Source: Mycoavidus sp. HKI
GTDB lineage: Bacteria > Pseudomonadota > Gammaproteobacteria > Burkholderiales > Burkholderiaceae
DNA length: 64,000 bases
Direction of reading: 5' to 3'
Assembly (NCBI RefSeq): GCF_020023735.2
Contig: NZ_CP076444.2
Location: 310,001-374,000 of the forward strand
The translations under genes and the position numbers were made by a program. This document shows, piece by piece, positions 1 to 64,000 of this stretch; the stretch's first letter is position 1, and every line of letters starts with the position of its first letter. Below the pieces are notes generated by a model. The model did not search any database. It was not told the DNA's origin and was given only the letters and a program-made list of their open reading frames with translations.

Positions 1-1
1 T

Positions 2-415
2 TATCCGGTCGTAGATGTCAAAGTCACATTGTTTTTTGGTTCTTACCATGACGTTGACTCGAATGAAAATGCCTTCAAGATGGCAGGCTCAATGGCGTTT
101 AAGGAAGGTATGCGGCGTGCAACCCCTGTCCTGCTTGAGCCGATGATGGCAGTTGAAGTCGAAACCCCTGAAGAGTTTATGGGTAACGTGATGGGTGATC
201 TATCGTCGCGCCGTGGGATTGTTCAGGGCATGGAAGATATGATCGGTGGCGGTAAGGTGGTGCGTGCTGAAGTTCCGCTTGCGGAAATGTTTGGTTACTC
301 TACATCGTTGCGCTCGCTGACCCAAGGCCGTGCTACCTATACGATGGAATTTAAGCATTATTCTGACGCTCCGCGCAATGTTGCAGAAGCGGTGATGAGT
401 GCCAGAGGTAAGTAA
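2..415 (+). CDS. fusA: Elongation factor G, C-terminal fragment (cut by window edge)
   Basis: Translation elongation factor EF-G, the GTPase that drives translocation of tRNA and mRNA on the ribosome. Only the last ~137 codons are in the window; the frame is open from base 2 and the 5' part lies outside. The visible part covers domains IV/V: the GSYHDVDS motif, the VLLEPMM segment and the SRRG(I)VQGM stretch typical of EF-G domain V. It ends in SARGK and TAA. Downstream comes rpsJ directly, whereas Burkholderia normally has tuf between fusA and rpsJ. Identification is secure; no defect is visible in the portion present. Confidence 0.96.
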
Positions 416-423
416 TTTAATCC

Positions 424-439
424 GGCGGCGTGAGCCGCC
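424..439 (+). terminator. Hairpin between fusA and rpsJ
   Basis: A perfect 6-bp GGCGGC/GCCGCC stem with a GTGA (GNRA-type) tetraloop, 9 bases after the fusA stop and followed by TCGCTCTTT. The T-tract is weak, so it may be an mRNA-processing or attenuating hairpin rather than a full terminator. It lies where tuf is expected in relatives, so it may be a leftover of the tuf flank (inference). Confidence 0.4.
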
Positions 440-459
440 TCGCTCTTTAAAGGAAAGTC

Positions 460-774
460 ATGTCAAAAGAACAGAAGATTCGTATTCGCCTAAAGGCAGT
501 TGATAGTCGGCTAATCGACGTGGCATCAGCTGAGATTGTCGATACCGCGAAACAAACCGGCGCTATTGTATGTGGGCCAGTGCCATTGCCGACCTCGATT
601 CAGCGCTTTGATATTTTGCGTTCGCCTCATGTCAATAAAACTTCGCGCGATCAACTTGAAATTCGTACACATCTGCGTCTGATTGACATTGTTGATCCGA
701 CGGACAAGACAGTTGATGCTTTAATGAGACTAGATCTATCGGCAGGAGTGGATGTCGAGATCAAATTGCAGTAA
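460..774 (+). CDS. rpsJ: 30S ribosomal protein S10
   Basis: Small-subunit protein S10 (NusE), also a partner in transcription antitermination. At 104 aa it has normal length, with the [17 protein letters not shown] core and the [12 protein letters not shown]-terminal region of the family. An AAAGGAAAG Shine-Dalgarno lies 7-8 bases before ATG. Oddity: the usually Arg-flanked loop VRGPxPLPTR reads [10 protein letters not shown], so two normally conserved arginines are Cys and Ser, and the common LKAF reads LKAV. These look like missense drift. First gene of the S10 cluster here; followed by a hairpin before rplC. Confidence 0.97.
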
Positions 775-798
775 ACAAGACAATCTTTATTGCGGGAA

Positions 799-832
799 GC
801 GAAAGGCCCAGTTATAATTGAGGGCTTTTCGC
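799..832 (+). terminator. Strong hairpin between rpsJ and rplC
   Basis: An 11-bp stem (799-809 with 822-832, one G-U pair) and a 12-base A+T-rich loop, followed by GCTTTTGCG. It lies 25 bases after rpsJ and 110 bases before rplC. Structure and place suggest a terminator or attenuator splitting rpsJ from the rplC-rpsQ run; the T-run after it is short. An r-protein (L4-type) control site is an alternative that sequence alone cannot decide. Confidence 0.5.
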
Positions 833-942
833 GCTTTTGCGTAAATTATTGAGTTCGTTGTGATTAGTTGAACACAGCGAGCATCGGTTTAATTATCAAG
901 CGATTTAATCCTGGCCAATCGTAGCTGGGAATGGAGAAAATA

Positions 943-1602
943 ATGAGCCTTGGACTTTTGGGTCGCAAGGTTGCGATGACACGTATCTTTACACCGGAAG
1001 GCGTTTCAATTCCGGTGACAGTGGTAAACGTATCAAGCAATCGCGTGACACAGATCAAGACCGTTGCATCTGACGGTTACACCGCCGTGCAACTTGCATT
1101 TGGCGAGCGCCGCGCTACACGCGTGACTAAGCCTTTGCAAGGACACTTTGCTAAAGCAGGTGTCGAAGCTGGCCAGTTCCTACAAGAATTTCGTACTGAT
1201 GAAACTCAAGCCACGGCTTTGTCTATTGGCAAAGTACTCGGTACCGAGTTATTTGAAGTCGGACAAAAAATCGATGTGTGCGGACGCTCGATTGGTAAGG
1301 GCTATGCAGGCACGATCAAACGCTACAATTTTAGCTCGGGTCGAGCATCCCATGGTAATTCACGCTCACATAATGTGCCGGGCTCAATCGGGATGGCGCA
1401 AGATCCAGGCCGCGTCTTTCCAGGTAAGCGTATGACCGGACATATGGGGGACCGCAGGGTCACCACGCAGAATCTAGAGATTGTGCGGATTGATGTAGAG
1501 CGTCAATTATTGTTTGTAAACGGCGCAATTCCGGGGGCAAAGGAAGGCTTCGTGGCGATCACGCCAGCGGTTAAGTCACCTGCCCAAAAAGGAGCAAAAT
1601 AA
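943..1602 (+). CDS. rplC: 50S ribosomal protein L3
   Basis: Primary 23S-binding protein near the peptidyl-transferase centre. 219 aa. I use ATG at 943 because GGAG at 932-935 sits seven bases before it and Burkholderia L3 begins MSLGL; an upstream in-frame ATG at 931 would contain the ribosome site itself. The long finger loop is intact ([35 protein letters not shown]). The usual GMTRIF is AMTRIF and the segment after HMGD reads RRVTTQN, mild departures from the family. Stop TAA shares one base with the rplD start, so the two are translationally coupled. Confidence 0.97.
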
Positions 1603-2222
1603 TGGAAATTAAGCTCCTTAATGAAGTCGGTCAGGACGCAGTTGGCATCAATGCATCTGACTCAGTATTTGGCCGTGCCTACAATGAGGCTTTGATTCAT
1701 CAGGTCGTTGTAGCGTATCAAGCCAATGCGCGCAGTGGTAATCGGGCGCAAAAAGATCGTGAGCAAGTTAAGCACTCGACTAGAAAACCGTGGCGTCAAA
1801 AAGGCACAGGCCGGGCGCGCGCGGGGATGACCTCGAGTCCACTATGGCGTGGGGGTGGTCGTATTTTCCCTAATTCGCCAGAAGAAAACTTCACGCATAA
1901 AGTCAATAAAAAGATGTTTCGTGCTGGGCTTTGCTCAATCTTCTCGCAGTTGGTCCGTGAGGGTCGACTCTCGTTAGTTGAGGAGATCACGCTCGAAGCG
2001 CCAAAGACAAAATTGCTTGCTCGTAAATTTCAGTCGATGGGCCTTGAATCAGTGTTAGTGATTACTGATAATGTGGATGAAAATCTGTATCTTGCGTCGC
2101 GCAACTTGCCTAATGTGGCGATTGTTGAGCCGCGTTATGCCGATCCATTATCGTTGATCCATTTCAAGAACATCTTGGTTACCAAAGCCGGGCTCGCCCA
2201 GATTGAGGAGTTGTTGTCATGA
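1602..2222 (+). CDS. rplD: 50S ribosomal protein L4
   Basis: Assembly protein lining the exit tunnel; in gamma-proteobacteria also autoregulates the S10 operon (known for the family, not shown here). 206 aa, normal length. The tunnel loop is recognisable by [25 protein letters not shown], split here as [14 protein letters not shown] then [12 protein letters not shown]. Starts by a 1-base overlap with rplC, with GGAG seven bases upstream. Its end overlaps the rplW ATG by four bases (ATGA). Confidence 0.97.
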
Positions 2223-2533
2223 TCGACGCCCGTAAAAATGACCATCGTTTACTGAAAATCTTGATTGAACCTCGGGTTTCCGAGAAAGCGACGCAAGTTG
2301 CTGACAAGAATAATCAGAACGTGTTTGTAGTGACGCCTGATTCGACTAAGCAAGAAGTTAAAGCCGCGGTTGAATTGATGTTTAAGGTTGAAGTGGCTTC
2401 CGTGCAAATTTTGAATCAAAAAGGTAAAGTTAAGCGTTCTGGCCGCATCAGCGGACGCCGTAAGACTGTGAAAAAAGCCTATGTGTGTCTGAAGCCAGGG
2501 CATGAAATTAATTTTGAAGCGGAGGCCAGATAA
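2219..2533 (+). CDS. rplW: 50S ribosomal protein L23
   Basis: Exit-site protein of the large subunit that docks trigger factor and SRP. 104 aa, with the family features [17 protein letters not shown] near the N-terminus and a [20 protein letters not shown] basic loop. ATG overlaps the rplD stop (ATGA), indicating coupled translation. No defect seen. Confidence 0.97.
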
Positions 2534-2535
2534 TC

Positions 2536-3363
2536 ATGGCACTCGTTAAAGTCAAACCGACTTCACCCGGTCGCCGGGGAATGATTAAGGTGGTGAATAA
2601 GGATTTGCATAAAGGCAAACCTCATGCGCCACTCTTAGAAAAACAAAGCAATACTGCGGGCCGTAATCATAACGGTCATATCACTACGCGTCATCGCGGT
2701 GGTGGTCATAAGCAGCACTATCGGATGGTCGATTTTTGCCGTAACAAAGATGATATACCGGCAAAAGTTGAGCAATTGGAATATGACCCGAATCGTAGTG
2801 CGAACATTGCATTGTTGTGTTATGCCGATGGTGAGCGGCGCTACATTATTGCACCGAAAGGTCTGGCAGTAGGCCATCAGCTCTTATCGGGTGCGCAAGC
2901 GCCGATTCGTGCGGGCAATGCGTTGCCAATTCGCAATATTCCGGTCGGGACCACGATTCATTGTATCGAAATGCAGCCAGGCAAAGGTGCGCAGATTGCT
3001 CGTTCAGCGGGTGCTTCAGCGATGCTATTGGCGCGTGAAGGCAGTTACGCACAGGTTCGTTTGCGCTCTGGCGAGATTCGCCGCGTGCATATCGAATGCC
3101 GTGCGACTGTCGGCGAAGTGGGCAATGAAGAGCATGGCCTGCGTCAAATTGGTAAAGCAGGTGCTGCCCGTTGGCGCGGTATTCGTCCGACCGTACGTGG
3201 TGTGGCAATGAACCCGGTAGATCACCCGCATGGCGGGGGCGAGGGCAAAACTGCTGCTGGTCGTCATCCAGTGAGTCCAACAGGTGTCCCAACTAAGGGC
3301 TATCGGACTCGTCGCAATAAACGCACGACCAATATGATCGTGCAGCGTCGCAATAAACGTTAA
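2536..3363 (+). CDS. rplB: 50S ribosomal protein L2
   Basis: Large-subunit protein required for subunit joining and peptidyl-transferase activity. 275 aa, full length. Typical start [13 protein letters not shown]-terminal HRGGGHK motif, and C-terminal [17 protein letters not shown] containing the conserved histidine loop near the catalytic centre. Starts two bases after the rplW stop, followed 14 bases later by rpsS. Confidence 0.98.
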
Positions 3364-3377
3364 GAGAGTGTAGATAA

Positions 3378-3653
3378 ATGGCACGTTCTATCAAAAAAGG
3401 CCCGTATTGTGAGGCCCACTTGCGGCGAAAGGTTGATGCGGCTATCGCTACACGCGACCGCAAGCCAATCAAAACTTGGTCACGCCGGTCGACAATTCTG
3501 CCGGATTTTATCAGTTTGACCATTGCGGTGCATAATGGCCGTCAACATATTCCGGTTTATATTTCGGAAAATATGGTCGGCCATAAACTCGGCGAATTTG
3601 CCTTGACCCGCACATTCAAAGGTCATGCAGCCGATAAAAAGGCTAAGAGATAA
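3378..3653 (+). CDS. rpsS: 30S ribosomal protein S19
   Basis: Head protein of the small subunit, contacts S13 and 16S rRNA. 91 aa, normal length. [10 protein letters not shown] start, [10 protein letters not shown] and [31 protein letters not shown] end are all family hallmarks. Lies between rplB and rplV as in the canonical S10 operon. Confidence 0.97.
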
Positions 3654-3664
3654 GGGGCAAGAAG

Positions 3665-3997
3665 ATGGTAGCCAAAGCAATTCACCGCGGCGCCCGGATT
3701 TCGGCGCAAAAAACACGTTTAGTCGCAGATCAGATTCGCGGCCTAGCAGTTGGTAAAGCCTTGGATTTATTGGCTTTTTCGCCAAAGCAAAAGCCTGCAG
3801 GCATTATTAAGAAAGTCGTCCAATCGGCAATCGCAAACGCAGAGCATAATGTGGGCGTGGATATTGACGAGTTAAAGGTGACTAGCATTTATGTCGATAA
3901 AGCGACTTCGTTAAAACGTATTATTGCGCGCGCCAAAGGGCGTAGTAATCCGCTCGAAAAGCAATCCTGTCACATCACCGTGACGGTTGGAAATTAA
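3665..3997 (+). CDS. rplV: 50S ribosomal protein L22
   Basis: Exit-tunnel protein; its beta-hairpin is the site of macrolide-resistance changes in other bacteria. 110 aa. Shows [24 protein letters not shown] and the C-terminal hairpin [22 protein letters not shown]. In most relatives the residue run after RAKGR is ANRILKR(T/Q)SHI, so this variant [12 protein letters not shown] differs locally while keeping length. GGGGCAAGAAG precedes the ATG. Confidence 0.96.
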
Positions 3998-4010
3998 AGG
4001 GCCACACACG

Positions 4011-4811
4011 ATGGGACAGAAAATACATCCGACCGGCTTTCGGCTGGCCGTTCGTCGCAACTGGGTTTCGCGTTGGTACGCGAGTAATACTCAGTTTGCA
4101 AATATGTTGAAAGAAGACATTAGTGTTCGAGAGTATTTGAAGAAAAAACTCAAGAATGCGTCTGTCGGCAAGGTAATCATTGAGCGACCTGCGAAAAACG
4201 CGCGCATTACCATTCACAGCTCGCGTCCAGGTATTGTGATCGGTAAAAAGGGCGAGGATATTGAGCTCTTGAAGGCTGAATTGCAACGCCGCATGGGCGT
4301 GCCGGTGCATGTCAATATCGAAGAAATTCGCAAGCCGGAAATCGATGCGCAGTTAATTGCAGATTCGATTTCGCAACAGCTTGAACGCCGGATTATGTTT
4401 CGCCGTGCAATGAAGCGTGCGATGCAAAATGCGATGCGTCTTGGCGCTCAAGGCATCAAGATCATGAGTTCCGGCCGGTTAAATGGAATCGAAATTGCGC
4501 GTACGGAGTGGTATCGTGAAGGTCGTGTGCCATTACATACATTACGTGCCGATATCGATTACGCAACGTCCGAAGCGCAGACAACTTATGGCATTATTGG
4601 CATTAAGGTCTGGGTTTATAAGGGCGATATAGTAGGCCGTAACGAAGCGCCGGTTGTCGATGAAGCACCTGAAGAGAAACGGGGACGCCGTAATTCCCGT
4701 CCGGGCGAACGCCGCGGTCGTAGTGACGGTGGCGATAAGCCGGGCCGTTGGGCGGGTTCGCGTCGTGCGGGAGCTGCCAAATCTGATGGCGATGCCAAGA
4801 TTGGAGAATAG
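4011..4811 (+). CDS. rpsC: 30S ribosomal protein S3
   Basis: mRNA entry-pore protein with helicase-related role. 266 aa. Start chosen at ATG 4011 ([14 protein letters not shown]), the universal S3 N-terminus; an earlier in-frame ATG at 3987 overlaps the end of rplV. KH domain signature [18 protein letters not shown] is intact, as are [20 protein letters not shown] and the C-terminal half [15 protein letters not shown]. The tail is a low-complexity Arg/Gly/Asp-rich extension ([19 protein letters not shown]), as in other beta-proteobacteria. Confidence 0.97.
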
Positions 4812-4813
4812 AG

Positions 4814-5230
4814 ATGTTGCAACCAAAACGCAGAAAATACCGTAAAGAGCAAAAAGGTCGCAATACCGGTGTGGCGACTCGCGGCAACGCCGTATCATTT
4901 GGCGAATTTGGCTTAAAAGCAATTGGCCGTGGTCGTCTGACGGCACGTCAAATTGAGTCTGCGCGTCGTGCGATGACCCGTCATATTAAACGGGGTGGCC
5001 GGATTTGGATTCGTATTTTCCCGGATAAACCGATTTCCCAAAAGCCGGCTGAAGTCCGGATGGGTAATGGTAAAGGGAATCCGGAATACTACGTGGCCGA
5101 GATTCAGCCAGGTAAGATGTTGTATGAAATGGATGGTGTAGACGAAGTGTTGGCGCGGGCGGCATTTCGCCTGGCAGCGGCAAAACTGCCAATGAAGACA
5201 GCATTTGTCGCGCGCCAGATTAGCGCTTGA
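4814..5230 (+). CDS. rplP: 50S ribosomal protein L16
   Basis: Large-subunit protein organising the A-site side. 138 aa, normal. Begins [17 protein letters not shown] and carries GFGLKAI-like [31 protein letters not shown] and [19 protein letters not shown]. Separated by two bases from rpsC, so tightly coupled. Confidence 0.97.
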
Positions 5231-5241
5231 TGGAGAGATGA

Positions 5242-5436
5242 ATGAAAGCCTCAGAATTCCGAGTAAAAGACCGGACTGAATTGCATAAAGAGTTGTCTGA
5301 TTTGCTTAAAGCATGTTTTAGCGTGCGTTTGCAATTGGCAACTCAGCAATTAAGTAACAACAGTCTATTAAAGAAAATACGGCGTGATATTGCGCGCGTG
5401 CATACTGTATTGACCGAAAAGGCAAGCCAAAAATGA
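5242..5436 (+). CDS. rpmC: 50S ribosomal protein L29
   Basis: Small helical protein at the tunnel exit. 64 aa; [14 protein letters not shown] start and [15 protein letters not shown] end are typical; the middle reads [20 protein letters not shown] in place of the usual LLKAQFGLRMQ-type segment, a modest drift. TGGAGAG ribosome site before ATG. The last four bases overlap the rpsQ start. Confidence 0.96.
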
Positions 5437-5702
5437 ACGATGTTAAAACTTCGCTCAAGCGAACGCTGATCGGTAGAGTTGTCAGCAATAAAATGGATAA
5501 AACCGTGACGGTCCTTATCGAGCGTCGTGTCAAGCATCCACTTTATGGTAAATATGTTGTGCGCTCAAAGAAATATCATGCGCATGATGAAGTTAATACT
5601 TACAATGAAGGCGATCTTGTTGAAATTCAAGAAACACGGCCGCTTTCAAAGACAAAGGCTTGGACGGTATCTCGTCTAATGGAGGCTGTGCGGGTTGTTT
5701 AA
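5433..5702 (+). CDS. rpsQ: 30S ribosomal protein S17
   Basis: Primary 16S-binding protein. 89 aa, normal length, with [28 protein letters not shown] and the [18 protein letters not shown] loop. Overlaps rpmC by four bases. It is the last gene of this sub-cluster; a 200-base gap with a promoter follows before rplN. Confidence 0.97.
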
Positions 5703-5733
5703 GTGGGTAGATGTTAAAATTGTAACGAATAGA

Positions 5734-5761
5734 TTGCAATTTTCGGATAATTTGCTATAAT
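5734..5761 (+). promoter_or_regulatory. Sigma-70-type promoter upstream of rplN (spc operon)
   Basis: TTGCAA (5734-5739) and consensus TATAAT (5756-5761) are 16 bases apart, about 145 bases upstream of rplN. The position matches the start of the spc operon of ribosomal genes. Seen directly; activity is inferred. Confidence 0.75.
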
Positions 5762-5780
5762 CCTCTGCTCTGCTTTTAAC

Positions 5781-5905
5781 GGACATTTATGTCCTTGTTC
5801 CTAACCCAAGCGGCCTAAGGTCGGCGGGGCCAAAACTGACCGGAAAGCGCTGTTGAGCTTTTGCTGATAATTGGCGCAGCCGGATTAAGTTGGAAAAGAG
5901 AAATT
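5781..5905 (+). promoter_or_regulatory. Structured 5' leader of the spc operon
   Basis: Between the promoter and rplN lies a leader of ~140 bases without an ORF. It holds a perfect inverted repeat GGACAT-TT-ATGTCC (5781-5794) followed by a GGCC-rich stretch (GGCCTAAGG...GGGGCC, about 5812-5832). Such a long leader before a ribosomal operon suggests feedback control by an r-protein, but I cannot identify which site (S8-type or other) is present. Confidence 0.45.
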
Positions 5906-6271
5906 ATGATTCAGAACGAAACTCGGCTTCAAATCGCAGATAACACAGGTGCACGTGAAGCGTTGTGTATTAAAGTGTTGGGCGGTTCAAAGCGTCGTTA
6001 CGCGAATATCGGTGACGTCATTAAAGTGACAGTCAAAGAAGCGATGCCGCGTGGGCGCGTGAAAAAAGGTGAAATATTTAATGCCGTGGTGGTACGCACT
6101 AGAAAAGGTATGCGCCGCCCGGATGGTTCGCTGATTAAGTTTGACGGCAATGCAATAGTATTGCTCAATGCTAAACTCGAGCCAATTGGTACTCGTATTT
6201 TTGGGCCTGTTACGCGTGAATTGCGCGAACATTTCATGAAGATCGTGTCACTTGCTCCAGAAGTGCTGTAA
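5906..6271 (+). CDS. rplN: 50S ribosomal protein L14
   Basis: Bridge protein B5/B8 of the large subunit. Start taken at ATG 5906 ([20 protein letters not shown]), the family N-terminus, rather than an in-frame codon 45 bases upstream. 121 aa, one residue shorter than the usual 122 in Burkholderia: the segment usually RELRSERFMKI reads [10 protein letters not shown], a one-codon deletion. [18 protein letters not shown] is otherwise conserved. Confidence 0.96.
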
Positions 6272-6285
6272 GGGATTGCATCAAA

Positions 6286-6594
6286 ATGAAGACAATTCGT
6301 AAAGGTGATGAAGTGATTGCGATCACCGGTAAAGACAAAGGCAAACGCGGCGTTGTGCTAGCAGTTGCAGGCGATCGAATCACGGTTGAGGGTTTGAATT
6401 TGGTTAAGAAGCATGTCAAACCAAACCCAATGAAAGGAACGCCAGGTGGCGTGGAAAGCAAAGTCATGCCGATCAATCGGTCAAATGTGGCTTTGGTTGA
6501 CGCGAACGGTAAACCATCGCGTGTGGGTATCAAAGTCGAGGATGGTGAGAATGTTCGCTTTCTAAAAACGACCGGTGCAGTACTTAGCGCTTGA
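6286..6594 (+). CDS. rplX: 50S ribosomal protein L24
   Basis: Assembly initiator protein with an N-terminal KOW motif ([20 protein letters not shown], residues ~5-24). 102 aa, normal. [21 protein letters not shown] is the expected loop. Lies 14 bases after rplN. Confidence 0.96.
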
Positions 6595-6610
6595 CGGAGT
6601 GATTAAATAA

Positions 6611-7150
6611 ATGGCTCGTTTGCAAGAATTTTATAAACAGAAAGCAGTTCCCGAACTGATGCAAAAGTTCGGTTACAAATCTGTTATGGAAGTGCCCCGT
6701 TTTACCAAAATCACCTTGAATATGGGTGTGGGTGAAGCGGTTGCTGATAAAAAAGTGATTGAACACGCAGTGGGTGACCTTACGAAGATTGCCGGCCAAA
6801 AGCCAGTGATCACCGTAGCACGCAAAGCAATTGCGGGCTTCAAAATTCGTGAAGGCTATCCAGTAGGTGTGATGGTTACGTTGCGTGGCCGTATGATGTT
6901 TGAATTTTTAGATCGTTTGGTGAATTTAGCATTGCCACGCGTTCGAGATTTTCGCGGCGTATCTGGTCGTGCATTTGACGGCCGTGGCAATTACAACCTC
7001 GGGGTCAAGGAGCAAATTATTTTTCCTGAAATTGAATACGACAAAATTGATGCGTTGCGTGGGTTAAATATCAGTATTAACACCACCGCAAAAAATGACG
7101 AAGAAGCAAAGGCATTGCTTGCTTGCTTCAAGTTTCCGTTCAAGAACTGA
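6611..7150 (+). CDS. rplE: 50S ribosomal protein L5
   Basis: 5S rRNA-binding protein of the central protuberance. 179 aa, normal. [37 protein letters not shown] and the C-terminal [18 protein letters not shown] are conserved. Its start codon follows a GGAGTGATTAAATAA spacer after rplX. Confidence 0.97.
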
Positions 7151-7157
7151 GGTTGCC

Positions 7158-7463
7158 GTGGCTAAAGTAGCATTAATTGAACGTGAAAAAAAACGTGCGC
7201 ATTTAGCGCAAAAATACGCTGCTCAGCGTACTGCTCTTAAAGCGATCATCGATGATTCAAAAAAATCAGATGAAGATCGTTATGCAGCACGCTTGCAGTT
7301 ACAGCAGTTGCCGCGTAATGCGAATCCAACCCGTAAGCGTAATCGCTGCGCATTGACTGGTCGTCCGCGTGGCACTTTTCGCAAATTTGGTCTTGCCCGT
7401 AGCAAGATCCGTGAAATCGCCTTCCGTGGTGAAATTCCGGGTCTGACAAAAGCGAGCTGGTGA
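7158..7463 (+). CDS. rpsN: 30S ribosomal protein S14 (zinc-independent type)
   Basis: Head protein of the small subunit. I place the start at GTG 7158 ([10 protein letters not shown]) because the family begins exactly there; an upstream in-frame ATG at 7095 lies inside rplE. 101 aa, the long form without the four-Cys zinc knuckle: only one Cys remains in [36 protein letters not shown] is a normal C-terminus. Eight bases after rplE. Confidence 0.96.
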
Positions 7464-7476
7464 GGGAGTAATATAA

Positions 7477-7872
7477 ATGAGCATGAGTGATCCTATCGCC
7501 GATATGCTGACTCGCGTTCGCAATGCGCAGATGGTCAACAAAGTATCAGTAGCGATGCCGTCTTCTAAAATTAAAGTTGCGATTGCGCAAGTATTGCGGG
7601 ACGAAGGCTATATCGAAGATTTTTCGGTTAAAGCAGAGGGTGGCAAAGCAGAGTTGCAGCTTGGACTAAAGTATTATGCAGGCCGCCCAGTTATTGAACG
7701 TATAGAACGTGTTTCACGTCCAGGTTGTCCTGTGTATAAAGGGCGCCACGCTATTCCTCAAGTCATGAATGGTCTTGGGGTGGCGATTGTCTCCACCACT
7801 CAAGGCGTGATGACAGATCGTAAAGCGCGTGCGGCTGGAGTCGGCGGCGAAATTCTGTGTTACGTCGAATAA
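7477..7872 (+). CDS. rpsH: 30S ribosomal protein S8
   Basis: 16S-binding protein; the E. coli homologue represses the spc operon. 131 aa. [18 protein letters not shown] start as in Burkholderia, ending [11 protein letters not shown]. The [30 protein letters not shown] core is conserved except for Gly-Cys-Pro and His-Ala at positions that are usually LR and ND. GGGAGTA precedes ATG. Confidence 0.96.
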
Positions 7873-7903
7873 TTTTTGAGGCCGCCGCTAAGGAGAAACA
7901 AGG

Positions 7904-8437
7904 ATGTCTCGAGTAGGTAAGAGCCCCGTTGAATTGCCAGCGGGCGTTGATGTGTCACTAGATAGTGGCATGATCACGAGCAAAGGGCCATTGGGTTCAA
8001 TGTCGCTAGCTGAGAATCAGTTAGTTAAGATTCATCAGGCTGATGGCAAGATAACATTCGAGCCAGCTGATGATAGCAGCGAAGCGAATGCTATGTCGGG
8101 TACGATGCGTGCGCTTGTTGCCAATATGGTACTGGGTGTGTCGCGGGGATTTGAGCGTAAGCTCAATTTGGTCGGCGTTGGTTATCGTGCGCAAGCTCAA
8201 GGCGATAAATTGAATTTATCAGTGGGTTATTCGCATCCGGTTGTGCACCAAATGCCAGAAGGCATTAAAGTGGAAACGCCAGTTCAGACTGAGATCCTGA
8301 TTAAAGGGATCGACAAACAGAAAGTCGGACAGGTTGCTGCAGAGGTGCGTGCCTATCGTCCACCTGAGCCCTATAAAGGCAAAGGCGTGCGTTATGCTGA
8401 TGAGGTTGTGATCCTCAAAGAAACCAAGAAAAAATAA
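7904..8437 (+). CDS. rplF: 50S ribosomal protein L6
   Basis: Large-subunit protein near the sarcin-ricin loop and factor-binding site. 177 aa, two repeats of the L6 fold; [15 protein letters not shown] start, LVGVGYRAQ and the C-terminal [18 protein letters not shown] signature. AAGGAGAAACAAGG upstream of ATG is a strong ribosome site. Confidence 0.97.
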
Positions 8438-8448
8438 GGTTGCTCGTT

Positions 8449-8814
8449 ATGGATAAAAAACAATCTCGTATACGCCGTGCCCGTCCGACGCGAAGCAAAA
8501 TCGCTGAGTTAAAGGTTCATCGGCTAGCGGTTCATCGCACTAATACGCACATTTATGCGCAAGTATTCTCGCCATGCGGGACCCAAATACTCGCCAGTGC
8601 GTCAACGGTTGAGGCAGAAGTGCGTCAACAGCTGGCAGACCAAAGTGGTAAGGGTGCTAATGTCGCCGCGGCTACACTTATTGGTCAGCGGATTGCACAA
8701 AAAGCTAAGGTGGCTGGTATTGAAACCGTTGCCTTTGATCGTTCGGGTTTTCGCTATCACGGCCGTGTTAAAGCACTCGCCGAAGCTGCGCGTGAAGCTG
8801 GCCTCAAGTTTTAA
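8449..8814 (+). CDS. rplR: 50S ribosomal protein L18
   Basis: 5S rRNA-binding protein. Start at ATG 8449 ([17 protein letters not shown]), matching family length of 121 aa; an in-frame TTG nine bases upstream has no ribosome site. [28 protein letters not shown] and [25 protein letters not shown] are fully typical. Confidence 0.96.
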
Positions 8815-8828
8815 GGAAAAGATTCGTC

Positions 8829-9347
8829 ATGGCAAAAATGCAAGCGAAAGCTCAGCTTGAAGAACGCGACGATGGCCTTCGCGAAAAGATGGTCTCCGTC
8901 AAACGCGTCACTAAAGTCGTTAAAGGCGGTCGTATTTTAGGCTTTGCTGTTCTAACCGTGGTTGGCGATGGCGATGGGCGCATTGGTATGGGCAAAGGCA
9001 AGGCAAAAGAAGTGCCTGTTGCTGTCCAAAAAGCCATGGAACAGGCCCGTCGCAATATGTTTAAAGTCCAGTTGCATAATGGTACTTTGCAGCATGAGGT
9101 GCCGGGTAAACATGGCGCCACGACCGTTTTGATGGCTCCTGCCAAAGAAGGTACGGGGATTAAAAGCGGTGGCCCAATGCGTGCTGTATTTCATGTGGTG
9201 GGTGTACGTAATGTGATGGCTAAAATTTACGGCTCTACCAATTCGTACAATGTCGTGCGAGCAGCGCTTGATGGGTTGCGTAAGCAATCCACCCCAGCGA
9301 ATATCGCGGCCAAGCGTGGCAAGACAATTGAACAGATTTTGAATTAA
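8829..9347 (+). CDS. rpsE: 30S ribosomal protein S5
   Basis: Decoding-fidelity protein at the mRNA entry. 172 aa. The [21 protein letters not shown] double-stranded-RNA-binding region, [32 protein letters not shown] (given here as two abutting segments) and the C-terminal [21 protein letters not shown] are intact. AAGGAAAAG ribosome site. Confidence 0.97.
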
Positions 9348-9371
9348 GAGACCTGCAGAGACCGTAGCAAA

Positions 9372-9554
9372 ATGTCAAATCAAACTGTCAAAATTCAGCT
9401 CGTTAAGAGCGTGATCGGTACTCGTGAATCGCATCGTGCGACGATACGGGGGCTAGGTCTACGTCGTATCAACTCAGTCAGTGAGTTGCAAGATACCCCC
9501 GCGGTACGCGGCATGATTAACAAGGTATCTTACCTTGTTAAAGTCGTTAGCTAA
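9372..9554 (+). CDS. rpmD: 50S ribosomal protein L30
   Basis: 60 aa, the short bacterial L30: [26 protein letters not shown] then [27 protein letters not shown]. Position between rpsE and rplO as in all spc operons. No defect. Confidence 0.96.
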
Positions 9555-9575
9555 GCGAAGGTCCAAGGAGTTTTA

Positions 9576-10007
9576 ATGGAATTGAATCAACTTAAACCTG
9601 CCGCTGGCGCCAAACATGCGAAGCGGCGTGTAGGTCGCGGCATGGGCTCTGGCATGGGTAAAACTGCCGGCCGAGGTCACAAAGGACAAAAATCGCGATC
9701 TGGCGGTTTCCATAAAGTTGGCTTTGAAGGCGGGCAAATGCCATTGCAGCGGCGTTTACCAAAACGTGGCTTCAAATCGCTGACAAAAGAATTTAACAGC
9801 CAAATTCTACTTTCTGACTTGCAAAAATTGCCAGTCGATGAGATCGACTTATTGGTCTTGAAGCAGGCTGGTTTGGTCGGTGAGATGGTGCGTAATGTCA
9901 AAGTTATTGCTACAGGTGAATTGACACGTAAAATTACGTTAAAAGGCCTGACCGCAACAGCGGGTGCGCGTCGTGCAATAGAAGCCGCGAATGGTTCGCT
10001 GGTCTAA
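9576..10007 (+). CDS. rplO: 50S ribosomal protein L15
   Basis: Large-subunit assembly protein. 143 aa. The Gly/Arg-rich N-terminus ([28 protein letters not shown]) and [17 protein letters not shown] are diagnostic, and the C-terminus ends [20 protein letters not shown] before ATG. Confidence 0.97.
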
Positions 10008-10058
10008 ATAAGCGCCCATTAATGAATCAATTAGTAGCATTGGCATTGGAGAAGATTT

Positions 10059-11399
10059 TTGGCTAAGAGCCCGAATCTTGCGAAAAACGGTAAACCAGTA
10101 GCAAAATATGGCGATCTATTTAAGCGCGCCATATTTTTACTGCTAGCGCTTGTTGTTTACCGGATTGGTGCGCATATTCCTGTGCCAGGCATTGATCCTG
10201 ATCAGTTGGCTAAGCTTTTTCAGAGCCAGCAAGGCGGGATTCTGGGAATGTTCAATATGTTCTCGGGTGGAGCACTGTCGCGTTTTTCAGTGTTTGCGCT
10301 AGGGATCATGCCGTACATTTCGGCTTCGATTATTATGCAGTTGATGGCGATTATCTCGCCGCAACTAGAAGCGCTTAAGAAAGAAGGGCAAGCAGGCCAG
10401 CGTAAAATGACGCAGTACACGCGGTATTTTACTGTGGTGCTCGCTACTTTTCAGGCATTTAGTATAGCGCTTGCGCTGGAAAGCCAGGTAGGCCTCGTGC
10501 TTGACCCAAGCTTTATGTTTCGCTTGACGACCGTCGTGACTTTGTTGACGGGTACGATGTTTTTGATGTGGTTAGGCGAGCAAATTACTGAACGTGGTTT
10601 GGGTAATGGTATTTCAATTATAATCTTCGGCGGGATTGCTGCGGGTCTACCCAATGCCATCGGCGGACTGTTTGAATTAGTCCGGACTAATTCGATGAGC
10701 ATTATTTCCGCTTTGATTGTGATTGTGCTGATTGTTGCAGTCACCTATTTTGTTGTATTTGTTGAGCGTGGTCAGCGCAAAATTTTGGTGAATTACGCCA
10801 AACGTCAGGTTGGCAACAAGCTGTATGGTGGACAAGCCTCGCATTTGCCTCTAAAGCTGAATATGGCAGGTGTCATTCCGCCGATTTTTGCCTCGTCGAT
10901 TATTTTATTTCCAGCGACCATCGCAAGTTGGTTTAGTTCTGGCGCTGACTCTGGGTTGCGCTGGTTGCATGATGTGGCGGCGATGTTAGCCCCCGGGCAG
11001 CCAGTTTACGTGATGTTGTATGCCTTGGCGATCGTGTTCTTTTGTTTCTTTTATACCGCATTGGTATTTAACAGCAAAGAAACAGCGGATAACCTAAAGA
11101 AAAGTGGTGCTTTTGTACCCGGTATTCGGCCAGGAGATCAAACTGCGCGCTATATCGATAAAATTCTGACGCGTCTTACACTGGCGGGTGCTGTTTACAT
11201 TGTATTCGTGTGCTTATTGCCTGAATTTTTAGTATTGCGCTGGAATGTACCGTTTTATTTTGGTGGGACATCATTACTGATTATTGTTGTGGTAACGATG
11301 GATTTTATGGAGCAAGTGCGATCATATTTGATGTCGCAACAATATGAATCCTTGCTCCGTAAGGCCAATTTTAAGGGCGGCAATCTCCCGATCCGTTAA
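10059..11399 (+). CDS. secY: Sec translocase channel subunit SecY
   Basis: Forms the SecYEG protein-conducting channel in the inner membrane. 446 aa, ten predicted membrane segments. I accept TTG at 10059 as start: it follows GGAGAAG at 10048-10054 and gives MAKSPNLAK, matching the Burkholderia N-terminus. Plug and pore regions ([33 protein letters not shown]) and cytosolic loops ([28 protein letters not shown]) are conserved. Ends the spc operon; infA follows. Confidence 0.97.
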
Positions 11400-11437
11400 G
11401 ATAAGGATCTAATAAGAGTTTTTGGGTTTAGGGGCTT

Positions 11438-11656
11438 ATGGCCAAAGATGATGTAATTCAAATGCAAGGGGAAGTGCTTGAAAACCTTCCAAATGCCACT
11501 TTTCGAGTTAAGTTGGAAAATGGTCATATTGTATTAGGGCATATTTCTGGCAAAATGCGGATGCATTACATTCGGATTTTGCCAGGTGACAAGGTGACGG
11601 TGGAATTAACCCCTTATGATCTGTCTCGTGCACGGATTATATTTCGAGCAAAATGA
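11438..11656 (+). CDS. infA: Translation initiation factor IF-1
   Basis: 72 aa single OB-fold factor that binds the A-site of 30S during initiation. [20 protein letters not shown] and [20 protein letters not shown] are typical. An AGGGG ribosome site precedes ATG. Burkholderia usually has infA between secY and rpmJ, as here. Confidence 0.97.
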
Positions 11657-11671
11657 TTAAAAAGGTATTAT

Positions 11672-11788
11672 ATGAAAGTCATGGCATCAGTTAAATGTAT
11701 TTGTCGTAATTGTAAAGTTATCAGACGCAAAGGCGTTGTGCGTGTGATTTGTAGTTCTGATCAGCGTCACAAGCAACGTCAAGGTTGA
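11672..11788 (+). CDS. rpmJ: 50S ribosomal protein L36 (zinc-binding type)
   Basis: 38-codon gene: [20 protein letters not shown] followed by [18 protein letters not shown]. The zinc ligands C11, C14, C27 and H33 are present. Residue 9, an Arg in the Burkholderia family form (VKRIC), is Cys here, giving an extra cysteine beside the metal site; I count this as a C-to-T missense. AAAGGTATTAT precedes ATG. Lies between infA and rpsM as expected. Confidence 0.95.
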
Positions 11789-11801
11789 TTGAGGAATAGC
11801 A

Positions 11802-12167
11802 ATGGCTCGTATCGCTGGGGTAAATATCCCGAATCATAAGCACATCGTAATTGGACTGACAGCTATCTACGGCATTGGCCGTACGCGTGCGCTCACGATT
11901 TGTGAGCAGTCTGGCGTGTCCCTTTCGAAAAAAGTTAAAGATCTTGATGATAAAGATCTTGAAAAACTGCGTGAGCAGGTGGGCAAGTATGCCGTTGAAG
12001 GCGATTTGCGCCGTGAAGTTTCGATGAGCATCAAGCGTCTGATGGATCTTGGCTGCTATCGTGGCATGCGGCATCGCAAAGGCTTGCCAGTTAGAGGCCA
12101 GCGTACTCGCACCAATGCGCGTACTCGTAAAGGTCCACGGCGTGCTGCTGCTTCCCTCAAGAAGTAA
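11802..12167 (+). CDS. rpsM: 30S ribosomal protein S13
   Basis: Head protein contacting the P-site tRNA and L5 (bridge B1). 121 aa. [27 protein letters not shown] start, [28 protein letters not shown] end. First ribosomal gene of the alpha operon part. Normal. Confidence 0.97.
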
Positions 12168-12201
12168 GCATTAGATCGTTAAGTACAGCACAGGAAAATG
12201 T

Positions 12202-12606
12202 ATGGCTAAGGCTTCAAATAATTCTGCGACACAACGTGCTCGCAAAAAAGTCAAAAGAAATATCGCGGAAGGCGTGGTGCATGTTCATGCATCATTTAAT
12301 AACACGATTATTGTCTTCACCGATCGCCAAGGTAATGCTTTTGTATGGGCGACAGCAGGCGGTCAGGGTTTTAAAGGATCGCGTAAATCGACCCCATATG
12401 CTGCTCAAATCGCGGCTGAATCCGCGGGTCGGACAGCGCTTGAGTATGGCTTGAAAACGGTTGAAGTTAGAATTAAGGGTCCCGGTCCAGGCCGTGAATC
12501 CGCAGTGCGCGCGCTACATGGCCTGGGCATCAAAGTCACAGAAATTTCTGATGTGACACCGATTCCCCATAATGGTTGCCGCCCGCCAAAACGCCGTCGT
12601 ATTTAA
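12202..12606 (+). CDS. rpsK: 30S ribosomal protein S11
   Basis: Platform protein at the E-site/Shine-Dalgarno cleft. 134 aa. [36 protein letters not shown] and the C-terminal [18 protein letters not shown] are hallmark sequences. Confidence 0.97.
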
Positions 12607-12662
12607 AGTAAAAATTGTATTAATCGCCATAAGCCCACCGTCTAGCTATTAAGCAGGACTAA

Positions 12663-12680
12663 CGCGGACTCCGGTTCGCG
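12663..12680 (+). promoter_or_regulatory. Small hairpin in the rpsK-rpsD spacer
   Basis: Seven-base stem CGCGGAC/GTTCGCG (one G-U pair) closing a TCCG loop, 26 bases before the rpsD start. The 99-base spacer has no ORF. It could be part of an S4-type control site of the alpha operon; this is inference from location only. Confidence 0.3.
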
Positions 12681-12705
12681 TGACTTATTTGAAAAGGAAT
12701 GAAAA

Positions 12706-13335
12706 GTGGCACGCTATATAGGCCCTAAAGCTAAATTATCTCGCCGGGAAGGAACGGATCTTTTCCTGAAAAGCACACGCCGTTCGCTGGCAGATAAATG
12801 TAAGCTCGACACCAAGCCCGGCCAACATGGCCGTCCTTCTGGTAATAACAATCGTACTTCCGATTACGGTAACCAATTGCGTGAAAAGCAAAAGGTGAAA
12901 CGTGTTTACGGGGTGCTTGAACGCCAATTCCGTCGCTATTTTGCTGAGGCTGACCGCCGCAAAGGCAATACCGGCGAAATGCTTTTGCAATTGCTTGAAT
13001 CCAGGCTTGACAATGTGGTGTACCGGATGGGCTTTGGCTCAACCCGTGCTGAGGCACGGCAACTGGTTAGCCATTGCTCGATCGTGATCAATGGTCACGT
13101 AGCTAATATTCCATCTTTGCAAGTCAAGGCTGGCGATCTCATTGCCGTTCGCGAAAAAGCCAAGCAGCAAACTCGCATTCAAGAAGCTGTCGGACTGGCG
13201 AGTCAGATTGGCTTTCCAGCCTGGGTTACAGTCGATGAGAAGAAATTAGAAGGGACCTTCAAGCAAGCGCCGGAACGCAATGAAATTGCCGGCGATATTA
13301 ACGAAAGCTTGATTGTTGAATTGTATTCACGGTAA
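12706..13335 (+). CDS. rpsD: 30S ribosomal protein S4
   Basis: 16S 5'-domain assembly protein; in E. coli the alpha-operon repressor. GTG start at 12706 after AAAAGGAATG; 209 aa. Zinc-less N-terminal domain ([35 protein letters not shown]), then an S4 RNA-binding domain ([26 protein letters not shown], shown as two abutting motifs). Full length and undamaged. Confidence 0.97.
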
Positions 13336-13348
13336 TTGAATCAAGGTT

Positions 13349-13386
13349 GACGCGCTCCTATGAGGGGCGCGTCGGCCGTGTTTTTT
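13349..13386 (+). terminator. Hairpin with T-run between rpsD and rpoA
   Basis: A 10-bp stem (13349-13358 with 13364-13373, one G-U pair) and TATGA loop, then GGCCGTG and six T. It resembles a Rho-independent terminator but lies inside the alpha operon, so it probably attenuates transcription into rpoA rather than ending it. Confidence 0.6.
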
Positions 13387-13446
13387 CAGGTTATCACCTG
13401 TCAGCCCTACAGACGTAACGAGCTGCGGGCATTAAAAGGAAAACCT

Positions 13447-14424
13447 ATGCAGAACAATCTGTTGAAGCCCAGAATGATTGCGGTTGAGTTGATGGGCGGC
13501 AACCATGCAAAAGTGGTCATGGAACCATTTGAGCGTGGCTATGGCCACACTTTAGGGAATGCGCTGCGACGCGTGTTGCTGTCTTCAATGACTGGCCATG
13601 CGCCGACTGAAGTCACCATCGGTGGCGTGGTACACGAATACTCTACGATTGATGGCGTGCAAGAAGACGTGATCAACCTGTTGCTGAATTTAAAAGGCAT
13701 TGTCTTTCTATTGCATAACCGCGATGAAGTGACTGTTTCATTGCGCAAAGAAGGCGAAGGCGCGGTGACGGCCGGGGATATTGAATTACCGCATGATTGT
13801 GAAGTGATTAACCCAGAATATGTGATCGCGCACCTCTCCAAAGGCGGTAAGCTTGACCTACAAATTAAGGTTGAGAAAGGTCGCGGATATGTACCTGGGA
13901 ACGTTCGTCATTATGGTGAAGAAGCCACTCGATCCATCGGTCGAATTGTGCTTGATGCTTCATTCTCTCCGGTCAGGCGTGTGAGCTATACGGTAGAGAG
14001 TGCACGGGTCGAGCAACGCACCGATCTCGACAAGCTAGTGATGAATATTGAGACGAATGGCGCACTTTCACCAGAAGAGGCAATTCGTCAAGCGGCCAGC
14101 ATTTTGGTTGATCAATTATCAGTGTTTGCTGCATTAGAAGGCTCTGAAGTGAGCACAGAAACTCCTTCGCGTGCACCGCAGGTTGACCCGATTCTGTTGC
14201 GCTCTGTAGAAGACCTAGAGTTGACGGTGCGTTCCCTGAATTGTTTGAAGGCCGAAAATATTTATTACATCGGTGATTTGATTCAACGTACTGAAAACGA
14301 GTTGCTGAAAACGCCAAATCTCGGCAGAAAATCACTCAATGAGATTAAAGAAGTACTCTCCTCGCGTGGTCTTATGCTGGGTATGAAACTTGAAAATTGG
14401 CCGCCTACGAATCTTGATCGATAA
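13447..14424 (+). CDS. rpoA: RNA polymerase alpha subunit
   Basis: Scaffold subunit of RNA polymerase; the C-terminal domain contacts UP elements and activators. ATG at 13447 gives 325 aa ([17 protein letters not shown]), the family length; AAAAGGAAAACCT upstream. N-terminal dimerisation domain shows [23 protein letters not shown]-terminal domain [21 protein letters not shown] and [13 protein letters not shown]. No premature stop. Confidence 0.98.
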
Positions 14425-14432
14425 ACGGCTCT

Positions 14433-14469
14433 CACGCCGTAGATAGCTCGGCTATTTGCGGCGTGTTTT
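14433..14469 (+). terminator. Bipartite hairpin between rpoA and rplQ
   Basis: Outer stem CACGCCG/CGGCGTG (14433-14439 with 14459-14465) enclosing an inner ATAGC-TCG-GCTAT stem, followed by TTTT. Terminator- or attenuator-like; rplQ begins 109 bases later without an obvious promoter. Confidence 0.6.
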
Positions 14470-14573
14470 GAGTGAGCGTTGTCTGTCGAGTTGAAGCTTT
14501 TATTAATTACCGGCCCGTTATCCTTGGATAGCAAAAAGAGCTGGAACAAAACTTTTAATGTAAGGATGTAAAT

Positions 14574-14978
14574 ATGCGTCATCGTCACGGTTTGCGCAAA
14601 CTGAACCGCACCAGCAGCCATCGCTTGGCTATGCTGAAAAATATGTCTGTCTCGTTGATCGAGCATGAACTGATTAAAACCACCTTACCTAAAGCCAAAG
14701 CTTTGCGTAAAGTGTTCGAACCATTGATCACAATGGGTAAAACGCCAACCCTTGCCAACCATCGTTTGGCGTTTAGTCGCTTACGTGACCGCACTGCGGT
14801 GCTCAAACTATTTGAGGTGTTGGGTCCCCGTTATACGAATCGACCAGGTGGATATTTGCGCATTCTAAAATGCGGTTTCCGTAATGGTGATAATGCCCCT
14901 ATGGCATTGGTTGAATTGGTTGACCGTCCGCTAAGTGATGACGCTGAGGCAACCAGCGTGGTCGCAGAACAAGAATAA
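14574..14978 (+). CDS. rplQ: 50S ribosomal protein L17
   Basis: Exit-tunnel surface protein. 134 aa. [17 protein letters not shown] start, [15 protein letters not shown] and [20 protein letters not shown] are diagnostic. TAAGGATG upstream of ATG. Last gene of the ribosomal block. The relatives' next gene, cutA, is absent; dsbD follows. Confidence 0.97.
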
Positions 14979-15023
14979 AATACGTAAACAAAAGCGCTTA
15001 AAAGCGTAATACGTGAGAAATAT

Positions 15024-15050
15024 GAAAACCAGGCCAAGTGCCTGGTTTTC
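15024..15050 (+). terminator. Rho-independent terminator after rplQ
   Basis: Perfect 11-bp stem GAAAACCAGGC/GCCTGGTTTTC with a five-base CAAGT loop, 46 bases after rplQ, with the T-rich arm continuing TATTTATGG. Ends the ribosomal transcription unit; on the opposite strand the A-rich arm could act in reverse too. Confidence 0.8.
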
Positions 15051-15082
15051 TATTTATGGTGTCGCCAAAGCATAAAAAACCC

Positions 15083-16747
15083 ATGATCTTCAATGACTCT
15101 ATCCAGCGCTCGCGATTGATTGGGAAGATTATTTTTCTGGTGAGTGCGCTGTTTTACACGGCCACGACATGGGCCCATGAGCCTCTTCTCGATGCTGCAA
15201 CAGCTTTTAAAATAAACACGATAGAACGGCCTGCTGGAATCGACGTGCATGTCTCGATTGCTAACGGGTATTACATGTATCGTGAACGTTTTGGGTTTAG
15301 CGTCAAGCGAGGGGAGGCAACCCTAGGTGAGCCGATGATGCCGCAGGGCCAGATTAAATTCGATGCGACCCTCCAAAAAAAGATTGAAACCTACCGGCAC
15401 GAAATCATTATTCATCTCCCGGTTACGCGTGCCGTGGGCTCTTTCGAGCTTGCTGTGCATGCACAGGGCTGCGCTGATCAGGGGCTCTGTTATTCCCCGC
15501 TAACGCATTTGGCATCAATCAAAGGCGTTGCGTTACAGCCACCGTCAATGGCCGCAGCTCAGCCCGCGATACTAGATCAAGCTTTGGGTATGCTAGGCGA
15601 TGGTTTAGGCATAACCGAGAGTGGCCACCGTATGACGGGCTATATCACTCGCCTGTACAGCTCTCAGTATGCAGAAGCGGTGCTGGCAGGGCATGATTTA
15701 TTCACCATGCTGATTATTTTTTTCATCCTGGGTGTGGCACTCAGCTTATTTCCGTGCTCATTACCGATGATCCCCATTTTATCGGCGCTGATTGTGGGTG
15801 AGGGAATACAGCTCTCGCGTTGGCGCAGCTTTATGTTGTCCGCAGCTTATGTGCTGGGGATGGCGGTAGTCTATACGATCTTCGGCATGGCAGCCGCTTC
15901 TGCTGGTTATAGTCTCGGCCCAGATTTACAAAGCCCATGGGTGCGTGGCGCTGTTGCGCTGTTATTGTTTGTGTTTGCACTTTCGCTATGGGGTTGTTAC
16001 GAATTGCAGTTGCCTCAATCTTGGCAAAATCGTATTAATACCGTGCTGTTGCAGCATAAATTAAGAGGCGGCAAATGGCTTGCTGTATTTACCATGGGTG
16101 CATTATCAGCACTGATTGTTGGCGCGTGTATGACGGCGCCGCTATTTGGTGTGCTGACTTTTATTGCACATACGGGTAATCTGGTCATCGGCGGTGGCGC
16201 CCTTTTTTCAATGGCGTTAGGGATGGGCGTACCCTTGTTGCTGGTGGGGATTGGCGCGGGTCATCTATTGCCTCGTGCGGGCGCTTGGATGAGCGCGATT
16301 AAGCGTACCTTCGCATTATTACTGGCCGCCGTTGCGCTATGGTTGGTCTGGCCACTGCTTAAGCCGCTACAGCCACTGCCGGCGCAGATAGAATTTACCC
16401 GTATTCAATCAAATAACGAGCTCCAGCATAGAATTAAAACCAGTGGGCAGCCAAGCTTGCTCGAATTTTATGCAGATTGGTGCGCCAATTGCCGAGAAAT
16501 GGAAAAAATCACCTTCACAGATAGCCAGGTCCAAACACAACTACGGCAATTTAATCTGTTGCGCGCCGATGTGACAGACAATAATTTAAACCACCGTGCA
16601 TTGCTTAAGCAATTCGGCTTATATGGACCCCCTGCAATAATTTTTTTCGATGCAAATGGTGATGAAATCCAGGCATTACGGATGATAGGATATCAATCAC
16701 CGAGCACTTTTTTAAAAAAGCTCGAGCCTATTTACCGGGCTCCATAA
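15083..16747 (+). CDS. dsbD: Thiol:disulfide interchange protein DsbD
   Basis: Carries reducing power from cytosolic thioredoxin across the inner membrane to periplasmic DsbC and the CcmG-type cytochrome c maturation thiol carriers. 554 aa from ATG 15083; two in-frame starts upstream (15038, 15056) overlap or abut the rplQ terminator and none has a clear ribosome site, so the start is uncertain. Order: signal peptide (to ~residue 33, AHE), N-terminal domain with Cys pair in QGCADQGLCYSP, eight-segment membrane domain with the redox cysteines in LFPCSLP and GACMTAPLFG, and a C-terminal thioredoxin-like domain with WCANC. All catalytic cysteines present. A transposon begins 13 bases downstream. 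Confidence 0.93.
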   Translation: MIFNDSIQRSRLIGKIIFLVSALFYTATTWAHEPLLDAATAFKINTIERPAGIDVHVSIANGYYMYRERFGFSVKRGEATLGEPMMPQGQIKFDATLQKKIETYRHEIIIHLPVTRAVGSFELAVHAQGCADQGLCYSPLTHLASIKGVALQPPSMAAAQPAILDQALGMLGDGLGITESGHRMTGYITRLYSSQYAEAVLAGHDLFTMLIIFFILGVALSLFPCSLPMIPILSALIVGEGIQLSRWRSFMLSAAYVLGMAVVYTIFGMAAASAGYSLGPDLQSPWVRGAVALLLFVFALSLWGCYELQLPQSWQNRINTVLLQHKLRGGKWLAVFTMGALSALIVGACMTAPLFGVLTFIAHTGNLVIGGGALFSMALGMGVPLLLVGIGAGHLLPRAGAWMSAIKRTFALLLAAVALWLVWPLLKPLQPLPAQIEFTRIQSNNELQHRIKTSGQPSLLEFYADWCANCREMEKITFTDSQVQTQLRQFNLLRADVTDNNLNHRALLKQFGLYGPPAIIFFDANGDEIQALRMIGYQSPSTFLKKLEPIYRAP

Positions 16748-16751
16748 GGTT

Positions 16752-16760
16752 GGTTATAAA
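16752..16760. repeat. Left 9-bp target-site duplication of the outer IS4-type element
   Basis: GGTTATAAA here and at 20694-20702 flank the 35-bp inverted repeats in direct orientation. A 9-bp duplication is the size made by IS4-family IS50/Tn5-group transposases. Confidence 0.9.
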
Positions 16761-16795
16761 CTCAGGATTACCCACAAATTTGTCGGAAGAATCGC
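16761..16795 (+). repeat. Left terminal inverted repeat, outer element
   Basis: 35 bases beginning CTCAGGATTACCCACAAATT, identical to the reverse complement of 20659-20693. The internal CCCACAAATTTGT core resembles the ends of IS50-group elements (TTATACACAAGT type). Confidence 0.9.
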
Positions 16796-17156
16796 CAGAT
16801 TCCCATCCGCGCAATCCTATTATTGCGAATGTCCTCTATATATGTAGGATGATTGAGCGTTGGGGGCGTGGCACGCAGGAAATGATAGATTTTTGTAAAG
16901 CAGCAGGCAATCCGTCACCTAGATTTGTAGAGTCAACAGGTAGCTTTACGGTTATTTTGACGTTTAAAAATCCTATTCATATAAGCCCATCTATTGAGCT
17001 TCCTACGCCGACTCCACGTCAACAGGAGATATTGAAAGTGTTAGAAGCATTACCGCTCAATAGCGCTCAAGTGGTAGAAAAATTAGCGAATGCACCTAGC
17101 AGGAGAATGGTACAAATTGATTTGGCGAAATTAGAAGAAGCAGGGTTCATTAAACG

Positions 17157-17163
17157 CGAAGGT
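17157..17163. repeat. Left 7-bp target duplication of the IS21-family element
   Basis: CGAAGGT, repeated directly at 20025-20031, exactly abutting the TGCGTATTTCAG ends of the inner element. Confidence 0.85.
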
Positions 17164-17419
17164 TGCGTATTTCAGCGATCGTGACCGCCTGTTTCAGATT
17201 TATCGTGACCGATAAAGTTAGGCAAGCGAAGGTGTTGAGATTGTACATAAATCGGTCACGATGAGTGTCAAATTCGAATTAAAAATATCTACTTTTTTGC
17301 TCAATCACAGACCTCATACTTTGCTTTTTAGCATCAAGAATATGTTACGCAGTAGTAATAAGAATAAATTTAGGCGCACAGAAACGGTCGCCCTAAAGAG
17401 GATGCGATAAGCGCCATGG

Positions 17420-18202
17420 CTAAGGTGAAGGCTGCAGGTCAGATCGTTGTGACTGTGTCGCGTACTGAGTACGAATTTCCTGTTTGCGCAACGATTCCCC
17501 TTTGAGCTTAAGCTTATGGCTTTGATGCACAATTCGATCGAGGATGGCATCAGCGAGAGTTGGATCGTTCAAATATTCATGCCAATGCTCAATCGGTAAT
17601 TGACTGGTAATCAGGGTTGAGCGCGAGGAGACCCGGTCATCAATGATTTCTAACAGATCGGCGCGTTGGTCCTGGGTGAGTTGATGTAGGCCCCAATCGT
17701 CCAATATGAGCAAATCAGTTTTAGCGATAGCCTGCAGTTTGCGAGTAAAACTGCCGTCGCCGTGGGCAATACGCAGCTCTTCAAATAGCCTGGGTATGCG
17801 CACATACAGCACCGAGAAGCCACAGCGACAAGCCTGCTGCCCCAATGCACAAGCCAGCCAGGTCTTGCCGACGCCAGTTGGGCCGGTGAGTAGGATGCTT
17901 TGTGTGCGCCGGATCCAATCACAGGATGCGAAGCTGGCGATTTGCCGCTTATCCAGGCCGCGCCCAGTACGGTAGTCGATATCCTCCAAGCAAGCTGAGG
18001 ACACTTTCAGGCGCGCTTGCTTCAGTAAGCGCGCGATGCGACGGTTGTCACGGTGCGAGCATTCGCGGTCAACCAACATGCCGAAACGCTCTTCAAACGA
18101 TAGATCATCGGTAGCACGCTGAGCAAACTGCTCGCTCAATGCGATGGCCATGCCATCGAGCTTGAGAGCCTTAAGTTGGTTGAGGGTGTGCTGATTCAAC
18201 AT
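17420..18202 (-). CDS. istB: IS21-family helper ATPase IstB
   Basis: AAA+ ATPase that assembles on target DNA and directs the IstA transposase. 260 aa, normal length. Walker [10 protein letters not shown] at about residues 106-114, Walker B LLILDDWG (residues ~165-172), followed by sensor-type [14 protein letters not shown] preceded by AAGGAAAT on the minus strand; begins 27 bases after the istA stop. No damage visible. The window has only this copy. Confidence 0.95.
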
Positions 18203-18229
18203 AGATTTCCTTTTAGGTGAGTGATGGCA

Positions 18230-19813
18230 TTAGTGGTAGTACCCCGGTCCACGCACGTTGTCGTGCATGGTGAAGCGAAGTTCGGTTTGGGCCGCGGGTG
18301 TAGCCGGTGGGGATGGCTCGATACGGTCCAGGCCTGATTTCAGGATATTGGAGACGCTTTTATAGGTCATTGCATCTAAGGCGGCGGCGCGTGTACACGC
18401 CGCTTCCAAGCGCTCTTTGCCGAAGGTGCGCAACAAATGCATCAAGCCTAAACAGGAGCGATAGCCCATCTCAGGATGAGGCTTAGAGTCCAGCAGATGT
18501 CGCACGATTTGGTGTGTGGCCTCTCCGATCGATTCGCCCCAATTTAATAATCGTCCTGGCGACCATTGCCGGTGAGCTTGGTGTGATTTGGGCATGTGCT
18601 CGACCAAAGTCGTGTGGTGGCTCTTCACGCCAGGTATCAGGCAACTTGCTACGTTGGGGTGGGAGGCCACCCTCTTGCCTTGATGGAAGCATTCAATCAT
18701 GCCAGTCGTGATGCGCACCTCGACGTCACGCCCCACCAATTGGTGGGGCACGCTGTAATAATGACGATCGACGTCGATGTGGTAATCAATCGACACTCGC
18801 GCCTTTTTCCAGTGCGCCAACTCGAATGGCTGTGGCGGCAGCGGCCGCAGCACTGGACGATCGATTACCTCGAACGCTTGGATGCGATTGCCAGGCAATT
18901 CCTTGAATGGCCGGGCGTTGAGGTCTATCAGCAGAGTTGCGATAGCGTGGTTCAATTCGGACAAGCTGAAGAAACGCCGGTTACGCAAGCGCGCGAGAAT
19001 CCAGCGTTCAGCAATTTGCACACCGACTTCCACTTTGCCTTTGTCCTGCGGCTTATAAGGCCGTGCAGGCAATACTGCGCAACCGTAATGGGCAGCGAAC
19101 TCAGCATACAGACGCCCCACCTGAGGTTCATACCGATCCGGGTTAGCAATCAAGGCTCGGGCATTGTCGCAAACGATCAGCTCAGGACAGCCTGCGATAT
19201 AGGTGAGTGCCTGGATGTGTGCGCTAATCCAGTCTGCGGCAGTTTGAGTCCCAGTGGCCACTGCAAATGTATAGTTAGAGGCTCCCAGCACTGCTACAAA
19301 CAGTTGGGCTTGACGGATTTCACCGGTATGCGGGTTAGACACCGCAATCGTCTGACCCGCATAATCGACAAATAACTTCTCGCCAGCCCGATGAACCTGA
19401 CGCATCGAGCGCTTGAGTGTCTTGGCCCAAGCGCGATAATGTACGCACACGCTTGTGTAGCTATAGGGCCGACCAGGACATTGCGCGCAATACTCCTCCC
19501 ACAGCAACTGCAGCGTCACGCCTTTGCGTTTAAGCTCTTGATGGAGCCAGGCATAATCCGGCGGCATGAACTGAGACGCGCGCACCACAGGTGTCTCAGA
19601 TTTGGGCTTCAGTCTGGATGACAGTGCCGTTTCGTCTAGCGTTTGCGCCTCTTCCCAGGCTAGACCCGCTTGGCTAGCAAGCTTAATGTACTTGGCGACA
19701 ACACCTTTAGAGAGCGACAGGGCCCGGGCAATCGCCTCTAGTGACAAGCGGCATTCATACCGCAGCCTTAATACTTCTTTAACTTTGCGCATGGTAATTC
19801 GTCGACTTGGCAT
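18230..19813 (-). CDS. istA: IS21-family transposase IstA
   Basis: DDE transposase. I use the ATG at 19813 (MPSRRITMRKVKEVLRL), 527 aa; an upstream TTG at 19852 extends it by 13 residues. N-terminal helix-turn-helix (LSLEAIARALSLSKGVVAKYI), RNase-H-fold core with catalytic candidates D in KLFVDYAG, D in LIVCDNARA and E in DKGKVEVGVQ, then a C-terminal domain with SIDYHIDVDRHYYSVPH. Complete, so probably functional with IstB. Confidence 0.94.
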   Translation of the reverse strand: MPSRRITMRKVKEVLRLRYECRLSLEAIARALSLSKGVVAKYIKLASQAGLAWEEAQTLDETALSSRLKPKSETPVVRASQFMPPDYAWLHQELKRKGVTLQLLWEEYCAQCPGRPYSYTSVCVHYRAWAKTLKRSMRQVHRAGEKLFVDYAGQTIAVSNPHTGEIRQAQLFVAVLGASNYTFAVATGTQTAADWISAHIQALTYIAGCPELIVCDNARALIANPDRYEPQVGRLYAEFAAHYGCAVLPARPYKPQDKGKVEVGVQIAERWILARLRNRRFFSLSELNHAIATLLIDLNARPFKELPGNRIQAFEVIDRPVLRPLPPQPFELAHWKKARVSIDYHIDVDRHYYSVPHQLVGRDVEVRITTGMIECFHQGKRVASHPNVASCLIPGVKSHHTTLVEHMPKSHQAHRQWSPGRLLNWGESIGEATHQIVRHLLDSKPHPEMGYRSCLGLMHLLRTFGKERLEAACTRAAALDAMTYKSVSNILKSGLDRIEPSPPATPAAQTELRFTMHDNVRGPGYYH

Positions 19814-20024
19814 CGCATACCTAAAAAGCGCACACGATACCGGGTTGTTCAAATTACCTTCGCTTGCCTACAGCCTTATCAAATCGCCGATCATTTCTAG
19901 CTTTCCGATTTCAAAAATTTTATCTAAAATCGGTCACGACAATTCTGAAATTAACGGTCACGATAAATCTGAAATGACCGGTCACGCTCCTGAAATGGAC
20001 GGTCACGATGCGCTGAAATACGCA

Positions 20025-20031
20025 CGAAGGT
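20025..20031. repeat. Right 7-bp target duplication of the IS21-family element
   Basis: CGAAGGT direct repeat immediately after the right end (TACGCA) of the inner element; matches 17157-17163. Confidence 0.85.
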
Positions 20032-20085
20032 GATAGCCGCTCCCTCGTCTGGCATGTAGTCAAAGCATTGTGTGAAATACAGTGA
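20032..20085 (+). pseudogene. Detached 3' end of the regulator fragment
   Basis: Seventeen codons plus TGA that continue the frame of the 16750-17163 fragment when the IS21 element and one target copy are removed (DSRSLVWHVVKALCEIQ). The last codons run into the 10/20-bp repeat at 20071. Confidence 0.6.
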
Positions 20086-20120
20086 AATTGCGTGAAATAC
20101 AGTGAAATTGTGTGAAATGA
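20071..20120. repeat. Tandem repeat, GTGAAATAC/AGTGAAATTG units
   Basis: Two 20-bp units (20071-20090, 20091-20110, differing only in the first base) plus half a third (20111-20120). Each is itself two diverged 10-bp units built on GTGAAAT. Lies between the regulator end and the transposase stop inside the outer element. Function unknown; could be replication slippage. Confidence 0.85.
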
Positions 20121-20126
20121 TTTAAC

Positions 20127-20674
20127 TTAAACTTGATGGGGTTGCACAAATTTTATGGCCAGCTGAGCGATGCGCTGTGCACAGTTGCTACGAGCAGGCA
20201 CGTTAAGTTCTATACGGCCTAATTCGGGAGCAGATGCCATCGCTTTCCACAAGTATTGATCAGGATGATCCACTTTGCGATTCCAAGAGGCACGAATTAA
20301 CCAATCGACTCCATCTGGACGCGGTGCAACAAATAAGTCGTAAATATCCGCTCGCGATCACACACGCTAATCATGCGCGTTTTAGGGCATCCAGCTTTGA
20401 GGGCCGTCAATTGCTTTACGCCCTCGAGCCACTTCACGCTTTCTTTTTTATCAATCGGCTTCTTAACGTGCTGTTTCTTTTTGCCCAACTCACTCAGATC
20501 GCGTGCCCACGCTTTCATTCCCAGTACGCCTAGTGGCAATCCTTTCGGGGTAACTGCCAACATACTGTGCATCATGAATACACGTACATGTTTGTTGCTG
20601 CAATAGCTCAGACCTTCCGTGGCCGGTAGATGCGTTAAATTAAATTCTGACTTCTCTAGCGATTCTTCCGACAA
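20127..20674 (-). pseudogene. IS4-family Tn5-type transposase, N-terminally truncated and frameshifted
   Basis: Reading on the minus strand: SEFNLTHLPATEGLSYCSNK, GLPLGVLGMKAWARD, PIDKKESVKWLEG, TRMISVCDRE match the catalytic middle of Tn5/IS50-group transposases, including the second catalytic Asp in CDRE. A single missing G after GATCGCGAG shifts the frame; in the other frame the protein continues ADIYDLFVAPRPDGVDWLIR then ASWNRKVDHPDQYLW and ends at 20127. The first ~100 residues, including the first catalytic Asp, are absent: homology starts right beside the terminal inverted repeat. Non-functional remnant. Confidence 0.85.
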
Positions 20675-20693
20675 ATTTGTGGGTAATCCTGAG
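20659..20693 (-). repeat. Right terminal inverted repeat, outer element
   Basis: 35 bases, exact inverted copy of 16761-16795. Confidence 0.9.
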
Positions 20694-20702
20694 GGTTATA
20701 AA
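20694..20702. repeat. Right 9-bp target-site duplication of the outer element
   Basis: GGTTATAAA, matches 16752-16760. Lies only seven bases from the hemB stop codon. Confidence 0.9.
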
Positions 20703-20709
20703 GGGTTTT

Positions 20710-21756
<1,047 letters not shown>

Positions 21757-21765
21757 TTATGGGAA

Positions 21766-21872
21766 ACGAGCGTTGTAGATATTACATGCGCTCCCCGCTT
21801 CTCCTCCCTGAGCGGGAGCCTGCTGCTTAATTCACAGGCTTTTTCCCGCCGCTTTGACGGCGGCTTTTTTTT
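21766..21872 (+). ncRNA. Candidate small structured RNA between engB and hemB
   Basis: On the plus strand, where no protein gene lies, three consecutive hairpins occur: GCTCCCCGC/GCGGGAGC (21790-21798, 21812-21819), AGCCTG/CAGGCT (21817-21822, 21835-21840) and CCGCCG/CGGCGG (21846-21851, 21858-21863) followed by eight T after one C. Hairpins one and two share AGC and could be alternatives. A TATATTAT box lies at 21753-21760. This looks like an independent short RNA ended by an intrinsic terminator; it matches no RNA family that I recognise. It could also be only a read-through terminator region. Confidence 0.45.
21846..21872 (+). terminator. Intrinsic terminator, plus strand
   Basis: CCGCCG-CTTTGA-CGGCGG stem followed by C and eight T (21865-21872). 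No plus-strand gene ends nearby, which is why I suspect a small RNA upstream of it. Confidence 0.75.
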
Positions 21873-21893
21873 GCTCACTTTCACACCATTATT

Positions 21894-22532
21894 TTAGGTT
21901 TGATGAGTCGGTTTCAACCATGCTTCGATCGTGTGTTGCGCATCATCGAGACCCACGCGCTTTAGAGTTGAAAAGAGTTGTACCGTGAGTTGATTCGGCA
22001 GGCCTAATCGCATGGTGTATTCAGCGAGCTTTTGCTGTACCGTGCGGAGCGTATTAATGCTGGCTTGCCGGGTCAATTTGTCGGCTTTAGTGAGCAGCAT
22101 ATGAATCGGCTTGCCGGTTGAGGCAAACCAATCGATCATCTGCCAATCAAGCTCCGTGCATGGGCGGCGTGCATCCATCAGTAAAATTAAACCGCATAAC
22201 TGTGTCCGTGTCTGTAGATAACCGCCGAGTAATTGCTCCCAATGTATCTGCACGCTAGCCGGGACTTCAGCGTAGCCATAGCCGGGTAAATCAATCAGAT
22301 GGGCGCGAGGTTGATCGGCCGGGCCGACTGAGAAATAATTAATATGCTGCGTACGTCCCGGCGTTTTGCTAGCAAAAGCAAGCCGCCTTTGATTGCACAG
22401 TACGTTAATCGCACTTGACTTGCCAGCGTTAGAACGGCCGGCAAAAGCGACTTCTGGTAATGGCGATGGAGGCAGATCGCGTAAATGATTGACGGTAACA
22501 AGAAACCGCGCTTGGTGAAGCAAGAAAGACAT
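21894..22532 (-). CDS. engB: Ribosome-biogenesis GTPase EngB/YsxC
   Basis: Essential small GTPase for late 50S assembly. 212 aa. G1 [15 protein letters not shown]2/linker [13 protein letters not shown]3 [12 protein letters not shown]4 LLTKADKL all present. Gene order hemB-engB (both minus) follows Burkholderia; start ATG at 22532. Confidence 0.95.
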
Positions 22533-22659
22533 AAATGTGTGCCTTGAAGGCGGTAGAAAAAACTTACACCCATTTGACGCCAGCTGCCACGTGGTGGTTT
22601 AACTTAAACCGGCATAAGCTTATGGTGGCCGTTTATAAACCTTGGAAAAGTCCTTATTG

Positions 22660-22665
22660 TATAAT
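22660..22665 (+). promoter_or_regulatory. Consensus -10 box upstream of cytochrome c4 gene
   Basis: TATAAT in an A+T-rich stretch 70 bases before the ATG; no convincing -35 at the right distance. Probable promoter of the cytochrome gene, divergent from engB. Confidence 0.45.
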
Positions 22666-22735
22666 ATAAAAATCAAGTAAAAAGCCTATTAGACCGGTTT
22701 TGAGAGACAACAACAAAACGAGACAAGGGGGTTCT

Positions 22736-23380
22736 ATGAGCCGGCCATACAAGTTCTGGCGAGTGATGTGGGTGGGATTAGTGGCGTACACAGCGGCGGC
22801 CTACCCGCACAATATGTCAGTAAAAATAGATACTGCTCGTGGTCAAGCAATTGCAAGCCAGGTATGTATCTCCTGCCATGGCGTAGAGGGCGGCGGGGCA
22901 ACGGGTCTCGCGCCTAATCTTGCTGGTCAGCATATTGAATATCTGTATAAACAGTTACTTGATTACAAAACTAAGCCCGGTGACAAAGCGCCAAAACGCA
23001 ACAATCCTATTATGGCAAGCTTTTCCTCAGTACTGTCTGAACAAGACATGTGGGATGTCTCAGCTTATTTTGCTGGCTTGCCAGAAAAGCTCGCTTTTGC
23101 GCACAGCCAGGAGATGGCAGCGCATGGCCAGCAAATCTGGCGTGGCGGCATCGCCGAGAGAGGCGTGCCAGCCTGTGCCGCATGCCATGGCCCAACGGGC
23201 GCTGGCATGCCAGTACAATATCCGCGCTTAGCCGGCCAATGGCAAGATTACACGATCACGCAATTGCAGGCCTTTCAACAAGGTGAGCGTGCTAACAATG
23301 ACCCTATGCAGGCGATTGCAGAGCGTTTATCAGACAAAGAAATTAAGGCGCTGGCAGATTATATTGCGGGTCTGCGCTAA
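22736..23380 (+). CDS. Periplasmic diheme cytochrome c4
   Basis: Electron carrier between the bc1 complex and terminal oxidases. Start at ATG 22736 after an AAGGGGG ribosome site; 214 aa. Signal-like N-terminus (WRVMWVGLVAYTAAAYP), then two heme-binding CxxCH sites: CISCH (residue ~44) and CAACH (~146), each within its own half, with axial Met candidates (NPIMASF, DPMQAIA). A Burkholderia-type neighbour of resB/ccsA, which build such cytochromes. Converges on the fic gene, overlapping it by four bases. Confidence 0.92.
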   Translation: MSRPYKFWRVMWVGLVAYTAAAYPHNMSVKIDTARGQAIASQVCISCHGVEGGGATGLAPNLAGQHIEYLYKQLLDYKTKPGDKAPKRNNPIMASFSSVLSEQDMWDVSAYFAGLPEKLAFAHSQEMAAHGQQIWRGGIAERGVPACAACHGPTGAGMPVQYPRLAGQWQDYTITQLQAFQQGERANNDPMQAIAERLSDKEIKALADYIAGLR

Positions 23381-24906
23381 GCTTCTGGAGGCATAGCTTT
23401 GAAAACATCGTCATAAATTTCCTCAAACCTTAAAATCTCAGCATCTTCTAGGTAAGAGAAATATTTATCACGTTTAGCTTTGGACAACTTTCCTTGATTT
23501 TGATGGACAAAAATAATAAATTTATCAAGCGCTGTTCCTGGCCAATCGAATTCTTCATTTAATTTTGCATAGAGGGTGTCGCGTTTAAGTAAAAATTGGA
23601 GTTCCTGCTCAAGATCTTTTTCGATCACTTGCTTTAAACACAATAATAAAAACTCGACCTGTGGGGTTGCATCGAAATACCGATACAGTAATGCATCGTT
23701 TCCTCGTGCTGGAATGTCGGGTGTGATCGGATAGTAATCGGTTAAGCGTTTTAATGGTTTTGAGAAGGCTTCTAGCGCACAAATATACTCATCTAGCCGA
23801 GCTTTCATCACGGCTGATACGGGTAAGATAAACCCACGTGGAGTAAAGCCTCGGCGTGTCAGTACCTCATGCACGAGGAAGCGGTGAATACGGCCGTTGC
23901 CATCCATAAATGGATGCAAAAAAACAAAAGAGAAAGCAGCTAATGCAGCCGCGATGGGGGCCGCTATCCCGTCTTCTTCAGCTAGGTGATTGGTCCAAGC
24001 GATCCAGTCCTTCATTAGTGAAGGAATATCTTCGGGGCGAGGTGGCAGGAAATCGACGCGATGGAGCCCATTATTCAGTTCTCGGCCAACATAATTTTGG
24101 CTGTTACGATAGCCTACCTCACGAAAACGTGCATCAACCACAATATTTTGGAGTAAGCACAAACGTTCTTGTGTCACGGGCTGGGGGTCGCTTGCTTCAC
24201 GCAGTGCTTGCATGAAACGCTCGGTTTTGTTGCCGCTTGGTTTTTCTCGTTCAAGGTCAAATGAATATTGGGTTTCTTTCAAATAGAGCCAGGCAGCTGC
24301 TCGCTCGAGGCTACGTGGGTTGTAGCGCATGAGGGCACGATTGACCGCACCTGCCAGATCTTGCTCTAAGAATTTTTGGATAGTAGGTGTGCGCCGTACG
24401 ATTGGGCAAAATTGGAAGCTCCCTATCAGGTTATTTTCAATGCGGAACCGTTCGCTACGGACGGGTTTGTTGTAATTTACATAGAGTTTGTTGTCAGCTA
24501 GTTGAATGTAAGTCCTTTTTTTATTTGTATCCGGTACGTTAAGCTGTGTGTTGGTCAATCCTTCATACAAGAAGCCGAGCCGTCTTAAGCTATGCGCTTG
24601 AGTTGATTTTTGTAAGGCCGTTTCCAATTGTGTTTTGCCGTCTTGGATAAAGAGGCTGCTTAAGATTTCGAGATTTATACCTTCATATCGCAAAGCAAAC
24701 TCAAGATGGCCTAAAATAGTGTTTTCTGGCGCGTAACTTTGACGAAAATTTTGCTGTAAATGGTCGGCATGATTGACGGTTTCGCGTGATTGAACGTTGC
24801 TTTTGATGAAAGACGGGCGCCAATGGGGGCGTGTTTTCAATTGATATGCTTCAACTAGCCACGTATATCCTACAGGCTGTTGGGTTGATAAGTCATAATA
24901 GGTCAT
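23377..24906 (-). CDS. Fic-domain protein (putative AMP-transferase)
   Basis: 509 aa. The Fic core HPFMDGNGRIHRF (about residues 332-344) matches HPFx(D/E)GNGRxxR with the catalytic His, so AMPylation or a related NMP transfer is plausible. Upstream, LKETQYSFDLEREKP resembles the inhibitory helix (S/T)xxxE(G/N) of class II Fic proteins, but with Arg after the Glu. The N-terminal ~200 residues and the C-terminal ~130 are of the Fic/DUF4172-like accessory type without further recognised domains. Its stop overlaps the cytochrome c4 stop. Not part of the Burkholderia core order at this place, so it is an acquired gene. Targets unknown. Confidence 0.88.
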   Translation of the reverse strand: MTYYDLSTQQPVGYTWLVEAYQLKTRPHWRPSFIKSNVQSRETVNHADHLQQNFRQSYAPENTILGHLEFALRYEGINLEILSSLFIQDGKTQLETALQKSTQAHSLRRLGFLYEGLTNTQLNVPDTNKKRTYIQLADNKLYVNYNKPVRSERFRIENNLIGSFQFCPIVRRTPTIQKFLEQDLAGAVNRALMRYNPRSLERAAAWLYLKETQYSFDLEREKPSGNKTERFMQALREASDPQPVTQERLCLLQNIVVDARFREVGYRNSQNYVGRELNNGLHRVDFLPPRPEDIPSLMKDWIAWTNHLAEEDGIAAPIAAALAAFSFVFLHPFMDGNGRIHRFLVHEVLTRRGFTPRGFILPVSAVMKARLDEYICALEAFSKPLKRLTDYYPITPDIPARGNDALLYRYFDATPQVEFLLLCLKQVIEKDLEQELQFLLKRDTLYAKLNEEFDWPGTALDKFIIFVHQNQGKLSKAKRDKYFSYLEDAEILRFEEIYDDVFKAMPPEA

Positions 24907-24962
24907 TGAATTGACTCAACGATGGATGCGAAATAGCAAAAGTAAGCGTGTTTAATATTTTT

Positions 24963-25065
24963 ATCGCAAAAATGAGCGCGAAATCGCAAAAATGTGCGCA
25001 TTCGACGATTTTATCGCAAAAATGTGCGCATTCGACAATTTTCCCGCAAAAATGTGCGCGATTTA
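24963..25065. repeat. Short tandem repeats with core CGCAAAAATGTGCGC
   Basis: Four adjacent units: 24963-24982, 24983-25012, 25013-25042 and 25043-25065. The two middle ones are 30 bp and differ at one base; the outer ones keep CGCAAAAATG(T/A)GCGC. A weaker fifth copy (TAGCAAAAGTAAGCGTG) is at 24934. They lie just upstream of fic, between it and resB, and could be an operator array or a mobile-element scar. Confidence 0.85.
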
Positions 25066-25219
25066 GTCTGTCTGAACCAATCGAATATGTTCTGTGGCAG
25101 CATCGAAAAGCCGTGAGCGGCTATATTCCAATAGGCAAAGGCCGAATTAAATTAAGTGCCGATGCTTGCCTGGCCCACCGGCGATCAGCGATTGTGTGCA
25201 GAGCAGACGAGGCACGTCT

Positions 25220-27355
25220 GTGAAATTGAATTCAAATACTCCGCTCAATACAAAACGCTCTTTATCGAAAAACACCATTGAATTACTCAGTTCGATGCGT
25301 TTTGCGATTGCCTTATTGGTGGTGCTCGCGATCGCGAGCATTATTGGCACAGTGCTTAAGCAACAAGAGCCCTATCCTAATTATGTTGCTCAGTTCGGCC
25401 CATTCTGGGCTGAAATTTTTCATTCACTGGGCCTATACAATGTCTATAGTTCTTGGTGGTTTAGCGCAATCCTCTTGTTTCTAGTTGTCTCGCTTTCGTT
25501 GTGCTTATGGCGTAATGGCCCACACATGATTGCTGAGATGCGCAGTTGGAAAGATCGGGTGCAAGAAAATAGCTTACGCGCATTCGGGCATCGGGCTGAT
25601 TTTGAGGGGGCTCATGCCCGTGCGGAGACCGCCGCACGCCTGCAAAGGTTGATTAAGGCGAGTGGCTATCGCTATAAAGTAAAACAAAACGACGGTGGCT
25701 TGCTGATCGCCGCCAAGCGCGGCGCCTTGAGCAAGTTGGGCTATATCTTTGCGCATCTGGCGATTGTGGTGATTTGTATCGGTGGGTTACTTGATAGTAA
25801 TTTACCGGTGCGTCTACAAATGTGGCTATTTGATAAATCCCCATTGCAAGGCAATGCAGTGATTGCTGAAATTGCGCCTAAGCACCGGCTAAGTACGTCG
25901 AATCCAAGCTTTCGTGGCTATGCGTGGGTACCTGAAGGTCAGCATGTATCCACTGCCATTCTGAATCAAGTGGATGGTACGCTGATCCAAGATTTGCCAT
26001 TCACCCTCCAACTTAATCAATTTATCGTTGAATATTATTCAACTGGGATGCCCAAACGCTTTGTCAGCGATATTGTCGTTTTGGATAAAACGAGTCAGCA
26101 GCCTATTGCAGCTCGTATTGAAGTGAACAAACCTTTTATTTACCGTGGTATTGCTATTTATCAATCGAGTTTTGAGGATGGTGGGTCAAGTGTGCAATTC
26201 ACGGCTTATCCGATGGTGGGTTCAAAGGTGCGGTCTTTTCCGTTAAAAGGGCACATTAATAGCTCACTGTCCTTAACGAGTGACGGAGCAACCCTCGAAT
26301 TGACCGATTTCCGCGCCATTAATGTTGAGAATATTGCCGATGCCGACGGTAAAGCCGATGTACGTGGCGTTGCCCGCCGCTCATTGAAAGAGGCCTTTGA
26401 TGAGCGGCTGGGGTCTGGCGCTAAAACGTCTAAACCGCAAACGCTACGCAATATAGGCCCTTCTGTACAATATAAGATACGGGATACCACAGGCCAAGCG
26501 CGGGAATTCAATCATTACATGCTGCCGCTTGAAATTGATGGCGAATGGGTGTTTTTAGCGGGAATGCGCGAAAACCCGCAACAGCCTTTTCGCTATCTGC
26601 GCATTCCAGCCGATACGGAGCATACGGTGAAGACCTGGATGCAATTGCGCGCAGCGTTGCAAAACCCGCTCTTGCGCATAGCTGCCGCCAAGCGTTTTGC
26701 GGCGCGTTTAGCTCAACCGGGGACACCATTGCAATTGCAGCTGGAGCGAAGTGCGGCGCGCGTATTGGGTCTTTTTGCTGGGGATCAGGCGCTGACTCAA
26801 GCCATCCAGAATGACGGTGCAGATACGGCAGGAGGCTTTGCTGCGTTGGCGAAGTTTATCGAATCCTCTGTGCCTAAAGCCGAGCAAGCGAAAGCGGTAG
26901 AGTTATTATTGCGTACGCTAGAAGGGGCGTTTTGGGACCTTTGGCAAATCGTGCGTGAGCGAGCGGGACTGATACCTAATGTAGAGAATGCGGCTAATGG
27001 CCGCTTTGTGCAATCAGCCATCAATGCTTTATCCGATAGTTTTTTCTACCGCGCTCCGGTTTTTTTGCAACTTGACTCATTTAATGAAGTAAAAGCTTCG
27101 GTTTTTCAAGTGACGCGTTCGCCGGGAAAAAAGATTGTTTACTTTGGTAGTCTGTTACTGGTGCTCGGTGTGTTCGCTATGTTTTATGTGCGCGAACGAC
27201 GTGTATGGTTTTGGCTAAAAGAGAGTGAACATGACGCTGGCACAACAGTATTAATGGCCATGTCTGCTGCTCGTAGAACCCTCGATTTTGAAAACGAATT
27301 TGTCCAGCTGCGTCATCAAGTTGGCAGAACCCTCAATATACCTGACACTCTTTGA
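25220..27355 (+). CDS. resB: Cytochrome c maturation protein ResB (Ccs1)
   Basis: Partner of CcsA in the system II heme-delivery complex in the inner membrane. I choose GTG 25220 (KLNSNTPLNTKRSLSKNTIELL) because GAGG sits seven bases upstream; an in-frame ATG 54 bases earlier lacks this. 711 aa. Membrane segments near the N-terminus (LLSSMRFAIALLVVLAIASI, WWFSAILLFLVVSLSLCLW, YIFAHLAIVVICIGGLL), a large periplasmic domain, and a last segment IVYFGSLLLVLGVFAMFYV. Followed six bases later by ccsA. Confidence 0.93.
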   Translation: MKLNSNTPLNTKRSLSKNTIELLSSMRFAIALLVVLAIASIIGTVLKQQEPYPNYVAQFGPFWAEIFHSLGLYNVYSSWWFSAILLFLVVSLSLCLWRNGPHMIAEMRSWKDRVQENSLRAFGHRADFEGAHARAETAARLQRLIKASGYRYKVKQNDGGLLIAAKRGALSKLGYIFAHLAIVVICIGGLLDSNLPVRLQMWLFDKSPLQGNAVIAEIAPKHRLSTSNPSFRGYAWVPEGQHVSTAILNQVDGTLIQDLPFTLQLNQFIVEYYSTGMPKRFVSDIVVLDKTSQQPIAARIEVNKPFIYRGIAIYQSSFEDGGSSVQFTAYPMVGSKVRSFPLKGHINSSLSLTSDGATLELTDFRAINVENIADADGKADVRGVARRSLKEAFDERLGSGAKTSKPQTLRNIGPSVQYKIRDTTGQAREFNHYMLPLEIDGEWVFLAGMRENPQQPFRYLRIPADTEHTVKTWMQLRAALQNPLLRIAAAKRFAARLAQPGTPLQLQLERSAARVLGLFAGDQALTQAIQNDGADTAGGFAALAKFIESSVPKAEQAKAVELLLRTLEGAFWDLWQIVRERAGLIPNVENAANGRFVQSAINALSDSFFYRAPVFLQLDSFNEVKASVFQVTRSPGKKIVYFGSLLLVLGVFAMFYVRERRVWFWLKESEHDAGTTVLMAMSAARRTLDFENEFVQLRHQVGRTLNIPDTL

Positions 27356-27361
27356 AGTTAA

Positions 27362-28558
27362 ATGATGGAAAATTTACATGCCACTAAGTCGTCTATCAAA
27401 ACCGGCCTGTCTACGCCGTCAAGCCCAGAAGCTTTTCCTATGCAAACGCGATTAAACCGACTTACGCCGTTTGATTGGCTCTATTTAGGGGCGCTGATTG
27501 CCGGTGCTATTTTTACACTCATGCAGTATGGTCATAGTATGGACTACTACGAGCAGGCTATTTTGCTAGCAGCGGTACCGGTTTTTGGGGTGCTGGGTTG
27601 GTATTGGAAGCCCGTGCGCGTGTTGCTGGCACTCATCGCAGTTCTATCCTATTTAGCTATTGCTTTTTATCACGGTGAGCTGGCGCGAGCGGAGCAAGTT
27701 TTTTTCTTAAAGTATCTCTTATCGAGCCAATCCGCAATTTTGTGGATGAGCACCCTTTTTTTACTGGCAACGGTGTTTTATTGGGGCGGCTTACTGGCGC
27801 GCTCAACAGTGGGCGCTAAGCTGGGCTCGTGGCTGTGCTGGGCAGCTGTGTTATTAGGCTTTACGGGGATGATGGTGCGTTGGTATGAGTCTTATTTGAT
27901 TGGTGCAGATATTGGCCATATCCCAATTTCAAATCTCTACGAAGTTTTTGTATTGTTCTGCCTGTTGACGGCACTTTTTTACTTGTACTATGAGATGCAT
28001 TATCAAACGCGCGCATTAGGCGCCTTTGTGCTGCTTGTGATCAGTGCGGCCGTGGGTTTTTTAATATGGTACGCTGCTGCGCGCGAGGCTCAACAAATTC
28101 AGCCTCTGGTACCCGCCTTGCAAAGTTGGTGGATGAAAATTCATGTGCCAGCGAACTTCATTGGTTATGCCAGTTTTGCGCTAGCCGCGATGGTTGCCGT
28201 CGCTGCCTTGCTCAAACGCTACGGCGTATGGGTTGATCGTTTGCCAGCTTTGGTTGTGCTAGATGACCTGATGTATAAATCAATTGCCGTGGGTTTTGCC
28301 TTTTTTACCATCGCCACCATTCTTGGTGCGCTATGGGCAGCTGACGCATGGGGTGGATACTGGAGTTGGGACCCTAAAGAAACCTGGGCGTTAATTGTCT
28401 GGCTAAACTATGCAGCATGGCTACATATGCGGCTGATTAAGGGCTTGCGCGGCGCCTTGGCGGCTTGGTGGGCGCTGATTGGCTTACTGGTGACGATGTT
28501 TGCTTTCTTGGGGGTGAATATGTTTTTGTCTGGTCTCCATAGTTACGGGCAGTTGTAA
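27362..28558 (+). CDS. ccsA: Cytochrome c heme-lyase subunit CcsA (ResC/CcsB type)
   Basis: Delivers heme for attachment to CxxCH motifs. 398 aa multi-pass membrane protein. The tryptophan-rich WWD-type motif is present as WAADAWGGYWSWDPKETWAL, with heme-ligand histidine candidates in KIHVPANFIGY and LHSYGQL. Two adjacent ATG codons (27362, 27365) are equally possible starts. Together with ResB, DsbD, cytochrome c4 and petC in this window, gives a system II c-type cytochrome pathway. Confidence 0.93.
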   Translation: MMENLHATKSSIKTGLSTPSSPEAFPMQTRLNRLTPFDWLYLGALIAGAIFTLMQYGHSMDYYEQAILLAAVPVFGVLGWYWKPVRVLLALIAVLSYLAIAFYHGELARAEQVFFLKYLLSSQSAILWMSTLFLLATVFYWGGLLARSTVGAKLGSWLCWAAVLLGFTGMMVRWYESYLIGADIGHIPISNLYEVFVLFCLLTALFYLYYEMHYQTRALGAFVLLVISAAVGFLIWYAAAREAQQIQPLVPALQSWWMKIHVPANFIGYASFALAAMVAVAALLKRYGVWVDRLPALVVLDDLMYKSIAVGFAFFTIATILGALWAADAWGGYWSWDPKETWALIVWLNYAAWLHMRLIKGLRGALAAWWALIGLLVTMFAFLGVNMFLSGLHSYGQL

Positions 28559-28874
28559 TTATCTGTATCTTAACGTGGTGTCGATTCGGTGGTAAATTAA
28601 TTCCTCGCTCATTTCTATTCTCCTCTGCTTCAGAATAGCCTGGGGCTGACGTTTCCAACCACTTTCCGGTGGGCAGATACGATAATATGTTGATCTTCCT
28701 TGTCAATCGAGTTGTGACGCCGCTCAAGGAGGCGGCCTAGAAGCTTCAGCCCTCAGAATGAAACACTCTCCTGATTGGAGTTGAGTGCAATGCCGTTGTT
28801 TGCAAGCGATTGCGTGAGCCGCAATTCCGTGGAATCGGCTCAAAATATGAGTCGAATATGATAGATTTCGGCTT
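28559..28874. other. Intergenic tract, no recognisable gene
   Basis: 316 bases. No ORF with homology that I recognise. A short minus-strand frame (about 28720-28630, DKEDQHIIVSAHRKVVGNVS) looks like coding debris with a stop. Burkholderia has msrP/msrQ between ccsA and lysA; they are missing, and this tract marks the left edge of the accessory island. Confidence 0.5.
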
Positions 28875-30224
28875 ATGAACACGAAATCCACCTGGATCTG
28901 GCGTCGGGCTGAATAGCCTGATCTCGCCTACGACGCGCAGATGACCGCACCTGACTTGGCGGAGGCCTACCGGATGCACGGTGTGGTCGAAGGCAAGGCT
29001 ACGGCTATCGGCCTTGGCAGTACCAGTCAAGTCGCACTGGATGCGCTATCGGGTGAGGTGCTGGCCACCGCCGCCATAGAAGGAGAGCGTTTGTCGCTCG
29101 ATGTGGTCCGGTCATCCGTGATGCGGCGACTCGGGCTCTTAACGTCGGGATCCTCCAACCGCCATGTTGATGGCCTTATTGAGGTTATTAGCGATGCCAC
29201 GACAGAGTTTGACATGCCTCTCGATGAGGAGCGCTTGTGCCGGTGGCAATCTGCGCTGTTTCCTGGTGGCACGTCCGGCATTCACCGCATCGTTGTCGGC
29301 CGATATCGAAATCATGACGACCCGATGCAGATCGTGAGCGGTCCGTTCGGCCGTGAAGTGGTGCATTTACGAGGCGCCGCCATCCAAGGACGTGCCGGCG
29401 CACATGCGGCGTTTCCTCACGTGGTTTTCTGAAACATCGCCTGCGCAGGCCCGGGCGGTGCCGGCGGGCGGCAAGAAGATCGATGGCTTAGCCCGTGCCG
29501 CCATCGCGCACCTGTGGTTCGAGAGCATCCACCCGTTTGAGGACGGTAACGGCCGCATTGGGAGGGCCATCGCTGACATAGCCATGGCGCAGCATTTGCG
29601 ACAACCGGTGCGCCTCTATAGCCTCTCGCGCCAGCTACTAACCTCGCGCTCGGCGTACTATGATGCCCTTAACCAAGCTCAGCGTGGCGACACCGATGTC
29701 ACGGCGTGGATACAGTGGTTTGCGCGCCAATGTACGGCCGCCTACCATGCCGCGAGCCACGCTCTTGACCAGGCAATCGAGAAGGACGTTTTTGGGAGAA
29801 GCACGAGGGTGGTGGACTTCATGAGCGGCAGCGCAAGCTGCTACAGCGCCTGCTCGATGACGAGGACGGTGGCTTCTTGGGCGGCTTGAACGTCGACAAG
29901 TATATGAAGATGACCGGCGTCTCAAAGGCCACGGCGACACGCGACCTTTCGGAGATGGTCGTGGGTGGGCAACTGTGGAGCCACGGCGTCGGCAAAGCGG
30001 TGCGCTACTACATCAATGTGCCTGGGTGGTCGCATGGCCTTGACTTTGGGGCCCAGTGCTGGTGGTTCTGGTCCTGCTGCGGTCGCTGTCGACGAGGAGC
30101 GCGAGTCGAAGGAGTCCGAGATGAATGTGCGCCCAGCCCAAGGGAGAGATGTAGGCTAGAAGCTCGGGCGGCGCGTCAAGGCCTTTGTTTCGTCGTTCTG
30201 CGACAGCATGTTAAGCGCTGGTAA
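28875..30224 (+). pseudogene. DUF4172-Fic-wHTH gene, broken by a stop and two frameshifts
   Basis: Conceptual protein: MNTKSTWIWRRAE, then TAG at 28914-28916 where the family has Trp (WIWxRADWP, TGG to TAG), then the DUF4172 part PDLAYDAQMTAPDLAEAYRM. An extra T at 29366-29368 shifts the frame inside VVHYEAPPSKDVPAHM. The Fic motif follows, intact in that frame: HPFEDGNGRIGR (about 29528-29563). A lost T in the run 29789-29793 returns to the first frame, where a winged-helix tail (YMKMTGVSKATATRDLSEMV) ends the protein. Recognisable homology stops near 30040. The sequence is visibly more G+C-rich than its neighbours, suggesting recent arrival or a late-decaying ancestral gene. Confidence 0.88.
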
Positions 30225-30244
30225 AAGGCTTTTAAATCTTGGTT

Positions 30245-30560
30245 CTAGCGAGTACAAGCTAGAGTTAACATGTAAAACGTTCACCGGATGAGTGCTCGAC
30301 TGCCTTGAATGAAACGTTTGCCTTTGTGTTTACCGCTATCGTGGTTGAAAGGCGCAACCTTACCAGAGCAGCCAGCGACTGATGGTTTGAGCAACCTAAC
30401 CCTGGCAAAAAGGTAATGAGATGCCAGGCCGTTAAATCTCCTACGCCTGGAACGCAAGCCAACAAGGCATACTTCGAGCGCATGTCAGGCGTACTCTTGT
30501 ACTGTTCAATGGCTTACTCTATGTCAACATTCAGTAATGTACGGCTGCTACCCGACAAAC
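30245..30560 (-). pseudogene. IS110-family transposase remnant
   Basis: Minus strand: YALLACVPGVGDLTAWHLIT, LPGLGCSNHQSLAALV match the C-terminal Transposase_20 (IS116/IS110) domain (xxSVPGVGPVTAxxLLAELPELG). A frameshift near 30357 moves the rest to another frame (KVAPFNHDSGKHKGKRFIQ, GSRALIR, stop, TFYM). Only the tail of the gene is left, with several stops. Dead element, sign of past insertions in this island. Confidence 0.75.
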
Positions 30561-30677
30561 AAAGAGGGGATGGTATTTCATATTATAAAATTTACTAAGT
30601 TTGCACGAACGGAGGAGAGGCTTTGTGTGCAGATTTCGCCACAGTTCGCTAATGAGGCGTTTACTTTGAGAAAGCTC

Positions 30678-30686
30678 TGCTAGAAT
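30678..30686 (+). promoter_or_regulatory. Extended -10 box upstream of the giant gene
   Basis: TGCTAGAAT fits TGnTATAAT, 140 bases before the ATG; no good -35. The 265 bases between the IS110 remnant and the giant gene hold nothing else that I recognise. Confidence 0.4.
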
Positions 30687-30825
30687 CAATTAAAAATAAA
30701 TATCAGTGCCACAGTACCCGTTTAAAGCCAGTACTTTTCAGAAATAGAGCTTTTGCAATGCAGCAGTGCAGGTTTGGCAAGTTTCAGCATCTGATTAATA
30801 TCAAAGAGCGCTAAAGGAGGATTAT

Positions 30826-33800
30826 ATGAACCCGGTATCCAACAACGTCAACGCTTCGGTCTCAAGCCCAAGTCAACTTCACACTATATCGTCTCAGATC
30901 GATGCAACTATAAATAACTTGTCTATCCATCCAGACAATGGGCCGGTTCAAGACAATCGTTTACAAAACGACTTGAGAGGCAGGAATATTCATTTATTAA
31001 ATAATTATCAATCTGAAACTGAAACGTTAAATAAAACCTTTGAGCTTTTAGCAGAGAGTGAAAGAAAGCTTAGTCTCGATGATCGATATAAAGAGATCGT
31101 TCTGGTTCTGGGCAACACGGGAGCAGGTAAGAGCACCTTCACCCAGTATATTACGGGGAATGATAGTAATCTCTGCTCAAAAAAATTAAAGGGAGGTAAA
31201 TTTTCTATTGAGGATAAGAGCGATACAGCGAAGAATTCCACAATTCATTCTCAAACAATTTTTCCAGAATTAATAGTAGATAATAGTACTACAGATATTA
31301 GGAGTGCTACAGCCTACTATGACTGCCCCGGATTTGAAGACACCCGGGGAGTTTCGCAGGAAATTGCATCTGCCTATTGCATAAAAAGGCTGATTGATCA
31401 CAGTGAACGTATCAAGCTAATGCTTGTGGTGAACCATTCCTCCTTGGAAGAGGGGAATTATCGGAATGATTTTATAACGCTCGCGCAGCATATAGGCAAT
31501 TTGGTCAAAGATTTAGGTAGATTTAAAGGCAGTATTACCCTGATTGCTACTAAAGTAGATAATATTATTGTAGAACGAGAAAAAGGCTACGGCTTAATTC
31601 CGGATCAAGAGGTGATAGAGGGTATAACTGAGTTTCTTTGTAATGTTGTTAAAGAAGAGGCGAAATCAGAGCTTAAAAAATCTAATCTTACCGATGACGA
31701 CAGGAGGCGGTATACAGCAGCCATTCAGCTCATTGATGCTCTCGTAGTGAACGCTGCTAGTCCTAAGATAGGACTTTTTCGACGACCGGATAAGGCAGGA
31801 TCACTAAGTGAGATTGCACTTTTTCGGAAAGCTAAACCTCAGCTTCAGCAATTCATAGAGAGTACTCAATTTTTACCCAGTGCTTCAGAGTATTTTGGGT
31901 ATACGATTTCAGACAAATACAAACACCATGTCCAGATCCTCGCTCAAACAATCAATGATACGATCGCCTCAGACGCAGCTAAACTAGGAGAAATGCTGCA
32001 ACGCTATTTCCAGGATCAAGTGAAGCAGTCGAAGGATTGTCGCCAATTAATAGCGCAATTAAGCGAATCTTACAACTCCCTTAAAGCACTTAAAGAAAGC
32101 CTTACGGAAATCAACTCGCCTAAAGAGTTTGTCAACACTTTTCGTAACCAGATGGCCAACTGTAAGCTGCCTATCGATGGCATCCAAGAAGAAAAACGAA
32201 TAAACACTCTGCTAAAGCAAGCAGATTATTTAGAATTTCTACAAACAGTCAGTAACACGGAACTTACTACGACCCCAGATCGGTGGTCTAATCAATTATT
32301 AGGGAAAGTAAACTCCGATTTAGAGCATTTCATGCAGTGGTATGAATTTTTGTTTGCACTGCAAAATAAACTAAGTGCATGGGCGGTGCAGCATAATCCA
32401 AGTCGATACAATGTCGCGGATATTCAGGATTGGGGGCAGGTCGATAAAGGGCAAGGTATTCATATTGATTCCGATAACATTCGGCCTTTCTTAGCAAAAG
32501 TCCAATCCGACTTTTCCATCAATGTTAAGGAGACCATCCACCGTATCTTAGAGAGTAGCGAGAGATTAGAGGAACTCAATCGTTTATTAAAATTAGAGCT
32601 TAGCTTAATTGAGGTAAAAGAAGAGGGTGAAAAACTTACCGTGAAAGGCAGGTATGTAAAACTGAGTGAGGTTGAACGTGCCCTTAGCGCTGCTAATACG
32701 AAACCCACATGGCTTGAAATTTTCGGATTAGATACGGTGTTTATAGATACGAATCTCACGAATGAGCGATTAAAGGGGACGAATGTGATTATAGCAGCCC
32801 CTGCCTGGGAAGTGATTGGTGGACACTGCATTTGTTTAGATGGCGCAGCTGCCTCCCAAATAGTTCCAGATAAGGTAGAAACTGGCCTCTATGATGGTGC
32901 CGCCGGTCAACCTGGGAAGCCTGGTGGGACGGGAGGCAGTTTATTGGGGGTTGGTAACTATTTTAGAAATGCTGAGGATCTGACGATTACCGCGCATGGT
33001 GGTAAAGGTGGACCGGGACAAGACGGTGGCGATGGTGGTAATGGTCAAAAAGGGAAAGATGCTGTGTTTCCTGAGACTACGGGTCGTGCCACGCCAGAAG
33101 GGGCTATGCAGATAGACCGTACGGTAACGGACGGTCCGTATCACGCATCGACAGTATATACTTATTATTATTGTATTCATAATGGTAAAGCAGGTGGGCC
33201 AGGTAGGCCAGGTGGGGCGGGTGGACAGAGAGGCCAAGGTGGTAAGCCAGGTACACTTAAGCTTATTAACTTGATGGATAATTCAACCATGCAAGAAAAA
33301 ATTCATCAAGAGTCGGCTGCTGGAGAAGCTGGAAAGGGGGGAAGGGGGAAAGGAGGGGAAGGCGGTCATTATATAGATCACGCGACTGCAAAACTCGAAA
33401 TTGAGCATTACGGACGCGGCACAGGAGCAGTCCCTGACAAAATAGAGTGGACACTCGATCCGAAAAAAGCTCCTAAACACATACGCAATGGTCGGAATGG
33501 CGTAGATAATAGTAATGGTGCAGGTCGTGATGGTAAGCCAGCAGAGCCCCTTCCTATGGAAGATTTTTATCCACACCTCAATGCTTATAAACATTATTTA
33601 CGTGCAAACCTCGTAGATCCTTTGTATAAAACTCCCTTGACTACGTTTCTAGATCAAATAGAAAAAGCTCACCGGCTGAACGAACTTTCTACCCCGCTAG
33701 GATTAGTCAATGAGTTCCAGGGATTAGAAGAGCAATTCTATACCATGAGTCAGCAAGTAGATCTGCGGCCGAGGTATCAATCTTTTCTAGACCGTGTACG

Positions 33801-36090
33801 GGACCACGCTAAAGACTCACTGGCTCGAGCACCGTCTCTGTTGCTTGATGATAAAAAAGCGCTGAGTTATCTGTATACCGCTGCGCTGAGCAAACTCAAC
33901 AGTCTTAATGTTAAGTTAGACCCGCATTTGGTCATTGATATGAAAGGGTATTTAGATTTGGTCGAAGCGACGGTCAAAGAACTGAACACGCAAAGAAAAA
34001 GGGAAGCGATTTCAAACTATCAAGAGAAGTATACATCCTCTATTGAGCAGCAGATAAAAGACGCGCAGGGCTTCGTTAAAGCAGAAATTGAGCCCGCCAT
34101 CGAGAAGATGGGTACAGAACTCGACCAGCAGCTAGAGGCATTAATAACAGAAACGGTAGAGCAGCAAGCAGCGGAGCAAGAGAATCAAGAGAATCAGCAG
34201 GCTTTACAAGCTCAACAGCGGAAATTGGAAGAGGCCTTAACGCTAAGGGCTCTATTTGGAGTGCTGAAGCTAGGCAGCACCGTTATCGGCTGTGTGGGGG
34301 GGCCCGTCGGTGTGGCTGTGGGCGCGGTGATTGGCACAGGCACGATGGTTGCTGAAAGTTTGGTATTAGACGATAAAACTGTTGGAGCCACGCTACTTTC
34401 ATTCCCGTCTGAGGTCAGCAAAGGGCTGAACGCCTTTCAAGCCGAACTGAAGAAGCGAGAAAAGAATCAACTCAAGGTTATCGAGCAACAACTCGCCCAG
34501 ATTAATCGGGACTTCGAGGGATTCTCCACTGAGGTAGGAGATATCACCCAAATAGTGACTAATATCCAAGCTAAGGTCACGACGGAACCAGGTGAACCTG
34601 ATCCAAACGGACTTGCTGAGCTATATGGCTTGCAAAAACAATTAGAAACGGAACTCAGTAGAAAGAAAACCGATTTAGAATCGCGGGAATCTGCGCCGCA
34701 AACTAAAACCCTCTTAGCGCATGTTGAGCGCGCTACTAAGACTGTACAGATAATAGCAATGATTTCGGCATCGGTTGCGGGTATCTACGAGCAATATCAA
34801 CAGGGTCAGGAAAAACAGAAGGTTATTGAAACGGCTATCCAAAAATCTAAGGATCAACTGACGAAGCTTAAACAGTATGAGGACAATATCTATAAGGATA
34901 TTATTCCCGGGGTAGCAAGGATGCGGCAAGATATTCAAGCGATTGAACGTGGTTTAGCGAGCCAGTCGAAAGTATCACTGGATGTCACGCAGTGGCGCGT
35001 ACAAATTATCTTGAAAGACATGCAGTTTCAACTCAAGCAAATCACACAGGGCTTTAAGGTACAAGGAGCCTTGGCGCGGTGTTTTGAAAAACTGGATGAA
35101 GGGATGACAACGTTGATTCATTTGTATAGTCGTATCCAGGCTTGTCAGGACCAGCAAAAATTGGCAGATTATATTGCTCAGATCAACTCACCGGTCTCTA
35201 CTGGGATTACCATAGTGAAGGAAGATTTGCGTCTGGCAGTGGAGAGCTTGGAATTAGCGATCAACGCTAATTTGCTCCTTGTTCAGTATGAGTGTGCTCG
35301 AAAAAGCTTTGAGCAATGGGCCTTTCCTTTTACTCAAACATATTTGCCAGGGCTGGATTTGCCTACCGAGTTTAATATGGATTCGCTCCAAGGACGCGTC
35401 CAAGAAACGATAAGGAATATACGAACAAGATTAATAGAATATAGAACTTCCATCAATGAATATGACAATCAAATAATGACAGAAGACTTTGATAGTGAAG
35501 GGGAATTTACAGCCCCCTTTGCGGTATGGAAGCCTGCAGACTATTGGTTAGAAATTAAAAATTTACTCAGTGGAGAACCCGTCACCTTCAAAGCGGATGT
35601 TGCCTTTAGCGCGCCTTGGAAAGATGCGATTAAGTTTAGCGAAATCGCTATCCGAATGAAGTGGGTGTCATCTGACGATGTCTATGTAGAAGAAGAGCAG
35701 CGTAAACAAAATCAAAAGTCGTTAGATAAGGTTCTTAATCTTTTTAGTGTGGATATGACCCATTGGGGCAATTCCTACTATCGATATGACAATCAGTATT
35801 CTTCCATACCGGGTGAGAAGCTACTAATCAACTATAGTTTTGAAAGGAGAGGAAGCCCTCTTCAACCAGTCAGCAGCAATGGAACCTATAAAAAGCTGAG
35901 TCGAGGGGATTTTATGCTCAGTCCTTATACTTTTTGGACTATGCAGTTGATAAGCCAAAAAGAAGGAGGGCAAAGACAAGCGGAATATAATCAGCTTAAA
36001 TCGTACGTAGGTAAAGTAGACTTGGAGCTAGTAGGGAAGGGATGGTATATCAAGACTCGAGTTGATTCGAATGTCTTCGGAGTGGGCTGA
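30826..36090 (+). CDS. Giant multidomain GTPase with collagen-like region (unknown function)
   Basis: 1754 aa, starting after a perfect TAAAGGAGG ribosome site. Order: Ser/Asn-rich N-terminus without signal peptide; AIG1/septin-like GTPase with P-loop GNTGAGKST (residues 96-104), G3 DCPG (166-169), NHSS (203-206) and G4 TKVD (242-245); helical region to ~620; a beta-like segment (~627-690); Gly-rich GxxG collagen-like tracts (~690-712, 725-745, 786-809, 834-850); long coiled coils (~1035-1150, 1190-1400); a Gly-rich hydrophobic hairpin between them (residues ~1152-1181, CVGGPVGVAVGAVIGTG); and a beta-rich C-terminal domain (~1553-1754). Composition is more A+T-rich than flanks and it replaces core genes in an island. 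I do not recognise the whole family. A membrane-acting effector or toxin is possible (inference). Confidence 0.85.
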   Translation: MNPVSNNVNASVSSPSQLHTISSQIDATINNLSIHPDNGPVQDNRLQNDLRGRNIHLLNNYQSETETLNKTFELLAESERKLSLDDRYKEIVLVLGNTGAGKSTFTQYITGNDSNLCSKKLKGGKFSIEDKSDTAKNSTIHSQTIFPELIVDNSTTDIRSATAYYDCPGFEDTRGVSQEIASAYCIKRLIDHSERIKLMLVVNHSSLEEGNYRNDFITLAQHIGNLVKDLGRFKGSITLIATKVDNIIVEREKGYGLIPDQEVIEGITEFLCNVVKEEAKSELKKSNLTDDDRRRYTAAIQLIDALVVNAASPKIGLFRRPDKAGSLSEIALFRKAKPQLQQFIESTQFLPSASEYFGYTISDKYKHHVQILAQTINDTIASDAAKLGEMLQRYFQDQVKQSKDCRQLIAQLSESYNSLKALKESLTEINSPKEFVNTFRNQMANCKLPIDGIQEEKRINTLLKQADYLEFLQTVSNTELTTTPDRWSNQLLGKVNSDLEHFMQWYEFLFALQNKLSAWAVQHNPSRYNVADIQDWGQVDKGQGIHIDSDNIRPFLAKVQSDFSINVKETIHRILESSERLEELNRLLKLELSLIEVKEEGEKLTVKGRYVKLSEVERALSAANTKPTWLEIFGLDTVFIDTNLTNERLKGTNVIIAAPAWEVIGGHCICLDGAAASQIVPDKVETGLYDGAAGQPGKPGGTGGSLLGVGNYFRNAEDLTITAHGGKGGPGQDGGDGGNGQKGKDAVFPETTGRATPEGAMQIDRTVTDGPYHASTVYTYYYCIHNGKAGGPGRPGGAGGQRGQGGKPGTLKLINLMDNSTMQEKIHQESAAGEAGKGGRGKGGEGGHYIDHATAKLEIEHYGRGTGAVPDKIEWTLDPKKAPKHIRNGRNGVDNSNGAGRDGKPAEPLPMEDFYPHLNAYKHYLRANLVDPLYKTPLTTFLDQIEKAHRLNELSTPLGLVNEFQGLEEQFYTMSQQVDLRPRYQSFLDRVRDHAKDSLARAPSLLLDDKKALSYLYTAALSKLNSLNVKLDPHLVIDMKGYLDLVEATVKELNTQRKREAISNYQEKYTSSIEQQIKDAQGFVKAEIEPAIEKMGTELDQQLEALITETVEQQAAEQENQENQQALQAQQRKLEEALTLRALFGVLKLGSTVIGCVGGPVGVAVGAVIGTGTMVAESLVLDDKTVGATLLSFPSEVSKGLNAFQAELKKREKNQLKVIEQQLAQINRDFEGFSTEVGDITQIVTNIQAKVTTEPGEPDPNGLAELYGLQKQLETELSRKKTDLESRESAPQTKTLLAHVERATKTVQIIAMISASVAGIYEQYQQGQEKQKVIETAIQKSKDQLTKLKQYEDNIYKDIIPGVARMRQDIQAIERGLASQSKVSLDVTQWRVQIILKDMQFQLKQITQGFKVQGALARCFEKLDEGMTTLIHLYSRIQACQDQQKLADYIAQINSPVSTGITIVKEDLRLAVESLELAINANLLLVQYECARKSFEQWAFPFTQTYLPGLDLPTEFNMDSLQGRVQETIRNIRTRLIEYRTSINEYDNQIMTEDFDSEGEFTAPFAVWKPADYWLEIKNLLSGEPVTFKADVAFSAPWKDAIKFSEIAIRMKWVSSDDVYVEEEQRKQNQKSLDKVLNLFSVDMTHWGNSYYRYDNQYSSIPGEKLLINYSFERRGSPLQPVSSNGTYKKLSRGDFMLSPYTFWTMQLISQKEGGQRQAEYNQLKSYVGKVDLELVGKGWYIKTRVDSNVFGVG

Positions 36091-36099
36091 TCCCAGTTT

Positions 36100-36153
36100 G
36101 GAGTTGATTCCTTTTCGGTAGTTTAAAAGTGCCCGCGAAAATGAGTCAACTCC
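36100..36153. repeat. Inverted repeat after the giant gene
   Basis: GGAGTTGA (36100-36107) pairs with TCAACTCC (36146-36153), extendable to 11 pairs with one G-T. The 32-base spacer is too long for a standard intrinsic terminator and no T-run follows. A GGAGTTGA copy also occurs at 28777 at the other side of the island, so it may be an element end. Confidence 0.5.
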
Positions 36154-36185
36154 AGTTACAGACTGCCTGAGTTTCCCTTACAGTT

Positions 36186-37454
36186 TTAATCTGGTAGTCT
36201 TATTTCAGCCGCGAATAATTGTTCAACTGTTTCGCGCGCACGCACTAAATAGGCGTGTTCCCCTGCCACCATCACTTCCGCTGCGCGTGGCCGCGTATTG
36301 TAATTTGAACTCATCGTAAAGCTATACGCGCCAGCCGAGCGCGCAGCAAGTAAATCTCCAGACTTAAGGGCCAGAGTCCTATCGCGACCAAGCCAATCGC
36401 CACTTTCGCAAACCGGCCCGACCACATCGTAGAGCACCTGTGGCGTGTTGTCGCGGTGTTGAAGAACGGGGATTAAATCATGATAGGCTTGATACATTGC
36501 GGGCCGGGCAAGATCATTCATACCGGCATCTACAATCGCAAAGTTCTTGGCCGCGCCAGGTTTTAAATATTCAACTTTTGTCAGCAAGATACCTGCGTTG
36601 CCAACTAATGAGCGGCCTGGCTCAAATAGAATTTCACGGTGTCCGTGACCTCGCTTGGCAAGGTGACTCAGCAGAGTGTGCACAAACGTGCTAATCGCTG
36701 GCGGCGTTTCGGCGTCATAGCAAATGCCAAGGCCGCCCCCCATATCGAGATGAGAAATTTTGATGCCGTCTGCTTCAATCGATTCAATCAGCTCGAGCAT
36801 TTTATCTAGCGCATCGAGATAAGGCGCGATTTCAGTGATTTGTGAGCCAATATGACAGTCGATACCCATGATTTCGAGCGATTTCATTGACGCCGCTGTG
36901 CGATAGGCCGCACGCGCTTCATCAAAAGCAATGCCAAATTTATTTGACTTAAGCCCTGTCGAAATATACGCATGCGTTTTTGCATCTACATCTGGATTGA
37001 CGCGCAATGACACCCGTGCTGTTTTACCTGTATTGGCTGCAATGTCGTGCAAGCGCTGTAGTTCAGGGAGCGATTCAATATTAAAACATTTGACGCCCGC
37101 AGTCAGTGCTGCTTGCATCTCGCTGACACTTTTACCGACGCCTGAAAAAACAATTTTGTCGGCGTGCGCGCCAACCTTGAGCACACGCGCTAACTCGCCG
37201 CCTGAGACGATATCAAAGCCCGCCCCTAACCTTGCAAAGACATCGAGCACAGCGAGATTGCTATTGGCTTTGACGGCATAGTAAACCTTTGCGTTATGGC
37301 CTGCGCACGCATGTGCGTACGCTTGATACGCGCGGGTCAAGGCGGCGCGCGAGTAAACGTAAAGCGGTGTGCCAAATTGTCGTGCAAGCAGTGTAAGCGG
37401 GACGCTTTCTGCATGCAGTTCGGCGTTAATATATTCAAAAGCGTTATCAAGCAT
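36186..37454 (-). CDS. lysA: Diaminopimelate decarboxylase
   Basis: Last step of lysine synthesis: meso-diaminopimelate to lysine, PLP-dependent, cytosolic. 422 aa. PLP lysine in KVYYAVKANSN (about residue 62), phosphate-binding Gly loop DMGGGLGI, substrate-side EPGRSLVGNAG and the dimer-active-site Cys in GPVCESGDWLG. Starts right after the lptM stop, forming an lptM-lysA unit. Intact, so lysine synthesis is apparently kept while histidine synthesis is lost. Confidence 0.96.
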   Translation of the reverse strand: MLDNAFEYINAELHAESVPLTLLARQFGTPLYVYSRAALTRAYQAYAHACAGHNAKVYYAVKANSNLAVLDVFARLGAGFDIVSGGELARVLKVGAHADKIVFSGVGKSVSEMQAALTAGVKCFNIESLPELQRLHDIAANTGKTARVSLRVNPDVDAKTHAYISTGLKSNKFGIAFDEARAAYRTAASMKSLEIMGIDCHIGSQITEIAPYLDALDKMLELIESIEADGIKISHLDMGGGLGICYDAETPPAISTFVHTLLSHLAKRGHGHREILFEPGRSLVGNAGILLTKVEYLKPGAAKNFAIVDAGMNDLARPAMYQAYHDLIPVLQHRDNTPQVLYDVVGPVCESGDWLGRDRTLALKSGDLLAARSAGAYSFTMSSNYNTRPRAAEVMVAGEHAYLVRARETVEQLFAAEIRLPD

Positions 37455-37655
37455 TTAGTGACTGTTGGAAGAGAATGGAGCCAGTGGCTTGAGCGGTGAT
37501 GCGGCTGGCGTATTTTTTAACGGGCTCGCCTGTGGGGCGGCAGCAGGCTCGGGTAACGGCGGCACGGTTGGCAAATACAGTGCCCCGCGTTGTCCACAAG
37601 CGGCAAGAGCCATGAAAACCGCTACAATTGCGCTGGCTTTGCAAATAGTCTGCAT
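37455..37655 (-). CDS. lptM: LPS-assembly lipoprotein LptM (YifL-like)
   Basis: 66 aa from the ATG at 37655: signal peptide MQTICKASAIVAVFMALAAC with lipobox LAAC, then the family motif GQRGALYLP and a Pro/Ala-rich tail. LptM helps LptD oxidation and assembly in the outer membrane. An upstream in-frame ATG (37703) would overlap the divergent cyaY start and precede the signal peptide, so I reject it. Adjacent to lysA, the conserved arrangement. Confidence 0.85.
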   Translation of the reverse strand: MQTICKASAIVAVFMALAACGQRGALYLPTVPPLPEPAAAPQASPLKNTPAASPLKPLAPFSSNSH

Positions 37656-37691
37656 AGCTAAACTCGGAAAATTAAAGCGGGGAAGTGTAGC

Positions 37692-38015
37692 ATGACCAAT
37701 CATAAAGAATACCTTGCGTTTGCTGAGGCAACGCTAGATGCAATCGAATCCGCGCTGGATGCAAGCGGGGCTGAGGTTGAATATGAGCGTAATGGCAATG
37801 TATTAACTCTAGAATTTGAAGACGGTAGCAAGATCATTGTTAATTTACAAGCGGCCATGCAAGAAATTTGGTTGGCGGCGAAAGCCGGCGGTTTTCACTA
37901 CCGGCAACAAGACGGAGCTTGGCTTGACACGCGCGGTGGTATGGAATTATTTGCCGCCTTGTCACGCTATGCAAGCGAACAAGCGGGCGTCACTATTGAG
38001 TTGTCTAAGGGTTGA
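37692..38015 (+). CDS. cyaY: Frataxin-like iron-sulfur assembly protein CyaY
   Basis: 107 aa. Acidic N-terminal helix ([18 protein letters not shown]), then beta strands with [40 protein letters not shown] and [14 protein letters not shown]. Regulates iron delivery to IscU/IscS. Divergent from lptM-lysA with its ATG only 36 bases from the lptM start, so their promoters overlap. Confidence 0.94.
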
Positions 38016-38068
38016 TGGGTGAGCGGTTGCCCCTCAAAATGCAAAGAGGCAAGCCACCTTCAGCGACT

Positions 38069-40459
38069 TTATTGACCCTTAAACAAGTCCATAATATCCC
38101 GTTTTTCTGTCTCACTCACGCCAATGTTTGCGCCAGAAATTGCCCCTCCCTCGCCGGTAAGCAGGGATTGGCTTGTATCAATATGGGCAACAAAACCATG
38201 CCCTGGCAAAAAATCATCATAAAAAAGCTCACCGTCGATTTCGGTAATCCCGCTACTGGGCCGGGGCCATGAATATACGGCAAGGCGTGGCAAGGCGCGG
38301 CTCATGTAGTCGATCCACATGGGCAGGGCTAGGCCGCTGCCCGTTTCTCGATCGCCTAGGCTTTTAGGGTGGTCATATCCTAGCCAAGAAATTGCGACCA
38401 ACTCATGCTGAAAGCCCGCAAACCAAGCGTCGTGCGAATCATTAGTGGTGCCAGTTTTGCCTGCCAGGTCGGTGCGATGAAGCACATTGCTACGTGCGCC
38501 GGTACCTCTTTGCACCGCAGAATGTAATAGATTGGTCATCAAGTAAGCATTGCGAGCGCTGATGGTGCGGGGGGCGTTGCTTTCGGCAACCAGTGGTTGT
38601 GCTTGTGAAATAACGATCCCGCGCTGGTCGGTGACAGTGGCAATCAAATAAGGATTGACGTGGTAGCCGCCATTCGCAAAAACAGCATAACCGGTAGCCA
38701 TTTGCAGCGGCGTTACGAGTCCAGCGCCAAGCGCCATGGGCAAGTAAGCAGGATGCTTATCGGCATCAAAGCCAAAGCGCGTAAGATATTCTTGCGCATA
38801 TTTAGGGCCAATGTAGTCTAGTATGCGGATCGAGACCAGGTTTTTTGATTTTGATAGGGCGGTGCGTAGGCTAATTGGGCCATCATAGCGGCCACCATAA
38901 TTTTTGGGTTCCCAAGGCTGGCCACCGGCTTGTTTCGCAGCGAAATACAGCGGAGCATCATTGATCATTGTGGCTGGGCCCAAGCCTTTATCGAGCGACG
39001 CTGCATAAATAAAAGGTTTAAAGCTCGAACCCGGTTGCCGCCAAGCCTGCGTGACATGGTTAAATTTATTTTTATTGAAATCAAACCCGCCGACTAAGGC
39101 GCGGATTGCGCCATTTTGCGGGGTCAGTGATACCAAAGCACCTTCTAACTGAGGGAGTTGTGTGATTGACCAATTAGCATTAGCTGCCTGGGTGACCCGA
39201 ATCACGGCTCCCGGTTTGATGCGCTTAGTGTTTGATGCTTGTGTCGTGAGCGCACGCGCGGCAAAGGCTAAACCTTCACCGGTAATTGTGATGGTGTCGC
39301 CACTTAATAGCTCGGCCTGTACTTCTTTTGCGCGGACGGCGATCACGACGGCTGCCTTGAGTTCTCCATTATCGGGTTCATTTAGTAATGCATTCGCAAT
39401 GGCTTGATCGCGCGCTTCCGATTCAGCCGGTAAATCAATATAGGTTTCTGGCCCACGATAGCCATGGCGCCGCTCATAGGTTAAGACGCCTTTACGGACG
39501 GCTCGGTACGCCGCATCTTGCTCGGCAGAGTCAATCGTTGTCACTACGTTAAGCCCGCGCGTGTAAATTTCATCCTGATACTGTGCATACATCATTTGGC
39601 GCACCGTTTCTGCGACGTATTCTGCATGAACGCTAAATTCTTTACCTGAGCCTTTGACTCGCAAGATCTCCTGTAACGCTGTCTGATATTGCGCCGCATC
39701 AATGTATCGTAAGTCATGCATGCGCTTTAAAATATAGGTCTGCCGAATTTTTGCCCGTTTTGGATTAACAATTGGGTTATAGGCGGAAGGGGCCTTAGGC
39801 AATCCAGCTAGCATGGCTGCTTCGGCCACCGTGATATCTTTGATATCTTTGCCAAAATAGACCCGCGCAGCAGCGGCAAATCCATAGGCACGCTGGCCCA
39901 GAAAAATCTGGTTCATATAGACCTCAAGGATTTGATCTTTGGTCAGCGTTGCCTCAATCCGATAGGCGAGCAGCATCTCATAGAGTTTGCGCGTATAGGT
40001 TTTTTCGCTTGATAAAAAGAAGTTGCGCGCAACTTGCATGGTAATGGTGCTCGCGCCTTGGGCTGCGCTACCATGCAAAATATCCGCTAAGCCGGCGCGC
40101 AAAATACTGATGAAATCAACTCCGTGATGATCGTAAAAGCGGAAATCTTCAATGGCGAGCACCGCTTTTTTCATGACCTCAGGGATTTCTTCAAAGCGTA
40201 CAGGATGGCGTCGCTCGGCGCCAAATTCACCAATTAGCACATGATCGGCCGTATAGACTCGCAAGGGCACTTTGGGCTGGTAATCAGTCAGTGCTTCAAG
40301 TGAAGGTAGCTTGGGCAGCATGACGATCAGCATATAAGCAATCAGCAATGTACCGATTGTCGCCAGCGTAGCGGCTGCTCCGCTTAACCAAAGAAACAGA
40401 ACCAGCCAAGGCGAGCGGGCAGGGCGTGGGCGCGAGGAGGGGGGAGATTTTGAAGCCAT
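38069..40459 (-). CDS. mrcA: Penicillin-binding protein 1A (bifunctional class A)
   Basis: Polymerises and crosslinks peptidoglycan; inner-membrane anchored with periplasmic catalytic domains. 796 aa from ATG 40459 (MASKSPPSS); an upstream start at 40495 adds 12 unlike residues. TM anchor near residues 20-45; glycosyltransferase with AIEDFRFYDHHGVD and QGASTITMQVARNFFL; transpeptidase with SxxK in QPGSSFKPFIY, SKN in ALSKSKNLVS and KTG in AGKTGTTNDSHDAW. All key motifs intact. Confidence 0.95.
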   Translation of the reverse strand: MASKSPPSSRPRPARSPWLVLFLWLSGAAATLATIGTLLIAYMLIVMLPKLPSLEALTDYQPKVPLRVYTADHVLIGEFGAERRHPVRFEEIPEVMKKAVLAIEDFRFYDHHGVDFISILRAGLADILHGSAAQGASTITMQVARNFFLSSEKTYTRKLYEMLLAYRIEATLTKDQILEVYMNQIFLGQRAYGFAAAARVYFGKDIKDITVAEAAMLAGLPKAPSAYNPIVNPKRAKIRQTYILKRMHDLRYIDAAQYQTALQEILRVKGSGKEFSVHAEYVAETVRQMMYAQYQDEIYTRGLNVVTTIDSAEQDAAYRAVRKGVLTYERRHGYRGPETYIDLPAESEARDQAIANALLNEPDNGELKAAVVIAVRAKEVQAELLSGDTITITGEGLAFAARALTTQASNTKRIKPGAVIRVTQAANANWSITQLPQLEGALVSLTPQNGAIRALVGGFDFNKNKFNHVTQAWRQPGSSFKPFIYAASLDKGLGPATMINDAPLYFAAKQAGGQPWEPKNYGGRYDGPISLRTALSKSKNLVSIRILDYIGPKYAQEYLTRFGFDADKHPAYLPMALGAGLVTPLQMATGYAVFANGGYHVNPYLIATVTDQRGIVISQAQPLVAESNAPRTISARNAYLMTNLLHSAVQRGTGARSNVLHRTDLAGKTGTTNDSHDAWFAGFQHELVAISWLGYDHPKSLGDRETGSGLALPMWIDYMSRALPRLAVYSWPRPSSGITEIDGELFYDDFLPGHGFVAHIDTSQSLLTGEGGAISGANIGVSETEKRDIMDLFKGQ

Positions 40460-40660
40460 AAAAATGATAAAAGAGGGACAGTGGATTATAGCCACCTGCT
40501 GTCAGGTTGCGTGTACTTTTTAAAGTGATTTTAGTCTGGTTAACGTCGCTATTTTGTAATTTTCTTCTCAAATCTACTCTTATCGGGGATTTTGACGGTT
40601 CTAGCTGGCGCTAATACGCCACCGATAAACTAGCCATTTAGCTGAGTATTTCTTGTCCCT

Positions 40661-40688
40661 ATTTATTGACAAAATTAAGTCAATAAAT
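40661..40688. promoter_or_regulatory. 10-bp inverted repeat upstream of pilM
   Basis: ATTTATTGAC (40661-40670) and GTCAATAAAT (40679-40688) form a perfect inverted repeat with an 8-base A+T spacer, overlapping a TTGACA -35-like hexamer at 40667-40672. Could be an operator for the pil genes or for divergent mrcA, or simply a hairpin. No -10 at the ideal distance is clear. Confidence 0.5.
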
Positions 40689-40726
40689 GAAGAGCAAATT
40701 TTTATTTTAAAACTCAAGGACATTTG

Positions 40727-41770
40727 ATGCGAATTTCTATGGCTAGCGTTGCGCGCCGTTTTGCACTAGGGATCGAAGTGGGTCCCAAGCAATTGCGGGT
40801 CATGGTGCTAAGCCGTCGGTTGCTGGCTGCCGCAAAAATCCGAATTGAACATATTGGCGTTTGTGCGCTGCCTGCCGGGATGGTGGCGGGGGCGGATTTT
40901 ATGGATCCTGCTGTCATCGCAGCAGCATTGACTGAAGCGCTGCTTGCCTGTCGATGTAAGCGAGCATTATCTGCTGCCCGCGTTGCTATGGCGTTGCCTG
41001 CTACGGCGGCATTGTTACAACAGCTATCGATTGCCATGCTCGCGCCGCAGAGCGTGATGACGACACACTCCGATACAGCACTTGACGCGCTTGAGTCAGC
41101 AGTGTTGGCTCAGGCAGAGCATTTAGCTGGCATTGAGGCGGCTGCATTATCAGTGGATTGGTTCCGCGCAGACCCCGCCGGTGCGCCAGATCAGCTCACC
41201 ATTGTGGCAACTCCACGTCGCTATGTGGAAGTGCGGCTTGAAGCCGCGGCTCAAGCAGGGATGATGTTGCATGCAATCGACGGGGCAGATGCTGCTGCCT
41301 TACGAGCTTGTCGTTTTGCCGGTATGCAGACCGGTCGGGCAGACATGTTCTACGGAGCCATTTGGCTAGGTACGGATAGTGGGTGCATGTGGTTGCTATG
41401 CGGGGGTTCGATTGAACGTGAACTCAAATTTTCACCTGCTGATTTAGCTACCCCGGCTTTTATAACAGCATTACACGACTTGATCAAAATGATCCAGCCT
41501 GTATATGTCTTAATTGCAGGGGAGGTTGAGACGTTGCTGATGGCCGGCAGGACAATCGATGAATTGAGCGTTGTGTTAGGCTGCCCAGTGATTGAATTCG
41601 ATCCACTAGCCTGTTGCAATCGGCATTATGGCAATCGCAACGGCATTCATGGCAGCACTGGAGTGCGGAGCCATAGAGGCACCGGCAGTGCGCAATGGGC
41701 CAGGCCTGAATTGGGAGCTATTGCACCCTTTGCGGTTGTATTTGGTCTTGCATTGCGCTGGATGTTATGA
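40727..41770 (+). CDS. pilM: Type IV pilus assembly protein PilM (diverged)
   Basis: Actin-like inner-membrane-associated platform protein. 347 aa from ATG 40727 with AAGGA six bases upstream. Begins FALGIEVGPKQLRVMVL (actin-like phosphate-1-type strand), and ends FAVVFGLALRWML as PilM of Burkholderia ends. Middle is weakly conserved; a Cys/His/Arg-rich segment near the C-terminus (RHYGNRNGIHGSTGVRSHRG) is odd. Open frame throughout, but with pilN damaged its role may be lost. Overlaps the next gene by ATGA. Confidence 0.75.
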   Translation: MRISMASVARRFALGIEVGPKQLRVMVLSRRLLAAAKIRIEHIGVCALPAGMVAGADFMDPAVIAAALTEALLACRCKRALSAARVAMALPATAALLQQLSIAMLAPQSVMTTHSDTALDALESAVLAQAEHLAGIEAAALSVDWFRADPAGAPDQLTIVATPRRYVEVRLEAAAQAGMMLHAIDGADAAALRACRFAGMQTGRADMFYGAIWLGTDSGCMWLLCGGSIERELKFSPADLATPAFITALHDLIKMIQPVYVLIAGEVETLLMAGRTIDELSVVLGCPVIEFDPLACCNRHYGNRNGIHGSTGVRSHRGTGSAQWARPELGAIAPFAVVFGLALRWML

Positions 41771-42306
41771 AATTATCCAGTCGCATAAACTGGCTAGAAG
41801 GTTCTCGTTTATTGCGGCGCCGCATAGCGAGCGAGGATTTTGCGGTAGGCGGTTTTAATCTGCTGCCGTATCGATATGTACGGGCGCGTTGTTTGCGTCA
41901 GTACCGTAGATACAGCATGTTGTCAGCAGCGTTAGTCTCTTTAATTTTCATTGGCGTGATGCAATCTAGGCCAGCACCGGCGGTTGCATATGACCCATTG
42001 CACCCGTTGATCCAAGAGCACCGTGGCGTTGCATCTCAAGCTTCATCTTCTATCCATCGCCAACTCAATCCGTCTACCTTAACGCAAACACCACCGCCAT
42101 CGGCCAATTTAACGTTACGGCTGATTGGCATACTTGAACGTGGGCGTACGCGGGCGGCGCTGGTGCATTCGCCTGCGGGTTCTGTTCTACTGCGCACAGG
42201 TGAAAAATTAAATGGTGAGGTGGTGACAAGAATTGATACCTCTTCGCTATTCTTATCGCAAGGGTCAGGTTTGATACGGACACTTTCGCTACGAGAGGCC
42301 AGCTGA
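41767..42306 (+). CDS. PilN-PilP deletion fusion
   Basis: 179 aa. Residues ~30-70 are PilN-like: FNLLPYRYVRARCLRQYRRY followed by one membrane segment (MLSAALVSLIFIGVM). Residues ~115-175 are PilP-like: LRLIGILERGRTRAALVHSP, GSVLLRTGEKL, VVTRIDTSSLFLSQ. The rest of PilN, all PilO and the PilP lipoprotein leader are missing, yet the frame is open, as if one large in-frame deletion joined the two. Whether the hybrid is made or useful is unknown. Between pilM and pilQ with 4- and 1-base overlaps, so it sits precisely in the operon. Confidence 0.8.
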   Translation: MKLSSRINWLEGSRLLRRRIASEDFAVGGFNLLPYRYVRARCLRQYRRYSMLSAALVSLIFIGVMQSRPAPAVAYDPLHPLIQEHRGVASQASSSIHRQLNPSTLTQTPPPSANLTLRLIGILERGRTRAALVHSPAGSVLLRTGEKLNGEVVTRIDTSSLFLSQGSGLIRTLSLREAS

Positions 42307-43664
42307 TGGCCTTTATACCGCATACACTGCGCCAGGCGATGCCTCTTATATGGCTATGGATGGTGGCAGCAGGCATTGGCTTAATCCCCTGTCAAGCACA
42401 AGCCAATCTCGATGAAGATAAAGGCGATGCTAATGCACCGCTTACGATTGAGTTTCATCAGGCTGAATTATCAGCCGTATTAAAAGCTTTTGCGGACTTC
42501 ACGGGTTTGAATATCATTGCGAGTGAGCAGGTGCGAGGTACCGTATCAATGCGGCTTGACCGGGTGCCGTGGCGTCGTGCATTTGATATGCTAATGGATG
42601 TGCATGGCTTAGTGGTGCAAAATCGTGACAATATTATTTGGGTCGCTACCGTAGAAGAGTTGGCTGGCCGAGAGCGGCAGCGTCTTGAAGCTCATGCGCG
42701 TGCGACTGAGCTTGAGCCATTAATCAGCCATCTCTTTGAGTTACATTACCAACGCGCAAGCGAGGTTGGCAAACTGCTGCACGGCGCCGGTATCCAGCGC
42801 GTTTTATCAAAACGCGGAACCGCCATAGCGGATGGCCGGACCAACCAGCTTTTAGTGACCGACCTAGCTAAGCATATCGAGCACATTCAGGTACTGTTAA
42901 AAGCCATTGATCGGCCATTACGGCAAGTTGCCATTGAGGTGCGGATTGTCGAAGCAGAAGAAGGATTCTCCCGCGAGTTAGGGGCGCGGCTAGCGCGCTT
43001 AGGTGCGACTGCGGGTGAAAATGTGCCGAGAGGATTATTGGCCGCTAACAATGGTGCAATTTATGATTTACCGGCAGGCCCCCTTTCAGGGTTTGATGCA
43101 ATGAGTGCAGGACTCACCCTTTTTAGTGCTGGTGCTAACCGGCTGCTCGCTCTAGAGTTAAGCGCACTGGAAGCGGATGGATATGGGAAAATATTGTCCA
43201 GCCCCCGCGTGGTGACAGCGGATCGAGTGCAAGCCCTCATTGAGCAGGGTACGGAGTTGCCTTATCAGGCGAAAGTAGGCAATGGTGTCTCGGCTGTGCA
43301 GTTTCGCCGGGCTAGCCTCAAGCTTGAGGTAACGCCCCATATTACGCCGGATGGTCATGTTGTACTTGATGTCGATGTCTCTAAAGACAGTATTGGGACG
43401 CAGACACAATCGGGTCCTGCAGTAAATACGAAACATGTGCGCACACAGGTCCAAGTTGAAAACGGGGGTACAGTAGCCATGGGTGGTATTTTTATTCAGG
43501 ATGAACGCACCGATGTTGCGCGGGTTCCCTGGCTTGGCGAGATTCCGCTATTAGGCACCTTGTTTCGCCATAGCACTCATAATCAGCGTAAGAGTGAATT
43601 GCTGGTTTTTATTACACCGAACGTAGTGACGCAGTTACCTTTGCCGTACCATGACGGAATCTAA
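42306..43664 (+). CDS. pilQ: Type IV pilus/DNA-uptake secretin PilQ (HofQ-like, short)
   Basis: Outer-membrane secretin. 452 aa: signal segment (VAAGIGLIPCQAQA), N0/STN-type domain (IEFHQAELSAVLKAFADFTG), NolW/N1 domain (LFELHYQRASEVGKLLHGAG), and C-terminal secretin domain with VEIVEAEEGFSREL-like IEVRIVEAEEGFSRELG, LEADGYGKILSSPRVVTADR and VPWLGEIPLLGTLFR. AMIN domains are absent. The secretin itself looks whole even though pilN-P are fused, so it could serve another export use (inference). Confidence 0.9.
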   Translation: MAFIPHTLRQAMPLIWLWMVAAGIGLIPCQAQANLDEDKGDANAPLTIEFHQAELSAVLKAFADFTGLNIIASEQVRGTVSMRLDRVPWRRAFDMLMDVHGLVVQNRDNIIWVATVEELAGRERQRLEAHARATELEPLISHLFELHYQRASEVGKLLHGAGIQRVLSKRGTAIADGRTNQLLVTDLAKHIEHIQVLLKAIDRPLRQVAIEVRIVEAEEGFSRELGARLARLGATAGENVPRGLLAANNGAIYDLPAGPLSGFDAMSAGLTLFSAGANRLLALELSALEADGYGKILSSPRVVTADRVQALIEQGTELPYQAKVGNGVSAVQFRRASLKLEVTPHITPDGHVVLDVDVSKDSIGTQTQSGPAVNTKHVRTQVQVENGGTVAMGGIFIQDERTDVARVPWLGEIPLLGTLFRHSTHNQRKSELLVFITPNVVTQLPLPYHDGI

Positions 43665-43677
43665 GCCAAGATGAGAG

Positions 43678-44211
43678 ATGATTTTGCAAGACTCCAAATT
43701 TCACTTTAACCTTTTTTTTATCGGCCTGATGGGCGCAGGCAAGACCACGATTGGGCGAGCTGTGGCCAGACAGCTGCAAAAACCTTTTTTCGATTCCGAT
43801 CATGAGCTTGAAGTACGGACAGGCGCCTGTATCCCGGTTATTTTTGAGCATGAGGGTGAAATAGGATTTAGGCAGCGCGAAGCAAAAATGATCGATGAGC
43901 TTACGCAACATACCGGGATTGTGCTGGCAACGGGCGGCGGCGCAATATTAAATGCCGAAAATCGTCTGTGCTTAAAAAGCCGCGGCACAGTCATTTATTT
44001 ACATGCGCACCCGCATGATTTATGGTTACGCACGCGTCGCAGTAGAAATCGGCCATTATTGCAGACCGATGATCCACGCGCGCAACTCGACAATTTATAT
44101 GCAATTCGCGACCCCCTGTATCGTGAATGTGCGCACATTGTCATTGAGACCGGCCGGCCGGCTGCAAGTCAATTGGTTGATACTGTGCTAGCACAACTCG
44201 AATTGCTTTAA
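43678..44211 (+). CDS. aroK: Shikimate kinase
   Basis: Phosphorylates shikimate with ATP in aromatic amino-acid synthesis. 177 aa. Walker [13 protein letters not shown] near residues 16-27, substrate Asp in [11 protein letters not shown], Gly loop LATGGGAI and lid region [10 protein letters not shown]. Precedes aroB as usual. Confidence 0.95.
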
Positions 44212-44320
44212 TTACAGTCCATTCTAGGATTTCTATGCATACTTTGCTTCATTTGATTCTACAACGCACGGCTGTTACAGATCCGAGGACCTCCAATAAA
44301 AATCCTGGCGATCTTTAACC

Positions 44321-45430
44321 ATGCTGACAGTTAACGTTAATCTTGCTGCGCACGCTTACCCGATTCACATTGGTAACCATCTGCTTGATCGCACCGAGCT
44401 TTTTGCCCCGCACCTAATGGGCTCTACCGTTGCGCTCATCACAAATGCGACCATTGAGCCGCTCTATGCAGCACGGCTTAGGTCAACTCTTGCGCCGCTT
44501 GGTAAGCGCTTGATCCAGATCGTGCTACCAGATGGCGAAGCACATAAGCACTGGGAAACCCTCAATCTTATTTTTACCAAACTGTTAGCGGAGCATGCTG
44601 ATCGTAAAACGACACTGATTGCACTGGGGGGGGGCGTAGTGGGCGATATCACCGGTTTTGCCGCTGCTTGCTATATGCGTGGCATACCCTTTATCCAAGT
44701 ACCCACCACATTACTGGCGCAAGTTGATTCATCAGTAGGAGGCAAAACAGGCATTAATCACCCGCTGGGCAAAAATATGCTCGGCGCTTTTCATCAGCCG
44801 CAGGCGGTGATTGCCGATACGGCAGTGCTGCGTACGTTGCCCGCGCGTGAGCTTGCAGCAGGACTTGCGGAGATCATTAAAGCCGGTGCGATTGCCGATG
44901 CCGCATTTTTTGATTGGATTGAAACACATATTGATGCACTCAACCGTGGCGATGAGGCAGCAACAATTGAAGCGGTGCGTCGTTCCTGCGAGATTAAGGC
45001 GCAGGTGGTCGCGGCTGATGAGCGCGAGCAAGGAAGGCGTGCGCTGCTTAATTTTGGCCATACTTTTGGTCATGCGATTGAGGCCGGCTTGGGCTATGGC
45101 AGATGGCTGCATGGTGAGGCAGTGGGGTGTGGAATGGTGATGGCGGCTACTTTGTCGCAACAGCTTGGATTGATTGATAGCGCAACACGTACACGCCTTA
45201 AGCGGCTGATTGCGGCAGCGCACTTACCGACGCAGGCCCCTATATTAGGCTCTGATCGTTATCTAGATTTAATGCGCGTTGATAAAAAAACTGAGGCTGA
45301 GCACATTAACTGTATCTTATTAAAGCGCTTGGGAGAGGCGTTTGTAATGCGTGTCACGGATCATACTCTGCGGGCGGTGTTAACGGCCTCGACCCAGCCT
45401 GATACTGCTGCTGAAAAACCTAACACGTAG
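44321..45430 (+). CDS. aroB: 3-dehydroquinate synthase
   Basis: Converts DAHP to 3-dehydroquinate; NAD- and metal-dependent. 369 aa. NAD loop [39 protein letters not shown], and metal histidines in [12 protein letters not shown] and WLHGEAVG. The spacer from aroK (109 bases) shows no clear promoter. Confidence 0.96.
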
Positions 45431-45500
45431 TCCGAATCATGATGGGTCTGGCATTTTCTGGGCTCCTATGCAATGGTCTTTTTGATGAATGTGGAACGCA

Positions 45501-46682
45501 ATGAATTCTGTTGACAAGACATCCCGCTATCTAATCACCCCGATTGATTTGGTGGCGCTTGAAGCGCACCTTGCACCCTATGCCGCACGCTCATCTGCTT
45601 CGCGTGGTCGCCGTTATGCAGAGCCTGCACCTGAAGCGCGCACCGCATTTCAGCGAGATCGCGACCGCATTATTCATTCTGCTGCATTTCGGCGGCTTGA
45701 ATATAAAACACAGGTTTTTGTGAATCATGAGGGCGATCTCTTTCGCACGCGATTAACGCATAGCCTGGAGGTTGCCCAAATTGGGCGCTCTATTGCGCGT
45801 AATTTGCGGGTGAATGAAGATTTGATTGAGGCGATCTCGCTCGCGCATGATTTGGGTCATACGCCATTCGGCCATGCCGGACAAGACGCGCTTAACGAAT
45901 GTATGCGCGCATATGGCGGCTTCGAGCACAATTTGCAAAGCCTGGTGGTCGTGGATGAATTAGAAGAATGCTATGGGGGCTTTAATGGCCTCAATCTTAC
46001 GTTTGAAACACGCGAAGGTATTCTTAAGCATTGCTCTCGCGAAAATGCACAGCGCTTGGGGGACGTCGGCGAGCGTTTTCTACGCGCAGAGCAGCCCACG
46101 CTAGAAGCGCAAATTGCAAATTTTGCGGATGCAATAGCGTATAACAATCACGATATTGACGATGGCGTGCGTTCCGGTTTGCTGACGGTTGAGCAACTGG
46201 ATGAACTTGAACTGTGGCGCATGCATCACCGTGAGGTGTTATCTACTTGGCCGGCTTTAAGTGGGCGTCGTTTGGTGCATGAAACGATCCGGCGCATCAT
46301 TAACACCCTGATCGTTGATTTGATCACGGCCACCACGATCAAATTACAGGCTCATGCGCTACTCTCGCCTGATGAAGTGCGGCGCGCGCCGGCGCTGGTT
46401 GGACATAGCGCATCTATTGCCGTACAAGCGCTAAAACTCAAGCAGTTTTTATTTAAAAATCTGTATCGCCATTATCAGGTCATGCGGATGACGAACAAAG
46501 CGCAGCGCGTGGTTACTGGGCTTTTTGATGCATTCAAAAGTGATCATCGATTGTTGCCTCCGCCGTATCAAAGTCATGATCCTGAGTTGCAACCACGGCT
46601 TATCGCCCACTATATTGCTGGGATGACAGATCGTTACGCACTTAAAGAATATCGTCGTCTTTTTGTAATGGATGAGGGTTAA
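45501..46682 (+). CDS. dgt: Deoxyguanosinetriphosphate triphosphohydrolase-like protein
   Basis: HD-domain dNTPase. ATG 45501 ([14 protein letters not shown] upstream) gives 393 aa; an in-frame ATG at 45489 is possible. Metal ligands: H in [13 protein letters not shown] in [14 protein letters not shown], and D in [15 protein letters not shown]. Followed by gltB/gltD in Burkholderia, but here by a convergent ompW; the glutamate synthase genes are missing. Confidence 0.92.
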
Positions 46683-46795
46683 AAAAGGCTGCGCAAAACA
46701 TATTCATTTAATTGTGCTTTGGCTGCATATAGAAAAATGCCACTAGGCTTAATAGCGTGGGTGGCACAGATAAGTTAAATTAAGTATGGCAAAGG

Positions 46796-47527
46796 TTAAA
46801 AGCGATAGCCAACGTTAAGATAAGTAATAATTGAATTCACTTTAATTTCTGCTTCATTTGTCATTCTTATTGGTCCCATAGGCGTATTGGCAGTCGTATT
46901 TATCTTGGCGGTTGTGCGCAAAGGTAAGTACGAGACTGATAGACCAGCGAACCAGCGCTTTGTTAACTGATATGAGAAACCGGCATTAAATATAGGTGTC
47001 CATTGGCTATCGGCCGAGACGTCAGTTGCCGTGCCAGGGAGTTTGTATAATCTTTTTTGCTCGAAATTGGTGTTAGTCAGTTTTGCATCAGTGAACCAGA
47101 CTCGGCTAATTCCAAGGCCTGTATAGGGACGGAATTTTGCCTGTGCATTGAAAAAATAATACTTGAGCAATAACGCAGGGCTCCATTGCTGTGCTGAACC
47201 GAGTTTACCGTAGCTTGCATATTCACCCTCACCTTTCAAATCGAAACGCGGGGGAATGCCTACTACGAATTCACCTGCAATGTTATCTGTAAAGAAATAA
47301 TGACCCGATAAGCCAAGCGTGTTTGCGTTATTAACTGAGGCGCCTGTATTCCCGTAGACTTTAGCGAGCGCTGCCGGGGACGTTGTCCGCATGGGGTGGC
47401 TGCTATCCCTAGTATCCAAATGGAGCCAGCCAGTACCAAGTATAAAATTACCAGCGGTTTGGGCATGAGCGGTGGCCGCGCCCACCAATAAGACGGCACA
47501 TGCTGCAAAAATACGGGTCAGTTTCAT
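46796..47527 (-). CDS. ompW: Outer-membrane protein OmpW
   Basis: Eight-stranded beta-barrel channel for small hydrophobic molecules. 243 aa from ATG 47527 with a GGAGG site; signal peptide MKLTRIFAACAVLLVGAATA cut at AHA/QT. Barrel features GNFILGTGWLHL, SGHYFFTDNIAGEFVVGIPP, KFRPYTGLGISRVWF and terminal aromatic VGYRF. An upstream start at 47605 would precede the signal peptide, so it is rejected. Confidence 0.93.
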   Translation of the reverse strand: MKLTRIFAACAVLLVGAATAHAQTAGNFILGTGWLHLDTRDSSHPMRTTSPAALAKVYGNTGASVNNANTLGLSGHYFFTDNIAGEFVVGIPPRFDLKGEGEYASYGKLGSAQQWSPALLLKYYFFNAQAKFRPYTGLGISRVWFTDAKLTNTNFEQKRLYKLPGTATDVSADSQWTPIFNAGFSYQLTKRWFAGLSVSYLPLRTTAKINTTANTPMGPIRMTNEAEIKVNSIITYLNVGYRF

Positions 47528-47831
47528 TTTTCCTCCTTGGTAAATGATTCTTTGATACCTGCATTCTGCTTTGTGGGCAGTGGCAAAAGTGTAACCAATT
47601 TTCAACAGATCTAGCGGAAAAATATGAACTATCGCATGATATTACAGGTGAGGGGGTGTATTTGCTGGCTAAGTTTGTTGTACGCATGTCCTCCTCAAAT
47701 TTGATCATCCTCTCAACCATGCTATCGTTACTCCTAACGAAATAAAGCACACACAAACGAAAAGAAAAGATAAAGTGGCTTCCTTTATAATCTACAGTTC
47801 CCTAATCTGAACTTAAAATTCGGGTGATACA
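47528..47831. promoter_or_regulatory. Intergenic control region, ompW/mla
   Basis: 304 bases without a gene, serving divergent ompW and mlaF. A TATAAT box at 47786-47791 lies 41 bases before the mlaF GTG without a good -35; a short CGTTA-CTCC-TAACG inverted repeat is near 47728. Nothing else recognised. Confidence 0.45.
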
Positions 47832-48662
47832 GTGCCTCATATCCACTCTGACAACTTGCTTGAACTGCGCGGCATAGATTTCGGCTATGGCGAGCGGCTT
47901 GTGCTTAAAAACTTAAATATATGTTTTAAGCGCGGCCAGGTGGTGGCCGTTATGGGCGGCTCTGGTTGCGGTAAAACAACAATTTTGCGCTTAATTGGTG
48001 GCTTGGAGCGAGCCCGGCGCGGGCAAGTGCTGTTCGAGGGCGCGGATATTGGCAAGCTTGATACGGCCGGTATCTATGCATTGCGCCGCAAAATGGGCAT
48101 GTTATTTCAATTTGGTGCGCTGTTTACGGATATATCGGTATTTGATAATGTCGCGTTCGCTTTGCGTGAGCATACTCAATTGTCAGAAACTGTGCTGCAA
48201 GATTTAGTGCTGATGAAGTTAAATGCAGTGGGTTTGCGCGGCGCCCGCGACTTGATGCCCGCTGAGATTTCCGGCGGCATGGCGCGGCGTGTTGCATTGG
48301 CCCGCGCAATCGCACTCGATCCTACATTAATTATGTATGATGAGCCGTTTGCTGGCCTTGACCCGATTTCGCTTGGCATTACTGCAAATTTGATTCGCAC
48401 TTTAAATCAGGCGCTTGGCGCCACCTCCATTCTAGTGACTCATGATGTACCGGAATCGTTTGCCATTGCCGATTATGTCTATTTCATTGTAGATGGTGCT
48501 CTCCATGCTGAAGGCAGCCCAGATCAGTTGCGTGCCTCAACTGATCCGACGGTGCGCCAGTTTCTTGATGGTGCGGCAGAGGGGCCGTTTGGCTTTCACT
48601 ATCCGGGCGCGCCGCTGGCCGCTGATTTTGGTCTTGCGGTGGATGCAGGAGCACGCTCATGA
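47832..48662 (+). CDS. mlaF: Mla phospholipid transporter ATP-binding protein
   Basis: ATPase of the MlaFEDB complex that moves phospholipids between the membranes to keep outer-membrane asymmetry. GTG start at 47832 ([17 protein letters not shown]), 276 aa. Walker [11 protein letters not shown], signature ISGGMARR (with the Mla-type ISGG), Walker [12 protein letters not shown] and H-loop VTHDVPESF. Overlaps mlaE by four bases. Confidence 0.95.
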
Positions 48663-49429
48663 TTAGCGTGCTCGGTCGCGCAGTGCTCAATGGCCTAAGT
48701 CGCGCGGGCTATGGTACGCGGATGTGGCTACGGTTGCTGAGTGAGGGTTGGCGCTTATTACAGCGGCCACGCTTGGTGATGCAGCAGATTCATTTTGTGG
48801 GTAATTATTCGCTTGTCATTATCGCCATCTCAGGTCTTTTTGTAGGATTTGTGCTGGGTTTGCAAGGCTATTACACTTTAAGCCGCTATGGCTCGGCAGA
48901 GGCGCTGGGCCTGCTTGTCGCATTGTCGCTCGTGCGTGAGTTGGGGCCGGTCGTCACCGCACTGCTATTTGCTGGGCGCGCAGGGACTGCATTGACGGCT
49001 GAAATTGGCCTAATGAAAGCGGGTGAGCAATTGACGGCAATGCAAATGATGGCGGTTGATCCACTATCGTTTGTGGTGGCGCCGCGCTTTTGGGCCGGGG
49101 TGATTGCAATGCCGATTTTGGCTGCTATTTTTAGTGCGGTTGGCATCCTTGGCGGTTATGGCGTTGGGGTCTTAATGATTGGTGTCGATAGCGGGGCATT
49201 TTGGTCACAGATGCAAAGCGGCGTCGATGTCTGGCGCGATATCGGCAATGGTGTGGTGAAAAGTTTTGTGTTTGGTTTGGCCGTGACCTTTATCGCTTTA
49301 TACCAAGGCTATGAAGCTAAGCCTACGCCCGAAGGCGTAGCGCGGGCGACCACACGCACTGTTGTCTTCGCTTCTTTGGCCGTGCTGGGGCTTGATTTCT
49401 TGTTGACAGCATTGATGTTTAGCAATTAA
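48659..49429 (+). CDS. mlaE: Mla transporter permease MlaE
   Basis: 256 aa inner-membrane permease, five or six segments, with family motifs [38 protein letters not shown] and [21 protein letters not shown] overlaps the mlaF stop. Works with MlaF and MlaB inside, MlaD outside. Confidence 0.95.
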
Positions 49430-49442
49430 ACGGATCAAAATG

Positions 49443-49961
49443 ATGAAAAAAAATACGCTTGATTACTGGATTGGCTTGTTTGTTGTGCTGGGCGCTTTGG
49501 CGCTGCTATTTTTAGCGCTCAAAGCAGGTAATATGAGCTCGCTATCATTCCAATCTACGTACCCAATTGAATTGAAATTCGATAATATTGGCGGCCTTAA
49601 GCTACGTGCAGCGGTGAAAAGTGCCGGGGTGAACGTTGGCCGGGTTGCGCGGATTGATTTTGATAGCGTGACCTATCAGGCAGTGGTTACGCTTGATCTT
49701 CAACGGCAATATCAATTTCCAAAGGACAGTTCAGCGCAAATTTTGACAGCTGGGTTACTTGGCGAGCAATACATTGGGCTTGAGCCAGGTGGCGACGAGC
49801 AGATGCTGCAAGCGGGTGATACGATTACGATGACGCAATCTGCTGTAGTGCTCGAAAAACTGATCAGTCAATTTATTTACGGTAAAGCCGCAGACGCTGG
49901 CGCAAACAAGCCGGCGCCGGCTGTGCCGAGTGAGTCCGGGGCAATGCCCGAAGGTCAATAA
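49443..49961 (+). CDS. mlaD: Mla periplasmic MCE-domain protein MlaD
   Basis: 172 aa (ATG 49440 is an alternative start). One TM segment (WIGLFVVLGALALLFLALKA) followed by the MCE domain: FDNIGGLKLRAAVKSAGVNV, VTLDLQRQYQFPKDSSA, AGLLGEQYIGLEPGGD. Hexameric tunnel for lipids. Pro/Ala-rich tail. Continuous with mlaA. Confidence 0.95.
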   Translation: MKKNTLDYWIGLFVVLGALALLFLALKAGNMSSLSFQSTYPIELKFDNIGGLKLRAAVKSAGVNVGRVARIDFDSVTYQAVVTLDLQRQYQFPKDSSAQILTAGLLGEQYIGLEPGGDEQMLQAGDTITMTQSAVVLEKLISQFIYGKAADAGANKPAPAVPSESGAMPEGQ

Positions 49962-50906
49962 ATGAAACAACTCTCCAAAGCCGCTACAGATCTCGGCTGG
50001 CAGCTTAGCCGGGTGGCGATATGCGCACTAGCATTAGGGCTTGCAGCGTGTACTAGCGTGCGTGCGCCTTCAAAATCTGACCCACTTGAAGGTATGAATC
50101 GTACCATTTTCGAGTTTAACGATACCGTCGATCGTTTTGCGCTTAAGCCGGTGGCAAAAGCATATAACCGGACTCTACCTAAGGCGGTGCGCGTAAGTGT
50201 ATCGAACTTCTTCTCGAACCTGGGCGATGTATCTGTGATGGTGAATAATCTGCTGCAAGGTAAACTCACCGCAGGCACTGAAGATTTGATGCGGATCTCA
50301 ATCAATACCTTGTTTGGCGTTGGTGGCTTATTCGACGTGGCAAGCGCCGCCGGGCTCCCAAAACACCAAGCCGATTTGGGGCTTACGCTAGGCTATTACG
50401 GCATATCAACCGGTCCTTATCTGGTGTTGCCGATATTGGGTCCAAGCACGCTACGGGATACTGCAGGGTTGCTGGTTGGCCGTGAGGTGGATCCTATGAG
50501 CTATATTGATCCAGTTTCCCTGCGCAATCAGTCATACGGTTTGCGCGTGGTCAATGCGCGCGCTGCCTTATTGCAGGCGAATGATTTACTTGAAGATGCT
50601 GCGCTCGATAAATATTCTTTTGTGCGCAATGCTTACCTGCAGCGCCGTCAATATTTAATTTATGATGGCAATCCGCCGCCACCGGAGTATGAAGATGATG
50701 AGGGGGATATACCGGTATATGAAGACCCAGAAGAGCGGGCTGCATCTGCTCCGCTTACCCCTCAGCTAGAGGCGGTAAAAGATGAACTAGCGCCGCAAGG
50801 GGCGGTGACCAATACGCTAGACGAGAAAACAACGCCAACTGATAGGCGAGTTCCAGCCCAGCAAGTCATGCCGCCTCTGAGGAATTTTCCAAATTTGCGT
50901 TTTTGA
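49962..50906 (+). CDS. mlaA: Outer-membrane lipid-asymmetry lipoprotein MlaA (VacJ)
   Basis: 314 aa. Signal peptide with lipobox LGLAAC (Cys at about residue 30), then MlaA core: DPLEGMNRTIFEFNDTVDRF, NFFSNLGDVSVMVNNLLQGK, FGVGGLFDVASAAG, GPYLVLPILGPSTLRD, VDPMSYID. Acidic/Pro-rich C-terminal extension typical of beta-proteobacteria. In this group mlaA is part of the mla operon, as here. Confidence 0.95.
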   Translation: MKQLSKAATDLGWQLSRVAICALALGLAACTSVRAPSKSDPLEGMNRTIFEFNDTVDRFALKPVAKAYNRTLPKAVRVSVSNFFSNLGDVSVMVNNLLQGKLTAGTEDLMRISINTLFGVGGLFDVASAAGLPKHQADLGLTLGYYGISTGPYLVLPILGPSTLRDTAGLLVGREVDPMSYIDPVSLRNQSYGLRVVNARAALLQANDLLEDAALDKYSFVRNAYLQRRQYLIYDGNPPPPEYEDDEGDIPVYEDPEERAASAPLTPQLEAVKDELAPQGAVTNTLDEKTTPTDRRVPAQQVMPPLRNFPNLRF

Positions 50907-50951
50907 TAGTCTATAAATTTTGACGATAGGTCTTTTTTAAGGGTGAGTCAT

Positions 50952-51605
50952 ATGAAGAAAAGTGCTTTAAGATTAATGCTCCTGCCAGTATATGCGGCAC
51001 TATGCCTGTTTTGTAACACGGCCCTGGCGCAAACTGCCGAGGCCAGTGCAGCTAACACCAGTACTCCTGATGGCCTGGTTAAGGCCATCACGACTGAAGT
51101 GCTCGATAGCATTAAAAAAGACTCTGGCATTAAGCAGGGGGATATTGGTAAAATTTCTCAGTTGGTTGATCAAAAAATTTTGCCGCATGCCGATATTGGG
51201 CGTACTACTCGTCTAGTGATGGGACGTCATTGGCGGACAGCTACGCCACAGCAACAAGCAGAATTAGTCAAACAATTTAAAGATTTATTGTTTTATACCT
51301 ATTCAGGCGCTGTATCGCAGATTCGTGATCAGAAGATTGAGTACTTACCTTTCCGTATGGCGCCGGATGCAACTGATGTAGTGGTGCGCACCAAGGTTTT
51401 TAACCAGGGGCAGATCATAGGTCTTGATTATCGCTTAGAGAAAAAAGGGAATGCGTGGAAAGTCTACGATCTCAACGTAGGCGGTGCTTGGTTAGTGCAA
51501 ACCTACCAGCAGCAATTTAGTGAGCTTATTTCGCAACGCGGAGTGAGCGGTTTGCTTGAATTTTTAAAGCAGCGCAACCAGAAACTCGCGAGTGGGCCGC
51601 ATTAA
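50952..51605 (+). CDS. mlaC: Mla periplasmic lipid shuttle MlaC
   Basis: 217 aa; ATG 50952 chosen because AAGGGTGAG lies about eight bases upstream (GTG 50943 is inside that site). Signal peptide to ALAQ, then the MlaC fold: DQKILPHADIGRTTRLVMG, RHWRTATPQQQAELVKQFKD, YDLNVGGAWLVQTYQQQF. Carries phospholipids between MlaA and MlaFEDB. TAA overlaps the mlaB ATG by one base. Confidence 0.95.
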   Translation: MKKSALRLMLLPVYAALCLFCNTALAQTAEASAANTSTPDGLVKAITTEVLDSIKKDSGIKQGDIGKISQLVDQKILPHADIGRTTRLVMGRHWRTATPQQQAELVKQFKDLLFYTYSGAVSQIRDQKIEYLPFRMAPDATDVVVRTKVFNQGQIIGLDYRLEKKGNAWKVYDLNVGGAWLVQTYQQQFSELISQRGVSGLLEFLKQRNQKLASGPH

Positions 51606-51877
51606 TGGCAGTGTTTTCAACCGGAACAGCGCTTACACATGTAAGCGCCATGGCTGAACTTGAAGCGGGTTTAGCCTATATCACAACAAACTCAGCAGAA
51701 GCGGTGCGCATCGACTGCACGTCAGTTGCGCGGTTTGATTCGTCTGCGCTGGCGGTTTTGCTTGCTTGGTTCCGAGCAGCTCAAGTACGGGGAAAGACGC
51801 TTGAGGTGCTTAATTTGCCGGCCAAGCTTAAGAGCTTGGCGCGGGCTTATGGGGTTGATGAGTTATTGAAATTATAA
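51605..51877 (+). CDS. mlaB: Mla STAS-domain protein MlaB
   Basis: 90 aa cytosolic STAS protein stabilising MlaF. IDCTSVARFDSSALAVLLAW carries the conserved Ser of STAS domains; EVLNLPAKLKSLARAYGVDE follows. Completes the FEDACB order. Confidence 0.92.
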   Translation: MAVFSTGTALTHVSAMAELEAGLAYITTNSAEAVRIDCTSVARFDSSALAVLLAWFRAAQVRGKTLEVLNLPAKLKSLARAYGVDELLKL

Positions 51878-51984
51878 AAGTAGTGTGCCGCGCTTCAGTC
51901 AGCGTGCTGAATTAAAGGAGATATTGCTCAGGTTTTTCTTCGTTGAGTTGAATGCCATCACGGCGCGCTAGCGTAGATTTCGCC

Positions 51985-51990
51985 TATAAT
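51985..51990 (+). promoter_or_regulatory. -10 box before the ABC-2 exporter operon
   Basis: TATAAT 58 bases before the ATPase ATG, in a 171-base spacer after mlaB; no matching -35 evident. Possible promoter of the exporter-murA unit. Confidence 0.4.
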
Positions 51991-52048
51991 CAGGTGTTTC
52001 GCAACCTTCAAAAGCAATCTCGATACCATAGACCTTGCTCACATTCCC

Positions 52049-52969
52049 ATGCCAGCCATAGAAATCCGTAACATTAAAAAGCGTTACAAAGCCCTCCAAG
52101 CGCTCAAAGGCATCAATTTGTCGATTGAGGAGGGTGAGTTTTTCGGTTTACTGGGCCCTAATGGGGCGGGTAAAACTACTCTAATTAGCATCCTCGCCGG
52201 CCTTGCACGCGCTGATGAAGGCGAAGCGCTGGTGCTCGGACACAATGTCGTGACTGACTTTCGTGCGGCGCGCCAGGTATTAGGCGTGGTACCGCAAGAA
52301 TTAGTGTTCGATCCTTTTTTTACGGTGCGTGAAACGCTGCGTATCCAATCTGGCTATTACGGGCTTAAACGTAATGACGATTGGATCGATGAAGTCATGA
52401 CTCACCTTGATTTAACTGAGAAGGCTGAGGTTAATACGCGCGCGTTGTCCGGTGGTATGAAGCGCCGCTTACTGGTGGCGCAGGCATTGGTGCATCGGCC
52501 GCCGGTGATCGTGTTAGATGAACCCACTGCAGGCGTGGATGTTGAGTTGCGCCAAGGGCTGTGGAAATTTATTGCGCGCTTAAATCGTGAAGGGCATACG
52601 ATTGTATTAACCACGCATTACCTCGAAGAAGCGGAGCAATTGTGTGATCGCATCGCGATGCTTAGAAGGGGCGAGGTGGTGGCGCTAGATAGTAAGCAGG
52701 CAATGCTGCAACGCTTTTCTAGCGCTCAGCTGTTGCTGCGGTTGACCAAAGGTGTCTTGCCTGCAAATCTGCAGGCGTTGGCAACCGGACAACAGATAGA
52801 CATTAATCAATATGCGCTACGACTTAGCTCTTATGCTGAAGTCGAGTCGATTCTTGCTCAGTGCCGTGCGGCAGAGTGTGAGATTGAAGAAATTAGCATC
52901 CGTAAAGCGGACCTTGAAGATGTGTTTATCCAAGTGATGAATGGTTCATCAGCGACTGAGAAAATTTGA
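52049..52969 (+). CDS. ABC-2-type exporter ATP-binding protein
   Basis: 306 aa. Walker A LLGPNGAGKTTLI, Q-loop VVPQELVFD, signature ALSGGMKRRLLVAQAL, Walker B VIVLDEPTAGVD, H-loop TTHYLEEAEQL. YadG/CcmA-like family. Followed by its permease; the pair sits between mla and murA in Burkholderia. Substrate not known; no specific inference possible. Confidence 0.92.
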   Translation: MPAIEIRNIKKRYKALQALKGINLSIEEGEFFGLLGPNGAGKTTLISILAGLARADEGEALVLGHNVVTDFRAARQVLGVVPQELVFDPFFTVRETLRIQSGYYGLKRNDDWIDEVMTHLDLTEKAEVNTRALSGGMKRRLLVAQALVHRPPVIVLDEPTAGVDVELRQGLWKFIARLNREGHTIVLTTHYLEEAEQLCDRIAMLRRGEVVALDSKQAMLQRFSSAQLLLRLTKGVLPANLQALATGQQIDINQYALRLSSYAEVESILAQCRAAECEIEEISIRKADLEDVFIQVMNGSSATEKI

Positions 52970-52981
52970 GAGGAACGCGTG

Positions 52982-53737
52982 ATGATTGGTTTTTATACTT
53001 TATTTTGTAAAGAAGTTTTGCGTTTTTGGAAGGTCAGCTTGCAAACGCTTACCGCGCCGGTTATTACGGCTTTTCTGTATTTGGTGATTTTTGGTCAAGC
53101 GTTGCAAAATCATGTGCAGGTATACCCAGGGGTGGGCTATAAGAGCTTTTTGATTCCCGGTTTGGTGATGATGAGCGTGCTACAAAACGCTTTTGCCAAT
53201 AGCTCATCGTCGCTGATTCAATCGAGAGTGAGCGGTAACCTTGTGTTTATGTTGCTATCGCCGCTAGGTGCGCGGGAAATATTTAGTGCTTATGTGCTTG
53301 CTTCTACTGTGCGTGGCATGTGCGTGGGGCTCGGGGTATGGTTGGCAACGGCTTGGTTTGTGCCGATGAGTTTCGTCTCACCGCTTTATATCTTCGCGTT
53401 TGCGGTGCTGGGGGCTGCTACTCTTGGCACAATGGGGTTGGTGGCGGGTATTTACTCAGAAAAATTTGATCAATTGGCCGCGTTTCAGAGCTTTTTAATT
53501 GTTCCATTGACTTTTCTGGCAGGGGTATTCTATTCGACCGAGGCATTGCCGGATTTCTGGAAGCACGTATCTAGGCTGAATCCATTCTTTTATATGATTG
53601 ATGGTTTTCGGTATGGTTTTTTTGGGGTGTCGGATATCGCACCACTTAAGAGTCTGGCAATTACTTTGGGCTTTTTTATTGCGCTTGCCGGCTTGGCGAT
53701 GCGTATGTTGGTGAGCGGTTATAAGCTGCGCCATTAA
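52982..53737 (+). CDS. ABC-2-type exporter permease
   Basis: 251 aa, six membrane segments, ABC-2 family (YadH-like): LYLVIFGQAL, FLIPGLVMMSVLQNAFANSS and LTFLAGVFYSTEALPDFWKH. ATG 52982 fits the AGAGGA site better than GTG 52979. Partner of the upstream ATPase. The bolA gene found next in relatives is absent; murA starts 18 bases later. Confidence 0.9.
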   Translation: MIGFYTLFCKEVLRFWKVSLQTLTAPVITAFLYLVIFGQALQNHVQVYPGVGYKSFLIPGLVMMSVLQNAFANSSSSLIQSRVSGNLVFMLLSPLGAREIFSAYVLASTVRGMCVGLGVWLATAWFVPMSFVSPLYIFAFAVLGAATLGTMGLVAGIYSEKFDQLAAFQSFLIVPLTFLAGVFYSTEALPDFWKHVSRLNPFFYMIDGFRYGFFGVSDIAPLKSLAITLGFFIALAGLAMRMLVSGYKLRH

Positions 53738-53755
53738 GACGATAGGCGAAAAATA

Positions 53756-55051
53756 ATGGATAAATTGCTGATTCAAGGCGGACAACGCTTGGTAGGTGAA
53801 GTTAACGTTTCGGGCGCTAAAAATGCGGCTTTGCCGATTTTGTGTGCAAGCTTATTGGGTGCCGGACAGCTTGATTTAGGTAATGTGCCGAATTTGCAGG
53901 ATGTACGCACCATGATTGCCCTGCTTACGCAAATGGGGGTACGGGCCAAGGTGTCTGGCCAAGCCATGACTCTTGATGGTAGTTGCGTGGATCAGCCGTT
54001 GGCGCCTTATGAGCTAGTGAAGACCATGCGCGCTTCAATTTTGGTATTGGGGCCGCTGGTGGCGCGTTTGGGCGAGGCGCGGGTATCGTTGCCGGGCGGC
54101 TGCACGATTGGTGCGCGGCCGGTTGATCAGCATATCAAAGGCCTACAGTTGATGGGGGCGCAGATCGAACTTGAGCATGGCTATATTAATGCGCGCATCA
54201 AGCAAGGCACGCGGCTCAAAGGCAGTCGCATTACCTTTGATATGATCACGGTGACCGGTACAGAAAACCTGCTTATGGCAGCGACCCTGGCCGAAGGCGA
54301 AACGGTGCTGGAGAACGCGGCGCGTGAGCCGGAAGTGGCTGATTTAGCCCATCTCTTGGTTGCGATGGGTGCAAAAATCGATGGCATTGGCACCGATCAG
54401 CTGACGATTCAAGGGGTAGACCGGCTGCATGGCGCGTGTCACCAGGTGATTCCCGATCGGATTGAAGCGGGTACTTTCCTCTGTGCCGTCGCCGCAGCAG
54501 GTGGCGATATTATGCTGCGCAATATCGAACCCATGTTGTTGGATGCGGTGCTGAATAAATTGTGCGAGGCAGGTGTGCGGATCGAGTCAGGGTCTAATTG
54601 GATTCGCGCCACGATGAACCAGCGCCCGTCGGCAGTCAGTTTTCGTACTGCTGAATATCCTGCCTTTCCGACGGATATGCAGGCACAGTTTATGGCGCTT
54701 AATTGCATTGCTGTCGGTGCCGCTCAGATTGTCGAAACAATTTTTGAAAATCGCTTCATGCATGTGCAAGAGCTTAATCGGCTGGGGGCTAATGTCATGG
54801 CGGATGGTAATACTGCATTTGTTACCGGGGTTGAGCATCTGTCTGGCGCAACGGTCATGGCGACTGATCTGCGTGCCTCTGCAAGTCTTGCAATTGCCGG
54901 GCTGGTGGCCGAGGGCGAAACGCTCATTGAGCGTATCTATCACCTTGATCGTGGCTATGACCAGATGGAACAGAAGTTATCTGCTCTTGGTGCACGGGTA
55001 AGCCGTGTGCTGGAAACGGAAACGGCGCCGGCGGTGCATGCAGTGTCATAA
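53756..55051 (+). CDS. murA: UDP-N-acetylglucosamine 1-carboxyvinyltransferase
   Basis: First committed step of peptidoglycan precursor synthesis, target of fosfomycin. 431 aa. Active-site Lys-Asn in [11 protein letters not shown], catalytic Cys in [16 protein letters not shown], and [27 protein letters not shown]. Intact; the C-terminal extension [17 protein letters not shown] is a little longer than usual. Confidence 0.96.
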
Positions 55052-55062
55052 ACACTCGGTTA

Positions 55063-55288
55063 ATGACGCAGCAACCTCAGCTGATCTCGGCACCGCTTAC
55101 GCTGGCCTTATCTAAAGGCCGCATCTTCGATGAAACAGCCCTTTTTGGGCGGCGGCAGGCATTACAGTTGTGCGCTTTTTACCTCTGCGGTCGCACGCGA
55201 TAACATTTTTGCCGCGCAATTTCACCCAGAAAAAAGTACAGCTGTAGAGCTACAGCTGTACTACAATTTTATCCATTGGAACCCATAA
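55063..55288 (+). pseudogene. hisG'-'hisH deletion scar
   Basis: ATG 55063 opens [20 protein letters not shown] then IFDET, the N-terminus of ATP phosphoribosyltransferase HisG (~25 codons). From about 55160 another frame encodes [20 protein letters not shown] then [18 protein letters not shown] and TAA at 55286, the C-terminus of the HisH glutaminase including the catalytic His-x-Glu of QFHPEK. A single deletion therefore removed most of hisG, all of hisD, hisC, hisB and most of hisH, with the frame lost at the joint. Marks loss of histidine synthesis. Confidence 0.93.
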
Positions 55289-55309
55289 CCTTATCTATTG
55301 AAGACTGCT

Positions 55310-56050
55310 ATGTTGTTGATCCCAGCCATCGACCTAAAAGACGGTCAGTGCGTGCGTCTAAAGCAAGGCGATATGCAACAAACGACTGTATTTTCCACAG
55401 CGCCGGCAGAGATGGCCCGCCATTGGGTCAATCAAGGTGCGCGCCGTTTACATTTGGTTGATTTGAATGGCGCTGCCGCGGGCAAACCAAAGAATGAAGC
55501 GGCGATTCGGGCGATTATTGATGAAGTGGGTGAAGAGGTCCCGATTCAACTGGGCGGTGGAATCCGTGATCTTGGCACCATCGAACGTTATTTGGACAGT
55601 GGGCTATCGTATGTCATTATTGGCACAGCGGCGGTCAAAAATCCTGGCTTTTTACGTGAGGCATGTAGCGCATTTAATGGGCATATCATTGCTGGCCTTG
55701 ACGCAAAAGCAGGCAAAGTGACTACCGATGGTTGGAGTAAACTCAGTGGTCATGAAGCGACCGATCTAGCGCGCAAATTTGAAGAATATGGCTGTGAAGC
55801 TTTGATTTATAAAGATATTGGCTGGGACGGCATGTTACAAGGAATTAATCTCGACGCCACGGTGCAGATCGCGCAGAAGGTCAAAATTCCAGTGATTGCT
55901 AGCGGTGGGTTAGCGAGCTTAGTCGATATTGAGGCACTGTGTGCGGTTGCAGATCAAGGCATTGACGGCGTAATTTGCGGCCGGGCAATCTATACGGGCG
56001 AGCTAGCTTTCGCCGCAGCGCAAAGTCGGGCGGATGAAATAAGAGGTTGA
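55310..56050 (+). CDS. hisA: HisA-type ProFAR isomerase (possibly inactive)
   Basis: 246 aa (beta-alpha)8 barrel for histidine step 4. Start at ATG 55310 ([17 protein letters not shown]), the family start; the TTG 12 bases upstream is rejected. First catalytic Asp (AIDLKDG) and second (GLDAKAGK) are present. But the strand usually YTDIGRDGMLQG reads [12 protein letters not shown]: Thr to Lys at the position matching Thr164 of the Thermotoga enzyme, and Arg to Trp. The enzymes before and after it in the pathway are deleted, so it is an orphan; it may be decaying or used otherwise. Confidence 0.9.
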
Positions 56051-56060
56051 TACTCTTGTG

Positions 56061-56141
56061 ATGGCTTTACCCAAGCACGTTATTCCTTGTCTTGATATAA
56101 ACGCTGGTCGTGTGGTCTTAAACCCCCAGAGAAAATCTCAA
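56061..56141 (+). pseudogene. hisF N-terminal remnant fused to hisE
   Basis: The first ~21 codons [20 protein letters not shown] match the HisF start ([20 protein letters not shown]), then the sequence jumps (NPQRKSQ) into the hisE leader. The rest of hisF and all of hisI are missing. The frame stays open into hisE, so the translated product could be a HisE with a 27-residue HisF tag. Confidence 0.9.
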
Positions 56142-56519
56142 ATGCCTAAAAGCGATGCTCTAACCTCTAATGATATCTTGCAGCGTTTAGCTGTTCTCGT
56201 CGATACTCGCAAAACAAGTGCCCCGGAGCAATCCTATATTGCTCGTCTTTTTCATCAAGGTGATGATGCGATTTTGAAAAAAATTGGTGAAGAGGCCACT
56301 GAAGTTGTGATGGCGGCAAAAGATGTACGACACGGAGATGCGCCTTCAAAGTTGATTGGCGAAGTGGCTGATTTATGGTTTCATTGTTTGGTGATGCTAG
56401 CGCATTTTGAGTTGAGTCCAGCGGCGGTGCTAGCCGAATTAGAGCGTCGTGAAGGGATCTCTGGGCTTGACGAAAAAGCGTTGCGTAAAGCGCTTGCGCG
56501 TGCTGAAAATGACGCATAG
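56142..56519 (+). CDS. hisE: Phosphoribosyl-ATP pyrophosphatase
   Basis: 125 aa from ATG 56142. MazG-fold signature [17 protein letters not shown] and [15 protein letters not shown], ending [20 protein letters not shown]. Second step of histidine synthesis, but its substrate-maker HisG and partner HisI are absent here. If translation starts at ATG 56061, an N-terminal HisF fragment is fused. Orphan enzyme awaiting loss, or used on another nucleotide. Confidence 0.88.
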
Positions 56520-56604
56520 ATTTCTATATTAAGTAACGCTTAAACGCTAACCGTTAATGATAAATTTTCGCACCACAAATTTGAGAACTTAGGGAAACTG
56601 AACC

Positions 56605-56979
56605 ATGAGTAACGATCAATTTGGAAGTAGGCCAATATTGGCGGCCAGTGATGTGCTCTCGGTCGAGCAAGAACGCCGTTTACGGACCTTGACGCACGTT
56701 CTGTATGGACTGTATGCGCTGTCCTTGTTAATCGGCGTGAGCGCAGTGGTTGCTGTGATGATTAATTATGTGAAGCGCAGGGATGCAAGCGGAACCTTCT
56801 ATGCTAGCCATTTTAGTTGGCAAATTTGCACTTTTTGGTGGTCTTTGGGATTGGGGGCGCTGAGTTTGTTATTTCAGGGCATATTTCTTGGCAAACTGAT
56901 ATTGTGGGGGACTGTACTTTGGGTGGCGTACCGGATTATTCGGGGTTGGCTCCATTTAAATGATCGTAAGCCAATATAA
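56605..56979 (+). CDS. DUF4870-type small membrane protein
   Basis: 124 aa with three predicted membrane segments (ALSLLIGVSAVVAVMINYV, IGLGALSLL-like WSLGLGALSLLFQGIFLGKL, ILWGTVLWVAYRIIRGW). Resembles the uncharacterised transmembrane protein that follows hisE in Burkholderia. Function unknown. 85 bases after hisE. Confidence 0.75.
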   Translation: MSNDQFGSRPILAASDVLSVEQERRLRTLTHVLYGLYALSLLIGVSAVVAVMINYVKRRDASGTFYASHFSWQICTFWWSLGLGALSLLFQGIFLGKLILWGTVLWVAYRIIRGWLHLNDRKPI

Positions 56980-57029
56980 AATGCAATAAGATAGGACTCT
57001 TTCATCATCCATAGTGTTAAGCGAATATT

Positions 57030-57392
57030 ATGAACCACGACGATTGTCTTTTTTGCAAGATTGCAGCCGGTAAAATACCGAGTAAAAAAGTGTATGAGGA
57101 TGATGAGTTCTACGCCTTTCACGATATCCGGCCGGCCGCTCCTGTGCATGTGCTGGTGATTCCGCGTCAGCATATTGAGGCACTCTCTAATTGTGGCCTG
57201 CAAGAGGCACCGCTGCTTGGTAGAATGATGACGTTATTGCCGCGGCTCGCAGCGCAGCTTGGAGTTGACTATACTGGAGGTAACACAGGTTTTCGTACGG
57301 TGATTAATACCGGTCCGGGTGGCGGTCAAGAAGTGTATCACTTGCATGCGCATATTCTTGGTGGGCCTGGACCATGGTTGCGTATGGGGTGA
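57030..57392 (+). CDS. HIT-family nucleotide phosphoramidase (HinT-like)
   Basis: 120 aa. DCLFCKIAAGKIPSKKVYED start and HIT triad in VYHLHAHILGG (HxHxH). Hydrolyses nucleoside phosphoramidates. Lies between the DUF4870 gene and tatA as in Burkholderia. Confidence 0.93.
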   Translation: MNHDDCLFCKIAAGKIPSKKVYEDDEFYAFHDIRPAAPVHVLVIPRQHIEALSNCGLQEAPLLGRMMTLLPRLAAQLGVDYTGGNTGFRTVINTGPGGGQEVYHLHAHILGGPGPWLRMG

Positions 57393-57438
57393 ATGCGCAC
57401 ATTGCGCATAGCATGTGTGACGTAAAAGGAAAATGATT

Positions 57439-57681
57439 ATGTTTACAGGTTTAGGCAGTCCTTTGCATTGGTTGATTGTCCTTTTGATTGTTGCGCTTGT
57501 ATTTGGCACTAAAAAGCTGCGCAACATTGGCAGTGATCTGGGTAGTGCAATTAAAGGCTTCAAAGACGGTATGCGTGAGGGTGAAGACGCTTCGCCTGAG
57601 CGCAAACAGCAAATAGTATCAGGCCTTGATACAACTCAGCCTGAGGCAAAAAATAAACCCCTAGAGCGCGATATATATTAA
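57439..57681 (+). CDS. tatA: Twin-arginine translocase subunit TatA
   Basis: 80 aa from ATG 57439 (AAGGA 8 bases upstream; ATG 57433 is too close). One membrane segment ([19 protein letters not shown]) then amphipathic helix with [19 protein letters not shown], and a charged tail. Forms the pore with TatBC. Confidence 0.94.
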
Positions 57682-57707
57682 TCCAATAAACCGGCTTCGT
57701 TTTTCAT

Positions 57708-58160
57708 ATGTTCGATCTCGGTTTGGCAAAGCTCGTACTGATTGGTGTGGTTGCACTGATTGTACTTGGCCCGCAACGTCTACCGCGTGTTGCACGCACG
57801 GCTGGAACCTTGCTTGGGCGGGCGCAACGCTATATAAGTGAGGTCAAAGCTGAGGTAAGCCGAGAGATTGAAGTCGAAGAGTTGCGGAAAATGCACGCTC
57901 AGTTTGAGCAAGCGGCGCAGCAGGGAGAGCAGTCTTTCTATGATGCGGTGAATCTATCCCCCGAAAAAAGTGCTACGGTAGACAGTACTTTACCATCGAT
58001 TCGGCGGCCAGCAACTTTGCCTAAACGTAGCAATTGGCGCATTAAACAGTCGGTGCTGCCAGTCTGGTACAAGCGTACAGCCCGTAAGCGGGTGCATGTG
58101 CAGTCGGCGGCGGCGCGTATGGTGCGTTACAAACCGGCAAGCTTGCGCCGGTTTTTCTAA
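57708..58160 (+). CDS. tatB: Twin-arginine translocase subunit TatB
   Basis: 150 aa. MFDLGLAKLVLIGVVALIVL followed by GPQRLPRVARTAG is the TatB signature; long helix (YISEVKAEVSREIEVEEL) and a basic tail. Receptor component with TatC. Confidence 0.93.
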   Translation: MFDLGLAKLVLIGVVALIVLGPQRLPRVARTAGTLLGRAQRYISEVKAEVSREIEVEELRKMHAQFEQAAQQGEQSFYDAVNLSPEKSATVDSTLPSIRRPATLPKRSNWRIKQSVLPVWYKRTARKRVHVQSAAARMVRYKPASLRRFF

Positions 58161-58188
58161 ATATTTCCCCCTATCTATTGACCTTGGC

Positions 58189-58941
58189 GTGAACCATCCT
58201 CAATCCACTACAACAGGCGAAGACACGTTTATTTCCCATCTGGTCGAACTGCGCAGTCGGGTCATGCGGGCAGGGGCTGCCGTGCTCATTGTATTTATTG
58301 GGCTTATCTATTGGGCGCCGGATATTTTCCGGCTGTTGGCGCGCCCTTTACTGATCAATTTGCCTAAAGATGGCAAAATGATTGTGCTGGATGTCACGGG
58401 CTCGTTTTTTGTGCCGGTCAAGGTTACGCTGTTAGTCGCATTGGTGATTGCATTACCGTTTGTGCTCTACCAGTTATGGGCGTTTATTGCGCCTGGGCTT
58501 TATCAGCATGAGAAGAAGCTGATTGTGCCACTTGTCGGCAGTAGTTATGCACTATTTTTAAGCGGGATGGCGCTCGCTTATTTCTTGGTGTTTCCAGCAA
58601 TTTTTCGAGTCATGGCGCATTACAATGAGCCGCTTGGCGTACAGATGGCAACCGATATCGACCATTATCTAAGTTTTGCGTTAACTCTGTTTCTAGCTTT
58701 TGGGATAGCATTTGAAGTGCCGATCGTGGTCGTGTTGCTAGTGCGCATGGGGGTGCTGACTTTGAGCAAGCTTAAGCAAATCAGGCCTTATATCATCGTT
58801 GGCGCTTTTATTATTGCAGCCGTTGTGACCCCGCCAGATGTGCTTTCGCAATTTTTGTTGGCGGTGCCACTGATTGTACTCTATGAAATAGGCTTGCTCG
58901 CTGCGCGACTATTGCTCAAAAAAGAAGAGAAGGTTAGTTAA
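58189..58941 (+). CDS. tatC: Twin-arginine translocase subunit TatC
   Basis: 250 aa, six membrane segments. GTG start 58189 (NHPQSTTTGEDTFISHLVEL) fits family length; in-frame codons further upstream are inside tatB. Recognition motifs FISHLVELRSRVMRA, LYQLWAFIAPGLYQHEK, and VTPPDVLSQFLLAVPL. Its 3' end overlaps the convergent htrA end by eight bases. Confidence 0.94.
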   Translation: MNHPQSTTTGEDTFISHLVELRSRVMRAGAAVLIVFIGLIYWAPDIFRLLARPLLINLPKDGKMIVLDVTGSFFVPVKVTLLVALVIALPFVLYQLWAFIAPGLYQHEKKLIVPLVGSSYALFLSGMALAYFLVFPAIFRVMAHYNEPLGVQMATDIDHYLSFALTLFLAFGIAFEVPIVVVLLVRMGVLTLSKLKQIRPYIIVGAFIIAAVVTPPDVLSQFLLAVPLIVLYEIGLLAARLLLKKEEKVS

Positions 58942-60142
58942 CTTCATCACTGCGTGACGTATTTTTAGGTGGCAGTGGACGTTTGCCAATTGTCACAATG
59001 ATATCTAAAGGCTTGTTTTTACGCACAATATGTAATTTTGCCTCGGTGCCGGGTTTGATTTGTGCAATCACATCTAGCAATTCAGTCGTGTCATCGATAT
59101 GAGTGCCATTGACGTCAACCAAAATATCGCCTGGGCGTATGCCGGCTTTATGGGCTGGGCCGCTTTGCAGCACGCCGGCAACGATGGCGCCAGATTTACC
59201 CTTTAGATCAAATGATTCGGCAATTTCTGGCGTAATATCCTGAGGTTCGATACCGATCCAACCGCGTGTAACAGCACCCGTGGTGATAATGCTTTCAAGT
59301 ACGCTACGCGCGGTAGAAATTGGAATCGCAAAACCGATGCCTAATGAGCCGCCACTACGCGATGCCGAGTAAATAGCGGTATTAATGCCGAGTAAATTCC
59401 CTCTACTGTCAACTAATGCGCCGCCAGAATTGCCTGGATTAATCGGTGCATCGGTCTGAATGAAATTTTCAAAGGTATTAATGCCGAGATGGTTGCGCCC
59501 GAGCGCGCTAATAATGCCCATAGTGACGGTTTGACCAACCGCGAAAGGATTGCCGATAGCGAGCACGACATCGCCAATGCGCGCCTCTTCCATGCGGCCA
59601 AGCGTGATGGCCGGGAGATTAGGCAAATTGACCTTTAATACGGCAAGGTCGGTTTCTGGATCGGTGCCAATCACTTTTGCGGGTGCTTTGCGGCCATCTG
59701 CGAGGGCGATTTCGATTTCATCTGCGCCATCGACCACATGATCATTCGTTAGAATGTACCCTTCTGGGCTGACAATGACGCCTGAACCTAGCGTTGATTC
59801 GGGTTGCTCCCGTGGCCGCCGGCCACCATGATCGCCGAAGAAATAGCGAAAAAGTGGGTCTTCCATGCGGGGGTCCGGGGTGGGAGGGGTGTCTGCACTT
59901 GAAAATATATTCACCACCGCTGGCATGGCTTTTTGGGCAGCATCGGCATAAGACCATTCTGGCTTGCTGCGGATATGAGCCGCGGGTGCGGTTTCACGTA
60001 AGGCAACAATGGTTGAGCCCAACTGCTGGCCAAATTGTCCTTGCCTTTGTAGCCATTCAGGCTTTAATGTGGCGACAATAAACAAAAGCGCCAAGAGCAG
60101 GGTGACCGTTTGCGCGAAGAGGAGCCAGAAACGTTTAAGCAT
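58934..60142 (-). CDS. DegS/MucD-type periplasmic serine protease
   Basis: 402 aa. N-terminal membrane anchor ([19 protein letters not shown]), trypsin-like domain with triad His in LTNDHVVDG, Asp in ETDLAVLKV and Ser in [11 protein letters not shown], then one PDZ domain ([14 protein letters not shown] to the C-terminus). One PDZ and an anchor suggest a DegS-like stress sensor or MucD-type quality-control protease. Divergent from the Nif3-like gene. Confidence 0.93.
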
Positions 60143-60162
60143 GGAAAGAGATTAGAGCTAAT

Positions 60163-60909
60163 ATGGATAATAATGAACTGAGATTGTACTTGAACCGGCT
60201 ATTGGCCGCGGATTGTTTTCAAGATTACTGCCCCAATGGGTTGCAGGTTGAAGGGCGACGGCAAATCAACAAGCTTGTAACCGGCGTGACGGCTTCATTG
60301 GCTTTACTTGAGGCCGCACTTGCTTGGGGTGCAGATGCGATTTTGGTGCATCATGGTTTTTTCTGGAAAAACGAGGCATTACCTATCACGGGTTGGAAAT
60401 ACCGACGGCTACGCTTGCTGTTGGCGCATGATATTAATCTATTTGCGTATCATCTACCGCTCGATGCCCATCGTGATCTAGGCAACAATGCGCAATTGGG
60501 GGAACGCCTGGGTTGGGTTGTGGACGGGCGTTTCGGGGCCAATGAGTTAGGCTGGCTGGCGACTTTGCCGGCGCCGGTTACTTTAGACGCTATGGCGGCG
60601 CATGTAGCTCATCGATTAGGTCGCCAGCCACTGGCCTTAGGTGACGCGCACCATAAGGTGCGTCGTGTAGCGTGGTGCACAGGAGCTGCGCAGGGTTTGT
60701 TTAACGACGCCATTGAGGCCGGTGCCGATCTGTATCTGAGTGGCGAAATCTCCGAGGCCACGACTCATTTATCCCGCGAATGCGGCGTTGCCTATTTGGC
60801 TGCGGGTCATCACGCGACGGAGCGTTACGGAGTGCAGGCGCTAGGCGCGCATTTAGCGAATACTTTTGAGATCGAGCATTGCTTTATTGATATTGATAAT
60901 CCGGTTTAA
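60163..60909 (+). CDS. Nif3/DUF34-family metal-binding hydrolase
   Basis: 248 aa. N-terminal [11 protein letters not shown], metal ligands in [10 protein letters not shown] and [14 protein letters not shown], and the distal site HHATERYGV. Nif3/YbgI (GTP cyclohydrolase 1 type 2-like) family; recently linked to nucleic acid or metal homeostasis, precise role not certain. Upstream of petA as in Burkholderia. Confidence 0.92.
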
Positions 60910-60952
60910 GCAAAGCCGCGCATATAAGTTTTAAGCCTGTGCCGTAACGTGG

Positions 60953-61007
60953 AATTTTTATTGGGAAAAGCAGATATTTAACGAGGCTGCCAGTGAAAAT
61001 AAAAATT
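60953..61007. repeat. Inverted repeat between nif3-like and petA
   Basis: AATTTTTATT (60953-60962) and AATAAAAATT (60998-61007), with GTGG before the first and CCCAC after the second, form an imperfect long-range inverted repeat. A control or termination site is possible; nothing firm. Confidence 0.35.
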
Positions 61008-61043
61008 TTCCCACAGACTGGGCATGTTCTCGATTAGGCTGAT

Positions 61044-61052
61044 TGGTATAAT
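61044..61052 (+). promoter_or_regulatory. Extended -10 promoter for the bc1 operon
   Basis: TGGTATAAT matches TGnTATAAT, 45 bases before petA; the -35 region is weak. Probably drives petABC. Confidence 0.6.
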
Positions 61053-61097
61053 GAAAGAAGAAGCAGAAATACGGCCTAAAAAAATGGGAGTATGTTG

Positions 61098-61718
61098 ATG
61101 CGAGACAAGCAAGGGAAAACGGTTAATAGTGAGCGCCGGCACTGGCTGATTGCGACTTCTGTCGCGGGTGGCATAGGAGGGGTAGCGACTTTATTGCCTT
61201 TTGCGGGGTCATTAGCCCCGTCAGAGCGTGCTAAGGCGGCTGGAGCACCGGTTGAAGCGGATATTAGTCACCTGCAAACGGGTGAAGTAATGACGGTTGC
61301 CTGGCGCGGCAAACCCGTATGGATTATCAATCGTAGCGATGAGATGTTGGCTGATGTAGACAAGGCTGACCATATGATTGCTGATCCTGATACCAAAAAC
61401 CCTTTCTCGATGCCACTGCCCGATTACTGTAAAAACAAATATAGAGCGCGGGTTGAACATCCTCATATACTCGTTTTAATTGGTATCTGCACGCACTTGG
61501 GATGCTCGCCAGTGCCACGCTTTCAAACCGGACCGCAGCACAGCCTGCCCAACGATTGGCCGGGTGGTTGGTTATGTCCTTGTCACGGTTCCACTTTTGA
61601 TCTTGCTGGCCGGGTTTTTAAAAACAAGCCCGCTCCTCAAAACCTGGATGTGCCTCCTTATATGTTTCTCTCATCCACCCGCATCGTAATTGGAAAAGAC
61701 GAAAAAGGAGAAGCATAA
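61098..61718 (+). CDS. petA: Ubiquinol-cytochrome c reductase Rieske iron-sulfur subunit
   Basis: 206 aa from ATG 61098 (GGGAG seven bases upstream; ATG 61092 too near). N-terminal twin-arginine leader and TM segment (SERRHWLIATSVAGGIGGVA), then the [2Fe-2S] ligands in CTHLGCSP and CPCHGSTF. Tat substrate; tatABC lie 2-4 kb upstream. The petB gene starts at the next base. Confidence 0.95.
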   Translation: MRDKQGKTVNSERRHWLIATSVAGGIGGVATLLPFAGSLAPSERAKAAGAPVEADISHLQTGEVMTVAWRGKPVWIINRSDEMLADVDKADHMIADPDTKNPFSMPLPDYCKNKYRARVEHPHILVLIGICTHLGCSPVPRFQTGPQHSLPNDWPGGWLCPCHGSTFDLAGRVFKNKPAPQNLDVPPYMFLSSTRIVIGKDEKGEA

Positions 61719-63137
61719 ATGACCCATCAGCATTCTAAACAACCCGCTGAATCTACCCTTGAGGCTCCAGTCGAAACCAACGGCGTATTAGCTTGGATTG
61801 ATCGCCGTTTCCCATTATCGGTGTTTTGGAAGAATCATTTATCAGAATACTACGCACCCAAGAATTTTAACTTTTGGTATTTTTTCGGCTCGCTCGCCTT
61901 ACTTGTGTTGGTGATCCAGATTGTAACTGGCATCTTTCTGACGATGAATTACAAACCGGAGGCCAATCTTGCATTTTCTTCGGTTGAGTACATCATGCGC
62001 GAAGTGCCATGGGGTTGGTTGATTCGCTATATGCACTCGACCGGCGCATCGATGTTTTTTGTGGTGCTTTATTTGCACATGTTTCGCGGGCTTTTATATG
62101 GCTCATATCGTAAGCCGCGCGAACTGGTTTGGATTTTGGGCTGTCTGATTTTTTTATGCTTGATGGCGGAAGCGTTTTTTGGCTACCTATTGCCGTGGGG
62201 TCAAATGTCGTATTGGGGGGCGCAAGTTATTGTCAACCTTTTTTCGGCTATTCCATTGATCGGTCCTGATCTGGCGCTGTGGATTCGAGGCGATTATGTG
62301 GTGAGCGATGTCACGCTAAATCGCTTCTTTGCTTTTCATGTGATTGCGATTCCATTGGTGTTGCTGCTGCTGGTTGCTCTGCATCTGATTGCATTGCACC
62401 AAGTTGGCTCGAATAACCCGGACGGCATTGAGATTAAAGATAAAAAAGATGAGCATGGCGTGCCGCTGGATGGGGTGCCGTTTCATCCATACTACACGGT
62501 GCACGATTTCATGAGTGTGTCGATTTTCTTGCTGATTTTTAGCGCGATTGTTTTCTTTGCGCCAGAGATGGGGGGATATTTTCTTGAGGCCAATAATTTT
62601 ATTCCGGCTGATTCATTAAAAACGCCAACTGAAATCGCTCCAGTTTGGTATTTCACCGCATTTTATTCAATGCTGCGCGCCACCACGGACGACTTCAAGC
62701 TCGTTTTAATGATCGTGCTTGGCCTACTGGGTTTATTGGGCGTAGTGCGCGCGCGTACCCTTAAATATAGAGCCGTATCGGCGATTGGTATGGCGCTTGT
62801 GATTGCGGCAATGCGGGTAACAGAAGCGAAACTTTGGGGAGTGGTCATCATGGGAGGGGCGGTGATGACACTTTTCTTTTTACCCTGGCTAGACCGTAGC
62901 CCGGCAAAATCGATCCGATATCGGCCTTTTTTTCATAAAGTCTTATATACGATATTTGTCTTAGTGTTTTTAACACTGGCAGTGCTTGGCACTAAACCAC
63001 CGTCCACAGTGGCTAACGTGATTTCGCAAATATGCACGTTGTTGTATTTTGCCTTTTTCTTTGGCATGCCATATTGGAGCCAGCGTGGTGTTTTTAAGCC
63101 AGTGCCGGACCGTGTCACTTTTTCACGTAAATCGTGA
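61719..63137 (+). CDS. petB: Cytochrome b of the bc1 complex
   Basis: 472 aa, eight membrane segments. Heme-binding histidines in RYMHSTGASMFFVVLYLHMF and RFFAFHVIAIPL with LHLIALHQ; quinone-site motif PEW-type as TPTEIAPVWYFTAFYSML. Standard full-length (not split) cytochrome b. 28 bases before petC. Confidence 0.96.
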   Translation: MTHQHSKQPAESTLEAPVETNGVLAWIDRRFPLSVFWKNHLSEYYAPKNFNFWYFFGSLALLVLVIQIVTGIFLTMNYKPEANLAFSSVEYIMREVPWGWLIRYMHSTGASMFFVVLYLHMFRGLLYGSYRKPRELVWILGCLIFLCLMAEAFFGYLLPWGQMSYWGAQVIVNLFSAIPLIGPDLALWIRGDYVVSDVTLNRFFAFHVIAIPLVLLLLVALHLIALHQVGSNNPDGIEIKDKKDEHGVPLDGVPFHPYYTVHDFMSVSIFLLIFSAIVFFAPEMGGYFLEANNFIPADSLKTPTEIAPVWYFTAFYSMLRATTDDFKLVLMIVLGLLGLLGVVRARTLKYRAVSAIGMALVIAAMRVTEAKLWGVVIMGGAVMTLFFLPWLDRSPAKSIRYRPFFHKVLYTIFVLVFLTLAVLGTKPPSTVANVISQICTLLYFAFFFGMPYWSQRGVFKPVPDRVTFSRKS

Positions 63138-63164
63138 GTTGACAGTCAAGAAAGGCGGATTTAA

Positions 63165-63905
63165 ATGAAAACACTGCTCTCAATATTGATCTTGGCTGCT
63201 GTTATAGTGACTTCAGCGGTGGCAAATGAGCAAACGGTCGCACTGGATCGAGCTCCTGATCGCACGCGGGACCTTGCAGCGCTGCAGCGCGGTGCTCGGC
63301 TCTTCGTGAACTATTGTTTAAATTGTCATAGTGCGAACCAAATGCGCTATAGTCGGCTGCGCGACATTGGTATTTCTGCGCAAGAGGTTGAAAGCAATCT
63401 GTTGTTTACCACTGACAAGGTTGGCAAGATGATGAATATTGCCATGCGCGTGGACGATGCTAAAGCATGGTTCGGCACAGATGCGCCGGACCTATCCTTG
63501 GAGGCCCGAGCGCGCGGGCGCGACTGGTTATATACCTACTTAAGAAGTTTTTACCGGGATGATACTCGGCCTACTGGCTGGAACAATTTGGTCTTTGAGA
63601 ATGTTGCGATGCCTCATGTATTATGGCAGTTACAGGGACAACGTACGCTGCAAAGCGAAGGGGAGAGTAGTGCGGGGCACGATATCGGTCAAAAAAATAT
63701 AGGCTACCGGCAACTTACACCGGGTACCTTGTCGCCAATGGATTATGATTCGGCAGTGGCTAATTTAGTCTCTTATTTGGTCTGGATGGCTGAACCTGTA
63801 CAACAGCGGCGCAAACGGCTTGGGGTGTGGGTGATAGTGTTTTTGAGTGTGCTCAGTCTTTTCGCGTGGCGGTTGAATGTAAACTATTGGAAAGAAATTA
63901 AATAG
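63165..63905 (+). CDS. petC: Cytochrome c1
   Basis: 246 aa. Signal peptide (MKTLLSILILAAVIVTSAVA), heme site CLNCHS at about residue 48, axial Met candidate in NVAMPHVLW, and C-terminal anchor RLGVWVIVFLSVLSLFAWRL. Completes the aerobic bc1 complex feeding cytochrome c4. Confidence 0.95.
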   Translation: MKTLLSILILAAVIVTSAVANEQTVALDRAPDRTRDLAALQRGARLFVNYCLNCHSANQMRYSRLRDIGISAQEVESNLLFTTDKVGKMMNIAMRVDDAKAWFGTDAPDLSLEARARGRDWLYTYLRSFYRDDTRPTGWNNLVFENVAMPHVLWQLQGQRTLQSEGESSAGHDIGQKNIGYRQLTPGTLSPMDYDSAVANLVSYLVWMAEPVQQRRKRLGVWVIVFLSVLSLFAWRLNVNYWKEIK

Positions 63906-64000
63906 ACATTGTCTAAGCGGATTGCTATAAGGCTAAAGTGAATTGATAGCCTCTGCAAGCAGTCATAAGCGAGTTAAGTGGTTTTGACTTTTCGCAGGGG
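63906..64000. other. Window tail after petC
   Basis: 95 bases. No gene, terminator or promoter that I can support. In Burkholderia sspA follows here, beyond this window. Confidence 0.4.

Follow-up and report, generated by a model that had tools for sequence, protein, structure and literature searches.

The genome analyzed here is that of Mycoavidus, a fungal endosymbiont of the Burkholderiales, and consists of one contig of 2,254,889 bases. In a stretch of 64,000 nucleotides of this contig (G000:C1:310001-374000, hereafter the window) lies a gene for a giant GTPase, whose surroundings and parts are listed in Table 1. The 1754-residue frame and the strong ribosome site that a first-pass annotation had marked here were both confirmed, the frame being real and intact, and the only other frame of at least 120 amino acids inside the gene is one of 123 amino acids on the opposite strand.

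Table 1. Features of the giant GTPase gene and its insertion site, in window coordinates.
Feature	Position	Strand	Basis
Stretch without BLAST similarity to the equivalent place in both genus mates	28559-36185	.	BLAST
Broken Fic/DUF4172 gene, in two frames	28757-30161	+	94% copy at G000:C1:1739152-1740549
Shine-Dalgarno-like sequence AAAGGAGG	30813-30820	+	ends 5 bases ahead of the ATG
Giant GTPase gene	30826-36090	+	open frame, 1754 aa plus stop
N-terminal leader (residues 1-66), mostly disordered in model	30826-31023	+	pLDDT <50, residues 1-62
GTPase domain (residues 75-370)	31048-31935	+	profile map, model, motifs
G1 of GTPase domain	31111-31134	+	exact motif GNTGAGKS
G3 of GTPase domain, DCPG	31321-31332	+	exact motif
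G4 of GTPase domain, TKVD	31549-31560	+	exact motif
Helical arm (residues 375-559)	31948-32502	+	model, profile map
Mixed strand/helix segment ahead of Gly-rich part (residues 562-690)	32509-32895	+	model, profile map
Gly-rich part (residues 690-899), common to Rickettsiales proteins	32893-33522	+	profiles; no collagen match
First helical region (residues 905-1139)	33538-34242	+	model, profile map
Hydrophobic stretch (residues 1140-1181)	34243-34368	+	modelled helix-break-helix at residue 1158 beside Gly-Gly-Pro; low confidence
Second helical region (residues 1182-1558), including one 89-residue helix	34369-35499	+	model, profile map
Beta-rich C-terminal domain (residues 1561-1748)	35506-36069	+	model, profile map
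Short dispersed repeat directly 3' of giant gene	36106-36158	.	4 other genome copies, 87-92%

The gene stands between resB and ccsB upstream and, on the other strand, lysA and a PBP1A-type gene downstream. The spacing between ccsB and lysA is 7.6 kb here versus 0.91 and 0.96 kb in two genus mates, and BLAST similarity stops at the ccsB stop codon and restarts at the lysA stop codon, so that the accessory island proposed earlier is borne out as an insertion. The giant gene was matched in none of 60 relatives and is thus present in one of the 61 genomes searched, its own. Its GC3 is 0.41, compared with 0.45-0.60 in the 14 neighbors measured (the IS21 transposase being highest), and it falls below all 13 of the 13 non-IS neighbors (0.45-0.56). 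The repeat at the 3' edge is partly an inverted repeat, and its core pattern has 7 matches in the window against 0.94 expected. In one genus mate examined, the equivalent site holds a 212-residue ankyrin-repeat frame (L055:2314-2952); the genome of genus mate G002 measures 2,795,004 bases. Elsewhere in the window are an IS21-type istB and transposase pair (17420-19852), an anti-hemB RNA (Rfam RF02837, 21792-21872) beside hemB (20710-21708), and a longer Fic-domain gene (23377-24906).

The GTPase motifs that had been read from the sequence, namely the P-loop, DCPG and TKVD, are all exact, and the domain that carries them models as a GIMAP/Toc34-like fold with the GIMAP-type G-domain. The label AIG1-like therefore holds for the fold and for the G1, G3 and G4 motifs and fails for the Pfam family, as AIG1 (PF04548) gave no row at E<=0.1 for the window protein; in one Megaira relative an AIG1 row was found at 0.0068, below cut-off. 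Collagen-like tracts had also been described. The tracts are indeed rich in Gly (24% Gly and 6% Pro over residues 690-905), but collagen identity was rejected, because the longest G-x-x run is 7 triplets, with no long Gly-X-Y run, and Pfam gave no collagen row at E<=0.1. The C-terminal half is predicted to form long helices around a hydrophobic hairpin, much as the first-pass annotation had it, followed by the beta-rich C-terminus that it had expected and that is seen in the structure model. The long helices and the hydrophobic stretch stand, and the latter includes the top hydrophobicity peak of the whole protein; the hairpin shape is a low-confidence model (ten-residue means of 41-59 over residues 1140-1209), and its hydrophobicity is lacking in 2 of 8 family members checked.

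No search tied the protein to a named family. Pfam and NCBIfam gave nothing above curated cut-off, PHROGs gave no row, Dynamin_N (PF00350) gave no row at E<=0.1, and a PDB sequence search with the window protein alone found no match. A segment-wise profile search, which had been suggested as a check, returned only weak rows when slices of the protein were compared with Pfam at E<=10, and no characterized family matched over the full length. Several candidates were set aside: weak ABC_tran, AAA, MMR_HSR1 and SufC rows reflect the P-loop only, the PADLOC rows ZorA (1.3e-5) and LeoBC (7.8e-5), located in the helical half, were discounted, and PDB profile matches were to P-loops, linkers, apolipoprotein and coiled-coil helices and were likewise discounted. 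Pfam includes a model of the latrotoxin C-terminal domain, and neither this model nor the OTU domain gave a row at E<=0.1 for the three proteins P0001 (the window protein), P0023 and P0003, so that membership in the latrotoxin type was rejected. When residues 600-1754 were searched by fold, a protein of Mimivirus LCMiAC02 (A0A481Z1I0) was found at E 1.1e-20 and probability 1.00, with a TM-score of 0.14-0.16 and 12% identity. A viral carrier of the gene is possible; on viral contigs 385 stretches fit a pattern, none of them a relative, and a search among phages gave no match. We found no paper naming the family in the open-licence literature, and the portions seen of PMC11077975 and PMC6092422 hold nothing on it.

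Relatives were found by protein searches that each scored about 8000 candidates, the counts being of matches listed. The window protein matched at least 20 other proteins at E<=1.9e-60, 16 of them from orb-weaver spiders and 4 without taxon label, and the frame is therefore not a chance one. With a metagenome relative as query, one other protein, from Candidatus Phycorickettsia trachydisci, was among the matches listed. Residues 1062-1900 of a Rickettsia protein gave at least 48 matches, of which 29 were from spiders, 1 from Rickettsia helvetica, 2 each from Hyalella azteca and Nasonia vitripennis, and 1 each from Halyomorpha halys and Planococcus citri, the remaining 12 carrying no taxon label. 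The source of one spider row marks it UNVERIFIED_CONTAM. Contigs as long as chromosomes carry several of the animal copies (94-143 Mb in Argiope, 84 Mb in Planococcus, 24.8 Mb in Nasonia), which argues against contamination for those copies. Identity between the window protein and named relatives is 22-37%, depending on the aligned piece, and over aligned columns the 16 spider rows are 38.6-45.5% identical to the Rickettsia protein and 31.5-35.4% to the window protein. The label LOC100680511, by which a family member in Nasonia is known, is listed in a table of a planthopper watery-saliva proteome (PMC5935387).

Eight parts were mapped in these proteins: the GTPase, helical arm, mixed segment, Gly-rich part, three helical parts (within which the hairpin is included, with no separate score) and beta tail. 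The full set occurs in 38 of 55 rows, 9 of which, the window protein included, were used to build the profiles and so match by construction. All eight, identically ordered, are found again in Rickettsia helvetica and, among arthropods, in orb-weaver spiders, Hyalella, Nasonia, Halyomorpha and Planococcus. The first-pass annotation knew of no bacterial system with this order and advised that other endosymbionts and eukaryotes be searched; the search found relatives in Rickettsiales and in all of these arthropods, and the order is not unique. The first-pass interpretation as a whole is upheld in part.

A genome scan placed a relative of 2219 residues on a contig of a Rickettsia from the tick Ixodes persulcatus. 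An identical protein is present in a one-contig genome of 1.37 Mb, and the R. helvetica record is 100% identical to it over the region searched. The neighbors of the Rickettsia gene encode a TraD-type conjugation protein, HD and HATPase proteins, two transposases, a D12 methylase and an ankyrin protein, a neighborhood that looks like mobile-element cargo. In the order of Rickettsia at least 15 of 343 genomes matched at E<=1e-8, a lower bound as at most two candidates were scored per genome, and the identical protein accounts for two of the 15. By local profiles, the GTPase, Gly-rich and helix/beta parts occur in varying combinations across Rickettsiales, where their partners are ankyrins, LRR, TPR and C48/RickCE (Ulp1/RickCE-type) protease domains, partners that look host-directed. 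In a plasmid protein of Candidatus Megaira (L004:7200-12434, CP084577.1) the GTPase and Gly-rich parts form the middle, between a C48-type protease domain on the N-terminal side and a RickCE-type protease domain on the C-terminal side. One genome has two relatives with ankyrin repeats (L035:3235-10356 and L050:6869-12724, frames of 2374 and 1952 amino acids), and one of the two has a P-loop.

Quick trees were made from 21 of 25 and 42 of 55 rows, and a topology test from 19 of 55; partial and near-copy rows were left out, and from the topology test also rows without taxon label, LL7 and further spider rows. The root was assumed to lie on Phycorickettsia, by midpoint in two trees and by choice in the topology-test tree. 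In the 42-row tree, drawn so that Phycorickettsia and LL7 are outermost, the window protein branches off early, the four insect rows form a group that includes one row without taxon label, and R. helvetica and unlabelled rows stand beside the spiders with Hyalella next; the 21-row tree is similar. Forcing the 15 animal rows into one clade against 4 bacterial rows cost 38.3 log units, and a single animal clade without R. helvetica was rejected (p-AU 0.0005); the tested clade was picked after viewing the 42-row tree, and long-branch warnings were raised for the window protein. On quick trees of selected rows, with long branches and an assumed root, the gene thus appears to have passed between bacteria and arthropods more than once, in whichever direction. 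The transfer section (section 6) of the H. halys genome paper lists Wolbachia ankyrin, phage WO and Pantoea genes and no GTPase (PMC7071726).

Dynamin-like proteins such as BDLP and IniA, and toxins of the 2nrj/NheA/SmhA type, have long helices and a membrane-entering tip. Their structures gave middling fold scores, but no sequence-family match was found and size and order differ, and the likeness may be one of shared arrangement only. With GTPases of the GIMAP/AIG1 and Toc34 types the window protein has the predicted G-domain fold and the DCPG motif in common, but about 1380 further residues have no counterpart there. RickCE/C48 protease domains co-occur with related GTPase and Gly-rich parts in Megaira (P0024, L041) and with helical/beta parts in LL7.bin32, whereas no protease row was found in the Mycoavidus protein, the R. 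helvetica-type protein or the one spider protein scanned. Closest in kind are the giant toxins and effectors of endosymbionts, whose parts, according to a 2012 survey (PMC3482391), include GIMAP, OTU, ankyrin or latrotoxin-CTD. The survey describes GIMAP-type GTPases as a strategy limited to endosymbiotic or parasitic forms, and latrotoxin-CTD as common to endosymbionts and spiders. Those toxins are likewise giant, modular, found in intracellular bacteria and shared with arthropods including spiders, but the part order of the window protein is absent from the passages of the survey consulted, and latrotoxin-CTD and OTU rows were not found here. The giant GTPase family is akin to the endosymbiont giant toxins, yet has another architecture and, here, a wider arthropod spread.

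A route out of the cell may be available. The Mycoavidus genome has an SctV gene scoring 817 bits, over cut-off, and adjoining SctN- and SctL-like genes that fall below equivalog cut-offs, although the FliI/YscN subfamily model is exceeded; VipB and VirB4 searches found nothing. M. cysteinexigens B1-EB is reported to have partial T3SS and T4SS and a few T6SS parts, and AG77 secretion types II-IV (PMC5877345). The leader of the giant protein is a possible T3SS signal.

From the observed frame, motifs, part order, family spread, insertion and T3SS genes, together with predicted folds, we tentatively propose, at somewhat less than even confidence, that the gene product belongs to the giant effectors of intracellular bacteria and is a membrane protein driven by GTP and directed at the host. 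The protein would exit the bacterium, most simply via the T3SS partly encoded in the genome. Once in the cytoplasm of the fungus, the GIMAP-like GTPase would bind GTP and self-assemble, for which the Gly-rich part and the helical arm would be spacer or scaffold; the long-helix half would then open and the hydrophobic hairpin insert into a membrane, remodelling or permeabilizing it, and the beta tail might bind a partner or position the protein. The parts fit an assembling GTPase with a membrane-entering hairpin, though the low confidence of the hairpin model and the two members that lack its hydrophobicity take weight from a membrane effector.

The same parts could belong to a bacterial dynamin-like protein acting on the cell's own membranes. 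Against this unlikely reading stand the lack of a match in 60 of 60 relatives, the retention of the same parts in arthropod genomes, and the occurrence of related parts next to protease-type and ankyrin domains. A toxin against fungus-feeding animals, like the insecticidal complexes reported in the genus, would agree with the insecticidal toxin complex genes of M. cysteinexigens B1-EB (PMC5877345) and with a Foldseek search of the C-terminal half, where Tc toxin A subunits make up 5 of 8 rows at E<=0.001, rank 1 included. Their E-values are 1.3e-4 to 6.3e-4, yet TM-scores to the Tc toxin A chains are 0.10 or less, a Tc partner is absent among annotated neighbors, and a toxin acting from outside would not normally carry a GTPase; we regard this explanation as quite unlikely.

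Transfer from animals, with bacteria capturing an arthropod-type (GBP/IRG/GIMAP-like) GTPase, would account for the position of R. helvetica inside a group of arthropod and unlabelled sequences and for the animal immunity GTPases among the fold neighbors. Against this rather unlikely origin, the bacterial proteins are outermost if the tree is rooted on Phycorickettsia, single parts are scattered in Rickettsiales, also on Megaira plasmids, and animal matches are patchy among the matches listed. The broken Fic gene alongside, the repeat and the low GC3 would suit a recent insertion of selfish or neutral cargo without present role, but 1754 unbroken codons with exact G motifs and a strong ribosome site make this very unlikely.

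Beyond the proposed host-directed effector lies a wider and rather doubtful scenario, in which a trans-kingdom family of giant GTPases would shuttle repeatedly between intracellular bacteria (Rickettsiales and an endofungal member of the Burkholderiales) and arthropod genomes with most of its 1750-2200-residue architecture kept. In bacteria the protein would serve to remodel membranes of the host; in arthropods it would have been domesticated and multiplied, to act in the cytosol as a GBP/IRG-like weapon or a tolerance factor against the same symbionts. It is unusual for so large a protein to be shared over nearly its whole length by bacteria and animals. With this family, repeated gene exchange between intracellular bacteria and arthropods can be tested on a concrete example in which the GTPase motifs are mostly kept on both sides, and a fungal symbiont gains a candidate for a protein that acts on membranes.
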